IMG/VR virus record: IMGVR_UViG_3300046714_000174
Span: 1-49,532 of that record
DNA: 49,532 bases
From: a virus
Strand: one strand, 5' to 3'
Positions within the stretch are counted from its first letter, which is position 1, and every line of letters begins with the position of its first letter. Positions 1-49,532 of this stretch are shown piece by piece. Position numbers and translations under genes: made by a program. Under the pieces are notes generated by a model that saw nothing but the letters and a program-made list of their open reading frames with translations, did not search any database and had not been told where the DNA came from.

Positions 1-511
1 TATCCCGAGCCAACTCCGGAGTACTCCGGAGTACTCCGGAGTACTCCTGCAACGAGTGAGTCATTTGCGGAGTACTCCGCTCAGAGGAGAGGAGAGGAGA
101 GAAGAGGAGAAGAACCCCCCTACCCCCCAAGGGGGGAGGCGCGCTCCGCGCGCGGCTGCAACAGGACCACAGGCCGAGGTCATCCGGCACTGGATCCAGG
201 AATGGGCTCGGACGAGACTCGGCGCTGAGTGGAAGATCGCCCCGCGCGATTGCGCACACTTCTCAGCGCTCCTGACGCAGTGGGATGTGCGGGAGGTTTG
301 CGACAGGATCACGCGACTCCTAGACAGCGCAGACAGCTTTCACCTCCGAGCTGCAAGCCCAGGCATCCTCGAGCAGAACTTCAACCAGCTCGCTGTCGAG
401 GTTCGCGTGGCGCCCAAGTTCACCTCGATCACTGACCAAAACCTTCAGAACCTCGAAGAGGCTCGACGTATTGTCGCGGCTAAGTCCAACGAATCGGAGT
501 ACCTGCTATGA
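1..511 (+). CDS. Replication protein, 3' part (continues from 49062)
   Basis: This is the C-terminal part of the gene that starts at 49062. After the repeat linker there is a domain (from about base 150 on) with IRHWIQEWARTRLGAEW and a later hydrophobic core, the pattern of the C-terminal helicase-interaction region of phage replication proteins. The left-end copy of the repeat has three units. Read from 49062 through this copy, the frame shifts and stops at 226-228, giving a 186-residue truncated product. The C-terminal domain alone could then start only from the GTG at 56 (151 residues). The two-unit copy at the right end restores the full frame. The stop overlaps the next start (ATGA). Confidence 0.7.
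   Translation, partial: IPSQLRSTPEYSGVLLQRVSHLRSTPLRGEERREEEKNPPTPQGGRRAPRAAATGPQAEVIRHWIQEWARTRLGAEWKIAPRDCAHFSALLTQWDVREVCDRITRLLDSADSFHLRAASPGILEQNFNQLAVEVRVAPKFTSITDQNLQNLEEARRIVAAKSNESEYLL
14..47. repeat. Tandem 10-bp palindromic repeat (3 units)
   Basis: Three head-to-tail copies of CTCCGGAGTA are followed by a partial fourth. Each junction forms the perfect 14-bp palindrome CCGGAGTACTCCGG. The right-end copy has only two units. A related perfect palindrome, GCGGAGTACTCCGC, lies at 67-80. Because the unit is 10 bp, each gain or loss shifts the reading frame of the surrounding gene. Confidence 0.95.
14..145. other. Candidate replication origin inside the replication gene
   Basis: Three tandem palindromic units (14-47) and a further 14-bp palindrome (67-80) are followed by a run of 32 purines (83-114) built of GAGGA-like repeats, a C6/G6 inverted repeat (about 125-136) and a GC-rich dyad. 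All of this lies in the codons for the linker between the two domains of a replication protein. In phage lambda the origin sits in the same place, as iterons inside gene O next to an asymmetric tract. The assignment as an origin is inferred from that layout. There is no obvious AT-rich melting region, which is a point against it. Confidence 0.45.
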
Positions 512-996
512 AACTCGAAGACGTCATCAAACTCCTCGACCGACTCGTCGCGGCTTTCCCGAACCAGTCGATTTCCGGCAAGACGATCGCGCTCTACGCT
601 GACCGACTCTCGCGCTTCTCCGAGCACCAGATCCGTGTCGCCGTCGCGCAATCGATCGACAACGAACTGAAGTTTCCGAGCATTGCTGCGGTGTGCGAGC
701 GCGCCGGTCTTGCTCCGCGCGATCTCGGCAATCTGGACGAACTTCCTGTCCACATCGACCGAGCGCTGACACCTGGACGCAAGCATCGATTCCGCGAGTA
801 CATGGATTCGTCGCTTGCGGGACAGGAGTTGGATGAGGCGGAGCTTGTCGGTCCAACAGGAGAGCGCAGTTTTCCGAATGCCGTCTTTTGGCGTGCTCAC
901 GAGGCACAACTTGCGTTGACCCGTGAACGGTTCCCGTTTCATAACCCGCCATCCGAACGTAACTCGTTCGGTAAGCTACTCAGGAGTCGGCTATGA
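508..996 (+). CDS. Putative helicase loader (G39P-like)
   Basis: The 162-residue product overlaps the replication protein stop by four bases (ATGA). Its N-terminal ~70 residues follow the pattern of the phage SPP1 G39P helicase-loader/inhibitor N-terminal domain: LLDRLVAAFPN, an ALYADRLSRF helix, a VAVAQSIDN helix and KFPSIAAVCE before a longer variable tail. Proteins of this family bind the replicative helicase and deliver it to the origin-bound initiator. Its place directly after the initiator gene fits that role. No ATPase motif is visible, so it is not a DnaC-type loader. The family assignment comes from pattern recognition only. Confidence 0.6.
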   Translation: MKLEDVIKLLDRLVAAFPNQSISGKTIALYADRLSRFSEHQIRVAVAQSIDNELKFPSIAAVCERAGLAPRDLGNLDELPVHIDRALTPGRKHRFREYMDSSLAGQELDEAELVGPTGERSFPNAVFWRAHEAQLALTRERFPFHNPPSERNSFGKLLRSRL

Positions 997-1271
997 CTAA
1001 CACCACCGGCAAAACATTCCAACTCTACGGTCTCCGCGCGGTGCGTAAGAACCTGAATCGCACACAGGAAGAGGTATCGAGCCTGACGAACTTCGGACGC
1101 GGAGCGATTCAAGCTATCGAGCGAAAAGGTCGCCCCGTCACCGAGGAAGAGGCCCGCCAAATTGCAACAGCACTTGGAACGAGCGTCGCCTTCCTGCGGC
1201 AAAAGCCAGGACGGCAGACATTCATCGCGGGCTGCTCGCCGGATGAGGCGCAGGATGCAACCGAGCTATGA
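993..1271 (+). CDS. Xre-like helix-turn-helix protein
   Basis: A 92-residue protein whose residues about 15-65 form a Xre/Cro-type helix-turn-helix: RKNLNRTQEEVSSLTNFG, then the recognition helix around RGAIQAIERKG, then EEEARQIATALGTSV. It overlaps the genes on both sides by four bases. It is the only clear HTH_3-type regulator in the genome. Its position inside the replication/packaging operon, rather than at the divergent control region, argues against a classical lysogeny repressor. A transcription regulator or a small-terminase-like DNA-binding role are both possible. Confidence 0.7.
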   Translation: MTNTTGKTFQLYGLRAVRKNLNRTQEEVSSLTNFGRGAIQAIERKGRPVTEEEARQIATALGTSVAFLRQKPGRQTFIAGCSPDEAQDATEL

Positions 1272-1585
1272 CTGACAGCAACGCCCGCCTGATCGAGCAC
1301 GCCGAGACAAAAGGCTTCAACTCCAAGGTCTTCGTGTCGCGGCACGACAAGCGGCTCGAGTCGCAGCGTGTCCGCCGTGCTGCCGGTCGCGCGCTCTCGG
1401 CTCTCAAGTCGCTCGAGCTCGTCCTCGGCGACGACTACGATGTGCCGGGCTCGATCCCAAGGAAGATGCGCATCGAAGCTGCGCTCTACGTCCAAGCTGG
1501 TTTGGATCGAGCGCTTCGTTCGGGACTTGCTAAGCAGTATCAGGGACCACAGAAGTCGGACAAGCCAAGGATATGTGACGAATGA
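1268..1585 (+). CDS. Hypothetical basic helical protein
   Basis: A 105-residue protein I do not recognise. It is rich in Arg and Ala, mostly helical by composition, with no Cys motif or membrane segment. It overlaps both neighbours with ATGA junctions, so it is probably translated with them. It sits just upstream of the terminase ATPase in a genome with no identified small terminase subunit, so it is one candidate for that role by position alone. Confidence 0.6.
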   Translation: MTDSNARLIEHAETKGFNSKVFVSRHDKRLESQRVRRAAGRALSALKSLELVLGDDYDVPGSIPRKMRIEAALYVQAGLDRALRSGLAKQYQGPQKSDKPRICDE

Positions 1586-1860
1586 GCCCAATGAGCAAAG
1601 AAGAACGGGAGGCGCTACTGACAGCCGTGATCGACATGGCCGCGGAGCGGGACGCCAAAATCAGCCACATCGAGGTTCCGTACCACATCTTCAACGACAT
1701 GATCTTTGAGCTTGAGACACGCGGCGTTGCTTTCGAGCGCAACTCGACAGGAGAGGGGATTGTGGAGATCGCGTTCAACGGCGTGCCTGTGAAGCCGCCG
1801 CACACGGTTGTTTTCCCGCGTGGCGAATCGTGGGCTGTTGGAATTCAGGAGAAAGCATGA
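1582..1860 (+). CDS. Hypothetical protein
   Basis: A 92-residue acidic protein I do not recognise. It starts with a helical segment (KEEREALLTAVIDMAAERD) and continues with alternating strand-like stretches (FERNSTGEGIVEIAFNGVPV). It overlaps its neighbours at both ends in the same tightly coupled operon. No motif suggests a function. Confidence 0.6.
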   Translation: MSPMSKEEREALLTAVIDMAAERDAKISHIEVPYHIFNDMIFELETRGVAFERNSTGEGIVEIAFNGVPVKPPHTVVFPRGESWAVGIQEKA

Positions 1861-2093
1861 GCAGGGCAAAAGCAGACGATCAGACGACTCTCGGCTGGCT
1901 CGCACGATCCGCCGTCAACGCGCACGTCGACATCACGCTCGTCAAGGAATCCGATCACCCGTGCTGCGCGAGAGCGTGGGCGAAGGGCTGGCTGACGGAG
2001 CCCACGTTCGTCGGCGACAGCGAGCCGCCGAAGCTCATGCCGCTCACCAACTGCGGCGTCGAGAAGGTGAAGAAGTACATGGAGCGCAGTTGA
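1857..2093 (+). CDS. Hypothetical small protein
   Basis: A 78-residue protein from the ATG at 1857, which overlaps the upstream stop. I chose this start over an in-frame upstream one because every junction in this operon has the ATGA form. It has three Cys (two adjacent, CC, and one later) but no regular zinc-binding spacing. The family is unknown. Confidence 0.55.
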   Translation: MSRAKADDQTTLGWLARSAVNAHVDITLVKESDHPCCARAWAKGWLTEPTFVGDSEPPKLMPLTNCGVEKVKKYMERS

Positions 2094-2422
2094 AGCTATT
2101 CGCTTGGTTCCAGGAGCGCACGAAGCACATCGACGTTCGACGGCGCTGCGTGAACATCCCGATTCCGCACGGAGACCGTATTGCTGAGCATCGCTGGCTC
2201 CGTAAGGTCACGCGCGACATCAACCGTCCCGTCGACCTCTACGCGCCTATTGGTCTGCACCTCATCTACCGCGCATGGATCTACAAGTGGTACTGGCTCG
2301 TTCCGCTGATGAACGCTGGGTTCTACGATCTCGAACCAGGTGCATGTTTTTGGGATGGGCACTTCACGCTGTTTTTCTGGCGCACGTTGCGCAAAGACCG
2401 TGAGCGCAGAATCCAGCAATGA
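2090..2422 (+). CDS. Hypothetical protein with hydrophobic central segment
   Basis: The frame is open from further upstream, but the likely start is the TTG at 2090, which overlaps the previous TGA (TTGA), as also happens at the portal gene. The resulting 110-residue product has a basic N-terminal part and an aromatic, hydrophobic centre (IYRAWIYKWYWLVPLMNAGF) that could be a membrane-associated helix. The C-terminus is basic. The stop overlaps the terminase start. Function is unknown. Confidence 0.5.
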   Translation: MKLFAWFQERTKHIDVRRRCVNIPIPHGDRIAEHRWLRKVTRDINRPVDLYAPIGLHLIYRAWIYKWYWLVPLMNAGFYDLEPGACFWDGHFTLFFWRTLRKDRERRIQQ

Positions 2423-3819
2423 TCCGCGTCCCGACACAGCGCGAGCTCGACGCGCTCGACAAGGAACTCGAGCGCTATCCCGAGCGCGAGCGTGACAACC
2501 ACCGCTTCGCGCGCTTCTTCTCCTACGCGGACAAGAACGCTCTCTACTGCCGTGAGGTTCCGGTCTACAAGCGCGACAGCAAAGGCCGCGCGTTGCTCGA
2601 CGCGAAGGACCGCTTGCAACCGACAGGCACGCGCCGATTACCGTTGCGTCGCCGTCAGTGGATCGAGGCGTACTGCCGAATTCGTGACAAGCACGGCGAC
2701 ATCGTGCCGTTCATCCTGAACGCTGAGCAACGCACGATGGAGTGCGCGATGATTCGGGCCGAGCGTGCCGGATTGCCGGTGCGCCTCGTGCCGCTGAAGC
2801 CGCGGCAAGTCGGCATCTCGACCTACATCGAAGCTGTCGTCTTTGAGCAGGCCATGCGTCGCTCAAACGTGCGCGCGCTGATCGTGGCGCACGACGATCC
2901 GACCGCCGCCGCCGTGCTCTCGATGGCCGACCTGATGAAGGACAAGCTGCCGAACACGGTCGACGAGCGCTGGAAGTTCGACATGCGACACGACGCCAAG
3001 GGCAAGCTCGTGTGGCGCGAACCGATCTCGGCCGAGCTGACGGTTCAGTCAGCGAAGAAGAAGAACCCTGGCATCGGCGTGACGCTGATCGTGCTGCACG
3101 CCAGCGAGACCGCGAAGTGGGAAGACGCGGCGCGCAAGGCGAAGGAGATGCTGCAGGCGCTTCCCACGAAGCCCGGCACGTTTGGCTTCATGGAGTCGAC
3201 CGCGCAAGGCGATCAGGGCTACTTCCACGATCTCTTCTCGGAGTGCTGGGACGAGCGACACGTTTCGCTGCGCGAGAAGAAGTCAGTCTGGGCGGCTCTC
3301 TTCTTCCCGTGGTTCCTGCACGAGGACTATCGCTACTCGAAGACCTACGGTGTCGGCCGCGAGATCACGAAGCAACAAGAGCGCGCGCTGCGCGAGACGA
3401 TCACCGCGGAAGAGGAGTGGCTGCTCAAGACGACGTACTTGCGTCGCTGGACGCCGCAATCGAAGTGGTTCAGACGCGAGGGTCGCTGGGCGCGCGAGGA
3501 CGTTGGACACGTCAGAGTCTCGATCGATCAACTCTTGTGGCGGCGCGCGAAGATTCAGAACGATTGCAATGGCGACCCGCTGCGACCCGACACTTGGAAC
3601 TCATTCTACGAGGACTACCCCGCACTTCCAGAGCAAGCGTTCCTTGCCTCCGGGCGTCCGATCTTCGACGCTTCGACGATCAACGATAGACTGCGTGACG
3701 TGAAAGAGCCTCTGTTCCGCGGCGAGATCGTAGACGAGTCAATCAGCGCGAGCGACTTCCGCGAGGCGGACCTCGGTATCGATGTGTCCGAGAAGCAAAT
3801 GGCTGTGGAGATCGAATGA
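2419..3819 (+). CDS. terL: Terminase large subunit, ATPase part (split gene)
   Basis: The 466-residue product carries the terminase motor: an adenine/Q-like region around residues 95-115, a Walker-A variant PLKPRQVGIST at 125-135, and a Walker-B-like strand ending in Glu at 221-230 (VTLIVLHASE). FGFMESTAQG follows about 25 residues later as the coupling motif. The end of the protein (YPALPEQAFLASGRPIFD) is the usual boundary between ATPase and nuclease in large terminases. The nuclease is absent here; it is encoded by a separate gene at 4037. The role is ATP-driven DNA packaging at the portal. The ATPase assignment is firm, and the split is read directly from the frames. Confidence 0.9.
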   Translation: MIRVPTQRELDALDKELERYPERERDNHRFARFFSYADKNALYCREVPVYKRDSKGRALLDAKDRLQPTGTRRLPLRRRQWIEAYCRIRDKHGDIVPFILNAEQRTMECAMIRAERAGLPVRLVPLKPRQVGISTYIEAVVFEQAMRRSNVRALIVAHDDPTAAAVLSMADLMKDKLPNTVDERWKFDMRHDAKGKLVWREPISAELTVQSAKKKNPGIGVTLIVLHASETAKWEDAARKAKEMLQALPTKPGTFGFMESTAQGDQGYFHDLFSECWDERHVSLREKKSVWAALFFPWFLHEDYRYSKTYGVGREITKQQERALRETITAEEEWLLKTTYLRRWTPQSKWFRREGRWAREDVGHVRVSIDQLLWRRAKIQNDCNGDPLRPDTWNSFYEDYPALPEQAFLASGRPIFDASTINDRLRDVKEPLFRGEIVDESISASDFREADLGIDVSEKQMAVEIE

Positions 3820-4040
3820 TGAACCAACCGCACGACCCGCGCTGCTGCGAATACTGCGACCGGCCGATCACGCGCGACGGCAAGGGTCGCTGTCGAAACT
3901 GCGGTGCCGCGATAGCGCCCTTTGAGACGATGGTGCTGAAATCCGGAGCGATCTACGAGTTCAACGGAGACCCGCGGCGACTGCTCGCGCTTGAGCGGAT
4001 ACACGGTCGAGCGCCGCTCTTCATTCCCCCGCAGGCATGA
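3816..4040 (+). CDS. Zinc-ribbon protein between terminase halves, with portal-like motifs
   Basis: A 74-residue protein that overlaps both terminase genes by four bases. Residues about 10-30 form a Cys-rich ribbon (CCEYCDRPITRDGKGRCRNC). Residues 39-50 (MVLKSGAIYEFN) and 60-72 (ERIHGRAPLFIP) resemble two segments of this phage's own portal protein: MTIQNGAVYEYN at 390-401 and ERIHGRAAIFVP at 369-380. The order of the two is reversed. The ERIHGRA heptapeptide is identical. The gene therefore looks like a small zinc ribbon joined to shuffled portal pieces. Its role is unknown; a link between the split motor and the portal is a guess. Confidence 0.6.
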   Translation: MMNQPHDPRCCEYCDRPITRDGKGRCRNCGAAIAPFETMVLKSGAIYEFNGDPRRLLALERIHGRAPLFIPPQA

Positions 4041-4774
4041 AAGCCGAACTCGATAAGCGCAAGCTCAAGCTCCTCGACATGCGTCGCGGCGGTCTCGAAA
4101 TTTGGCAGTACCCGCAGCCGCAGCAACGCTTCGTAATCGGCGTCGATACGTCGAGCGGTGGACCTCAAGGCGACTTCGCCGTTGCCGCGGTGTGCGAGAC
4201 GGTGACGCGCGCGCTCGTGGCCCTCTGGCGCACGAAGCGTGACCCGACCGAGTGGGGCCGCATGTGCGCCAACCTCGGCTGGTACTACAACACGGCCATG
4301 CTCGCGTTCGAGACGCATCCCTCGCAGCACGGGCTCTCGGCCTGCAACGCCGCGCGCGAACGCGGATACCCGCAACTCTTCCGACGCCGCCAAGAAGGCA
4401 CGATCACGAAGACGATCACCGACGAGCTCGGATGGGCGACCACCGCACGCACCAAGGGCCTGATGGTCGACAAGGTGCGCGTCGCGCTGAAGGAAGGCTA
4501 CTCCATCCCCTCCGATACATTATTGAGGGAACTCAAGAACGGAAAGTACGCCGAGAGCGGGCTCATCAAGTTCGAGGGTCGTGACGACGCCTTCGTTGCC
4601 TACTCGATCGCGCAGAAAGTGTGCGACATCGCGGTGCAGGGCGGCTTCGTGTCGGAGGAAGGGCCGGAGCCTTGGGACTGGACGAAAGAGCACTGGAAGG
4701 CTAGGAAGAAGGCAATGGAGGGCGGATCATCGCAGGGCGCGAACACCGGCCTCCAGGTCTACGATGGCATTTGA
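4037..4774 (+). CDS. terL: Terminase large subunit, nuclease part (split gene)
   Basis: A 245-residue protein with the RNase H-like nuclease domain of large terminases. It opens with GLEIWQYPQPQQRFVIGVD, the usual beginning of that domain. Acidic residues fit the metal site: D37 in VIGVDTSSGG, E92 in LAFETHPSQHG and D183/D184 in GRDDAFVA. The segment RTKGLMVDKV with the flanking helices also matches the family. It would cut concatemeric DNA during packaging. It is encoded separately from the ATPase (2419-3819), with a 74-residue zinc-ribbon gene between. The C-terminal ~40 residues are acidic and variable. Confidence 0.85.
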   Translation: MKAELDKRKLKLLDMRRGGLEIWQYPQPQQRFVIGVDTSSGGPQGDFAVAAVCETVTRALVALWRTKRDPTEWGRMCANLGWYYNTAMLAFETHPSQHGLSACNAARERGYPQLFRRRQEGTITKTITDELGWATTARTKGLMVDKVRVALKEGYSIPSDTLLRELKNGKYAESGLIKFEGRDDAFVAYSIAQKVCDIAVQGGFVSEEGPEPWDWTKEHWKARKKAMEGGSSQGANTGLQVYDGI

Positions 4775-5033
4775 ACTGCTCGCGCTGCTCCTCTTCGGTC
4801 TCCTCGCGCTCTCCTACGCGCTCGTGACGAACTGGATGATGCAGCGCGCTTTCACCGAGAACCGCGACTTCGCGAAGCATCTTCTCGATGAGAACCGCGA
4901 GCTGATTCGGCTCCTCGCCATTCGCGGCGAACCGGGCGGCGTGCAGCAAGTGATTCAGCGCCAGCAACAGACCGAAGCACGGCAACACCAGCCAGTGCAT
5001 CCGCCCGAGCTTGTCGTCACACCCGAGTATTGA
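4764..5033 (+). CDS. Small membrane-anchored coiled-coil protein
   Basis: An 89-residue protein from the ATG at 4764, overlapping the nuclease stop. A single hydrophobic segment covers residues about 4-24 (ELLALLLFGLLALSYALV). It is followed by a charged helical region with likely coiled-coil character and a Gln-rich stretch. Lying between terminase and portal, it might be a virion or assembly membrane protein, but no family is recognised. Confidence 0.6.
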   Translation: MAFELLALLLFGLLALSYALVTNWMMQRAFTENRDFAKHLLDENRELIRLLAIRGEPGGVQQVIQRQQQTEARQHQPVHPPELVVTPEY

Positions 5034-7075
5034 GCCTCGTCAAGGGAGACCGAGCGCGCGGAGCGCTTGAGATTTTCCGGAAGCGACTGCCCTACAAGCA
5101 GTCGACGAGCGATCGCATTGCCCTCGAAGAAGGTGCGATCCGCGAACTCGGGTTCTTCGCCGGCAAGCAACACGCGGCGCTCCTCGGCAATCAGCTCGTC
5201 GATGTTCCTCCGCGCGAGCACGAGATCCGCTACAAGGCGAACTTCGTCAAGCCCGCCGTGCTGCGCGCAGTGGCGAAGCTCATGGAGCTCGCGCCGAAAG
5301 CTGCCGTTGCCCCGCCGGATGGCGTCGGCTCCGCGCGCGCTCGTGAGATCAGTCGCATCAGCGAGGGCGTTCTACGCCACATCGTCGAAGCGTCAAACCA
5401 GCGCCATGAGATGTTCATGGTGTGGCTGTGGGCAGCGATCAACGGCACCGCGTTCCTGAAGAACGTGTTCGATCCGGAGGGCGGCGACCCCGAGCGCTTT
5501 TATTGGGTCTCGCCAGAAGACAAGACCGTCGTTCCCGACCAGTACCTCTCGGCTGAGGACAAACGACAGCGCGATGCGGCGCTTCTTTTCGACGACCTAG
5601 CGACCGGCGAGGTCTCCTGCGAAGCGTGCAGCCTGTTCCAAATCTACCCGGACAACCACTCGCGCCGAGGCCTCGACAAGTGCCGATGGATCTTCCAGGT
5701 CCAGTATCTCGACCGCGAGTTCATTGCCGAGAAGTTCGGCGTCGACCCCGACGACATCAAGACCGAGCCGGCATCGGGCCGCATGCAGCGCTGGGAGGAA
5801 TCACTCGCGCTCATGTCGACTGGCACGACGACGCGCTTCTACAACGGCATCCAGTCGGAACGCGAGCGCAAGGATCGCGCGTGGTTCGGCCAGATGTGGG
5901 AACGGCGCTCGAAGGCGTACCCCAAGGGTCGCTACGTTGCGATCGCGGGCGAGACCGTGCTCCGCGACAACAACAATCCCTACGTCGGAGATCCGCGCGG
6001 CTGGTGCGAGATTCCGTTCGTCAAGGTCGACTGGACGCCGATGCCTGGCCGCTTCTGGGGACTCTCACTGGTCAACGACCTGATGAATCCTCAGTTTCGC
6101 TACAACGAGTCGCGCTCGAGGATGGCCGAGTTCGAGCGCATCCACGGACGCGCGGCGATCTTCGTGCCCACGGGTTCGGGTATCACGCCCGGCATGATGA
6201 CGATCCAGAACGGCGCCGTGTACGAGTACAACCCGGCTGGCGGCGGCAAGCCCGAAGCCGCGCCGGCTCCGCAGCTCCCTCCTGAAGTCGCGCAGAACGC
6301 TGCGACCGCGCGCTCGGAGATCGGACAACTCTCGGCGCAGTCCGACATCGAGGGCTCGAAGATGCCCGGTCAGCTTCGATCCGGCCAAGCCTGGGCCGCG
6401 ATGCAGCACGAGCAGGACATCACGCTCACGGTCACGACCGAAGGACTCTTGCGCGCGCACCGCGACTGTGGCCGTCAGTCCCTTGCGATGGCGAAGATGT
6501 TCTACGACGCGCCGCGCATCGCGAAGTACCGCGGGCCTTCGGGCGATTGGGCGATCATGCAGTTCCAGTCTGCCGACCTCTCGACCGACGTTCACATCCT
6601 CGGCGAGCCGGGCGAGATCGAGACCACCTACGCGCACGACCGGCGCATTCTCGAGATGGCGCAAGCGCTGCCGAACCTCTTCGCCGATCCGAAGATGCAG
6701 GCCGGCATGCTGAAGGCGCTGCGCTTCCACACGGAAGCCGAGCTCGTCGACGACGTGCTTCAGCACGAGGCGCAGCAAGAGGAAGAGATGCGCCGGATGA
6801 TCGCCAACTTCAAAGCGTATCTCGATCAGCCGTTCCCGGTGCTGCCGTTCGAGGACGACACCGCGCACAAGCGCGTGCTTCTGCGCACGTTCACGAACCT
6901 CGAAGAGATGGATCGCTTGAACAACGACCAGAAGGCCGTGCTGATGGCGCACTGGACGATGCACGACAACCAGGAGCGCGGAAAACAAATGCAGCAACTC
7001 CAAATGCTGCAAGCAACCCAGGGGACGCCGGGCGCTCCTGGAAAGGCTTCACAACCACGCGCCCGCGCAGGATAG
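5030..7075 (+). CDS. Portal protein
   Basis: The 681-residue protein starts at a TTG that overlaps the previous stop (TTGA). Its length, its position after terminase and before scaffold and capsid, and its domain feel fit a podovirus/P22-type portal: an acidic N-terminal wing, a KVDWTPMPGRFWGLSLVNDLMNPQ stem region near 330-355, the ERIHGRAAIFVP stretch at 369, a clip-like Pro/Ala-rich loop near 402-420 and a long C-terminal helical barrel with a Gln-rich end. The dodecameric ring would form the DNA entry channel and bind the terminase. The call rests on context and pattern. Confidence 0.85.
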   Translation: MSLVKGDRARGALEIFRKRLPYKQSTSDRIALEEGAIRELGFFAGKQHAALLGNQLVDVPPREHEIRYKANFVKPAVLRAVAKLMELAPKAAVAPPDGVGSARAREISRISEGVLRHIVEASNQRHEMFMVWLWAAINGTAFLKNVFDPEGGDPERFYWVSPEDKTVVPDQYLSAEDKRQRDAALLFDDLATGEVSCEACSLFQIYPDNHSRRGLDKCRWIFQVQYLDREFIAEKFGVDPDDIKTEPASGRMQRWEESLALMSTGTTTRFYNGIQSERERKDRAWFGQMWERRSKAYPKGRYVAIAGETVLRDNNNPYVGDPRGWCEIPFVKVDWTPMPGRFWGLSLVNDLMNPQFRYNESRSRMAEFERIHGRAAIFVPTGSGITPGMMTIQNGAVYEYNPAGGGKPEAAPAPQLPPEVAQNAATARSEIGQLSAQSDIEGSKMPGQLRSGQAWAAMQHEQDITLTVTTEGLLRAHRDCGRQSLAMAKMFYDAPRIAKYRGPSGDWAIMQFQSADLSTDVHILGEPGEIETTYAHDRRILEMAQALPNLFADPKMQAGMLKALRFHTEAELVDDVLQHEAQQEEEMRRMIANFKAYLDQPFPVLPFEDDTAHKRVLLRTFTNLEEMDRLNNDQKAVLMAHWTMHDNQERGKQMQQLQMLQATQGTPGAPGKASQPRARAG

Positions 7076-7077
7076 TC

Positions 7078-7644
7078 ATGCCCGAATTGATTCCGACCGA
7101 GCGCACCACCAGCGCTCCCAAGAAACCGATGGTGGAGTCCCAGGCCGACGCGAAAGCGCTGCTCCTCCTCGAACAAGAGCGCACCGAAGAAGCGCGCCTC
7201 AAGGCCGATCTCGAGGACGACTCGAAGTGGCACTACTACGTCCGCTGCTACCGCTGCCACGAGAACGGCCAGCACCACGTTGGCGTCTACCTCACGAAGA
7301 ACCCGCGCGGCGGAGTCATCACTCAACACGAGTGGTACAGTTCCTACAAGAACCGCAACGATCCGTGGCCGGGCGACATCCTCTGCCAGGAGTGCTACAA
7401 GCCCGACGCGGAGGGCGAGTGCACGGGTGAGGAGTTCCAGCTCAAGGTGAGCTACGAGCCATCGACGAAGAAGAAGGGCTCGATGTTCTACGTCGACCCG
7501 AACTACTTGTGGCGCTTCGCCAAGGACGGCGAGCTCGCGAAGAAGTACGGCCGACACCGCGCCGTGCGCGTCGCGTATCGCTCCGGCAACGAGCAGTTCG
7601 CCGCGATGCCGAACGAAGAGAGAAAGGAGCTCGTCCGTGGCTGA
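7078..7644 (+). CDS. Hypothetical zinc-binding protein between portal and scaffold
   Basis: A 188-residue protein from the ATG at 7078, two bases after the portal stop. The N-terminal 50 residues are charged and helical. Two Cys pairs (CYRCH near residue 59 and CQEC near 102) could bind a single zinc ion. The rest is rich in Tyr, Trp and Lys. It overlaps the scaffold start by eight bases. It is probably a head-assembly or virion protein; no family is recognised. Confidence 0.6.
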   Translation: MPELIPTERTTSAPKKPMVESQADAKALLLLEQERTEEARLKADLEDDSKWHYYVRCYRCHENGQHHVGVYLTKNPRGGVITQHEWYSSYKNRNDPWPGDILCQECYKPDAEGECTGEEFQLKVSYEPSTKKKGSMFYVDPNYLWRFAKDGELAKKYGRHRAVRVAYRSGNEQFAAMPNEERKELVRG

Positions 7645-8503
7645 TACCCCGCAAGCTCCCGCAGTTCCGGTCGCCGCCGCACCCGTCACGCCGCCTGCCG
7701 AGAAGCCGGCCGCTGAGATTCGGATGGCCGATGTCGACGGGCACGTCGTCCTCAAGACCGCGCGTGGCGAAGACGAGATCGTGCCTCTGTCCGTGCTCAT
7801 CAAGGACGCGCAGATGTACAAGTCCGGGCAGCAAATCCTCGACGAAGGGAAAGAGAAGTCGAGGGTCTTTGCCGCAGAGCTGGCTGATGGCAACAAGTGG
7901 CGTCAGGAGCAGGAACTTCTCGCGCGCGACCCCAAGGGGTATGCTGCGCTCAAGCTGAGGCAAGCGAGCATCGCCAACGGTGCTCCGATCGAACTTCAGC
8001 AACCGAACACCCAAACCGATGATGACGGCGACCCCGTACCGCGCAACTCCAGCGCGACCGAGGCGCGTCTTGCGCGTGTCGAGGCGAATCAACACCAGAT
8101 CGCCACGAACCAACACCAGGAACGTATTACGCGCGAGATCAGAGAGGCGCTGGACGAGTATCCAGCCCTGAAGGATCCGACCAACGCGGACCTTCGAGTC
8201 GAAGCGGAGAAGGTGCTACTCGCCGCCAAGGTGCTTGACGCGAACTCCAACGCACGCGCGGAAGCTCGCAGCTTCCATTCGGCGCTGATGAGATCGCTCG
8301 GTGCATCGAGGACGGTAATCCGTGACACGCGACAGGATCGTGTGGCGAACATGCCCGCGATCTCTCCGCAGACCGGGATCCCGGATGCGAAGGCGCTCGA
8401 AGCTCTCGAAGCCCCCAAGGCTGCCGACTTGAAACGTGGCGGCGCGGAGTGGCGGAGAAAAGGGATGGCCTTCCTTACGAAGCTCCAGGGCGGCGGGGGA
8501 TAG
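7637..8503 (+). CDS. Putative capsid scaffolding protein
   Basis: The 288-residue protein starts at GTG 7637 behind a good ribosome-binding site (AAAGGAG). It has a Pro/Ala-rich N-terminus, a long charged helical middle with Gln-rich and coiled-coil character, and a short basic C-terminal helix (KRGGAEWRRKGMAFLTKLQ). Low complexity, predicted helicity and the basic C-terminal tail are typical of scaffolding proteins, which bind the coat protein through that tail. The capsid gene follows 21 bases later, which supports the call. Confidence 0.7.
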   Translation: MADTPQAPAVPVAAAPVTPPAEKPAAEIRMADVDGHVVLKTARGEDEIVPLSVLIKDAQMYKSGQQILDEGKEKSRVFAAELADGNKWRQEQELLARDPKGYAALKLRQASIANGAPIELQQPNTQTDDDGDPVPRNSSATEARLARVEANQHQIATNQHQERITREIREALDEYPALKDPTNADLRVEAEKVLLAAKVLDANSNARAEARSFHSALMRSLGASRTVIRDTRQDRVANMPAISPQTGIPDAKALEALEAPKAADLKRGGAEWRRKGMAFLTKLQGGGG

Positions 8504-8524
8504 CCTCGAAAAGGAAGTGGCATC

Positions 8525-10000
8525 ATGCCCGGTATCGATACCGCACCCGGCGCACTCGTCGGGAGCCCGAACATTGGCACCCTGAGCGGAAACGCCATCT
8601 GGGACCAACTCGTTCGCAACATCATCATGCCGACCATCATCGACGGTCGGAACCAAGCCGTCCCCTTGCTCGGGTTGCTCAAGACGAGCCCCAAGCACGT
8701 CGATGGTCGCTTCTTCGGAGAGAACGTGCGCTTCGGCCGCAACTACGGCGGAACGAGCGCGATTCACCCTGAAGGCAACATGCCCGACCCGCTCTCGCAA
8801 GGCATCTACCAGTACATGAGTCGCGTCGTCGACGCCTACCTGCGCATCAAGCTCTCCGGAGCGTTGCTGCGTCGAGCGCAAGGCGACGGCATGGTCTCGA
8901 TGCTGGACCCCTTGCAGTTCGAGTCGGAGGGCGCCATCGACGACCTCGCGATCAAGCAGGAGATCCAACTCCACGGTGACGGCTCGGGCCGACGCGCGGA
9001 AGTCTCCTCGGTCGCGGCGGGCTCGGTCACGGTTCGCCTGAACCAGGACAACGTGGGCACGGCGAACTGCACGAGCAGACCGACGATCTACCTCGACGTC
9101 GGGATGCGCATCGCGTTCGCCTCGGCGGCGGGCACGATCCGCACGGTAGGCGGCCAGCAAGCCTTCTACGTGATTTCGGTTCCCTCGAGCAACACGGTGG
9201 CCTTCTCGCTGACGCCGGGTGGCGGCGTGTTCGACCTGACGGCGGGTGCGGTCATCCAAGTCGGTGACTGGCTTGTCGACGCGGCCCGCGACTCGTCGCT
9301 CTCGTCGACGCCCTACATGGATACTGCTTTCAAGCAGGAGCCGATGGGCATCGAGGGCATCTTCCGTGACGTGGGCGTGCTCGACGGCATGGCGATCTCG
9401 ACCGCGGGACAGCAAACTGGTTCGGTCGACTACTCGCAAACGTCGGTCACGGCGCAAGCGGTCGGCTTCCAGGGCGTGCAGGTGAACGGTGCGGCGCTCA
9501 CGGCGTCATATCCGCCGCCTTCCTTCAATGTCGGAAACGTCTTCACCGCTGGCGGTGGTGCCGCGCGGCAGATCAGCGACACGCTGCTCCAGAAGCTCGT
9601 CTCCGATCCGATGGAGATCAACAACACGAAGATCGGCGTCTTGTGCTCGGCGTGGGCCATGTACACGTCGTACCTCGATACGCTGATCGGCGACAAGCGC
9701 TTCAACTCGACCACCATCGCAGGCGGTCACGCGAACTTCGGCCAGGACTCGGGCGTCACCTTCAACGGGATGAACTGGTTCAAGTCGCGCTTCGCGCTGA
9801 ACAACAAGGTGTGGGGCTTCGACCTGGAATGGTTCCAGTGGTACGAGAACCAATCGCTCCAAGTCGCGACGGCGCCGGGCGGCAACCAATACGAGCGCGT
9901 GCGCGACAAGGATGCGTTCTGGCTCGCGATGGTCGAGTCGGGCCAGCTCATCGTGCATCACCGCCAACGCGCGGGCGGCGTATTGGTCGACGTGTACTAG
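8525..10000 (+). CDS. Major capsid protein
   Basis: A 491-residue protein with a strong ribosome-binding site (AAGGAAG) 8-9 bases before ATG 8525. The N-terminal part (GNAIWDQLVRNIIMP...RNQAVPLLGLLKTSPKHVDGRFF) and the regular mixture of helices and strands resemble HK97-fold coat proteins of N4- and P22-like podoviruses. It includes an inserted beta-rich segment about residues 155-250. Position after the scaffold and before a strong terminator fits high-level expression. No protease or delta-domain is apparent. The call rests on context, length and pattern, not on a catalytic motif. Confidence 0.85.
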   Translation: MPGIDTAPGALVGSPNIGTLSGNAIWDQLVRNIIMPTIIDGRNQAVPLLGLLKTSPKHVDGRFFGENVRFGRNYGGTSAIHPEGNMPDPLSQGIYQYMSRVVDAYLRIKLSGALLRRAQGDGMVSMLDPLQFESEGAIDDLAIKQEIQLHGDGSGRRAEVSSVAAGSVTVRLNQDNVGTANCTSRPTIYLDVGMRIAFASAAGTIRTVGGQQAFYVISVPSSNTVAFSLTPGGGVFDLTAGAVIQVGDWLVDAARDSSLSSTPYMDTAFKQEPMGIEGIFRDVGVLDGMAISTAGQQTGSVDYSQTSVTAQAVGFQGVQVNGAALTASYPPPSFNVGNVFTAGGGAARQISDTLLQKLVSDPMEINNTKIGVLCSAWAMYTSYLDTLIGDKRFNSTTIAGGHANFGQDSGVTFNGMNWFKSRFALNNKVWGFDLEWFQWYENQSLQVATAPGGNQYERVRDKDAFWLAMVESGQLIVHHRQRAGGVLVDVY

Positions 10001-10019
10001 TCGTCGACTGATGTTCACA

Positions 10020-10053
10020 GGGGCGGCCCAAGAAGCCGGCCGCCCCTTTTCCC
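10020..10053 (+). terminator. Rho-independent terminator after the capsid gene
   Basis: A perfect 9-bp stem, GGGGCGGCC (10020-10028) with GGCCGCCCC (10038-10046), has a 9-base loop and is followed by TTTTCCC. It lies 20 bases after the capsid stop. It is the clearest terminator in the window and probably sets the capsid message apart from the tail genes, with read-through feeding the rest. Confidence 0.85.
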
Positions 10054-10111
10054 TTCGCTCCTTCTCTCTGTTTCGTCGGCGTGGTCACGGACCACCGAAA
10101 GGAATTCGCTC

Positions 10112-10948
10112 ATGGGTTTCACTCAAAAGAACGCACGTAAGATCCGGCTCAACCCCACCTACGGCAACATCCATCAGGTCCAGTCGCGGAAGATGCTCCT
10201 TCCGCCCTTTGTCGGCGCGACCGCGCCCGACGTGACTCACCCGTTTACGAGCATCGCGCAGAACCAAACCTTCGCGTCGCTTGCCGCCAACGCGATTGCG
10301 GCCCCGTTCTCGCAGAACGGCCAAGCAATCTTCACGAACCCAATGCTGCTCAACGGAGTGGCTGGAGGCGCCGGCGTCTATACGATCGGGCAGCCGGCGG
10401 GAGCTGCGGCGAATCGTGGTGTGTACCTCTCGATCCCGGCCATTGCTTCGCTTCAGACGGTGACGGCAAATGCAACGATGACGTGGCGTATTCGCGGCAT
10501 CAATCATCTCGGGATTGACTTCATGCGCAACGGTTTCGTGGAGACGAGCTTCGGCACGAACAACGGCTTCCATGAAGGCGGCATGTGCTGGCAGTACATC
10601 GACACGATCGAGATCCTGTCGTATTCGGGACCAGGAACCGACACTCTGAGTGTGGGTTGGAGTAATGCGCACGGCACGCTGTCGACCAATCGCCTCCCGA
10701 TACCCTGGGATGCGGCGCTTGTCTCCGAGATCATCGGTGTTGTGCTCGTGAACCCCGGAACATCTGGTGTGTTCGCAACGTGGACGATCGGTCAGTTGCT
10801 CAATCCTGTCCTGACGGCGAGCGCGCAGCTCACACCCGGCTTCGTCAACAGCGTCGTGCGTTTCCAGACGGGAAACATGACGACCCTTGGCACGACACCG
10901 CTTGAATACATCGTCATCGCTGCGGTCAACGCCATCAACTCCCACTGA
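10112..10948 (+). CDS. Probable virion protein (capsid decoration or head-fibre candidate)
   Basis: A 278-residue protein with a good ribosome-binding site (AAAGGAA) before ATG 10112. It is rich in Gly, Ala, Thr, Asn and Ser with many beta-strand-like stretches and almost no charged runs, as expected of a virion surface protein. It stands immediately after the capsid gene and terminator, a common place for decoration proteins. No specific family is recognised, so the role is inferred from position and composition. Confidence 0.6.
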   Translation: MGFTQKNARKIRLNPTYGNIHQVQSRKMLLPPFVGATAPDVTHPFTSIAQNQTFASLAANAIAAPFSQNGQAIFTNPMLLNGVAGGAGVYTIGQPAGAAANRGVYLSIPAIASLQTVTANATMTWRIRGINHLGIDFMRNGFVETSFGTNNGFHEGGMCWQYIDTIEILSYSGPGTDTLSVGWSNAHGTLSTNRLPIPWDAALVSEIIGVVLVNPGTSGVFATWTIGQLLNPVLTASAQLTPGFVNSVVRFQTGNMTTLGTTPLEYIVIAAVNAINSH

Positions 10949-10954
10949 GGCATC

Positions 10955-11515
10955 ATGGCAATCAAGATCGACGTTCCGCCGAATCACCCGCTTCGCGATC
11001 GACACTGGCGACCGCCGAACCCTTCGTGGGCTTCGGAGGAAACCATCGCGCGAGTGCGGGCGGCTCTGTGGCGCGTCGATTCGCGCCTCGATGTCTGGTG
11101 GTATACGGCGATGCACCAGCATGACCGAGAGCACCCCGGCCGCTGGGCCATCATGTACTGGAAGCAGAAAGCGAACGAGTGGAGTGTGGTCTTCTTCTGG
11201 GAGGGAGTCGGTGGCTCCTTCCGGCCCCTCTCGGAAGAAGCCGTCACTCCGATCAAGAACGCGCTCGGCGCATGTGAGGAAGAGGCGAACGTCGCCGCCA
11301 AGCGCTGCGAGGAAGAGAACCGGCTGCGCAAGGAGAAGGACAAGGCCGAATTCCGCGAGTCTGTGTTCGAGTACGAGAATGACAAGCGTGCGCGAAACTT
11401 CGGATCGCGCCTGATCTCCGCGCCGGGGTACATCCGTCGCCGGAACGTCAAGCCCGAAGACTCGCAAAATTCAAACCACAACAAGTTCTTGAAGGAACGC
11501 GGGCTCAATCCGTGA
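10955..11515 (+). CDS. Hypothetical virion-region protein
   Basis: A 186-residue protein. The N-terminal half is Trp-rich (RHWRPPNPSW, DVWWYTAMHQ, WSVVFFWEGVGG). A long charged helix follows, probably a coiled coil (residues about 110-145, Glu/Lys/Arg-rich), then a basic tail. It lies between head and neck genes. Similar Trp-rich small proteins occur near podovirus capsid genes, but I cannot name a family. Confidence 0.6.
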   Translation: MAIKIDVPPNHPLRDRHWRPPNPSWASEETIARVRAALWRVDSRLDVWWYTAMHQHDREHPGRWAIMYWKQKANEWSVVFFWEGVGGSFRPLSEEAVTPIKNALGACEEEANVAAKRCEEENRLRKEKDKAEFRESVFEYENDKRARNFGSRLISAPGYIRRRNVKPEDSQNSNHNKFLKERGLNP

Positions 11516-12528
11516 ACCTGACTGACACCATCACCGAGATTCGCACGACGCTCGACGACCCGTTGATCGATCGTAATGGCGCGACACTCTCGGTGAAGTT
11601 CACGGACGCGATGCTCGTCACAGCATTGCAGACGAAGCTGCGCTCGCTCTCGCGCATCCAGGTTTCGCGCGACGTTGGCTACCACAACTTCACGATGGTC
11701 CTGAACTCGGCCGACGCCGTTCAGATCATGCAGAGCGTTTGGCAGTGGCCGCTGCCCTCGTGGGTCGCGAACCTCGTCAACGTCTGGATCTTGAACCTCG
11801 GCGGACCGCTCAACCCGACGACGCAGCCGACCTTCTCGCCGTACCTGTGGCCGACGCCACCGATGATGAATGCGGATCCGTTCCCGCGCGCGCGTCGAAA
11901 CTATCCCTACGGCTGGCGCTTCGACGGCAACCGCACCTTCCGCGTTTGGAACCAAGCGACCGCGCCGAACATGCTGCTCCAAGTGGCGAAGATCCCGGCG
12001 CGGCTCTTTCGCGCGACGCTCGACCAAGATCCTTCGAGCAAGACGACACTCTACCTGCCCCAGGCCTTGAGCCTCGGCACGCAGGACAAGGAAGAGGGCG
12101 CCTACATCAACGCCGAAGTCGAAGTCACGAGCGGTGCGACGACCGAGAACATCGGCCTGCGTCGTCGCTGCGTGTATTCCGCGAGCGTGAATCTCGACGA
12201 GACGCTGACGACATCAATCGCGCTCGAGACCGCGTTCGCTCAACAGCTCGAGCAGGGCGACACGATCGAGACGGCGATCCCGCTCGGTGAGGATCACTCG
12301 CGACTCTTGACGTTGCTCGCGGTGCAGTGGTGCTTCGAGCAGACCGCGAACCTTCCGGGGCAGAAGGCGATCGCGGACGAGCTGCGCCAAGAACTCATGG
12401 ACTTCAAGGCGTATGTGTCGCCGCGCGACACGCAAGGGCCGGAGTTCTTCCAGTCGCAACCGATCGGATACGGTCCGGGCTACGATCCCGACCGCTCGTA
12501 CTTCAACATCAGAGGAGTTTGGCCGTGA
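11512..12528 (+). CDS. Putative head-tail adaptor (neck) protein
   Basis: The 338-residue protein starts at GTG 11512, overlapping the previous stop. The beginning (LTDTITEIRTTLDDP...KFTDAMLVTALQTKLRSLSRIQ) and the alternating helical and beta-rich design fit podovirus adaptor proteins of the T7 gp11 or P22 gp4 type. It lies between capsid and nozzle genes, exactly where an adaptor is expected. It would seal the portal after packaging and anchor the tail. The call rests mainly on position. Confidence 0.55.
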   Translation: MNLTDTITEIRTTLDDPLIDRNGATLSVKFTDAMLVTALQTKLRSLSRIQVSRDVGYHNFTMVLNSADAVQIMQSVWQWPLPSWVANLVNVWILNLGGPLNPTTQPTFSPYLWPTPPMMNADPFPRARRNYPYGWRFDGNRTFRVWNQATAPNMLLQVAKIPARLFRATLDQDPSSKTTLYLPQALSLGTQDKEEGAYINAEVEVTSGATTENIGLRRRCVYSASVNLDETLTTSIALETAFAQQLEQGDTIETAIPLGEDHSRLLTLLAVQWCFEQTANLPGQKAIADELRQELMDFKAYVSPRDTQGPEFFQSQPIGYGPGYDPDRSYFNIRGVWP

Positions 12529-13151
12529 CCGACTACTTCATGGACATCAAGACGGCGACCTTCGGTGGAACCGCCGTTCCGAACGATTCGACCGTTCACT
12601 TCGCGAGTGACGGGCAGGGCGGACTCACGGCGGCGACCTCGGTTGTCGCTGGAACCACGTTCACGGCCACAGCGACAGGTGGATCGGCGCTATCCGTTGC
12701 TGGGCTCACGGCGGGCACGAACTACTACGCCTTCACGAGCGATGGCTTCTATGCTCGCGCCACCGCAATCTCGACGACGGCCTTTACGGTCGACGTGTGG
12801 AAGCATCAGGTTTACGCGCGCGTCGGACGGATCCCGACCGGAACGATCACGATCCACACGCAGTGTATTGCTTCTGAGTTCCTGCTCACCGAGCTGCGAT
12901 CGCTAAACATTCAGGGCAACATCACTGGACCGACGAACCTGTCGATCACGGACCCAATCGGAACTGTGCTGCGTGGCTTCACGATTCCGACCGCCGCTTT
13001 GCCGAACTTCATCGACCTTGGGCCGGAGGGAATGGAGATCCGCGGTCCGGTTGGGATCATCGTGGGCACGTTGTCGCAGCTCAACGCGACGCTTAGCTTC
13101 CAGTTGAAGAAGCCCGTTTTCGGCGGCGCAGTTCTCGGCCGCGTCATCTGA
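12525..13151 (+). CDS. Beta-rich virion protein
   Basis: A 208-residue protein from GTG 12525, behind AGGAG and overlapping the previous stop. The first 90 residues are Thr/Ala/Gly-rich strand repeats. The second half looks like a beta-sandwich (LRSLNIQGNITGPTNLSITDP, then LDLGPEGMEIRGPVGI-like strands). It is probably a neck or tail decoration protein. No family is recognised. Confidence 0.6.
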   Translation: MTDYFMDIKTATFGGTAVPNDSTVHFASDGQGGLTAATSVVAGTTFTATATGGSALSVAGLTAGTNYYAFTSDGFYARATAISTTAFTVDVWKHQVYARVGRIPTGTITIHTQCIASEFLLTELRSLNIQGNITGPTNLSITDPIGTVLRGFTIPTAALPNFIDLGPEGMEIRGPVGIIVGTLSQLNATLSFQLKKPVFGGAVLGRVI

Positions 13152-13152
13152 G

Positions 13153-16100
13153 ATGGCCGCTCCGCAATCGGAGATCGAACCGCAATACAGGCCGATCCGA
13201 ATGGCTCCCCTGGACGGGGGCATCGTCGACAACCAGGACGAGTCTTCGCCGACGTTCAAGGACAGCCAGACGCGCTTCTGCCAGAACGTCGACTTCGATC
13301 GGGGCTCTGTGGCAACGGCGCGCGGGATGCGCAAGTTCGGCAATCAGGTAGCGCCCGGGGGTGGGCTCCGCTTTCGCGCCGATCCTGCGCTTCCGCCGCT
13401 CTTCATCGAGTCGGGCAAGGCCGTGCCCGTGCGCGGCTACGCCCACATTCCCTACAACCAGGACACAGATATCGGCGGCCGGTTCGACTTCGAGGGCACG
13501 TTCCCCTCAAGTGACACCTACCACAACCGACGCGGCCGATCGTTTCAGCGCGACATCAGCTTCCGGATCCCGCCAGAGGAAAAGCTCTTCGAGGCGAACA
13601 CGCGCGGAAGTGCTGCACCAGCCACGAACCCCGCGGGCTTCACGCCGCCGCACGGCTTCGATGAAGCGCTCGACGAGTGCTTCGTGCTCTGGCAGAAGGG
13701 CGGCGACGGCAACCCGCCGATGTCGGTCGGTCTCGGGGTCGTGAACATCGGCAGTCTCTCGCAGGCTGACACGTCGGGCACGCAAGCACCGGCATCGCGT
13801 CCTTCGAACTACGCGCTCTGCTTCATCTGGTTCGACGCGCCCGCGTGGGCTCGGCCCGCGCCGTCGATCATGGACTACAACCTGACGAGCGGGTTCCTGC
13901 CGACCGACGGCGCAAACGGCGGACAGCACTCGACGCAAGCATTCCGCGCGCTGCTCATTCATCAGTTCGTAGAGCCGGGCAAGACCTACCACGTCTCCGT
14001 GCAGCTCAAGCTTGACAGCGGGACGCAGGGCGGAATCGCGACGAACACCGCTTGGCAGAACGACGGCTACTTCAAGGTCTGGGTGCGCGAGGACCGGAAG
14101 AAGACGCTCTCGAAGTTCACCGCGATTGATAGCGGTTCGGGCGTCACGTTGAACGGCATGGAAGTGTGGAAGGGTCCGCAGGATTCAGCGCGCTATCTCA
14201 CGAAGTACGGCATCCGCTTCGCCGGCCGCGACGCGACCTTCGTTGGCCTGGGCTTCCGAAACAACCCGTGGCAGAAGGCGAGCTTCATCCCTTGGGGCAT
14301 GGACGCTGCGCCGCTTGTCAACGGCGGTTTCCGGATGGTCGACCGCTCGGCGAACACGACGACGGCGCTGTACGGCGGCGGCGTCTACACACTCACGGCG
14401 ACGAAGATCGCGAACGGCGACGCCTTTGTGCAGATCAACCACGGAGGCTTCTCGGATGGAAACACAAACGGCGGTTTCGATCCTATGGCTATCTGGGGCG
14501 GCGCTGTCTATACGTCCTGGCTCGGACAGGGCAACGCTGCTGGCACTGTGCCGTTCAACTCGGAAGCGCTCCGCGGCTATCGCCTCGTGGCGACGAACGA
14601 TTGGACGCCTGGCGCTCCTGCGGCGAAGGGCGCCGTCTTCTCGATTCTCAGCTACGCGCGTGTCGGTGGTCCGCTCTTTCAAGTCACGATCCAAGGGGGC
14701 GCGACGATCAACGCCTTCGCCGCGCAGCCAATCCTCGTCCAAGCCTTCCGCTGGCATCAGCGGCCAATCGAAGCATGCGAGCTGCGCACCTGGGCAGCGC
14801 CGCGCGATTACGAAGACCCGAGTCCGCTGATCGCTGCGCGCCGCAAGCTTTCGCTCGGCATGTCGCTACGCCTCGATGACGCGACCGAACCCGACATCGC
14901 GAACCTGCTCGAGCGCTATGCGATGGACGACTGCGGCGGCACGGTGATCCGCGAGACGGTTCGCGGCGGCGCGCGCAACGGATATCTGTGCCCGCAAGGT
15001 CTCGGCATCTCCGAGGGCGGTACGCGCGGCAAGAACCTGCTCTTCCTCTCAGGGGAAGGCGAGAAGGTTGCGATCGACTTCTCCACGAATCCGATCGTCA
15101 AGCGCGTCGTGGAGAGCGTGCTCGCGAGCGGGACGCAGGGCTTCGCGATGGAGCTCACCTGCATCTTCACCGAGGCGTACTACGGAATCATGGGCGTTGG
15201 CGAGAGCCTGCCCGACCTTCCGGCATCCGGGCTCTCAGGATCGCGCCCGCGCTTCGCGCCCGAGATCATGTCCTGGGACGTGAAAGATGCGGTTGGCCAA
15301 GGCTCGAAAGCCGTCGCGCGTCCGATCATGGCGCTGACGTTCCGTGGGCTTTCGAGCGACATCAGCTCGGCGCGCTTCAAGCGCCCGCTCGCGCCGTCTG
15401 TCGAAATCGCATCCTTCAGCGACCAGGAGGACGTGGATCCGATCGTGCCGAGCGATCTCCTCTCCTGGTACACGGCGGGCGGACTCGATGTCGCCCGCTA
15501 CGATCAGAACGCCGGATGGGTCGGCAAACCCGTGACGCTTCAGGTTGGCTTTCAGCCGGTCATCGGCTCGACGGACACCTACGACGTGTACCTCGCGATG
15601 ACGCCGAAGGATGTCTGGAACCCGCAATCGGGCGACGCTGGCGATGCGGAGTTCGCGTATTTCACGGCGGGCGGTGGAACTTACGACGTGGCCTACAAGA
15701 CCGCGGCGCACTTCACGATCAAGAAGAAGGACATCTTCCGCTCGATCATCACCATCGGCGGCAAGCACAACCCGCGCGGTCTCGGGATGCACGACATCTC
15801 CGCGCGCATGCTGCTCGACGAGGTGCGCATCTTCGCGACGAGCGGGCCCGGAACGCTGCCGGCGACGAACGGAGCCGCGAACGTCACGCGCGACGGGAAG
15901 CTCGAAGGAACGAAGTGCCTGCCCCCGCGTGTGCTCAGTGCCGACGAACTGCTCTTGCCGCTGGGGCGGAACGCGCAGTCTGTGAACGTGACGGAGCGCT
16001 CGACGAACGTGACGCCGGCCGGCTCAGGCAGGTTCTTCCCCGGCCTCGCTTCGGCGAGTATCGATGCTGCGGACGACTGCATCATGTCTGTCGGTGGCGA

Positions 16101-19100
16101 CGAGACGCTCATTCCGGCACCCGAGACGGACGGATCGAACCAGTCGGATGTCTACCGCATCGAAAGCGTCGCTGCGGATGGATCCTCGCTTACGCTCGCA
16201 ACGCCCTACGCGAAGCCCTCGCGCTTGAATGCGCGCGCGGACTCTTTGCGCACGATTGGCTACACGGCGTTCGCGGATGACATCTCCGAGCGCGCGCTCA
16301 CGGTCGGTACTGGCAAGGGTTATGACCCGGCCGTTTCGACCGTTGCGGACGTGATCCTCTCAGAGGATATGTGGGCGAACGAGACGCCGATCGACAACAA
16401 CTTCAAGGTCCACGTCTTCCCGCTCGGCGTGTCGATTCAGGACACGCTTCCGAAGTGGGTACGCGGACTCGTGTCACCTCGACGCGGCAAGACGGGCGAG
16501 GGCATCATCGGTTTGCACACGCAGGACTCGACGATCTACGCTGCGGTGCGTGGATCGATCTACCGCGCCTATGATCGCTGGGTCGACGCGCAGCCTACGG
16601 CGTCGATCAGCCACGGGCTCGAGTTCATCGCTGAGAAGAACCGCAGCGCGGACTTCGCCGGCCTCTCCGTGCCGCAACACGACGACCGCATCGAGTTCGA
16701 GAGCCCGAGCGGATGGATCGTCTCGCCGAGCCTCACCGACGCGACCGTCACCTACCTCGACTGGCGCGGGCGGGTCGACGAGTTCCAGGAGTATCAGACG
16801 ATCGTCTGGGTCGGTGCGCGCGATACGGATCCCGCGAAGTTCGCCGGCAATACGGCGGGCCTGCACAAGGTCTACGTGATCCTGCGCCTGAACCGTGGGC
16901 GTCCCGAGATCGCCTTCGGCTCGACGGCTTTCTACACGGGAACGACGCAGCCCGAGAAGGGCCTCTTCATCGCGACGGGCTCGGCTGTCGTGCCGCGCTC
17001 GGCTGACGTGCATGTGCGCTTCGGCATCACGACGCGCGCACTCGGCACGATCATGCAGGTGCCTTTTCTCTGGGTGAACGGCAAGGTAGTGCCGGTCGCC
17101 GTGAACGCGAAGGACAACGACGCCTCGATCACGCAAGCGACGGACTGGCTGCGAATGTCGACGCTCGTGCAGCCGGGCGATAGCGGCATCGCGTTCGTCG
17201 GTGCCGCGCGCGACAGCTACCGTGCCGCCCCGTCAGCACAGATCATCGCGTCCGCTGGTGAACAGCTCCGCGGTCAGCGCATCCAAGGCATCATCCATGG
17301 GTTCGCGGGCACGTTGTACGAATGCGTCGTCCATCGTGCTGCGGTGTGGTCGGGTAGTGCCCCCAACTTCGACCCGTACCTGCCGATCGCTGCAACCGAT
17401 GTAATGACGTTCTCGATCCTTGGGCAAGCCGCCGAGGGCCGAGGTGCGAAAGTCAAGGACGTTGCCTCCGGGCAGTACGGCGTCATCCGATCGAGTCCCT
17501 TCATCTCTGTGTTCCATGAGATGGGCGAGTCTACCAGCCCGGTCGAGTTCGCCAACTTCAACGCTGACGTGTACGCGACCAATGGCGGTCGTCCGGTGCT
17601 CATCGCGGACGGCATCGGCCGACCCGCTGGTGTGCAGCCGCCGACGACGAAGCCAGCCTTCACGATCACGCGGCTTCCGCTCTGGCAGACGAACTTCCGC
17701 GACAAGACCAGTTCTGGCAATCCGGCGAACGATCCGCTTGACGCGAATCCGGTGGCCGGCGCTTTCCCGCGCTATCACTACCGCGCGGACGGCAACAGCT
17801 ACCTTGGCGCGCTGCTCACGGACGCCGGCGATCAAGCCGCGATGATGTGGGCGAAGGACAAATACTTCGGCTTCAAGTGCTTCTGGCGTCCGCAGCAAGT
17901 GTCCGGGCGGCAGTCGATCTTCCGCAAGGGCTCGAGCAAGGAATCGGGCGGTCCCTACCTCGAATGTCGCGACGGCCATCTCTACTTCGGCTGGCACGAC
18001 ATCGATCTCAAGGAAGACGAGGACGTTCACACGGACATCCCCGTATTCAAGGCCGGCGAGTGCTACTACATCAATGTCCGCAAGCGCTGGCCGAACCAGG
18101 ACGGAGCCGAGGGCAACTTCGAGAACAGCTACTTCTCGGATGGACGCATCCGGCGCTGGACGCTCAACACGGTCGTTGGAACTGGCTTCACGTTGGGCGA
18201 AACGATCAAGGACAACACGACGACTCTCAATGTCGGGCGCGTGGTGCTGGCATATCCGAACGCCTACAACACGGTCGAGATCGTTCTCACGGGCGTCGTT
18301 CCTGTTGGGCATGCGATCACCGGCAATTCGAGTGGCACCACGGCCAACTACGTGTCGCAGACTCGGCCGATGCACGACATCGTGGTCGTGAAGCACATGC
18401 CGAAGACGTTCATCTCGGATGTGAATCTGAAGGATCCGCTCGACTTCACGCCGGGCGCGCACCGCTCGGACACGTCGTTCACGAGCAACGCGATCTCCCC
18501 CGCGGGCTGCACGGCAACTGGTCTCGTTACTCTGCCTGGGCTCAGCTACACGGGCGCCGCGGCGGGGATCGTCAACTCGGACGTGGGCAACGTGTTCACG
18601 CCCGACATGATCGGGATGTACTTCCAGTTCGGGTCGGGCGCACTCGCTGGCGTGCTCTATCGCGTGCAGACGTTCAACTCGCTGTCGCAGATCAAAGTGG
18701 CCGACCCTGCCGGAGCGTTCCCGAATCTCGCTGGTCAGGTGAACGCATCGGGCGGCGTCTTCTCGGGTGTCAATCTCGTGAAGAGCGCGCGTTTCGATGC
18801 GTCGAAGTCGCCCGACGTGATGCCGACCACGGTCGAGATGTTCGGAAGCTCCAACTCGGCCGATCCGGTGAACGGACTCGTGCCGGGCCTGTGCGAGTTC
18901 TGGTGTCCCGGCTACACGGTCTCGCCCGTCGCGGCTGGCGGCACAAACGGCCAAATCTTCGAGAACGTGGACACGTCGGCCACAGGCGCGGTCGGCAGCG
19001 ACCCGCTGCACGCTGGAACCGATTCGTTTCCATTCGCGCTCTACGACGGCCTTGGTGGGCAGTGCGAGCCGCTGCGCTGCGATGACAACAAGGCGTTCTA

Positions 19101-20886
19101 TGTGACCGACATGCGCACCTATGCAGGCGGCGCGCTGATGGATGGAACGGTCACAACGCAGCCCGCGAGTGATCGCAAGGTTCCGAAGGATCCGCATGCT
19201 CCGAACACGAATCCGACATGCACGTCGACCGACACGGCGAGGCCCACATTCAACTACCTCCAAGATCCGGCGACGTGGGCCGGCGATCAGTTCATCGCCG
19301 TAGCGTTCCGCGATCCGGTGCAAAACGTCATCTCTAATCCCGGTCCGCCGCCTGACCCCGAATCGAACATCCTGCGCATCTCGCCCGCGAACGAAGACAC
19401 GACCAATCCCGCGGGCCTCGTGCGCGTCAACCTGAAGGCACTTCCGGCCTCGCGCGACGCTGGCGACATCGAGGTTCTCGTCTTTCGCTCGCTGCAAGAC
19501 GGCGACTCCACCGTTGAGTTCGAGGTCTTGCGCTTGCCGAGCGGTACGGCCGAAGCCTCGATGAACCCGCTCGAGCTGATCGTCACACAAGGCGCTGCGC
19601 TCGAGTTCGACAACGGCGCCCCGCCCGCATGTCTCATCGTGGGCCTGATGGGCGGTCGGATGATCTACGCCGGCCTCACCGATCTCGGCCAGCTCGACGG
19701 TCTCTACTTCTCCAAGCCCTTCGAGCCCGCGAAGGTGCCGGGCGGCAACTTCTTGCGCGTGAACACCGGGCCGGGCTCTGCGATCACGGGCCTGCAAGAG
19801 ATCAATGGACAGATCATCGTCGCCAAGCGCGACGACATCTTCACGATCGCCTTCGATCCGCAGACCGGGCTTCCCTCACAGAACAAGATGTCGGGCGGCG
19901 CTTCCTGCACGGCGCCGCAGTCGCTCGTCACGGTCGACCAGCAAGTCTTCATGCGCGGCGACCGCGGGATCTACGTCGTCCAATACCACGCCTACCAGCT
20001 CAACTTGTTCTCGGCCTGGGCGTCGCAGAACCTTCAGCGCTTCTTCGCTGAGCTCGTCGACAAGCTTGCGGCTTCCAGCTCGTCGGCGGCGACCAATCGG
20101 CGCCGCAATCAGTACGTGCTCACGACGAAGCTCGACGGCCACTCGCTTACGGATCACCGCGTCGCGCTGATGCCCGGCAAGGAGCCAGTCTTCGGCCGCT
20201 ACCAGGATCCCAACCTCACGGCGCTTGCGAGTGTGCAGCCGGCGAACGGCGGACCGCGCCAGCTCATCGGTGGCAGCGAAGAGGGCTTCGTCTTCTGGAT
20301 GGACGACGACTCAACGCCCTTCCTCGGCATCGGCCCGGATCAGGGCGCAGACGGCTCCGTTTCGCTCACGGTCTTGGACGGCTCGACCAGCGCCGTGCGC
20401 TTCTCAGTTGGCGCGCTTGACGCGGATCTTGAGGGTGCGCGTGGCCTGCCCCTGCGCTGGCTTGCGGGCAATACGCGCATGACGGCCTCGATCCTCGGTG
20501 TCCAGGACGGCGTGCTGCTCTTGGACAGCGTGGCGAGCGGCGTCCCGAGCGGGCCAGCGACGATCGGCGGACAGGAGTTCTCGTGGGAGACGAAGTTCGT
20601 CGACATGGGGAACTTCGAGAAGCGCAAGCTCGCGCACTACGTCGACCTCGCATTCTCGGAGGGCTCGACGGGGCGCGTGCGGCTAGACTTCTTCCTGGAC
20701 CGCGACAACACGAAGGTCGACTTCACGGTCCGGAACCTGGACGTGTCTCAACAGCGAGTCTCGGAGAAGCTGAATCGGCAAGGTGATTGGCACAAGATGC
20801 GGATCACGAACGAGCCGCTCTCGGTGGGCGGTGAGTGGGAACTGAATGCGGTCGTGTGGCGCGCGGGAGAAACGGATCAGAGGTAG
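13153..20886 (+). CDS. Giant nozzle-like tail protein (2577 residues)
   Basis: This is the largest gene in the window. The N-terminal ~65 residues (APLDGGIVDNQDESSPTF...CQNVDFDRGSVATARGMRKFG) have the beginning seen in phage nozzle/stabilisation proteins that build beta-propellers from many weak repeats. Residues about 2220-2420 (VAKRDDIFTIAFD, MRGDRGIYVVQYHAY, EEGFVFWMDDD) look like the matching propeller end, and a C-terminal beta-sandwich closes the chain. About 2000 residues lie between. They include LamG/concanavalin-like segments near 1150 and 1560 (GLEFIAEKN, MWAKDKYFGFKCFW). T7 gp12, a nozzle, has about 800 residues, so this protein is about three times as long. The function as tail nozzle or hub with built-in adhesive domains is inferred. 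Confidence 0.65.
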   Translation: MAAPQSEIEPQYRPIRMAPLDGGIVDNQDESSPTFKDSQTRFCQNVDFDRGSVATARGMRKFGNQVAPGGGLRFRADPALPPLFIESGKAVPVRGYAHIPYNQDTDIGGRFDFEGTFPSSDTYHNRRGRSFQRDISFRIPPEEKLFEANTRGSAAPATNPAGFTPPHGFDEALDECFVLWQKGGDGNPPMSVGLGVVNIGSLSQADTSGTQAPASRPSNYALCFIWFDAPAWARPAPSIMDYNLTSGFLPTDGANGGQHSTQAFRALLIHQFVEPGKTYHVSVQLKLDSGTQGGIATNTAWQNDGYFKVWVREDRKKTLSKFTAIDSGSGVTLNGMEVWKGPQDSARYLTKYGIRFAGRDATFVGLGFRNNPWQKASFIPWGMDAAPLVNGGFRMVDRSANTTTALYGGGVYTLTATKIANGDAFVQINHGGFSDGNTNGGFDPMAIWGGAVYTSWLGQGNAAGTVPFNSEALRGYRLVATNDWTPGAPAAKGAVFSILSYARVGGPLFQVTIQGGATINAFAAQPILVQAFRWHQRPIEACELRTWAAPRDYEDPSPLIAARRKLSLGMSLRLDDATEPDIANLLERYAMDDCGGTVIRETVRGGARNGYLCPQGLGISEGGTRGKNLLFLSGEGEKVAIDFSTNPIVKRVVESVLASGTQGFAMELTCIFTEAYYGIMGVGESLPDLPASGLSGSRPRFAPEIMSWDVKDAVGQGSKAVARPIMALTFRGLSSDISSARFKRPLAPSVEIASFSDQEDVDPIVPSDLLSWYTAGGLDVARYDQNAGWVGKPVTLQVGFQPVIGSTDTYDVYLAMTPKDVWNPQSGDAGDAEFAYFTAGGGTYDVAYKTAAHFTIKKKDIFRSIITIGGKHNPRGLGMHDISARMLLDEVRIFATSGPGTLPATNGAANVTRDGKLEGTKCLPPRVLSADELLLPLGRNAQSVNVTERSTNVTPAGSGRFFPGLASASIDAADDCIMSVGGDETLIPAPETDGSNQSDVYRIESVAADGSSLTLATPYAKPSRLNARADSLRTIGYTAFADDISERALTVGTGKGYDPAVSTVADVILSEDMWANETPIDNNFKVHVFPLGVSIQDTLPKWVRGLVSPRRGKTGEGIIGLHTQDSTIYAAVRGSIYRAYDRWVDAQPTASISHGLEFIAEKNRSADFAGLSVPQHDDRIEFESPSGWIVSPSLTDATVTYLDWRGRVDEFQEYQTIVWVGARDTDPAKFAGNTAGLHKVYVILRLNRGRPEIAFGSTAFYTGTTQPEKGLFIATGSAVVPRSADVHVRFGITTRALGTIMQVPFLWVNGKVVPVAVNAKDNDASITQATDWLRMSTLVQPGDSGIAFVGAARDSYRAAPSAQIIASAGEQLRGQRIQGIIHGFAGTLYECVVHRAAVWSGSAPNFDPYLPIAATDVMTFSILGQAAEGRGAKVKDVASGQYGVIRSSPFISVFHEMGESTSPVEFANFNADVYATNGGRPVLIADGIGRPAGVQPPTTKPAFTITRLPLWQTNFRDKTSSGNPANDPLDANPVAGAFPRYHYRADGNSYLGALLTDAGDQAAMMWAKDKYFGFKCFWRPQQVSGRQSIFRKGSSKESGGPYLECRDGHLYFGWHDIDLKEDEDVHTDIPVFKAGECYYINVRKRWPNQDGAEGNFENSYFSDGRIRRWTLNTVVGTGFTLGETIKDNTTTLNVGRVVLAYPNAYNTVEIVLTGVVPVGHAITGNSSGTTANYVSQTRPMHDIVVVKHMPKTFISDVNLKDPLDFTPGAHRSDTSFTSNAISPAGCTATGLVTLPGLSYTGAAAGIVNSDVGNVFTPDMIGMYFQFGSGALAGVLYRVQTFNSLSQIKVADPAGAFPNLAGQVNASGGVFSGVNLVKSARFDASKSPDVMPTTVEMFGSSNSADPVNGLVPGLCEFWCPGYTVSPVAAGGTNGQIFENVDTSATGAVGSDPLHAGTDSFPFALYDGLGGQCEPLRCDDNKAFYVTDMRTYAGGALMDGTVTTQPASDRKVPKDPHAPNTNPTCTSTDTARPTFNYLQDPATWAGDQFIAVAFRDPVQNVISNPGPPPDPESNILRISPANEDTTNPAGLVRVNLKALPASRDAGDIEVLVFRSLQDGDSTVEFEVLRLPSGTAEASMNPLELIVTQGAALEFDNGAPPACLIVGLMGGRMIYAGLTDLGQLDGLYFSKPFEPAKVPGGNFLRVNTGPGSAITGLQEINGQIIVAKRDDIFTIAFDPQTGLPSQNKMSGGASCTAPQSLVTVDQQVFMRGDRGIYVVQYHAYQLNLFSAWASQNLQRFFAELVDKLAASSSSAATNRRRNQYVLTTKLDGHSLTDHRVALMPGKEPVFGRYQDPNLTALASVQPANGGPRQLIGGSEEGFVFWMDDDSTPFLGIGPDQGADGSVSLTVLDGSTSAVRFSVGALDADLEGARGLPLRWLAGNTRMTASILGVQDGVLLLDSVASGVPSGPATIGGQEFSWETKFVDMGNFEKRKLAHYVDLAFSEGSTGRVRLDFFLDRDNTKVDFTVRNLDVSQQRVSEKLNRQGDWHKMRITNEPLSVGGEWELNAVVWRAGETDQR

Positions 20887-20889
20887 CAC

Positions 20890-21531
20890 ATGGGATCCTT
20901 CGGCGACTATCTCGCAGGGCTCGGCGACTTCAACGCTCAGGCGCCGCCTCCGGCAACGGCTGGCGCGAACCCTTACGGCACGGGTGAGTTCATTCCGCAT
21001 GCCTTCAATCCGGGCGATCCAGGCTACGGTGTCGGGTACGGTGGCGGCGGTGGATTCCTGCCCAACCCGAACAGCATCGAGAGCCAGCTCACTGCCGGCT
21101 TCAACAAAGCGGCCGGCATCGTCACGAAGGCGAGCCAGGGAACGGGCGACCTTCTCACGAACAGCTATCGCTCTGCGCTTCGCGAGCGACTTGCGGGCAA
21201 CGCTGGCGCACTCGGGCAGCAAGAGGAAGCGTTCGGCGCGCAGCGCTACGCGCCCGACGTCGGCGCCCGACTCGCCTATGCGCCGCGCGCGGCGAACCTG
21301 CAAGCGACGGGGCAGGCGATCGGTGAGAATCAGAGCGCACTTGGCGTGGATCAAGCGCAGCTTTTGAAGGGCACCGGGACGGAACTCGCCGGGCTCACCA
21401 CAGAACAGCTCTCGGATCTCATCAACCTCAAGATCGCGAAGGACTCGGCCTCGGCGACGAAGAAGGCGGGACTACTCGGAGCGCTCGGGCAGGTCGGCGG
21501 ATCACTTGGAGCAGCGGCGATTCTCGCGTAG
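20890..21531 (+). CDS. Putative internal virion/ejection protein
   Basis: A 213-residue protein with a Gly/Pro-rich N-terminal third (GYGVGYGGGGGF), a helical Ala/Gln-rich middle and a hydrophobic C-terminal helix (KKAGLLGALGQVGGSLGAAAILA). This design matches the small ejection proteins of podoviruses (T7 gp14 type), which insert into the outer membrane first. It is the first of three genes in the order small-medium-large, as in T7. The assignment comes from position and composition. Confidence 0.55.
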   Translation: MGSFGDYLAGLGDFNAQAPPPATAGANPYGTGEFIPHAFNPGDPGYGVGYGGGGGFLPNPNSIESQLTAGFNKAAGIVTKASQGTGDLLTNSYRSALRERLAGNAGALGQQEEAFGAQRYAPDVGARLAYAPRAANLQATGQAIGENQSALGVDQAQLLKGTGTELAGLTTEQLSDLINLKIAKDSASATKKAGLLGALGQVGGSLGAAAILA

Positions 21532-21540
21532 GAGACAGAG

Positions 21541-23229
21541 ATGGTCGACTTCAACTACTTCAACGCCAAGGGCTCGGTTCCGATCAACACCAAGCCGATG
21601 CAGGAAGCTGCCGAGTCGGAGAGCGCCGCCTATCAAGGGGCCGCGCGGGCTTTCAACGAGTCGCTTGCGCAGGGTCGCCAGATTGCGGCGCGGAAAGCTG
21701 AGCAGGAATCCTCACAGAACTTCTCAGCCGATCAGCAAGCGCGCCTCTTCTCGCACTCAGACGTCGCGCAGGAACGTCAACAAAGCTATCAGCGCCGCGA
21801 GAACGAGTTGAACCGCGGGACGAAGCTCGATGTCGCCGCGATGCGTGAGGCGGCGGCGCAGAACAGCTCGAATCAGATCGAGCTTCGGCGGATTGCGCAA
21901 GAAGAGCGCGCGGCGCAGCAGAAGGTCGAATACTCCGACGCCTTCAGCAAGGCGCAGGGCTTCATTCAACAGCACAATGCCGCCAGCGACAGCCCGTTCT
22001 TCAAGGAAACGAAGATCACGCCGCTGCACGCCTTCTACGGCAAGGAAGCTGTGCCAGAGGAGGTTGCGGGCCAAGTGCGCGCGCAGATTCAGCGCGACAG
22101 TCCCGGTCTCATGCCGGATCAGCTCGAGCAAGCCGTCCAGGATCACATGAAGGCTTTGTCGAAGCCGCGAACCGGCTACATTCTGCCGCCCGAAGCGCAC
22201 GAGCCCTTGTTTCAATCGGCGCTCAAGGCCGTCGCTGGTGACACGCCGACGATTCCGCAGCGCGAAGCAGTCCGTCGCGCGCTCGATCAGTCGTGGGGAA
22301 ACGTGCCGCACGACGAGACGAGTCTCGCGCAGAGCTTCGAGAAGCCGATGTACGACGAGATGCAGCGCGGTCTCGCGCTCACGAAACAAGCGGCTGGCCC
22401 GGCGATCAGCAAGGCCACGTCCGACCGCGAGGCTCGCCAGAACGCGATCGAGCAGGGGCGGCAGAGCACCGTCGAAATGTGGAACAAGGATCTCGCGACA
22501 CTGCCACCGGACGATCCGCGTCGCGAGCACCTACAATCGATCATCGGAATGGTGTCCTCGTTCGAGAAGCCGTCGATGTCGTTCATGCTGAAGACGCGCC
22601 AGGAGTACACGAAGGCGCGCTTCCCGCTCACCGGCCAGAACGCCGTGAAGTCGATCCCTGCGGCGCTCACCGCGAAGATCGTCGGAGGCTCGGACGACGA
22701 AGCGCGCGCGGCGGCCGCGGCCTACGTTGCGCCGCACTTGCAAGCGCGACACGCCGACATCATGGTCAACGAGGACGGCAAGATCCGGCCGCCCGATGAA
22801 CAGCAACGGCTTTCGGCGGAGCACCTGAAGACGGACGTGCAGACGTTGCTCGACGGCCTTCGGCCGAAGGGTGGCGCGGCGCCGGCGCAGAACCAAACCT
22901 TTGAGCAGTGGAAGGCGAAGTACGCGCCGCGTGATTCAGGCGAGGACTACGATCTCAAGGGGGCATACAGGGCTGGCGTCGCCCCTGATGCGCAGGGTCA
23001 CATGCCCGACACGTTCAAGAAGCCGAACCATCCCACGTTTTCGGTCGAGTCACAGTACGTGATGGACGCGCCGACGAAGGCTGGGTTCTGGCGCGGTGAT
23101 ACGTTCGTCAAACCGGCGCCTGACAATCTGCGTGAGCGTGCGATCTCCCTGCGTGATTCGATGCGCTCACGCAATGTCCCCGATGCGGATGTTGCGAAGG
23201 CGGTTGATGCGTTCCTGAAAGCCAACTGA
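21541..23229 (+). CDS. Putative internal virion/ejection protein (coiled coil)
   Basis: A 562-residue protein with a GGAG ribosome-binding site before ATG 21541. It is almost wholly helical and rich in Gln, Ala, Glu and Arg, with a long coiled-coil-like stretch from about residue 30 to 140. The C-terminal third has more folded character and many Pro and Asp. Placed between the small and the large ejection proteins, it occupies the place of T7 gp15. The stop overlaps the next start (TGATG). No enzymatic motif was seen. Confidence 0.55.
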   Translation: MVDFNYFNAKGSVPINTKPMQEAAESESAAYQGAARAFNESLAQGRQIAARKAEQESSQNFSADQQARLFSHSDVAQERQQSYQRRENELNRGTKLDVAAMREAAAQNSSNQIELRRIAQEERAAQQKVEYSDAFSKAQGFIQQHNAASDSPFFKETKITPLHAFYGKEAVPEEVAGQVRAQIQRDSPGLMPDQLEQAVQDHMKALSKPRTGYILPPEAHEPLFQSALKAVAGDTPTIPQREAVRRALDQSWGNVPHDETSLAQSFEKPMYDEMQRGLALTKQAAGPAISKATSDREARQNAIEQGRQSTVEMWNKDLATLPPDDPRREHLQSIIGMVSSFEKPSMSFMLKTRQEYTKARFPLTGQNAVKSIPAALTAKIVGGSDDEARAAAAAYVAPHLQARHADIMVNEDGKIRPPDEQQRLSAEHLKTDVQTLLDGLRPKGGAAPAQNQTFEQWKAKYAPRDSGEDYDLKGAYRAGVAPDAQGHMPDTFKKPNHPTFSVESQYVMDAPTKAGFWRGDTFVKPAPDNLRERAISLRDSMRSRNVPDADVAKAVDAFLKAN

Positions 23230-26200
23230 TGCCCGCCGTACTTCAGAAGCCGAGTGTCGACGACATTATGGGGGCCAGCTCGCGCCCGACCGTCGATGAC
23301 ATCATGTCGGCACAGAAGCCCACGGTCGATGACATCATGGGTTCGCCGACGCAGGCTGCGCAGCCGTCCGCTGGTCCGATGGCATCGCTCGGCGAGCACG
23401 TCCAGCACGGCGCGCGCTCGGCAGCACAGGGAGCGGCCGAGTTCGGCGCGTCCATGCCCGAGTTCCTGGGCTTCATGTCGAAGCTGAGCAACTACGTCCG
23501 CGGCATCCCGCCCGAAGCCCGGATGGTCGGCGACAAGGATCTCGGCGACGTGCTCGACGAAGCTGGAGGCGCCGTGCGCGGGCTCGTCGACAAGGCCCCC
23601 TGGCTCTTCGGCATCGCGGGGCTCGTCGGTAAGCGCTCCGAGAAGGTCGAGCAGGAGCCGCCCGGCATCGCGAAGTCGCTCGCGACCACGATCCCAAGCG
23701 GGGCGGCGAACCTTGCCGTCACCCTGGCGACGGGTGGCGTTGGCGAGGCCGCGACCGGGATCAAGGCCGCGACGCTGGCGATGCCGCTCTTCGGCGCGCA
23801 GATGACCGCCTCGGGCTACGAGGACGTGAAGCAGTGGTCTGGGGACGAAGGGAAGGCCCTGGCTTCGGGTCTCCTGAACGGCGTCATTGGTACGGCTGGC
23901 GGCGCTGTCCTCGGCGGCTTGCTCGAGAAGATCCCCGCGGAGGGCCGCAAGGCGATCGTCGACTACGCGCTTCAGGCCGCGAAGGGCGCCGGCTCGATGG
24001 CTGGGCTCTCCCTGGCATCGGACGCCATCGCCAAGGGTCTCGGAGACCCCCGCGACCGCGACGCGCTGCGCAAGGCCCTGGAGGCCGGAGCTCTGGGCGC
24101 GCTCACCGGTGCCGCGACACGCGGGCTTGCAGGGTCGCGCGAGCTCAAGCCGGAAGGTCAGTGGCCCTACCAGCCGCCCGAGCACAAGATCGATCTCACG
24201 GGCGGGGGCGAGTCCTTTGCGGAGCAGGCCCCGGCCGAGGCCGTACCGCGTGAGATCACATTCGAGGGCGAGCCGCTCATGCCCGACTTCTGGAAGCAGG
24301 TCGAGGCTCAAGACACCGCGGCGGCGCGCGGATTCGTCGAGCGGGCTCAGACCGGTGCCCCGAGTGAGGTGGATCAAATGGCGGCCGATGACGCCGCGGG
24401 CATTGGGGCGTCGAGGCTCGCCGACCGGGCCAATCCGCTGACGAGTGCGCAACTCTCTGAGGAACGGATCGCCGATGCGGCGGACAGCGCACGCGGCATC
24501 GTGCCGGAGAAGCCGCGGCCGATGGTGCCGATCGAGCCTGATCCGCACGAAGAGGCCGCGCGCCTGATGGAGCACGGATCGCTCGAGGAACAGATCGCTA
24601 ACCCCTTGATCCGCGAGCACCTTCAGACCCTCGCGGCCGAAGCCGGTTCGATCCACGAACCGAGCAAGGGCGTCATCCGCGAGGGCTCGGCCGATCTTGG
24701 CGACCGCGGCGGGCGCATCGTCCTCAACGACTCGGGGCTCGCGAAGGGTACCGGCTTCTTCAACACTCCCAAGTCGAACTGGTGGAAGAACCGTCCCGGC
24801 AACATGAGCGAGGCCGAGCTCAAGAAGCTCGTCGCGCGCGTCACGTCCGACAAGCCCGGCAAGATTACGCCGCGCCAAGCGGAGATGCTGCACTTCCTGG
24901 TCGGGCAGATGCCAGATGTCGGTACGCCGGTCCAGCCGCCCTCGCGCGTGCTGACGGAAGCCGACATCCCCGCCGACGCCTCGCCGACGCTCCGTATGCA
25001 CATGATGGAGCAGATCGAGAGCGGCGAGGAGATTCCCAGGGCGACGATGCGCGTCGCCGATGTGCCGCCCAAACCTGAGCCTGTGCCGATCACGGAGGCT
25101 GAGCGTGCCCAAACTGCCGAGCGCCTGAAGGGCGGCACTAGTCCCGCCGAGTGGCAGAAGCCCGAGTTCTGGCGTGACTCGCCGGATCCGATGCGGCCCG
25201 CGGTCGAGCAACCCGACGTGATCGAGCACGTCGCCGAACAAGCGAAGGTGCCGATCGAGACCGCGGCGAAGGCGGACCCGATGCGCGTGACGACGCTCGC
25301 GGAGATCCCGGACGTGCGCGCGGATCCGAGCGAAGGCATCAAGGCGATGGAGAAGATGCTCGCCGACCGCGCGCTGTTGCGCTTCAACACGAACAAGGAC
25401 CGCGTGCTGAAGGAGCGCGCGCTCGCGTCCATCGGTGGATCGAAGAAGGCCGGTCAAGCGATCAACGAAGCGATCGCGTTCTACATCGACCACGCGCAGT
25501 ACGGCGACGAAGCATGGCGCAGGTACCTCGACATCGAGCGCACGACGACGAATCAGGGGAAGACGCTCTACCCGGTCGTGGAGCAAGATCGCCAGACGTT
25601 CGTGAAGTCCATGAACCTCTCGGAGACCGAGCGCGCTGCGGCTGATCGGATCATCGCCGAGAACCGCAGGCTCGGACAGTTCGCCAAAGCGAACGATGTG
25701 ATCGACGACTACTTCGACTTCTTCTCACGGCGCATCTGGAAGAACGAAGGCACGATCGCTGGCACCGGGAAGTTCGTGCTCAATCCCGCCACGGCCAAAG
25801 GGCGCACGCTCGAATCGATTGCGCATGGGCTCGCGCTCGGAAAAGAGCTGGCGGTCAAGGGCGCCATCGACGCGCAAGCATCCGCGCGCCTTCAGGTCGG
25901 CGAAGCGGTTCTGCATCGCAACTACATCGAGACTGGCCTGAAGTCTGGTTTCTTGTCGAACGAAGCGGAGCCGCCGCAGGGCTGGAAGCGGATCGACCAT
26001 CCGGCCTTCATTCGGCGCAACATCTCTGCGCCGCCCGCGCTTGCCGATCGACTGAACGGCGTCCTCGCCACGTCGAACCTCGCCGACTTCACGATCAAGG
26101 GCGTGAGTCCCGCGAGGGTTCTCGATCGCATCGCAGCGACGTACCGAACGAGCGTGATGTCGCTGGGCTACGTTCACCACGCGAACGGTATCCGTGGAGC

Positions 26201-27455
26201 GCTCCTATCCGGAGAGATCCACAGTCTCGCCGACTTGAATCCGCGCGAACGCATGCGCCGCGGCATGGACATCATCGCTGGCGGCAGTGCGCACATCGAA
26301 GGGCTCGTGCGCAACGGACTGCTTCCGCGGATCGGCCCCGAGTTCGACGAACTGCGCAACATGGAGCGAACGCGCTTCACGCAAAAGCTCATCGAGACGT
26401 CGAAGAAGTTCCCCGAAGTCGAGCGTGGGCGCCGCTGGCTCACCGATCTCAACGACAGTCGGCATCACTTCCTGTTCAACGAGTTCTTCCCGGCGCTGAT
26501 GGTCTACGACGGCGAACTCGCAGCGCGGCGTCTCTTCAACAAGAACCGCGGCGCGCTCAGCGACGGAACGATGTCGCCCGACGATCTCTACAAGGCGATC
26601 GCTAAGAATGTGAACGATCGCTACGGCGTCGTGAACCGCGACATCACGGGCGGTAGCGGGCGCGGCGCAGCGAACATGCGCCACCTTGCGAATTGGGGAC
26701 TCTTCGCACCGTCTTGGACAGAGACGCGCTTTCGGCAGCTCGCGAAGATGGCCGTTGGACCCGGTGGCGAGAAGGCTGTGTACCGTGAAGTCATGGGTCG
26801 CACGATCGCACGTCTCGCCGCCGTTCACCTGGCGTGGGACTTGGCGATGGCATCAATCCATGACGACACGGACAAGAGCGGCAAGGACTTCGGCCGGCGC
26901 TTCTGGGAGCAAGTCTCGACGAACCCGATGAGCCAGCTCACGGGCGTCCGCGTGACGCCGCTGATGAAAGCGTTCGGCGATCAGTCTGGCAGCGAGTCGT
27001 TTCTCGGTCTCTCGAGCGCACTGATGCGTGGCATCGGCTTGATCCACGAGCCCGGCAAGGAGATCAGCCGCATCGGAAGTTGGTTCGTCCACGCAGCAAC
27101 CGAAGCGGCGACCGGCGAAGATCAACTCGGCCGACCGTTCACGAGCACGAGCGAACTCACTGGCACCGATGACAAGGGCGTCTACAAGACTGGCGGCGGC
27201 ATGAAGACCGGCACGCCGCACCTGCCGCTGCAAGCCAAGGGCGGTCAGCTCGCGGGCGAGGTCTCGAGCTACCGCGCTGCGGGGAAGGGCGGCATCAAGG
27301 AAGTGCAGGTGCCGAGCTATCTGATTTCGCAGGGCACGGATTTCGTTCCTCCGCCGATCATGGGCCTCCTGTACCTTCTCCACGGCCAGGCACGCGGCAT
27401 GCAGCTCATGCTGAACGCGGCAGGCCTTGACCTTCGCAGGAGCAAAGCCAAGTGA
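23229..27455 (+). CDS. Large ejection/internal virion protein with VDDIM repeats
   Basis: A 1408-residue protein close in length to T7 gp16 (about 1318). The N-terminus carries three copies of a short motif: SVDDIMGA near residue 9, TVDDIMSA near 20 and TVDDIMGS near 31. They are separated by 11-12 residues. A Gly/Ala-rich helical region (about 150-320) with membrane-friendly stretches follows, then a long charged helical region. The C-terminal half (from about residue 680) has more compact sequence (for example FFSRRIWKN and LATSNLADFTIKGVSP). I see no transglycosylase signature. It probably forms the inner part of the DNA-ejection channel. Confidence 0.6.
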   Translation: MPAVLQKPSVDDIMGASSRPTVDDIMSAQKPTVDDIMGSPTQAAQPSAGPMASLGEHVQHGARSAAQGAAEFGASMPEFLGFMSKLSNYVRGIPPEARMVGDKDLGDVLDEAGGAVRGLVDKAPWLFGIAGLVGKRSEKVEQEPPGIAKSLATTIPSGAANLAVTLATGGVGEAATGIKAATLAMPLFGAQMTASGYEDVKQWSGDEGKALASGLLNGVIGTAGGAVLGGLLEKIPAEGRKAIVDYALQAAKGAGSMAGLSLASDAIAKGLGDPRDRDALRKALEAGALGALTGAATRGLAGSRELKPEGQWPYQPPEHKIDLTGGGESFAEQAPAEAVPREITFEGEPLMPDFWKQVEAQDTAAARGFVERAQTGAPSEVDQMAADDAAGIGASRLADRANPLTSAQLSEERIADAADSARGIVPEKPRPMVPIEPDPHEEAARLMEHGSLEEQIANPLIREHLQTLAAEAGSIHEPSKGVIREGSADLGDRGGRIVLNDSGLAKGTGFFNTPKSNWWKNRPGNMSEAELKKLVARVTSDKPGKITPRQAEMLHFLVGQMPDVGTPVQPPSRVLTEADIPADASPTLRMHMMEQIESGEEIPRATMRVADVPPKPEPVPITEAERAQTAERLKGGTSPAEWQKPEFWRDSPDPMRPAVEQPDVIEHVAEQAKVPIETAAKADPMRVTTLAEIPDVRADPSEGIKAMEKMLADRALLRFNTNKDRVLKERALASIGGSKKAGQAINEAIAFYIDHAQYGDEAWRRYLDIERTTTNQGKTLYPVVEQDRQTFVKSMNLSETERAAADRIIAENRRLGQFAKANDVIDDYFDFFSRRIWKNEGTIAGTGKFVLNPATAKGRTLESIAHGLALGKELAVKGAIDAQASARLQVGEAVLHRNYIETGLKSGFLSNEAEPPQGWKRIDHPAFIRRNISAPPALADRLNGVLATSNLADFTIKGVSPARVLDRIAATYRTSVMSLGYVHHANGIRGALLSGEIHSLADLNPRERMRRGMDIIAGGSAHIEGLVRNGLLPRIGPEFDELRNMERTRFTQKLIETSKKFPEVERGRRWLTDLNDSRHHFLFNEFFPALMVYDGELAARRLFNKNRGALSDGTMSPDDLYKAIAKNVNDRYGVVNRDITGGSGRGAANMRHLANWGLFAPSWTETRFRQLAKMAVGPGGEKAVYREVMGRTIARLAAVHLAWDLAMASIHDDTDKSGKDFGRRFWEQVSTNPMSQLTGVRVTPLMKAFGDQSGSESFLGLSSALMRGIGLIHEPGKEISRIGSWFVHAATEAATGEDQLGRPFTSTSELTGTDDKGVYKTGGGMKTGTPHLPLQAKGGQLAGEVSSYRAAGKGGIKEVQVPSYLISQGTDFVPPPIMGLLYLLHGQARGMQLMLNAAGLDLRRSKAK

Positions 27456-27853
27456 ACGAAAACCACGAAGCAGCCACCGTCAAGGCCCTCGAGGGGATCG
27501 AGCGATCCCTGCACATTCTCGCGACCAGACCGACCGCCTATCCGACCGACCTACTGAACCTCATCTACCAGGAGATCAAAGCCATGTCCGCAATCGTGAA
27601 CCAACTCAAGGCCGACGTCACCGCGCTCAAGACCGTGGAAGACAGCGCTGTCCAGCTCCTCAACAACCTCGCCCAACTGATCCGCGACAACGTGGACGAT
27701 CAGCCGGCGCTCCAGCAACTCGCGACCGACATCGAGAAGCAGAGCTCGGATCTCGCCGCTGCGGTTGTCGCCAACACGCCGGCCTCTTCAACCCCGCCGC
27801 CGCCCGACACCGGATCGACGCAGCCGACCTTCGCCGCGAAGAAGCCTCGCTAG
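27452..27853 (+). CDS. Small coiled-coil protein
   Basis: The 133-residue protein starts at GTG 27452, overlapping the previous stop. Residues about 45-100 (IVNQLKADVTALKTVEDSAVQLLNNLAQLIRDN) form a heptad-like helix of a type common in small phage proteins next to tail genes. The C-terminal 30 residues are Pro/Thr-rich. A trimeric or dimeric coiled coil in the virion or tail is plausible. Function is unproven. Confidence 0.6.
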   Translation: MNENHEAATVKALEGIERSLHILATRPTAYPTDLLNLIYQEIKAMSAIVNQLKADVTALKTVEDSAVQLLNNLAQLIRDNVDDQPALQQLATDIEKQSSDLAAAVVANTPASSTPPPPDTGSTQPTFAAKKPR

Positions 27854-27862
27854 TCTAGTGCG

Positions 27863-28015
27863 ATGGACCAGAACACGCGCGACGTGCTCATGGTGGCCCT
27901 CCCCTTGGTTTCAGCCTTGGGGACGGCCTACGTCGCCGTGTTAGCATCGAGGGCGGCGGCTGACATCAAGCGCATCGAGGTCAATGCGAACAACAACATC
28001 GGGGGGCAGGTGTAA
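27863..28015 (+). CDS. Small membrane protein (50 residues)
   Basis: A short frame from ATG 27863 to a TAA at 28013. It has one hydrophobic segment (LMVALPLVSALGTAYVAVLA, residues about 9-28) and a polar C-terminus. It is the first of a run of small membrane proteins (27863-29094) after the ejection genes. A holin or spanin-like role is plausible from size and context but cannot be shown. It fills the otherwise empty space between 27853 and 28020. Confidence 0.55.
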   Translation: MDQNTRDVLMVALPLVSALGTAYVAVLASRAAADIKRIEVNANNNIGGQV

Positions 28016-28019
28016 AAAC

Positions 28020-28385
28020 ATGCAGAAACAAGACCCTGAAGAGCAAGAAGCTCCGGACAACGAGCGTGCCCCGATCTCCCTCACCCGCATCAGCGTTCCA
28101 CTTGTGGCGGGCATCGTCGCGATCGTCGCGATCCTGTCTTGGACATACACGGCGTGGTCGCAGTACTCCTCCATGCGCGAGGAGAACACGGCGCGGTACA
28201 ACAGCCTCGCCAAGGAGCAGGCTGCTGGCTTCGCTGAACTCGCCAAGCAGGTCCGCGAGGTCACGTTCAAGATCGAGCTACAGGAAGCCCACAAGGGCGA
28301 GTACTACACCATTGCAGAGCATCGGCGTTTTGTCCTTGAACTGCTCCGACTCAACCCGACTCTCAAGCTTCCCGAGAATCAATGA
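28020..28385 (+). CDS. Single-pass membrane protein with periplasmic helix (spanin-like?)
   Basis: A 121-residue protein from ATG 28020. An acidic N-terminus of about 25 residues precedes a single hydrophobic segment (SVPLVAGIVAIVAILSWTYTAW) and a charged helical domain likely to form a coiled coil. The topology (short inside, one helix, longer outside coiled coil) is like inner-membrane spanins. It lies in a cluster of small membrane proteins. The function is inferred. Confidence 0.6.
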   Translation: MQKQDPEEQEAPDNERAPISLTRISVPLVAGIVAIVAILSWTYTAWSQYSSMREENTARYNSLAKEQAAGFAELAKQVREVTFKIELQEAHKGEYYTIAEHRRFVLELLRLNPTLKLPENQ

Positions 28386-28667
28386 GTGCGGCCCATAGCG
28401 GTTCTGCTTGCCGTTGTCATCTGCCTGATGACTTCGATCTGTTTGCTTCAGTACGAGAACCTCCGTGCGATGCAGAGCATGGACGAGGCTGTGCGGCTCG
28501 CCTGGAACTTACCGAGGATACGTGAAATGACTACCTCTTGGATTAGCGGTGGAACGACGCATAGCGTCACCACAAACCACGCAGACAACTGGACCCTTGC
28601 TCAATGGCAGGACCGACACTTCAACTCGGTCAGGGCCGAGCAGATCAATTTTCCACCGGATCAGTGA
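28386..28667 (+). CDS. Small signal-anchored protein
   Basis: A 93-residue protein from GTG 28386, adjacent to the previous stop. It opens with a hydrophobic signal or anchor (IAVLLAVVICLMTSICLLQY). A polar segment and a C-terminal region rich in His, Asn and Thr follow. The Cys near the end of the hydrophobic stretch (SICLL) could be lipidated but lacks a good lipobox. Possibly part of the lysis cluster. Family unknown. Confidence 0.5.
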   Translation: MRPIAVLLAVVICLMTSICLLQYENLRAMQSMDEAVRLAWNLPRIREMTTSWISGGTTHSVTTNHADNWTLAQWQDRHFNSVRAEQINFPPDQ

Positions 28668-28678
28668 AAGGCTCTCTC

Positions 28679-28840
28679 ATGGACAAGTCGACTTGGTTCT
28701 GGCTGATGATGTTCTTCGTCCTCGTCTTCGGCGCCTGGGACGGATACACCACGAAGCGCTGGTCTTCTGGCGTATACCTATTCGTCTTCCTTGCCCTCGT
28801 CCTGCTTGGCTGGCAGGTATTCGGAAACGCGATCAAGTGA
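28679..28840 (+). CDS. Holin-like small membrane protein
   Basis: A 53-residue protein from ATG 28679, with AAAGG upstream. It has two hydrophobic helices (WFWLMMFFVLVFGAW and VYLFVFLALVLLGWQVF) joined by a short basic loop (TTKRWSSG). Size and two-helix hairpin fit small holins. It lies among other small membrane proteins with no recognised endolysin nearby, so the holin call is only tentative. Confidence 0.55.
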   Translation: MDKSTWFWLMMFFVLVFGAWDGYTTKRWSSGVYLFVFLALVLLGWQVFGNAIK

Positions 28841-29094
28841 AACCGCACACCGTGCTTCTCACGGCGCTCGTCATCCTCTGCCTCGCCAGCGCGCACGCCG
28901 ATGCGCCGCCCGTACATGACCATTGGGATCTCGTCGTCGGCGCAATCGTTTCGATCGTCATTGCCTATCTTGGCGACCGGCGCGTGCACCGCGTGCGGAA
29001 CAAGACGGCGACTGCAAGGCTGCGCGCTGGTCTCGAAGAGCTGAGCGGCACGCCGCTCATTACATCCGAAGAAAAACCCTACCCGAAAGCATAG
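28837..29094 (+). CDS. Exported small protein with signal peptide and membrane segment
   Basis: An 85-residue protein from GTG 28837, which overlaps the previous stop. A cleavable-looking signal peptide (VLLTALVILCLASAHA) is followed by a short polar region, a second hydrophobic segment (VVGAIVSIVIAYLG) and a basic helical tail. Probable envelope location. It may act with the neighbouring holin-like gene. Confidence 0.55.
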   Translation: MKPHTVLLTALVILCLASAHADAPPVHDHWDLVVGAIVSIVIAYLGDRRVHRVRNKTATARLRAGLEELSGTPLITSEEKPYPKA

Positions 29095-29096
29095 TC

Positions 29097-29237
29097 ATGC
29101 CTCTCGACAAGTCAGGATCGAAAGCGTCCGTGGGCAAGAACATCAAGGCCGAGAAGGCCGCTGGCAAGCCGCAACGCCAAGCAGTCGCGATCGCACTCAA
29201 CGTGCAGCGCGAGGCGAAGGGCAAGAAGAAGAGGTAG
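29097..29237 (+). CDS. DUF6496-like small basic protein
   Basis: A 46-residue Lys-rich protein. The pattern MPLDKSGSK...VGKNIKAEKAAGK...QAVAIALNVQREAK matches a small protein found in many phages (DUF6496-type: MPLKKG..., NI, QAVAIAL, basic end). Its function is not known. It stands two bases after the previous stop and ends directly before the next ATG. Confidence 0.75.
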   Translation: MPLDKSGSKASVGKNIKAEKAAGKPQRQAVAIALNVQREAKGKKKR

Positions 29238-29600
29238 ATGGCAACGCCCGCTGTCCCGATCCCTGCGAGCCCGACCGGAACGGCGAACGTCGCTGGTCGG
29301 CAGATTCTCGTCGTCGCGACGATGGCTCCAGGTGACATGCTCGAGCAGACCGCCGAGGACGGTCAAGGCGATCTCGTCTCTGTCGAGGTGGCGAACAACT
29401 CGGGCACGGACGATCTCGCGACGCTCTGCTTGGGCGGAACGGATCCGAAGGATCAGATCACGATGCTGATTCTCAAGCAGGCCGGGCCGGTCAAGATCCT
29501 CACCGACAGACCGTGGAAGCGCGGTCAGTCAATCACGATCTTCGCCGGGACTACGAACGTCCTGGTAGCATTCTGCCGCAAGAAGCCGATCCCGAGCTGA
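29238..29600 (+). CDS. Small beta-rich virion-type protein
   Basis: A 120-residue protein starting directly after the previous stop. It consists of alternating polar and hydrophobic strands (RQILVVATM, DLVSVEVANNSG, ITMLILKQ, SITIFAGTTNVLVAFCRK) and looks like a single beta-sandwich. It is followed by a fibre-type gene, so a tail-fibre accessory or decoration role is likely. No family recognised. Confidence 0.55.
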   Translation: MATPAVPIPASPTGTANVAGRQILVVATMAPGDMLEQTAEDGQGDLVSVEVANNSGTDDLATLCLGGTDPKDQITMLILKQAGPVKILTDRPWKRGQSITIFAGTTNVLVAFCRKKPIPS

Positions 29601-29613
29601 AAGGAACTGAGTC

Positions 29614-30519
29614 ATGCCTACTCCTGTCCCCGACCCCATCGAGCTGCCCGAACCCGATCTCATCGCAAATGCCAGTGCTTGGAACGACAGAGCCGGCCGA
29701 ATCATGTCCGTCGCGTCCGATGCCGAGCGCGATGCAACGTGTCCCAATCCGACGCGGGGTCAGATGTGCTTCAATGCGTCTGGACTCGAAGTCTACAGCC
29801 CGGATGACGACGCTTGGCTTGGGATCACGTCGGCGGCCACCGCTGCCAGTCTTCAGGCCCAGATCGACGCCATCCCCGGACTCGCGGTCCTGAAGAAGGT
29901 GCGCGTCGCCACGGTGGCGGCGGGTACGCTCGCCTCGAGCTTCGAGAACGGCGATACGGTGGACGGTGTTGTGCTCGCGACCGGCGATCGCATTCTCCTG
30001 AAGGATCAGGCCGCGGGCGAAGCGAACGGGATCTACGTCGTCGCGGCGAGCGGCGCACCGACGCGCGCGGCGGATGCTGACAGCGCTGCGGAGCTCATCA
30101 ACGCAATCGTGGTCGTGAGTGAGGGCACGGCAAACGCCGACAAGCTCTTCATTTGCACGAACAACTCAATCACGTTGGAAACGACGCCGTTGACGTTCAT
30201 CGTGCTACCAGACATCACAGCGGCAATTACTGCGGCCGAAGCGTATGCGGATGCGGCGGCAGCGGCAGCGGTTGTCACGGCGTCCGAAAACCATTTCATT
30301 CCACGTCTTCTTGGCATCACAGCGCTCGTCGCTGGGACGGTGGATGTTACGGATCACGATGCGGCGGTTGGAGACATCATTATTGTGACCGTCAAGCGCG
30401 CGCTTGGCGTTCCTGGTCCGATTAGTGAAGTTCTGATCGACCCAAGCAACAAGTTCACAATCACCAGCACGAATGTTGCCGACGCAAGTGAGCTTTTCTA
30501 CGCCGTCTGGACCCCCTGA
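29614..30519 (+). CDS. Tail-fibre-type protein
   Basis: A 301-residue protein with AAAGGAA upstream of ATG 29614. Residues about 90-190 carry the module found in many phage tail fibres: VRVATVAAGTLASSFENGDTV, GDRILLKDQAAGEANGIYVV, GAPTRAADADS and the VVVSEGTANADKLFICTN strand. An Ala-rich helix (TAAEAYADAAAAAA, near 206) joins it to a C-terminal beta domain. It would form part of a receptor-binding fibre. The N-terminal ~75 residues have the NASAWNDRAGRIM/FNASGLEVYSPDD stretch of other phage structural proteins. Confidence 0.75.
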   Translation: MPTPVPDPIELPEPDLIANASAWNDRAGRIMSVASDAERDATCPNPTRGQMCFNASGLEVYSPDDDAWLGITSAATAASLQAQIDAIPGLAVLKKVRVATVAAGTLASSFENGDTVDGVVLATGDRILLKDQAAGEANGIYVVAASGAPTRAADADSAAELINAIVVVSEGTANADKLFICTNNSITLETTPLTFIVLPDITAAITAAEAYADAAAAAAVVTASENHFIPRLLGITALVAGTVDVTDHDAAVGDIIIVTVKRALGVPGPISEVLIDPSNKFTITSTNVADASELFYAVWTP

Positions 30520-30539
30520 TTCCGAACGAAAGATACTTC

Positions 30540-30773
30540 ATGCCCCCCATCTATCTGCTCACGCAGGACCACTACACCACGCCCGGCTGTTATCGCCGCA
30601 TGGTTGTCGAAGCCGACACCGAAGGCGATGCGCGCGAGGAAGCGAACGCCTACGCGGTCGCGAAAGAAGACATCACGGCCGGCGTGTGGACCGGCGAAGA
30701 GGGAATGGCCGTCTCCGAATTCGACGGCGACAATCACGGCGGCGTTCTGCTCGCGACGACCGAAGCGGGCTAG
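30540..30773 (+). CDS. Hypothetical small acidic protein
   Basis: A 77-residue protein, last gene of the rightward unit. It has mixed alpha/beta character (RRMVVEADTEGDAREEANAYAVAKEDI) and no Cys motif. Its TAG stop overlaps the stop of the convergent hydrolase gene: the four bases CTAG at 30770-30773 serve as stop signals on both strands. Confidence 0.55.
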   Translation: MPPIYLLTQDHYTTPGCYRRMVVEADTEGDAREEANAYAVAKEDITAGVWTGEEGMAVSEFDGDNHGGVLLATTEAG

Positions 30774-31813
30774 GTGCCAAGCACCGAGCCTGCGAGAATG
30801 CCCTGCAACCAAGTGTAGAGCTGCAACGAGAGTGCGGTCGCTGTCGGCGAACCGAAGATGTCGAAGTCGCCGCGGTTGAACAGGTTGAGCGTCGCGTTCA
30901 AGCCCTTCGCCTGCATCGCCGCGTAGAGGTCGGTCGCTTGCTTGGAGTCGTGGACGCTCGGTCCGAAGTCGCCTGAGCCCGAGCCGTTCGGATCGCCGTA
31001 GGGGTGAACGTGATTGCCCACGATCGCGCCCGTGATGTAGAGCGGGCGGAAGTAGCGCGTGTCGTTGTTTTCGATGTAGGCGAGAGGTGAGGTCGCAGCC
31101 TTGAGATCAGCCGTGACCGCGTTCCACTCGACGCCCGTGTTGTTCGGTGCGGTGCCGGTTTCGTTCGCGATGTCCGCGCGCGTGCCGAACCACGCTTGCA
31201 GGTTCGTGAAGTGGATCTGGTCGACGTTGGCCGTTCGCCGCACGTCGATCATTCCCGACTGCGAGATGTAGCCACGCACTGTCGAATCGAAGCTCGCGGC
31301 GCCGTAGCGCCGGAGCTGTTCGGTCTTCGACCCGCCGTTGCCCACAAGCGGCGCTGTGCACATGGTCATCAGCGTAAGCCAGCCGCCGTGCGACTCGCCC
31401 ATCAGGAAGCCCTTGTTCGGGTCAAGCCCCATCTCAGCCGCGCGCGTCTTGATCGTCATGATGGCGCGCTTCACGTCGAGTACGCACTCGGGGAAGAACG
31501 CTTGATCGCCGCGGAACTGCGGAGGCGAAAGGATCGCCTGTCGGGTGCCGAGCGCGATGCAATCGAAGTGCGTGTCGCTCGCCGCAGTCTTCACTGTGTT
31601 GAGGTACTGCGCGAAGTTAGCGAACGTGCCGCCACCGACAGTTGAGATCCAGTCGGCTTCCTTGCTTCCGACGACGCCTCCGCCACCGTGACGGTGCGCA
31701 ATCCAGGGGTTGCCACCAGCGTCGCGAATCGGGTGCTTAAGCTGATCCATCCGCTGACACATGGAGCGGCCCCAGCGAATGTCGGCAACGGTAGGGATGA
31801 TCGTGAAGGGCAT
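30770..31813 (-). CDS. Alpha/beta-hydrolase, probable virion-associated esterase
   Basis: A 347-residue protein. HGGGG at residues 42-46 fits an oxyanion-hole loop and GESHGG at 139-144 is a nucleophile elbow (Ser141) of the esterase/BD-FAE type. SPLAYIEN near 242 and ITGAIVGNHVHPYGDP near 260 match the later part of the fold. The usual final GH near the C-terminus is replaced by FNRGDF, so the catalytic His must be another one (H268, H270 or H288) or is missing. It is probably a deacetylase acting on host surface polysaccharide. It stands last in the leftward unit, behind small beta-rich structural genes, and has no signal peptide, which fits a tail-bound enzyme. Confidence 0.75.
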   Translation of the reverse strand: MPFTIIPTVADIRWGRSMCQRMDQLKHPIRDAGGNPWIAHRHGGGGVVGSKEADWISTVGGGTFANFAQYLNTVKTAASDTHFDCIALGTRQAILSPPQFRGDQAFFPECVLDVKRAIMTIKTRAAEMGLDPNKGFLMGESHGGWLTLMTMCTAPLVGNGGSKTEQLRRYGAASFDSTVRGYISQSGMIDVRRTANVDQIHFTNLQAWFGTRADIANETGTAPNNTGVEWNAVTADLKAATSPLAYIENNDTRYFRPLYITGAIVGNHVHPYGDPNGSGSGDFGPSVHDSKQATDLYAAMQAKGLNATLNLFNRGDFDIFGSPTATALSLQLYTWLQGILAGSVLGT

Positions 31814-31814
31814 C

Positions 31815-32471
31815 TCAGCTTCCTGTGCGCGGGATGAATTGCGCGGCGCAGATCGAGCGCGGAATCAAGTCCTGGTTCGCAGTCGCCGTCGACTTCTGAA
31901 CGCTGAAGCAGAAGCGCCGGTCTTGCGAGAAGTCGAGCGCGAGCGGCTGCAAGTCTTCGTTCGAGATCAGCGTCGTTCCGGCAGAACCTTCGCTCTTGAT
32001 GAGGAGCTTCGAGTATGCGGTCTGCGACCAACCGCCAGTCGAATCGTGGCGAGGCGTCAACCGGAACTCGTAGCGGAAAAGGCCGGGAAGGCTCGCCGCG
32101 ACAGACGTGAGTCCAGGCGTCGTGTACGTATAGGCTGTGGTCGCAGCGCCGAGCATGTCGCCGAGCGCGCCCAGCTTGAGCCGAAAGGCGATCGTGGGCG
32201 CGGCGCCGGAGGAGTTCGTCCAAATGCCGGCGATGAGGACGATGATCTCGCCAGCGAGCGACATCGAAGGGTAGGTGATGACGCCGCTCGGAAGCTCAAT
32301 CTCGAGGTTAGAGCTCGGCGCTGATCGCCAGTCATCGCTGCTCGGTTGATTACGCGCGCCTTCTTCGATGAGTGTTCGCCACACGATGTCGGTCTCCGGT
32401 TCCCCGCGAGGGAAGGCAATGCCGCCAGGGAAGGCGGCGACGGCGTGCAGGGCAAGGGGATCGCCGGCCAT
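31815..32471 (-). CDS. Beta-rich structural protein
   Basis: A 218-residue protein ending one base before the esterase start. It has a mix of strands (LEIELPSGVITYPSMSL, IIVLIAGIWTNSS, AFRLKLGAL, FRYEFRLTPR), with the look of a jelly-roll or beta-sandwich. The upstream stop and its ATG overlap (TGATG). It is probably a spike or fibre component that positions the esterase. No family recognised. Confidence 0.6.
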   Translation of the reverse strand: MAGDPLALHAVAAFPGGIAFPRGEPETDIVWRTLIEEGARNQPSSDDWRSAPSSNLEIELPSGVITYPSMSLAGEIIVLIAGIWTNSSGAAPTIAFRLKLGALGDMLGAATTAYTYTTPGLTSVAASLPGLFRYEFRLTPRHDSTGGWSQTAYSKLLIKSEGSAGTTLISNEDLQPLALDFSQDRRFCFSVQKSTATANQDLIPRSICAAQFIPRTGS

Positions 32472-32920
32472 CAGGTGCTCGTCGTGACCGTCTCGCGGTC
32501 AACTTCGAAGCGCCCCTCGAGCAACCGCTCCGTAAGCCCGGTGACTCCCGAGACACCCTCGACGGCGTAGATCGCCGTGTTCGGGATCAAGCGGTTGGGG
32601 AACTTCGGGTCAGCCGCGACGACGAGGTTTGCAGAGGCCGTGCTCGGAATCTTGATCCTGAGCGTGTTGCTGTCGATCCAGGTCAGCACGCACGTTGCCG
32701 CCGCGGTCGAGAAGTACGTCGTCACGCGATCGGCCGACTTGAACGAGGCACGGACAGTGCCCCCGAAGCCGGGCTGGAAGGCCGTCATGTCGATCAAGGC
32801 ACCGGTGGCGTCCACGAAGATCGTGTCGCGCGTCCAGTCCGACCCCTGCCGGATCCCGTCGTTCGGCGTCTTGGCCGGGTTGAAGCCAGTGAAGTTCCGC
32901 CTTGCCGGGATGAAGCTCAC
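32471..32920 (-). CDS. Small structural protein
   Basis: A 149-residue protein, GTG start at 32920. The stretch GIRQGSDWTRDTIFVDATGALIDM, with the following strand-rich part, resembles small virion proteins encoded next to phage fibres. It overlaps the next gene by one base. No enzyme motif seen. Likely part of the host-recognition complex. Confidence 0.55.
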   Translation of the reverse strand: MSFIPARRNFTGFNPAKTPNDGIRQGSDWTRDTIFVDATGALIDMTAFQPGFGGTVRASFKSADRVTTYFSTAAATCVLTWIDSNTLRIKIPSTASANLVVAADPKFPNRLIPNTAIYAVEGVSGVTGLTERLLEGRFEVDRETVTTST

Positions 32921-32970
32921 GCGCTAAGCCTACGCCCTGCCATTCCGGCCAGTCAAGAAAGGAACCTCCC

Positions 32971-33468
32971 ATGATCCTCGCCGCCTGCCTCCTCGCCCTC
33001 GCCCAAACCCAGACCGTCCACCTTCCCTCGGAGCAATCGCCGGCCGTCTATAGTGGCGCGATCCTGCAATCGCCGACGCCGCCTAGCTCGGTCACGATCG
33101 AGTTGGATGGTCGGAACCTGTGGTCATTCTGCGCGACGAACAACTCGAACCTGCCGGCCACGGAAAGCTTCACCGAGGGTCAAGCGCTGCGCATCATCGT
33201 CGGCGCGCTCTCGATCAACGGCACTGGCGACCTCGCTCAGACGCGCCTGATCGTTCAGCCCGGTGCGACCGAGTGCGACGGCGACGGCGCGATCTTCAGC
33301 ACGTCGCTCGTGTTCACGGATCCGTCGATCGTGGCGATCTTCACCGGGGCCGGCTCGCTGCCCGTGCGCGTCGAGTGGGACACGTCACCGGAGTTCCACG
33401 GGAACGGCAACGTGATGACGGTGCAGACGGCGACGTTCTCGGGGCGGCTGAACTTCATCTATCAGTGA
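32971..33468 (+). CDS. Secreted protein of the opposite strand (moron-like)
   Basis: A 165-residue protein with a short signal peptide (MILAACLLALAQTQT) and a ribosome-binding site (AAAGGAA) before ATG 32971. The mature part is beta-rich with two Cys and an Ig-like or cupredoxin-like feel (SVTIELDGRNLWSFCATNN, RVEWDTSPEFHG). It lies on the + strand, between leftward genes on both sides, and overlaps the downstream one tail-to-tail by 14 bases. A separately expressed gene of this kind is typical of morons. No close family recognised. Confidence 0.6.
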   Translation: MILAACLLALAQTQTVHLPSEQSPAVYSGAILQSPTPPSSVTIELDGRNLWSFCATNNSNLPATESFTEGQALRIIVGALSINGTGDLAQTRLIVQPGATECDGDGAIFSTSLVFTDPSIVAIFTGAGSLPVRVEWDTSPEFHGNGNVMTVQTATFSGRLNFIYQ

Positions 33469-33907
33469 GGGGTAAGCCCGCTTGGGAGCGCCAGGATTCG
33501 AGCCGTGCGACACGCTTGGCGAGGGTGTCCTCTTCAAGCCTGTGCCGCTGAAATCGCGCCTCCAACTCCGCCACCCGCTTTTCGAGGTCGGGAGGCGAGG
33601 ACGTGGCGATCTCGTCCTTCATGCAATGGCGAATGTTCGTTTCGATTTGCTGCGCGGCGTCACGATATGCACATGACGCTTGCGACGTGTGTTCGCGACA
33701 AAGACCGGCAAGTTGATGGCATGTACGCCGCGCTTCGGTGATGCACTTCTCCCGCTCCTCCGCCCGCGACTCGGCGATGGCTTCGCGGAGCTCGCGGAGG
33801 AATGCTGTGCGAATAAATACTTCCCAGCGCTGCTCGTCACCACCACGGTCAACGCTTGCAACGGCACCTTTCCTAGCACGCTCCCATCGGTCTTCCGGGG
33901 ACAACAT
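33455..33907 (-). CDS. Coiled-coil protein
   Basis: A 150-residue protein from ATG 33907, which overlaps the upstream gene's stop (TGATG). The frame is open further upstream, but that part lies inside the preceding gene. It is Glu/Arg-rich and helical throughout, with heptad-like spacing near the end (DLEKRVAELEARFQRHRLEEDTLAKRVARLES). The middle has Cys residues (CHQLAGLCREH). Probably a trimeric or dimeric stalk or chaperone for the neighbouring large enzyme. Function is unknown. Confidence 0.55.
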   Translation of the reverse strand: MLSPEDRWERARKGAVASVDRGGDEQRWEVFIRTAFLRELREAIAESRAEEREKCITEARRTCHQLAGLCREHTSQASCAYRDAAQQIETNIRHCMKDEIATSSPPDLEKRVAELEARFQRHRLEEDTLAKRVARLESWRSQAGLPLTDR

Positions 33908-35637
33908 CACACCCCCGCCTTCTGCAACTGCGCGAGCGCAAACGCTCCCCATCCGAGATCCGTCCCCGCCTCAAGCTGCACTCGCTTCGCATGCGGATCG
34001 GCGGCGGGCAAACCAACGCCACACATCGCGTCGATGAATGCCGGATCGCCCGTGATCGATTCGCCGATCGCGCAGCCAAGTTCGGCGTGCGTCGCATCAC
34101 CTTCGGGGGAGCCGGGAGTTGTTTGTCCTCCGGGGATCTTATCGTAGCTCAGGCCGTCGTGCGCGGCGACGTAGATGTAGTCCCAGGGTCCAACGTTCGA
34201 TGAGTAGTACGGCCGAAGCAGCGCCGGATCGCAGAACACGCTGCGCATCGCCGTCGCAATCTGTCTCGGCACGGGCAATCCAAACTGCCGCGCAACCGCG
34301 AGCGCCCCGATGCCGAGCATGGGCACTTCGAAGCTGTGGGCCATGTCGTTCGTCGCGTTGTACCAGACATCGATCGTTCCATCGGGCTTCGGCGGGTTGC
34401 CGTTCGCGCGCTGAATCACGCCATGATGCGGAGCCGCGAGGTCGCAGAATGCACAGAACATTTTGGCCCAATCGTCACCGCCCGACATGCCGAACTTCTT
34501 CGCCGCCGCAATCACGAACGCTGGCTCGCCCATCGATCGACCGCCGTAGGTTCCCGAGAGCCCTTGGTGCGGGTTCGCCTGCACGCGCGAGAACATCGCG
34601 TCGAGATCGTAACGGTACTGATCGTGCGGATCGCCGCGCTCGGTCCATTGCAGGCGGCACTGCGCCGCCGCGCCGTAGACCATGCGCCGCGCCATCGGTG
34701 AGCCGGTCAGCTCGAAGGCTGCGATGCAGTAGCGGTCGTGGCGAATGCGGTGCGCCGTGTCGTAGGGGTCCGGGAGCATGTCGTTCGTCGGCACGTCGCG
34801 GAACTCGGGCAGGTCGTTGTTGTTCGGGTCGTGCGTGCCGGGGCTGTACTTCGGCGTGAGCGCGCCGTAGTCGTCGACCACGATCGGACGGCCGGTCGCG
34901 CGGTCGTAGGCGTGCCACATGCGCTCGTGGCAGGGCTGACACATCAGGAGCAGGTACTTTGCCAGCGGCTCGCGTTGCCAGCCGGTCGAGAAGTACACCC
35001 CGGAACCAGCCGGTGCGCCCGGATTGTCGGGGCCGTGGACGATCCAGTTGTTCGGCTTCCCGCGCGGGCTGTCCTCCGAGTCCTCGGCGTACCACCCCAT
35101 GACGGCTCCGGTGAGGAGTGCCGTGCGAAGGCCCTGGTAGTGCGCCTCCCAGAGCGGGGGCAGCGACGCCGTGAGCGAAGCTGACAGTGCCGGCAGCGGC
35201 ATGTTCGCCGGTCCCCACGTCGCCCACGCCGGGCTGGGCAGCGCAGAGCCACGTGCAAGCGCTCCGGCTTCGACGCGCAGGTTCGGCCGACCGGACGGAT
35301 ACAGAGCGAACCGCCGCCACGCCGCGCGCTTCGTGGGCCACAGGTTCGGCCAGGGACGCGGCAGGTCTTGCATCAGGGTCCAGCCTGTGCTGGCCGAGAC
35401 GCTTACAGTGCAGCTCGCGATGCCGGGGCGGGCCTTGCGGCCGACCGTGAAGCTGGCGTTCGAGACCTCGAGCTCGACCTCGATGCACTCGCCGACTTGG
35501 CGGTAGGCGCACCAGATATCGGGCCAGTTGTCGCCACCGGGGCTCCAATGGGACTGCCACTCGGTGGTTAGCAGGCCGTTGATGTTCGCGGTGCGGTCGC
35601 CCAGGTCGGGGCGGTGGAAGTGGATCGAGACGGTCAT
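33907..35637 (-). CDS. Putative surface-polysaccharide hydrolase/lyase (alpha/alpha barrel)
   Basis: The 576-residue protein has a beta-rich first ~150 residues (VSIHFHRPDLGD, CTVSVSASTGW). A long helical part follows with repeated helix-loop units and aromatic/acidic loops (DPYDTAHRIRHDRYCIAAFELTG, GGRSMGEPAFVIAAAKKFG, YNATNDMAHSFEVPMLGIGALAVARQFG). That pattern resembles (alpha/alpha)6-barrel glycoside hydrolases and rhamnogalacturonan-type lyases. No catalytic pair can be assigned by eye. A depolymerase role on the virion is suggested by its neighbours (esterase, small structural proteins). The start is ATG 35637, overlapping the previous stop. Confidence 0.5.
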   Translation of the reverse strand: MTVSIHFHRPDLGDRTANINGLLTTEWQSHWSPGGDNWPDIWCAYRQVGECIEVELEVSNASFTVGRKARPGIASCTVSVSASTGWTLMQDLPRPWPNLWPTKRAAWRRFALYPSGRPNLRVEAGALARGSALPSPAWATWGPANMPLPALSASLTASLPPLWEAHYQGLRTALLTGAVMGWYAEDSEDSPRGKPNNWIVHGPDNPGAPAGSGVYFSTGWQREPLAKYLLLMCQPCHERMWHAYDRATGRPIVVDDYGALTPKYSPGTHDPNNNDLPEFRDVPTNDMLPDPYDTAHRIRHDRYCIAAFELTGSPMARRMVYGAAAQCRLQWTERGDPHDQYRYDLDAMFSRVQANPHQGLSGTYGGRSMGEPAFVIAAAKKFGMSGGDDWAKMFCAFCDLAAPHHGVIQRANGNPPKPDGTIDVWYNATNDMAHSFEVPMLGIGALAVARQFGLPVPRQIATAMRSVFCDPALLRPYYSSNVGPWDYIYVAAHDGLSYDKIPGGQTTPGSPEGDATHAELGCAIGESITGDPAFIDAMCGVGLPAADPHAKRVQLEAGTDLGWGAFALAQLQKAGV

Positions 35638-35882
35638 GGTTTCTCCGGGGGTTGAAGGTCGGCGGCTAGTGTAGCGCGATAGCGTGCGAGCCAGTTGGCT
35701 CCGATCACGAGCACTTCGATTCCAGCCCCCGCGATCTCATCCGCCAACTTCGCCCGCGCGCGAAGGGAGGCGAGTTCGGCCCTGAGCCGCGCGACGGCTT
35801 CTCCGTGCAGCCCCTCGTTGTCGCTGTCGTTGATGCAGTCTTCGAGCGTCCAGGACAACTCGATGTCAGTTTGTTCGTTCAT
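35634..35882 (-). CDS. Hypothetical small helical protein
   Basis: An 82-residue protein, coupled to both neighbours by four-base overlaps. The acidic N-terminus and Ala/Arg-rich helix (EAVARLRAELASLRARAKLADEIAGAG) suggest a coiled coil. Family unknown. Confidence 0.5.
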   Translation of the reverse strand: MNEQTDIELSWTLEDCINDSDNEGLHGEAVARLRAELASLRARAKLADEIAGAGIEVLVIGANWLARYRATLAADLQPPEKP

Positions 35883-36373
35883 TGCTGTAGCGCCTCGTCG
35901 ATCGCCTTGAGGTCGGCGGCGGCGTTGAAACGCGCGGCTGGCGTTTCAATTTGGGCAACATTACACCACGCGTCTATCGCGCCACGAGCCCGAACCAGTG
36001 CGGCGCGGAGGGTATCAATCCCGGCCGGCTTCGACTCGGGGAGAGCGCGGATGCGTTCCGCGAAGACGTTCCAGTCGTCTTCCGTTTCGATGAACCCGGT
36101 CTCGTCCAGCGCTTCGAGCACCTCCTCGCGCGAGATGCCGGAGGGATGCGGGGCTTCGGGAAGCGCGCGGAGCGTTTCAGCAAACAGCGTGTCTTCCAAC
36201 CCGTACTGCCGCACGATCCGCTCCACCGCCTCTCTCGATATCCCAGCCGGCGGGACGGGCGAGACGAGACGGATCAGGCGCATCACCTCGGCCTGAATCG
36301 TTGGGGGAATTGCCGACGAGAACGAGAGGATCTCCTCCACGTCAGATTCGCGCACGAGGCGGTCAGTGCTCAT
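35879..36373 (-). CDS. Hypothetical protein with repeated SREE/ISRE helices
   Basis: A 164-residue acidic helical protein. Two segments of similar form, PAGISREAVERIVRQYG and PSGISREEVLEALDETG, are separated by about 35 residues, and a weaker third (PAGIDTLRAALVRARGA) follows. This suggests an internal repeat of a helix-loop-helix unit. Function unknown. It overlaps its neighbours. Confidence 0.5.
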   Translation of the reverse strand: MSTDRLVRESDVEEILSFSSAIPPTIQAEVMRLIRLVSPVPPAGISREAVERIVRQYGLEDTLFAETLRALPEAPHPSGISREEVLEALDETGFIETEDDWNVFAERIRALPESKPAGIDTLRAALVRARGAIDAWCNVAQIETPAARFNAAADLKAIDEALQQ

Positions 36374-36530
36374 CGGGGCGCTCCGGGGCGGGGTCGCCCA
36401 TCTTGCACAGATCCGCTGTCGCGATCGGAGCGCCCTTCCCGCCCCACCATTTCTCAGCGGCTCTCTCGATTTCCGGCGTCAACTTGCGCCCCGCACCACA
36501 CGTGCAGTTTGGATTGATGCAGAACGTCAT
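36363..36530 (-). CDS. Small Cys-rich protein
   Basis: A 55-residue protein from ATG 36530 (a longer frame exists upstream, but this ATG overlaps the previous stop). Cys residues are clustered at the start (CINPNCTCGAG). The rest is helical with a C-terminal Pro/Asp-rich tail. Probably metal-binding. Its last bases overlap the next gene by eleven bases. Confidence 0.5.
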   Translation of the reverse strand: MTFCINPNCTCGAGRKLTPEIERAAEKWWGGKGAPIATADLCKMGDPAPERPDEH

Positions 36531-36742
36531 GTCGCGGTAGCAGAGCACTTGGTCTCTTCTTTCTGCGCGATCGCGGTGAGGTCGAGCTTGTGGATCCAAA
36601 CGAGCATTGTGTCGCGCGTGTGCAACCGTGCATCTGAGCCGGTGAAGCATACGTCGAGCGATTCGGTGACCTCGACGACGCCTCGGCTCCCGGCGAACGA
36701 CACAACCCACCATCCCGGCGTCACATCCTTCGCCTCGATCAT
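36527..36742 (-). CDS. Hypothetical small protein (SH3-like?)
   Basis: A 71-residue protein with strand-rich sequence (GWWVVSFAGSRGVVEVTESLDVCF, MLVWIHKLDLTAIAQ) that suggests a small beta-barrel. It overlaps both neighbours with ATGA junctions. Function unknown. Confidence 0.5.
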   Translation of the reverse strand: MIEAKDVTPGWWVVSFAGSRGVVEVTESLDVCFTGSDARLHTRDTMLVWIHKLDLTAIAQKEETKCSATAT

Positions 36743-36792
36743 GGCCGCTCCTCGCTGATCCCGCGCTCGGAGGGGAGCTCTTGGGGTGTCAT
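36739..36792 (-). CDS. 17-codon micro-ORF coupled to both neighbours
   Basis: A 17-residue frame from ATG 36792 overlaps the upstream stop by ATGA and ends in a TGA that overlaps the next ATG. Both overlaps follow the operon rule. It encodes TPQELPSERGISEERP after Met. Either it is a translational-coupling device or a short real peptide. It would be missed by ordinary gene calling. Confidence 0.4.
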   Translation of the reverse strand: MTPQELPSERGISEERP

Positions 36793-37142
36793 GGTTGAAT
36801 CCAGTTTAGGTCGACGGACGGAAGCGGGTCCTCGGCATACGCAAGTTGTGTGCGGAGAGAGGCTATCTCGGCGCGCGCCTCCCCAAGCTCGCGCTCGGAG
36901 GAGAGAAGGGCCGTGGCGAGTTCGCGTGAATGCGCGTCGATCTCTTCGGGACGATCGTACTGCCAGCCGAATTCGAGCTTGGCTCGCTCGCGGATATCGA
37001 TCGCGCCCTGGAAGTCTTGGACGGCGACGCACTTGTCCATCGCTGCCCTTACAGCGATCCATCGCTCGGCGTTGACGGCCTGATCCAAGATGCCTTGTGC
37101 CATCTCCCGCGCCTTCGCGCGATCGTCGGGCAGGGAAGTCAT
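36789..37142 (-). CDS. Hypothetical helical protein
   Basis: A 117-residue helical protein with a long charged C-terminal helix (REEIDAHSRELATALLSSERELGEARAEIASLRTQL-like, heptad spacing). It overlaps both neighbours by four bases. Function unknown. Confidence 0.5.
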   Translation of the reverse strand: MTSLPDDRAKAREMAQGILDQAVNAERWIAVRAAMDKCVAVQDFQGAIDIRERAKLEFGWQYDRPEEIDAHSRELATALLSSERELGEARAEIASLRTQLAYAEDPLPSVDLNWIQP

Positions 37143-37366
37143 GGCTTCTTGTCCTCGATTGACTTACCTAAACTGAGCAGGTTCCAGCACTTTATAGCTG
37201 TCCGCCGTCGCTTGTAGTGCGGTCCGCCAGTTCCGCATTCGGCGCAATCGACCTGATATGCACCGTCTAGATCGAACGAATCCGGGCCGTGCGCATGATT
37301 GACGCGAACCTTGTTTGAGCCGCACCACGGGCAGGCTCTCACGATGCCGGTTAGCTTAGACTTCAC
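37139..37366 (-). CDS. Lar-like zinc-ribbon protein
   Basis: A 75-residue protein with CPWCGS at about 12-17 and CAECGTGGP at about 41-49. The layout CPxCGS ... (D/N)xxxxVxCxxCGxxGP ... AIxxWN is that of small phage zinc ribbons of the Lar/restriction-alleviation group. Lar proteins modulate host type I restriction in Rac prophage; whether this one does is unknown. It is one of several small zinc-binding proteins in this operon. Confidence 0.65.
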   Translation of the reverse strand: MKSKLTGIVRACPWCGSNKVRVNHAHGPDSFDLDGAYQVDCAECGTGGPHYKRRRTAIKCWNLLSLGKSIEDKKP

Positions 37367-37671
37367 TTCCGTTCCTCCTTTTCCTCAGACGCGGGGGCGG
37401 GGCGGGACCACACTGTCGGCTCGTCCGGCAAATGCGTGGGCTCGGCTTGCTGCGCAATGACGCGCGCCTGCATCACGGCTTCGGCGAACTGCGTCCCGTA
37501 GTCGGCTGCGACGCGACAGAACGCTTTCGTCGCACCGTAGGTCGTCACGGTGAACTGCTCGCGGTCCGAGTGAATCGCGAAGATCACCACAAGCGGCACG
37601 TTGCGCTGCTCCGAGATCCGCCGCGCGTCGCCGATCGGCACGATTCCAGGTAGCTTCCCCTGCTCCGTCAT
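37363..37671 (-). CDS. Hypothetical small protein
   Basis: A 102-residue protein with a compact alpha/beta beginning (NVPLVVIFAIHSDREQFTVTTYG) and a helix with Ala and Gln, then a Pro/Glu-rich tail. No motif suggests a function. It overlaps neighbours by four bases at both ends. Confidence 0.5.
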   Translation of the reverse strand: MTEQGKLPGIVPIGDARRISEQRNVPLVVIFAIHSDREQFTVTTYGATKAFCRVAADYGTQFAEAVMQARVIAQQAEPTHLPDEPTVWSRPAPASEEKEERK

Positions 37672-38054
37672 GGCTTGAGCCTCGATGCGGCGGGGGGCTC
37701 CGGCGATGGGGCGGCGAGGGCGCGCTCGGCTCGGCGCTGAATATGTCGCAGCGCAATTTCGGCCCCGGTGCCGACGCGCACGTGCGCTAGTTCCTCCGCC
37801 GCAAGCGATTCGATGAACGTCAGTGCATCCCGCAGCGCTTCGCGCTCGTTCACCGCTTGGACGATCAGGGCCACGTTCGCGGCGTTCTCCTTCGGGGTTC
37901 GTCCGTTGCCGTCAAACCCGGACCACTTCGCGATGTCTTCAGGCACGCTCGCTATGCCCGGCGCGTTTGAAATCGGCCGCGTTCCAATGCAGTGCGTGTT
38001 TGTCTTCACGTCCGACCATGCGAACCACGGTCTCGGTGTCGCTTGCTTGTTCAA
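37668..38054 (-). CDS. Ea22-like/ATPRPW phage accessory protein
   Basis: A 128-residue protein. The N-terminus KQATPRPWFAW and the segment ENAANVALIVQAVNEREALRDAL match a group of phage accessory proteins that start with ATPGPW and continue with NAxLIxxAVN, followed by a helical tail. Their function is unknown. The gene overlaps its neighbours. Confidence 0.6.
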   Translation of the reverse strand: MNKQATPRPWFAWSDVKTNTHCIGTRPISNAPGIASVPEDIAKWSGFDGNGRTPKENAANVALIVQAVNEREALRDALTFIESLAAEELAHVRVGTGAEIALRHIQRRAERALAAPSPEPPAASRLKP

Positions 38055-38395
38055 GTCGTCTCCTCCCTTTGCCCCGCGCGCAGTGCCGAGCGAGCGGCGG
38101 GGGTCAAGAGCGGTAGGCCGGTGCCGTCGTCGTCAAGGATGAATTGCTGTGCATCGGCCTCGCCTTCCAGCAGATCGTCGTCGTCCGCATAGATGTCGAG
38201 TGTCCATTTCCTCGTCACGATGTCGCGCTCCCAATCCATCCAACGGTTCCAAGCCTTGCGAAGAAGCAACTCCGCATCCCTGAGCCTCTCCAGCTCTGCG
38301 CGCGCGGCGGCGATCTCCTTGTCGATGAAAAGCCCCTCGCCCTCCGCGTTACACGCATCGTCCATCGCCTCGATCATCTTCTCAATCGCACTCAT
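38051..38395 (-). CDS. Acidic helical protein
   Basis: A 114-residue protein from ATG 38395, preceded by GAGGT seven bases upstream. Upstream sequence is the 59-base gap after the ADP-ribosyltransferase. Composition is acidic (DDDDLLEGEADAQQF), mostly helical, and without Cys. Function unknown. Confidence 0.5.
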   Translation of the reverse strand: MSAIEKMIEAMDDACNAEGEGLFIDKEIAAARAELERLRDAELLLRKAWNRWMDWERDIVTRKWTLDIYADDDDLLEGEADAQQFILDDDGTGLPLLTPAARSALRAGQREETT

Positions 38396-38454
38396 TGCGT
38401 TTACCTCGCTTCGGGGCAGGGAGTTCGGGGAGGAGGGAGCGGTCGAGAGCGCGG

Positions 38455-38850
38455 CTACAGGCCAAACACACCACGGCGCACCCCTTCTAGATATGTCTGC
38501 GTGAACGGCTTGACGGCGATGATGCGCGCGCGTGGAGCGCACACAGAGACGCCGCTCGGACCGTGGAAGTCGAGGTCTTCCTCGATTGGCGCGACGGGAT
38601 CGACCTCGTAGACAGCGCCACCGCCCGGAGCCATCGAGGCGAAGATCAGCGCGACCTCGACCATCGTCCCGAGGTAGACGCGATCCATGCGATGCACGGC
38701 GCGCGCGCGACTTCGGAGCGATTCCGGCCCGACATCCTGCGCACTCACAGCCTTCGTCTCGCACGGCGGCAGAACGAAATCTCCGACGCGCAGACCGCGC
38801 ACGCCTCCGTGGAAGTAGCGTCCGCTCGGCTTGATTTTCTTCTCACCCAC
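38455..38850 (-). CDS. Arr-like mono-ADP-ribosyltransferase
   Basis: An Arr-like ADP-ribosyltransferase of 131 residues from GTG 38850 (134 from GTG 38859). I prefer 38850 because GAGGT lies seven bases upstream, as at 38395. The pattern is RYFHGG (His), VYLGTMVEVALIFASMA (Tyr plus Ala-rich helix), GAVYEVDPVAPIEEDLDF and an ending SGVSVCAPRARIIAV. These are the H/Y/acidic elements seen in rifampin ADP-ribosyltransferases and related phage enzymes. It would transfer ADP-ribose from NAD+ to a host target. The target is unknown. No signal peptide, so it works in the cytoplasm. Confidence 0.7.
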   Translation of the reverse strand: MGEKKIKPSGRYFHGGVRGLRVGDFVLPPCETKAVSAQDVGPESLRSRARAVHRMDRVYLGTMVEVALIFASMAPGGGAVYEVDPVAPIEEDLDFHGPSGVSVCAPRARIIAVKPFTQTYLEGVRRGVFGL

Positions 38851-39115
38851 GTCTCTCACCTCGCTTCGGGGTCTTGAGAGCGGGGCGGCGGATGGCGCGA
38901 ACCGTGTGAACGCGACGCCTCCGTGCGAGTCGGTAAATCCTCACGATCTCCCTCGACGTAATCTCGTCCTTGGTCGGCGTCACTGGCCCGTCGCAGGCTA
39001 TGCAGCGCTGATCTACGTCCTCGATGATCTGTGCGATTGCATCCAATCGAGCGCGCAGCATGTCACGGTCGCCACGTAGCTCCCGTTCCTTCGCGATCTC
39101 TCGGCGCGGGGTCAT
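38843..39115 (-). CDS. Small basic helical protein
   Basis: A 90-residue protein with a helical first part (DMLRARLDAIAQIIEDVD), a CIAC pair in the middle and a strongly basic C-terminus (RRRRVHTVRAIRRPALKTPKRG). It may bind nucleic acid. It overlaps the ADP-ribosyltransferase start. Family unknown. Confidence 0.5.
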   Translation of the reverse strand: MTPRREIAKERELRGDRDMLRARLDAIAQIIEDVDQRCIACDGPVTPTKDEITSREIVRIYRLARRRRVHTVRAIRRPALKTPKRGERRG

Positions 39116-39354
39116 GGTTCACACTCCGTCTTCGACATCGGCTCGTACCTTCGCGCAAACCGCGCGTCTTCCGCGAACATCTTTTTTTCCGCGTACACTT
39201 CGACCTCCTCCATGTTCCCCTGGTCGAGGTCGTCGTAGCTGATCTCCGTCAGGAACTCGCCGCGTCGCAGGGCGCAGCGGATGCCGGCCTTGGGGGCGAG
39301 GGCTGCGAGTTCTGCGAAGGTCAATAGGACCGAATCTCCGTCGTGGATGGTCAC
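39112..39354 (-). CDS. Hypothetical small protein
   Basis: An 80-residue protein from GTG 39354, which overlaps the previous stop (GTGA). It is alpha/beta, with an acidic middle (SYDDLDQGNMEEVEVYAEKK). The frame is open further upstream, but the GTGA junction fits the operon. Function unknown. Confidence 0.5.
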   Translation of the reverse strand: MTIHDGDSVLLTFAELAALAPKAGIRCALRRGEFLTEISYDDLDQGNMEEVEVYAEKKMFAEDARFARRYEPMSKTECEP

Positions 39355-39662
39355 GGCTTGACCCCACCCCGGACGACGGGGGTTTCGATCAAAGGCACGT
39401 CGGCCTCGATGATGGCGGAGCCGATAAGTTTGCCGCACTCCGACGCGACGCAGACCGAATGGCTCAGAGCCTCCGCATCGGTAAAGCCACGCCAAACCAC
39501 CTGCACAGAAGCATGCACGTCGCCGTCGCTCATCCCGTGTGGTATGTACGCGGCGACAGACATCCGCACACGCACCGTCCTCGGCCCAGGATGGATCCGG
39601 TTGGGGTGCGGGGTGTTGATCGCGTGGTTCGTCTCGCACACGTCGCAGGTGTCGTCGCTCAC
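39351..39662 (-). CDS. Small Cys-containing protein
   Basis: A 103-residue protein from GTG 39662, overlapping the previous stop. It begins with a Cys pair (DTCDVCETNH) and has two later Cys (SVCVASECG), so it may bind zinc. The body has strand-rich character (RTVRVRMSVAAYIPHG). Family unknown. Confidence 0.5.
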   Translation of the reverse strand: MSDDTCDVCETNHAINTPHPNRIHPGPRTVRVRMSVAAYIPHGMSDGDVHASVQVVWRGFTDAEALSHSVCVASECGKLIGSAIIEADVPLIETPVVRGGVKP

Positions 39663-39916
39663 GTTCCACCGTCGCCGATCTCGGTCTGACGCAGGCCCAT
39701 GACCGCGAGCTCGACGTCGCAGAGAAGTTGTCGCACGCGATCTGCTTTGCCTTGATCGCCAAGGGCCTCGAGCGCTTCTATGAGGTTGCGCAGCGCACGG
39801 CGTGATTCGCGCCACTCGGTCCACACGGGGTTGAGCAGCGGTTCCTCTTGTTGCTTGATCTTGGCCTTGTTGGCTTGGATCTTCTTCAGACGGGCTTCAT
39901 TGTCGAGTCGGGGCAT
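39659..39916 (-). CDS. Small coiled-coil protein
   Basis: An 85-residue protein from ATG 39916, with a strong ribosome-binding site (AAAGGAAG) inside the end of the upstream gene. It is Lys/Glu/Arg-rich and helical, probably a coiled coil. It overlaps the nuclease gene by 31 bases. Function unknown. Confidence 0.55.
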   Translation of the reverse strand: MPRLDNEARLKKIQANKAKIKQQEEPLLNPVWTEWRESRRALRNLIEALEALGDQGKADRVRQLLCDVELAVMGLRQTEIGDGGT

Positions 39917-40242
39917 TTGCTTCCTTTCGTTCGTTCGATCAGGGCCTCGAGCCACTTGAGCCCGGAGCCATCCTTCACTTCTCGCGCGGTGAACTTGAGT
40001 ACCCGCCACCCGGCGAGCGTCGCGTAGTTCAGCTTCACGCAATCGTTCTGCACGCCGCGCGGGCTCGCGTGATTCGACGCGCTTCCCTTCTTGAGCCAGA
40101 TTCCACCCTGGAGGTCGATGAGAACGTGCGCTGCGGGAACTGCAAAATCCCAGCGGTGACGACGCTTCGTCGGCCGGTACTGGCGTTCGAAGGGAATCTG
40201 TGCGGCGTTGAGCTGCATGGCGAATTCCTGTTCAAGGTCCAT
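39886..40242 (-). CDS. Vsr/DUF559-like PD-(D/E)XK nuclease
   Basis: A 118-residue protein of the small endonuclease type: RRHRWDFAVP (Asp32), LIDLQGGIW (Asp43, Gln45), then the D..K...A..GW.VL.FT pattern (NDCVKLNYATLAGWRVLKFT). This is the core of Vsr/DUF559-like PD-(D/E)XK nucleases, in which Q or K replaces the last catalytic lysine. It lies next to the Bet/Exo recombination genes and so probably works in recombination or DNA processing. The substrate is unknown. Confidence 0.65.
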   Translation of the reverse strand: MDLEQEFAMQLNAAQIPFERQYRPTKRRHRWDFAVPAAHVLIDLQGGIWLKKGSASNHASPRGVQNDCVKLNYATLAGWRVLKFTAREVKDGSGLKWLEALIERTKGSKCPDSTMKPV

Positions 40243-41450
40243 TAGCGCGAATCGGCAGGATCATATTGACCCTCTTCGGCGGGCTGCTCGTTTGCGGAAA
40301 AGGGCGGCTCGTCCCAGCTCCCAAACCACTTCACCCTCATCTCGCGCAGCGTTAGCAACAGCTTCTCTTCGACCTCGGTGCATCCGACGCCGGTTTCCTT
40401 CCAGCGCTTGAGCGCGAACCGATAGCCGTTGCCGAGCACGGTGTGCCGGCCGCCGTTGCGCGATCCCTCGGCGATCTCCGCGTAGCTCTTGCCGTGCAGC
40501 GGAGACTTCGCGGACTTCGTTTGCGCGATCTCGTGCGACCAGGAGTCGAACGGCGCGGCCCATTTGATCGGGAGCTCGCCCACGCTCTGCGTTGCCCACG
40601 CTGGCCGGGGCTGCGTCTTCTGCTCCTGGAAGACCGTGGAGCCAGTCGCTTCCGGGTCGGGCTTCTTGGCCTTCTTGTCGGCCTGGAGCTTCGCAACGGC
40701 TTCGGCGGGAGTCTTGGGGGAAGGGCCGGCAGGAGCGGGCTGCGTCGGCGCAGTGAGTGCTGCGGTCGATGGCTTCGCATTTGAAGTGGTGCCGCCACTT
40801 CCACCCGTTCCTGCCGGCTGTACTACTTGAGCCTCGATCTGAAGCGGCTCGCGATCGGCCTGCATCATCTCGGCCTCGCCCTTGACGCCGCTCGTGCTGT
40901 CGGGGAACGCGCGACGGATGCCGAGCTCCTCGGCGCACTTGGCGAGCATGAGCGGTCCCATCTGAAGCCAGAACTTCGTGGGGCGGTTGTCTCTGTCGGT
41001 CTGCACGTACTGATCCCACGTCGCGACGGCCCACAGGGGCTCCTTGAAGTCGTTGCGCAGAATGCCGACCTTCGCGGCACGCGGCGGATCTTTCGAGAGC
41101 CACACATCGACCCATTGGCCTTCGGGTCCGCACCAGAGCGGTCCGAGCTGGCCCGCGTACTTGCCCGAGTCTTCAGCCGTCTTGCGGAAGCCATCGACGC
41201 CGGTCTGAATCGACATCTCCTCACGCTTCGTCTGGCCCGACCAGCGAAATACCGCGTAGATTTGCTTGCGCAACGGATCGAGCCCGGTCGAATTGGCAAC
41301 GTGCAGAAAGAGCGCGAGCTCGTCGTCCGTCGCCTGTCGCTGTTTCGGTTGGCAGCACATGCGCTTGATGAGCGCCACCTGCTCGGGCGTCCAGGTGTAG
41401 CGGAGCGCGAGCGGTTGCGGCGCGATGACTTTCGTTTGTTCTGTGCTCAT
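40242..41450 (-). CDS. bet: Bet/RecT-type single-strand annealing protein
   Basis: The 402-residue protein overlaps the nuclease ATG (TAATG). The first ~200 residues are a clear Red-beta/RecT pattern: TWTPEQVALIKR, ATDDELALFLHVANSTGLDPLRKQIYAVFRW, MSIQTGVDGFRKTAEDSGKYAGQLG and MLAKCAEELGIRRAFPD. This domain anneals complementary strands and binds single-stranded DNA. The Pro/Ala-rich linker and the C-terminal part (residues about 225-400) are longer than lambda Bet (261 residues). The exonuclease gene stands four bases upstream. Confidence 0.9.
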   Translation of the reverse strand: MSTEQTKVIAPQPLALRYTWTPEQVALIKRMCCQPKQRQATDDELALFLHVANSTGLDPLRKQIYAVFRWSGQTKREEMSIQTGVDGFRKTAEDSGKYAGQLGPLWCGPEGQWVDVWLSKDPPRAAKVGILRNDFKEPLWAVATWDQYVQTDRDNRPTKFWLQMGPLMLAKCAEELGIRRAFPDSTSGVKGEAEMMQADREPLQIEAQVVQPAGTGGSGGTTSNAKPSTAALTAPTQPAPAGPSPKTPAEAVAKLQADKKAKKPDPEATGSTVFQEQKTQPRPAWATQSVGELPIKWAAPFDSWSHEIAQTKSAKSPLHGKSYAEIAEGSRNGGRHTVLGNGYRFALKRWKETGVGCTEVEEKLLLTLREMRVKWFGSWDEPPFSANEQPAEEGQYDPADSR

Positions 41451-41454
41451 GTGC

Positions 41455-42354
41455 TCACCTGAAATTGCGGGTGATGCGCAGCACGCGCGTCTGCGTCGTG
41501 TACGCCTTTTTGGCCTTGTGGTTCGTGGTCTGTGCTTTGAACGTCACGGCGAGACCATTGGAGAACACGCCGGCCGTCGCAGTTCCGAGGCGCGTCGCGA
41601 CCCAAGCTTTCAGCTCCTCTTCGCGCTTCTCGCAGTTCGACTTCTCGGCGCGCACGCGCTCGAGTTCCTCGACCATCGGCAATTCGCCGTCGTCGAGTTG
41701 GATGATCTCGCCGGAGTCCCGCGGGTTGAGCTTGATCCACGCCGACACGTCTTCGCCTCGCGGATTCGGCGGCGTGTCTCCGACGATGTACTTCTCGTGC
41801 CACTCCTCCAGCGCCTCGAGCACGTTCTGAATCAGAATCTCGTCCTTGACCACGCGCACGCTATGAAGCTTCTGTCCGCCGAACACGGCGGCGAGCGCGC
41901 CTTCATCGAGACCCGTGAGCTCGAGGTAGAGGTTGAGCTGCACGAGGTACTTGAGCGGCGGCTGCCCGAGCCAGTCGCCCTCGGCAAATTGATTGAGCCA
42001 CTTGCATTCGAGCACGCCAACTCCGGGCTTATCGAACCCATTGAACAGGAAGTCAGGTGTCCCGATCAGCCAAGTCAGCCGCTCGTGTTGGAGCAGGCCC
42101 GGAGTCGGGTGAACCATCTTGCGCTCGCGTTCGGCCCACGCTTCCGCGCACGCTTTCTCGAACGTGCGGCCCGCCCACATGGCTTCGGTGTCGGGCTGTT
42201 CGTCCTTGCCCTTGATCTGCATCCAGGCTTGGAGCGGCGAGCGATGTTCATCAAAGCCTAAAACCTGCGCGGCCTGACTCGCGCCGATCTTGCCGGCGCG
42301 CAACGCAAGCCATTCGGCTCTGTTCTCGTTGGGATTGGCGAGAAGGATCTTCAT
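41455..42354 (-). CDS. exo: YqaJ-type/lambda Exo-like recombination exonuclease
   Basis: A 299-residue protein from ATG 42354, overlapping the previous stop. WLALRAGKIGASQAAQVLG (15-33) is the YqaJ beginning. GTPDFLF (Asp101) and VLECKW (Glu116, Lys118) form the PD-(D/E)XK site. It would resect double-stranded DNA 5' to 3' for the annealing protein next to it. The C-terminal ~100 residues carry a helical domain. No Gam or SSB gene was seen. Confidence 0.85.
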   Translation of the reverse strand: MKILLANPNENRAEWLALRAGKIGASQAAQVLGFDEHRSPLQAWMQIKGKDEQPDTEAMWAGRTFEKACAEAWAERERKMVHPTPGLLQHERLTWLIGTPDFLFNGFDKPGVGVLECKWLNQFAEGDWLGQPPLKYLVQLNLYLELTGLDEGALAAVFGGQKLHSVRVVKDEILIQNVLEALEEWHEKYIVGDTPPNPRGEDVSAWIKLNPRDSGEIIQLDDGELPMVEELERVRAEKSNCEKREEELKAWVATRLGTATAGVFSNGLAVTFKAQTTNHKAKKAYTTQTRVLRITRNFR

Positions 42355-42599
42355 GCTTCGGGATGCTCCTTGAGATAGGCGGCAATTGCTTCGTCGCGGT
42401 CGACCACCGACTGCCGCAGGTTGGGCGAGACCATCGTCATCACGGCATGCTCGCGCGCGCACTGATCGTACGGCGCTGCGGCCGTATTCCTCGGATCGCG
42501 GCAGTGCTCAAGCGTGAGCTCGACCTCGGGCTTCAACGGTCCAAAGCCGACACCTTCCACGGGATGCTCGACCTTGATGATGTACTCGCGAGCCTTCAT
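42351..42599 (-). CDS. Hypothetical small protein
   Basis: An 82-residue protein from ATG 42599, overlapping the previous stop (an earlier in-frame ATG lies within that gene). It has a strand-rich start (REYIIKVEHPVEGVGFG) and two Cys. Function unknown. It precedes the exonuclease gene with an ATGA overlap. Confidence 0.5.
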   Translation of the reverse strand: MKAREYIIKVEHPVEGVGFGPLKPEVELTLEHCRDPRNTAAAPYDQCAREHAVMTMVSPNLRQSVVDRDEAIAAYLKEHPEA

Positions 42600-43099
42600 G
42601 CTTCGCCCCTTCTGTTTCTCCACAGGGCACCTCCGCTGAACGACTCGAATCGATGGCGGTTCAGGTTGAGGCGTTTTCTTGCGCGCGCTTCGGACACTCC
42701 GAGCGCTTGTGCGATCTCCGCGACTGACAGCGGGCGCTTCCTGAGAAGCAGCTCGAGCTTGTTACCACGCGGCGGACCTTGGAACTCCACGAGCGGCACG
42801 TAGCCCAGCTCGCGCTTGAGCCAGCGGCGGATCCTGTCGGGGAAGATGATCGCGCGGCGCAGCGATGGACGCGGAACGCCGAGGAGGACGTGATTCATGC
42901 GGCCGACAGGCACGGACGGCCAGCGCTTGAAAGGTGCCCGACGCTCCCCAGATGGAGACGTGCGCAACGGAGCGCCGGGCGGTTGAGGGGTAGTCGCGCA
43001 CGATGACGTGAAAGGGGCCGCACCGCCCAGGGAGGACGAGAGCGCAGGCGGGCACAGTGCGGCCAGCCGAGCAGTCGATTCGATTGCCTGCGCTCTCAC
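42596..43099 (-). CDS. Helix-turn-helix protein
   Basis: The frame gives 167 residues from GTG 43099, two bases after the upstream stop with GGAG-like sequence before it. A shorter start at ATG 42898 (100 residues) has no ribosome-binding site. The C-terminal half carries a helix-turn-helix (RPLSVAEIAQALGVSEARARKRL). It has the GPPRGNKLELLLRKRPL approach of MarR/winged-helix-like DNA-binding proteins. The first 65 residues are Ala/Pro/Ser-rich. It is a candidate regulator of the recombination block. Start uncertain. Confidence 0.5.
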   Translation of the reverse strand: MRAQAIESTARLAALCPPALSSSLGGAAPFTSSCATTPQPPGAPLRTSPSGERRAPFKRWPSVPVGRMNHVLLGVPRPSLRRAIIFPDRIRRWLKRELGYVPLVEFQGPPRGNKLELLLRKRPLSVAEIAQALGVSEARARKRLNLNRHRFESFSGGALWRNRRGEA

Positions 43100-43101
43100 G
43101 G

Positions 43102-43314
43102 CTACTTGCTCTCCGCGCGCTCGAGCTCGCGCATGGCGGCTTCGGCGGCTTGTTTGGTCGAATGGGTCGAGACGATCTCCCAGCCGTGAGTGCTGAAGCC
43201 CTCGTCCCACTCCCACGATTCGACGACGTAGCTTGTGCGGCTGATCCTCGCTCGCTGTTCGCCCTCGAAGATAACCGGAACGCCTTGCGACGATTCGCGA
43301 ACGCGCAGCTTCAC
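43102..43314 (-). CDS. Hypothetical small protein
   Basis: A 70-residue protein from GTG 43314 behind GGGAGGTGGGAGC, overlapping the previous stop (GTGA). A strand-rich centre (GVPVIFEGEQRARI, SYVVESWEWDEG) is followed by a helical end (KQAAEAAMRELERAES). Function unknown. Confidence 0.5.
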   Translation of the reverse strand: MKLRVRESSQGVPVIFEGEQRARISRTSYVVESWEWDEGFSTHGWEIVSTHSTKQAAEAAMRELERAESK

Positions 43315-43541
43315 GCTCCCACCTCCCTTGCAATCCTGCACTCTTCCTCGCGCGCCCCCTGCATCGCTTGAGCAGCGTCGAGCCGATCGGCCACGAGACG
43401 CACAGAGATGGAGCCGTCCTCGGCGCGCGTGTAGCGCCTGACCTGGAACGTCTCTCCCTGTGCGCGCAGTACGACGACCCACACGCGCGGGCCTGGCGTC
43501 TGGCGCTGTTCCATGACGTCGCTGTAGCGAAGGGGCCTCAC
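43311..43541 (-). CDS. Hypothetical small protein
   Basis: A 76-residue protein from GTG 43541 overlapping the previous stop. Strand-rich N-terminus (RVWVVVLRAQGETFQVRRY) then a helix ending EEECRIAREVGA. Function unknown. Confidence 0.5.
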   Translation of the reverse strand: MRPLRYSDVMEQRQTPGPRVWVVVLRAQGETFQVRRYTRAEDGSISVRLVADRLDAAQAMQGAREEECRIAREVGA

Positions 43542-43747
43542 GGTGCAGCCTCCGGCTTCTTGATCTCGTCGACCACGACAGCCCAGACCACGAACTCGAC
43601 GCGGCCCGCCTTGACGGTTCGGCGGAATGCTCGAGCACGACGCACGCCACGGACGGCATTCTGAATCGCTGCGCGTCGAGCGTGCAACTCTGCGTCTCGT
43701 CCGTAGTGGATCGAGTCGCGCTCATTCGGTGCCCTGGAGCTGATCAT
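43538..43747 (-). CDS. Hypothetical small protein
   Basis: A 69-residue protein from ATG 43747, overlapping the previous stop by ATGA. It has a basic helical middle (ELHARRAAIQNAVRGVRRARAFRRT) and a strand (VEFVVWAVVVDE). It may bind nucleic acid. Family unknown. Confidence 0.5.
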   Translation of the reverse strand: MISSRAPNERDSIHYGRDAELHARRAAIQNAVRGVRRARAFRRTVKAGRVEFVVWAVVVDEIKKPEAAP

Positions 43748-43968
43748 CGGAACTCCCCCGTGCTGACAGTTGCGAGCGCAAGGCGCGCGAAGACGATCGC
43801 GTCCTCGCACGCTTGGCGCGATCCGCGGTTCCACTCGGCCGCAGCGACCGTGCCGAGCATGTAGGGGCATTGCAAGAGCTCGCGCTTCTTGTCGCGCAGG
43901 TTGGCGAACGTCTCGCGGTACCCCTGTGCGCGGATGATGCGGCAGGCTTCTACGTCGGGGTGGTTCAT
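43744..43968 (-). CDS. Hypothetical small protein
   Basis: A 74-residue protein with two Cys (ACRI, QCPYM) and a helical body (YRETFANLRDKKRELLQ). Overlaps both neighbours by four bases. Function unknown. Confidence 0.5.
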   Translation of the reverse strand: MNHPDVEACRIIRAQGYRETFANLRDKKRELLQCPYMLGTVAAAEWNRGSRQACEDAIVFARLALATVSTGEFR

Positions 43969-44168
43969 GCCAGCACCTTGATTCCGCGATCGTGCCTGTC
44001 AGCCAACAGCACGAGTGAGCCGGAGACCGCGACGCACGCTTGCTCGTCGTGCTTCTCCATGTGGGCGTTAGCCTCATCGGTGCTGTCGAAGATCGCTGTG
44101 ACGCGGAGGCACTTGCCCATCGTGCGCACGTAGAGCGTCACGTCTTCCTTGTTCGGAAAGAGCTTCAC
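43965..44168 (-). CDS. Hypothetical small protein
   Basis: A 67-residue protein from GTG 44168, overlapping the previous stop. Alpha/beta: LYVRTMGKCLRVTAIFDSTDEANAHME, then SGSLVLLADRHDRGI. A similar small alpha/beta design is common in phage accessory operons. Function unknown. Confidence 0.5.
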   Translation of the reverse strand: MKLFPNKEDVTLYVRTMGKCLRVTAIFDSTDEANAHMEKHDEQACVAVSGSLVLLADRHDRGIKVLA

Positions 44169-44563
44169 GACTCAACCTCCGTGCATCGGAACACGCGACA
44201 GGGAATCAAACAGGACACGCCGCAGTGCGCGGCCGGCTGTCCGTGATGGAAGAACCACGCGGACCCTTCGAGCACATCTTCGGTGCTCTCGATCTGCCCT
44301 ACCGGGATGCCACGATCGAGGCTCCCAGAGAAGCTCATGCCGCCATCGCTGCCGAGATAGAACGAGGCGTCGCCAGAGCATGGATGCGACTCGCCCACAG
44401 TGGTCTGGATCGAATCGCCCCAGTGGTGGGTGAATCGCCGCAGCGTGCCGTTGCCCATGCGCACGTAATCGCCCACGCGCGGACCGCTCACCATGTCGCG
44501 CGCAGCAATGGCCGCTACGCGGATCTCGGCGTCGCGCTCATCGAACTGCGGTCTTTCGCTCAC
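44165..44563 (-). CDS. Conserved phage accessory protein
   Basis: A 132-residue protein from GTG 44563, overlapping the previous stop. The layout VGDYVRMGNGTLRRFTHHW ... DSIQTT ... SFYLGSDGGMSFSGSLDRGIP ... GSAWFFHHG ... AHCGVSC ... CRVF recurs in small phage accessory proteins. I do not know its function. It is probably a beta-barrel protein with conserved Trp, His and Cys. Confidence 0.6.
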   Translation of the reverse strand: MSERPQFDERDAEIRVAAIAARDMVSGPRVGDYVRMGNGTLRRFTHHWGDSIQTTVGESHPCSGDASFYLGSDGGMSFSGSLDRGIPVGQIESTEDVLEGSAWFFHHGQPAAHCGVSCLIPCRVFRCTEVES

Positions 44564-44793
44564 GATTGCACCTGCCGATCGCTCACGAGGAGAGACGGGT
44601 ATCCGATCCAAGCCACGTAGGCCAGGAACTCACGCGCGCGGGCGGGGCCGAGCGCTGAGCGTGTCCGGCGAGCGTACTGCCCAACCTGCACGCGAAGCGC
44701 GCGAATCGCCTGGACGCTCGCCCGATCCGAGACAATGAGCGAGTGCGCAAGGCGCGAGAATGCTGCGCCACGGTCGTAATACAGGCCACTCAC
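44560..44793 (-). CDS. Hypothetical small helical protein
   Basis: A 77-residue protein from GTG 44793 overlapping the previous stop. Helical and Arg/Ala-rich. Ends in SDRQVQS, the first of three consecutive genes ending in VQS because the ribosome-binding site of the next gene is coded in the same bases. Function unknown. Confidence 0.5.
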   Translation of the reverse strand: MSGLYYDRGAAFSRLAHSLIVSDRASVQAIRALRVQVGQYARRTRSALGPARAREFLAYVAWIGYPSLLVSDRQVQS

Positions 44794-45014
44794 GACTGCA
44801 CCTCGCTCTCTTCTTGCATGAATCGCTCGGCGTCGGACTTGGAGGCAAACTCGCCGAGCACGATCCAGCGCGCCTTGCCCATGCGGGCTCTGCGCTCGAC
44901 CACGTACTGTCGATCGCTCGTGCGTTCTTCGGCTAAGCCTAGCGCGACCATGTAGGCCGGCGGAACGATCAGGAAGTGTCCGCGAACCTCTCGAATGCGG
45001 TGAGTGGTCTTCAC
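44790..45014 (-). CDS. Hypothetical small protein
   Basis: A 74-residue protein from GTG 45014, overlapping the previous stop. Alpha/beta with a C-terminal helix (SKSDAERFMQEESEVQS) typical of small phage accessory proteins. Function unknown. Confidence 0.5.
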   Translation of the reverse strand: MKTTHRIREVRGHFLIVPPAYMVALGLAEERTSDRQYVVERRARMGKARWIVLGEFASKSDAERFMQEESEVQS

Positions 45015-45301
45015 GACTGCACCTCGCTCTCGATCGCGCAGCACGAATCGCAGTAGCAAGCGGCTCCGTCGTACATCGCGGCGCAATGGTCGCAGCAATG
45101 CCGCTGGTGCCGATACTCGGAAGCGAACTTGGAGCCGCACTCTTTGCACTCGCGCTGTTCGTCGCGCCAAGCATCCGGACAGCCGGTTTCATGACACGCG
45201 CGACCGGAGATCATGAGCATCTCGCACTGATCGCAATCGATCCGCGTGCGGCCCGTAAACCGGCCGAGCTCGTTTCGATCTGGTCCGAGGATGCGTCTCA
45301 C
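45011..45301 (-). CDS. Cys-rich zinc-binding phage protein
   Basis: A 96-residue protein from GTG 45301. It has several CxxC pairs: DCDQCEMLM, RACHETGCPDAWR, CKECGSKF, HCCDHC and CYCDSCC. The central ...ISGRACHETGCPDAWRDEQRECKECGSKF resembles a small zinc-binding protein seen in many tailed phages. It probably binds two or three zinc ions. Function unknown. Confidence 0.65.
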   Translation of the reverse strand: MRRILGPDRNELGRFTGRTRIDCDQCEMLMISGRACHETGCPDAWRDEQRECKECGSKFASEYRHQRHCCDHCAAMYDGAACYCDSCCAIESEVQS

Positions 45302-45519
45302 GATGCACCTCCATCGCGCTGCGCATCACGTCGCGCCAGCCCCATCATCGCCTCGTCGGACGAGTCCGCGAAGATGATGTCAGGGTCCAGGATGTCGGCG
45401 CACTCCAGGAGCTTGACTAGCTTCCCGGCCCATGCGCTCGCCTTGCGATGTTGCCCGCACGCCTTGAACGCTATCGCCTTCGCCAGCGCTCGATTGACCT
45501 CTACTCGGTCGATGCTCAT
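45298..45519 (-). CDS. First gene of the leftward operon, small helical protein
   Basis: A 73-residue protein from ATG 45519. Helical and Ala-rich (RALAKAIAFKACGQHRKASAWAGKLVKLLE). It is the promoter-proximal gene of the leftward unit, downstream of a candidate promoter (45629-45658) and the three CACTCAGG repeats. Function unknown. Confidence 0.55.
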   Translation of the reverse strand: MSIDRVEVNRALAKAIAFKACGQHRKASAWAGKLVKLLECADILDPDIIFADSSDEAMMGLARRDAQRDGGAS

Positions 45520-45538
45520 CTCAGTATCCCCTTGAGCC

Positions 45539-45587
45539 CACTCAGGCTCTCACTCACTCAGGCATCGCGTCAAGCCCACTCAGGCTC
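45539..45587. repeat. CACTCAGG repeats in the leader of the leftward operon
   Basis: CACTCAGG occurs at 45539-45546, 45555-45562 and 45577-45584. Two of the three lie within the longer 15-base repeat AGCCCACTCAGGCTC (45535-45549 and 45573-45587, 38 bases apart). They lie between the candidate promoter and the first gene start (45519), so they could be operator or leader elements. The function is inferred. Confidence 0.6.
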
Positions 45588-45628
45588 GTCTCATTCGCTG
45601 CGCCTCTACCCTACACTCTTTGCACTAC

Positions 45629-45658
45629 CTATAACGTCGCCAGAATGCAATCACGGAA
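45629..45658 (-). promoter_or_regulatory. Candidate promoter of the leftward operon
   Basis: On the minus strand TTCCGT is followed after 18 bases by TTATAG, with the start codon of the first leftward gene about 110 bases downstream. The -10 is fair and the -35 weak. The call rests mainly on position between divergent operons and is tentative. Confidence 0.3.
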
Positions 45659-45915
45659 TTCCAAGCAATGTCTTACAAACTCGGCCAAGCTGGCAGAGAT
45701 GCCGTTTCGGCAAACCCTCTCGCTCACTGCACACTGATGCCCTCATCTCTGAACATCCCGCAAGCGTCAAGGCTCCCGAAGCGCTCAAGCGTCGCCGGAT
45801 GATCCAGCGCTCGAGATCGACACAAGCCACAAGCTCCGCATCGCCCAGAACCTTACGTGAGGTTCAAGTCTGATAGACGGGGGGTGATCGTCATTCCCTA
45901 TCGTCCGCTCTTGAT

Positions 45916-46017
45916 CGATAGTCAGCGTCTATCGTTGCGTTCTGGAACGATCGTTCCACTATGCTTCTCAACTGAGATCGAGTCTCAATTGAACGCGTTC
46001 AGTTCTACCGCGGTAGT
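45916..46017. repeat. Cluster of dyads (operator-like)
   Basis: Within about 100 bases lie: CGATAG...CTATCG (45916-45934), the perfect 16-base palindrome TGGAACGATCGTTCCA (45943-45958), an imperfect 9-base-arm dyad CAACTGAGA...TCTCAATTG (45969-45991), the 12-base palindrome TGAACGCGTTCA (45990-46001) and CTACCGCGGTAG (46006-46017). They are too many to expect by chance in so short a stretch. Confidence 0.7.
45935..45965 (+). promoter_or_regulatory. Candidate rightward promoter with operator in spacer
   Basis: TTGCGT (45935-45940) and TATGCT (45960-45965) are separated by 19 bases. The 16-base palindrome at 45943-45958 fills the spacer exactly. A protein bound there would block the polymerase. 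The spacing is longer than the usual 17, so the promoter call is weak. Confidence 0.25.
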
Positions 46018-46330
46018 TGATGGCCCCTACCGGGTGCCGCAGGGGGCCTTCGGGGTGAATTAGAGAGAGAAGGTGTCATCCTCTCCCACGCGAAAGTGCA
46101 GCCAGTAGGAAGTTGCAACTGGCACAGCAACGACGCGGTAGCGTGGTTGAGGAGCCAAAGGCGGGTCTTGGATGAGCGTTTCAGCCGGGACCGACATCTC
46201 ACCGCGAGTGGGGTAAGCCGCGAGTACGCTAGTGCGTTCACCCCTCCGTAGGTTCCCCTCGTAGCAACGTCGATGGTAAAAAGCAAGGCTCAGGAAGTGT
46301 GCCTTTCGGCATTCTGGGTAGAGTGGGGGC

Positions 46331-46555
46331 ATGAAGGTGATTCAGTGGCGCTTGGTGTGTCCGCGGTGCGAGGACCATGAGGGGTTGGTGCCGCTCTCGA
46401 TGCACGGGCGGGGTCCGCGGTGGATGAAGTGCCGGATGTGTGGGGAGTGGTCTGGGCCGGCATCGGAACTGAAGAAGGTGCCTCGCTCGGAGTGGAAGGA
46501 TGGGATTGAGCGGCGCATCGTTGAGAAGGACTTCCCATCGGCCCTTCGGAACTGA
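46331..46555 (+). CDS. Small zinc-ribbon protein
   Basis: A 74-residue protein, first gene of the rightward unit. CPRC and CRMC (near residues 10 and 34) form a probable zinc ribbon. The C-terminus is charged and helical. Function unknown; small zinc ribbons of this kind are often early phage proteins. Confidence 0.55.
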   Translation: MKVIQWRLVCPRCEDHEGLVPLSMHGRGPRWMKCRMCGEWSGPASELKKVPRSEWKDGIERRIVEKDFPSALRN

Positions 46556-46595
46556 GGCTTGCGTCTCGCCTGATCCTGTGGGAGGGTTCTTGGGC

Positions 46596-46937
46596 ATGGG
46601 CGAGGCACAGCGAATCATCGACGAGATCAACGCGACTCGTCCGAAGTGTCCCATGTGTGCTGACGGCCTGCTTAGTCGACTTCAGAACCAAGATCGCTTC
46701 GAGTGCATGTCGTGCCTCTCGCAGTTTCCCGGACAGGTGTTGCGTAAGCGCGGCGTCACGACGAAAGAGGCGCATCGACTCGCCCTTCGTCCGGGATCAT
46801 TGGAGCTTGAGAGGTTGCGCGAGAAATTGGAGCTTGACGGTCCGCTGCCGACGTCGACTCCCTTCAAGCTCAAGCGTCGCCCTGTCGTCGTGGAGATGCG
46901 CGGCGTCAAGGTCACGATCGAAGAGTCCGGGGAATGA
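46596..46937 (+). CDS. Small zinc-ribbon protein
   Basis: A 113-residue protein from ATG 46596, with GGAGG 10 bases upstream. CPMC and CMSC (near residues 17 and 36) form a probable zinc ribbon. A helical and basic C-terminal part follows. It stops on the start of the next gene (ATGA). Function unknown. Confidence 0.55.
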   Translation: MGEAQRIIDEINATRPKCPMCADGLLSRLQNQDRFECMSCLSQFPGQVLRKRGVTTKEAHRLALRPGSLELERLREKLELDGPLPTSTPFKLKRRPVVVEMRGVKVTIEESGE

Positions 46938-47074
46938 AGCGCCTCACATTCGTCCTCGCTGTCCTCGCGGCCCTCGTTGCGCTCATCTTCGTGATGAACG
47001 TCATGCAGTGCGCGATGGGTCGGACAGAAGCGCCGCTTGAGCTCAAGTCTTCAACTGACAACTGGCCTCATTGA
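46934..47074 (+). CDS. Small membrane-anchored or lipoprotein-like peptide
   Basis: A 46-residue protein from ATG 46934, overlapping the previous stop. A long hydrophobic stretch (FVLAVLAALVALIFVMNVM) is followed by QC, which would be a weak lipobox (VMQC), and a polar tail. It stands before a secreted protein. Function unknown. Confidence 0.5.
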   Translation: MKRLTFVLAVLAALVALIFVMNVMQCAMGRTEAPLELKSSTDNWPH

Positions 47075-47084
47075 AAGGATTCCC

Positions 47085-47825
47085 ATGAATAGATTCGTCC
47101 TGCTCGCAGCTCTTGTTGCCGTCTCTGCCGCTTCGTTGGTCGCCTTCAAGGCGCCGCCGCCGAAGATGCCCGTTCTATGCTCGCAACAAATCGCGGAGGT
47201 GAACGTCTCCGGCGACTATGACAACTCGCTCGTGCTCCAGGTCGATATCGATGGTTATGACACGTCGACCGGCTGCGTCCTTGACTCGATCGACTTCTAT
47301 GAGACCGCGGATGAGTCGTCTCTGATCGAGATGGAAAATGAGAGCACCACGAATACCGTCGACGTCTACAACTTCACGGCGAATACGTGCCTCGACGCTT
47401 ATCCGGGTCTTGCCGGCGTCACGTTCTACAGGACCTCCGCGGCAACGTCGATTTGGTCGCGCCTGTGGCAGGGCGTCGACGCGGGCGACTACTCGCCACC
47501 GCTCGACGGCTCAACGACGCTTGCGGTCTATGACGGCACGGGCGACTACGATGGAACGAGTGGCAAGATGTTCACGCACTCAAGCCACCTGACCCGCGTT
47601 CCGACCGCTAGCACGAGCAACGCGACGGACCTCGCCAAGTTCTCGCATGCGAGTGTTCGGATCTACTACAAGCTCGAGTGGCTGCACTTCATCGACACGC
47701 AGCTTCCGACGCTTCACACCAACGGCAATCCGTTGCTCTGCACGCAATGGTCGATCTCGGGCAACCTGACGAACAGCAATGCGCAAATCGGAGCCAACCT
47801 GCGCGCTGTCTACCACGGCCACTGA
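47085..47825 (+). CDS. Secreted early protein
   Basis: A 246-residue protein from ATG 47085 with AAAGGA upstream. It begins with a signal peptide (NRFVLLAALVAVSAASLVAF). The mature part is rich in Thr, Ser, Asp and Asn with beta-strand character and three or four Cys that could form disulfides. It is an exported protein near the start of the rightward unit, so it may alter the host surface or exclude other phages. Family unknown. Confidence 0.6.
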   Translation: MNRFVLLAALVAVSAASLVAFKAPPPKMPVLCSQQIAEVNVSGDYDNSLVLQVDIDGYDTSTGCVLDSIDFYETADESSLIEMENESTTNTVDVYNFTANTCLDAYPGLAGVTFYRTSAATSIWSRLWQGVDAGDYSPPLDGSTTLAVYDGTGDYDGTSGKMFTHSSHLTRVPTASTSNATDLAKFSHASVRIYYKLEWLHFIDTQLPTLHTNGNPLLCTQWSISGNLTNSNAQIGANLRAVYHGH

Positions 47826-47832
47826 CCCCTCG

Positions 47833-48048
47833 ATGCCGATCCAAGCCGGTTACTCGAAGCTCGATCTCGTAACGCTCGCGGTGCTGGAAGTGTCAGTTGA
47901 AAAGAGAATCCCGATGCGTGCGCCCGCAGAAGAAGCTCACGCGCTTGCCCGCCGCTGGATCATCGGCTGCCCATGTGGCCGTGGTTGGAACCTCACGGAC
48001 CTTGGCCGACGAGAGCTCGACCTCTACCTGAAACTCAACACCCCATGA
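47833..48048 (+). CDS. Hypothetical small protein
   Basis: A 71-residue protein from ATG 47833, shortly after the secreted protein. Helical N-terminal half; C-terminal part has GCPCGRGWNLTDLGRRELDLYL, with a CPC motif. It may bind metal or act as a small DNA-binding protein. It overlaps the next start. Confidence 0.5.
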   Translation: MPIQAGYSKLDLVTLAVLEVSVEKRIPMRAPAEEAHALARRWIIGCPCGRGWNLTDLGRRELDLYLKLNTP

Positions 48049-48365
48049 CCAACGACGACGAGAAGCCGAAGAAGCCCGCCCGCAAGCCCTCCGAGGAACA
48101 GAAGCGACGCATCGCTGAGTCCAACAAGCGCAGGACGGACATGCAGCGTGATCGGCGCGCAGCAATCGACGAGCTGCAAAAGAAGGCGTTTGCCGGCGAA
48201 GAGCTCGACCAGAAGGATCTCCGGAAGTTCGCCATCGTCGACGCGCTCGAGGATCTGCGCTCCTCGGATCCCGACACGCGCGCCCGCGGGCAATCGGCCC
48301 TCGATGATCTCTGCCCCAACACGGAGCTCGAGCATCATCATGATCCGATGAGGCCGCGAGGCTGA
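48045..48365 (+). CDS. Hypothetical charged helical protein
   Basis: A 106-residue protein from ATG 48045, overlapping the previous stop. It has a Lys/Pro-rich start (EKPKKPARKPSEEQKRRIAE), a charged helical core and a His-rich end (ELEHHHDPMRPRG). Function unknown. Confidence 0.5.
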   Translation: MTNDDEKPKKPARKPSEEQKRRIAESNKRRTDMQRDRRAAIDELQKKAFAGEELDQKDLRKFAIVDALEDLRSSDPDTRARGQSALDDLCPNTELEHHHDPMRPRG

Positions 48366-48366
48366 G

Positions 48367-48582
48367 ATGGTCAGGTTCGTCAAGCTCTCGAACAACCACG
48401 GCGCGGTCTGGATCGACTTCGATCGCGTTGAGTCTGTTGCGTCCGTGAAGTACGAGCGCCAGGGCTCAGGTCAGCTTGGCGCTGAGATCACGCTCTACAG
48501 CGGCTCCTGCGAGTGGGTCAAAGAGACCATTGACGAAGTGGAAGTGATGGCGCGGCTCGTGCCGCTCAGGCTGCCGTCGTGA
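48367..48582 (+). CDS. FlbD-like small beta-barrel protein
   Basis: A 71-residue protein. VKLSNNHGAVWIDFDRVESVASV and AEITLYSGSCEWVKETIDEV resemble small phage proteins with an FlbD-like fold (a strand, an ADxIxSI-like segment, a strand and an EESVDEV-like helix). It ends with the start of the next gene. Function in phage unknown. Confidence 0.55.
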   Translation: MVRFVKLSNNHGAVWIDFDRVESVASVKYERQGSGQLGAEITLYSGSCEWVKETIDEVEVMARLVPLRLPS

Positions 48583-48776
48583 CACGCCCCCGCACGGAGT
48601 CGGAAGAGGACTTCGAGGAACGCGCCGCGATCATGGAGTTCGACGGCGGACTCACGCGCGAGGAGGCCGAGCGACGCGCTCGAGCTGCGCAGGATGAGAA
48701 ACGGGGCCGGTGCCCGCCAGAGCAACCGGCCCCCACTCAGATCATCCAAGGACTCTCGCAAGTCGAACGATCTTGA
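48579..48776 (+). CDS. Small acidic protein with FDGGL motif
   Basis: A 65-residue protein from GTG 48579, overlapping the previous stop. EERAAIMEFDGGLTREEAERRAR resembles a short conserved stretch found at the end of several phage and plasmid primase/helicase or tRNA-related proteins, here as a free peptide. Function unknown. Confidence 0.55.
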   Translation: MTRPRTESEEDFEERAAIMEFDGGLTREEAERRARAAQDEKRGRCPPEQPAPTQIIQGLSQVERS

Positions 48777-48969
48777 GCCTACGCCTCGCGCGGTGGTCTC
48801 GCAAGAAAGTGCTCTGACCGGCTCTGCCCATCAGGATTCTCACTCGACTCTCTTGCATCCTCCGTGCAGAAGATGCAGGGTGCGCGAAGTCGGCCGGCGT
48901 GGGGGTGTCAGCCCCCAGCCCGCCTCAACCACACGAAAGGTGCTTTTCAATGCAGTTGTGCCGAAAAGA
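48777..48969. promoter_or_regulatory. Untranslated stretch before the replication gene
   Basis: No convincing gene fills this stretch. It contains a perfect 6-base-arm hairpin (TGGGGG...CCCCCA) around 48900-48917, a TGCATC...GATGCA dyad just upstream and AAAGG before a short frame starting at 48950 (19 codons). It may hold a promoter or attenuator for the replication operon. I cannot define a promoter by eye. Confidence 0.4.
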
Positions 48970-49065
48970 ATGCGTCGACCCTGCGCGCAATGCAAGGGGG
49001 ATGCCGTGAGAATGCCCTCGGACGGCTATCTACGACGGGCCGTGTTCGCGGAGAAACAGCCATGA
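48970..49065 (+). CDS. Candidate 31-codon frame before the replication gene
   Basis: A short frame from ATG 48970 (earlier in-frame GTGs at 48940 and 48958) whose TGA overlaps the replication gene ATG at 49062. It encodes CAQC and basic residues. The ATGA overlap matches the rest of the genome, so it may be a real translationally coupled peptide. An overlapping 19-codon frame from 48950 has a better ribosome-binding site. Low confidence. Confidence 0.35.
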   Translation: MRRPCAQCKGDAVRMPSDGYLRRAVFAEKQP

Positions 49066-49532
49066 GGCGCGACTACGTGGCGCTCTACGCCACCATCTGC
49101 ACCAGCGAAAAGCTCGCTGATCTCGCCTCGGACACCAATCGGCTCTTCTACACCTGGCTCCTACCTCAGTGCGACGCCTGGGGCCGCGCTGACGGACGCG
49201 CCCGCGTGCTCAACGCGAAGGTCTGGCCCATGCTCTCCAAGAGCCTCAAGGAGACGGAATCCGCGCTCGCCGACTGCATCAGCCATCACCTCCTTCACCC
49301 CTACCACCATGCCGAGTTGGTTTGGGTTCAGATCCCGGATTGGGAAGAGAAGGCCGGACGGCTCTGCAAGAACGGCAGACGTGGCTCCTCGGCCTATCCC
49401 GAGCCAACTCCGGAGTACTCCGGAGTACTCCTGCAACGAGTGAGTCATTTGCGGAGTACTCCGCTCAGAGGAGAGGAGAGGAGAGAAGAGGAGAAGAACC
49501 CCCCTACCCCCCAAGGGGGGAGGCGCGCTCCG
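49062..49532 (+). CDS. Replication protein (lambda O-like), 5' part, continues at position 1
   Basis: The ATG at 49062 overlaps the stop of a small upstream frame (ATGA). The N-terminal ~95 residues read like the winged-helix domain of phage replication/DnaD-type proteins: a short beginning, a RLFYTWLLPQCDAWGRADG stretch, then alternating helices and a WVQIPDWEE strand. A charged, low-complexity linker (residues about 105-155) follows and holds the palindromic repeats. Joined across the contig ends through the two-unit repeat, the gene runs to 511 and encodes about 277 residues. The product probably binds the origin and recruits the replicative helicase with the next gene. I am confident of the join and moderately confident of the function. 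Confidence 0.75.
   Translation, partial: MRRDYVALYATICTSEKLADLASDTNRLFYTWLLPQCDAWGRADGRARVLNAKVWPMLSKSLKETESALADCISHHLLHPYHHAELVWVQIPDWEEKAGRLCKNGRRGSSAYPEPTPEYSGVLLQRVSHLRSTPLRGEERREEEKNPPTPQGGRRAP
49395..49532. repeat. Terminal direct repeat, right copy
   Basis: This is the 138-bp right copy of the segment at 1-148, with two rather than three copies of a 10-bp palindromic unit. In this version the frame from the ATG at 49062 runs straight through the repeat into the frame that ends at 511, so this copy represents the intact replication gene. Confidence 0.95.
49408..49431. repeat. Tandem 10-bp palindromic repeat (2 units)
   Basis: Two copies of CTCCGGAGTA plus a partial unit, equivalent to positions 14-47 but one unit shorter. 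This version keeps the replication gene in frame. Confidence 0.95.

Follow-up and report, generated by a model that had tools for sequence, protein, structure and literature searches.

A palindromic repeat array in the initiator gene of an uncultivated phage: a candidate origin and an extra unit at a contig end

The window analyzed here is the whole of virus record IMGVR_UViG_3300046714_000174, 49,532 nt long. Its two ends carry the same sequence, within a replication gene, and differ by one copy of the 10-base palindrome CTCCGGAGTA. The locus thus raises the question of which copy number belongs to the working gene, where the additional unit comes from, and what the array itself may do. A first-pass annotation had offered either a phase switch acting on the initiator or an assembly error at the contig ends; the switch went unsupported, and the contig-end alternative is favored.

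Contig ends and the frame of the initiator gene

Positions 1–148 and 49395–49532 are identical except for the number of CTCCGGAGTA units, the overlap measuring 148 nt in the three-unit copy and 138 nt in the two-unit copy. The initiator gene, the gene after it and the repeat elements described here lie on the + strand. The annotated coordinates were confirmed: three units occupy 14–43, followed by a half unit at 44–47, and two units occupy 49408–49427, followed by the half unit CTCC at 49428–49431. Counted from the left end, the copies match for 37 nt (1–37 = 49395–49431) before their lengths diverge. The exact match that reaches the right-hand contig end is 126 nt long (23–148 = 49407–49532), and the contig ends show no exact terminal repeat. 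CTCCGGAGTA gave 8 strand matches in the window versus 0.03 expected from shuffles, and a scan of the whole window found the motif nowhere outside the end repeat.

The annotation also held that the array sits within a replication gene starting at 49062 and that unit number sets its frame, and both statements stand. With two units, 277 codons are open from the ATG at 49062 to a stop ending at 511; with three, the product has 186 residues and stops at 226–228. The 5' part of the gene (49062–49532) comprises an N-terminal domain at about 49062–49394 and then a linker, and runs on across the contig ends to 511. The C-terminal part in the two-unit frame spans 149–511, and its stop overlaps the ATG of the next gene (ATGA, 508–511), which encodes 162 amino acids at 508–996. 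Several relatives also have a gene of roughly 180–230 amino acids directly 3' of the initiator.

Judged by sequence, this is a replication initiator gene. The N-terminal part matches PHROG 16167 (replication initiation, E = 1.5e-4) and aligns by tblastn with annotated phage DnaD/replication-initiation proteins (best E = 4e-7), which together identify a homologous DNA-binding domain of the DnaD-like or O-like kind. Its structural model is winged-helix-like (pLDDT 84.5), with weak best PDB matches (E about 0.02). DnaD-like and O-like initiators (PHROG 16167, 1408, 270 and kin) consist of a DNA-binding N-domain, a linker and a C-terminal domain; in the window protein the N-domain has its PHROG counterpart, but the C-terminal part matched no PHROG or Pfam family. 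Searches of viral and bacterial contigs returned no close relative of this initiator. Elsewhere in the window, a P22-like portal protein is encoded at 5030–7075 (Pfam E = 8e-15) and a RecT-like annealing protein at 40242–41450 (PHROG E = 4e-58); most other window genes tested had no family match.

Codon usage was scored with a model built from the long genes of the window. The N-terminal domain scored +0.28 per codon in its own frame, and positions 152–508 scored +0.17 in the two-unit frame versus −0.58 in the three-unit frame and −0.49 in the remaining one. Because codon usage is coding-like on both sides of the array and the last four bases of the two-unit reading frame (ATGA) are shared with the next gene, two units are favored as the working form, and the array at 49408–49427 is probably the main one. 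Note that the GTG at 56, from which the C-terminal domain had been proposed to start separately, does exist, but inspection by eye found no ribosome-binding site at the usual distance from it.

Assembly of the three-unit end

Closed on two units, the genome is a circle of 49,384 bases, which the start of the window first joins at base 23 in a k-mer graph. The tip and the join together measure 148 nt, or about one short read. Among the values of k tried, the last k-mer before the junction ends at 49532 for k = 127 alone. Assemblies with k = 127 do occur in this collection, since another of its records (G007) begins and ends with the same 127 nt. The contig ends fit a k = 127 path that comes in through a three-unit tip starting at base 1, circles once and stops before re-using the junction. 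The overlap is nevertheless off by one: a path that takes no k-mer twice yields 126 nt (k−1), whereas an edge-based path would yield 127 nt and closed circles usually give k, as in the 127 nt of G007. The geometry suggests that the contig may run from a tip into a circle, with the overlap one base from the simplest expectation. The three-unit array at 14–43 is probably a slippage error or a rare variant, and the same contig geometry indicates that the three-unit form is probably rare; it fits a rare genome and a slip by a polymerase or in the library alike. The mirror arrangement, in which a two-unit tip joins a three-unit main path, was also considered and rejected; by arithmetic, k = 127 would then start the contig 88 bases before base 1.

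The array and its neighbors in initiator linkers

Several further elements lie 3' of the array. The half-sites of the array recur in a distinct 14-nt palindrome, GCGGAGTACTCCGC, which occupies 67–80 (also 49451–49464). It is followed at 83–114 (also 49467–49498) by a purine-only tract with a period of about 5 nt, a possible opening or strand-loading region which, being about half G, differs from an AT-rich unwinding region. The hairpin CCCCCCTACCCCCCAAGGGGGG lies at 115–136 (also 49499–49520) and recurs in the initiator linkers of other phages, and a second GC hairpin, GCGCGCTCCGCGCGC, lies at 139–153.

The palindrome pair occurs in seven stretches among 2.9 million viral contigs; four are in initiator linkers and three represent one other sequence. 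Three copies of CTCCGGAG at a 10–11-bp period were found in 8 viral contigs, in every case within an initiator-like open reading frame, where they separate its N-terminal part from its C-terminal part, and a control palindrome gave four hits with none in an initiator linker. When these eight frames were tested together with one from the palindrome-pair scan (L016), eight of the nine matched PHROG replication families and the ninth was a fragment. A Rhodobacteraceae phage (OP947163) whose initiator is 29% identical carries the same palindrome in the same linker at period 11, the period of most relatives; that of the window is 10. Among loci fetched by the N-terminal domain, 19 palindrome copies fell in 2.8 kb of linkers versus 2 in 100.8 kb elsewhere. 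With the query-building loci left out, the counts were 5 in 2.2 kb versus 2 in 81.4 kb (p = 3e-7). The 85k bacterial and archaeal genomes searched gave three hits to the palindrome pair; as these fall outside initiators, phage records alone show the association with initiators. A literature search on the motif returned unrelated work.

In relatives the palindrome is read as NSGV, TPE and LRS, that is, in all three codon frames, for which reason we take the DNA, and not the peptide, to be what is conserved. The other initiators with such arrays in their linkers have intact reading frames, and array length among relatives is about 2 to 4 units.

In relatives, too, the array is followed on its 3' side by a purine-rich tract, with a hairpin beyond it. 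The purine fraction of the linkers was 0.70 versus 0.54, and a hairpin arm of at least 6 was present in 14 of 24 linkers versus 9% of control windows. Among the matches listed, the C6-TA-C6 hairpin CCCCCCTACCCCCCAAGGGGGG lies in many initiator linkers (for example L022 and L088–L166) and is inside a reading frame of at least 200 codons in 61 of 73 distinct loci, at a median codon of 182 and in codon phases 1 (39 loci), 2 (21) and 0 (1). All ten of the frames sampled matched PHROG replication or primosomal families, O-like ones included. Depending on the frame, the element is translated as PLPPKGG, PPTPQGG or PPYPP. Repeats just upstream of CCCCCCTACCCCCCAAGGGGGG scored 14.4 versus 0.91 among the matches listed; since 8-bp palindromes were not enriched in that set, these upstream repeats are of other kinds.

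Proposed origin and alternative explanations

Our main reading, to which we give a probability of roughly three in four, is that a two-unit genome carries an iteron array as an origin inside its initiator gene, that the third unit is a low-frequency slippage tip, and that no programmed switch operates. The array places repeated sites within initiator coding sequence, which is the arrangement of an origin within an initiator gene; its origin function and its binding by protein we infer from analogy and sequence. The array would form the initiator-binding part of the origin, bound by dimers of the N-terminal domain as in lambda O, and the adjacent purine tract would open. The C-terminal domain, again by analogy with lambda O, would help to bring in the helicase. 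Two genomic units would keep the gene in frame. The third unit at base 1 would have arisen by 10-bp slippage at low frequency, whether among the phages themselves or in library preparation or sequencing, and its product would have formed a tip in the assembly graph, leaving the circle unclosed.

In lambda, the origin is placed midway along gene O, where four inverted-repeat iterons lie beside an AT-rich region (PMC7466680, PMC6022878). Stx phages have 6 iterons, of which the extra two add 13 residues in frame (PMC7466680). The window resembles both in having inverted-repeat sites in mid-initiator gene followed by an opening region, a putative one in the window, and in a site number that varies between related phages (PMC7466680, PMC6022878). 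The lambda sites, however, are hyphenated repeats of 18–19 bp next to AT-rich DNA, whereas those of the window are 10-bp palindromes (10–11 bp in relatives). The window units, unlike the extra Stx iterons, are not a multiple of three in length, and they lie beside a purine tract and a C-run hairpin. Because this tract is not AT-rich and binding is putative, we say that the element may work like a lambda origin and do not class it as one. SPP1 has one origin, oriL, within its initiator gene 38 and another, oriR, elsewhere (PMC6316719). The likeness consists in repeats bound by the initiator, putatively so in the window, within the initiator's own gene plus a second repeat site at a distance, for which contig G004 offers a comparison; it is one of anatomy. 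Unlike the window array, oriL has repeats in direct orientation and an unwinding region that is AT-rich.

A phase switch would have the population toggle between two and three units, giving a full-length initiator or an N-domain-only product. Both lengths are indeed present in the contig, the effect on the frame is real, and a palindromic tandem should be prone to slippage (hairpin of three units at −14.7 versus −8.3 kcal/mol). We nonetheless consider a switch very improbable. The codon model, the ATGA overlap, the k = 127 contig geometry with its three-unit tip of about one read, the intact reading frames of relatives and the iteron explanation all point away from it; none of the related phages has its array in two lengths, and a literature search on phase-variable replication initiators found nothing for phages. 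An initiator lacking its C-terminal part would be expected to stop replication, and because a 10-bp change in unit number breaks the gene, a useful two-length switch is unlikely. That the repeats merely reflect a low-complexity protein linker is more improbable still: repetition in the amino acid sequence is common in such linkers, but in both the palindrome and the C-run the same DNA words give different peptides according to frame, which contradicts that explanation.

Variation without adaptive value deserves somewhat more weight as a tentative alternative, in which replication slippage adds a third unit to a minority of genomes, most of them defective. Relatives differ in array length, and in other phages the linker has the look of a hotspot for indels, in that L039 and L040 are separated by a single-C gap that breaks the frame. 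PCR or sequencing slippage would account for the same data, however, and the L039/L040 gap may be a homopolymer sequencing error. It is rather doubtful that the array instead serves as the operator of a transcription regulator or as a site for some other protein. Contig G004 does carry two palindrome pairs outside its initiator gene, one of them between late-region genes, but SPP1 also has its oriR outside gene 38 (PMC6316719), and the location within the initiator gene, shared by phages that have diverged widely, together with the purine tract and the hairpin, matches known origins.

If the proposed origin is correct, repeats, a purine tract and a hairpin in an initiator linker could be used to find candidate origins in uncultivated phages from sequence. 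An end mismatch in a circular phage contig may likewise stem from repeat slippage, such that a complete genome is not recognized as circular. More speculatively, palindrome array, purine tract and C6-TA-C6 hairpin might together form a shared, frame-independent cassette, an origin module in many widely diverged phage initiator genes, in which slippage of 10–11-bp units would couple site number to initiator integrity.

Related observations were made in other contigs. The pairs in G004 (L014/L017) are CTCCGGAG pairs at 21513–21531 and 29116–29134; the one read in L014 sits between the late-region genes and is reminiscent of SPP1 oriR. L039 and L040 share 98.0% identity across 3.9 kb, and their sole gap is one C in the linker C-run at about 2416; the extra or missing C breaks the initiator frame in L039, and a real change and a sequencing error are both possible. 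Most period-12 CTCCGGAG arrays proved to be codon repeats lying in frame within unrelated genes, one of them (L030) without a replication match, and this class was not counted. An exact tandem palindrome near the start of a Lentisphaerae pseudopilin-like reading frame (L020, 2259–2278; read as HSGVLRS) is probably due to chance. Finally, in the linkers of L049, L051, L052 and L054, the palindrome ACTTGCAAGT replaces ACTCCGGAGT at the corresponding position and is followed by a hexamer-like AGATAA tract, as if the sequence of the site differed by phage group.
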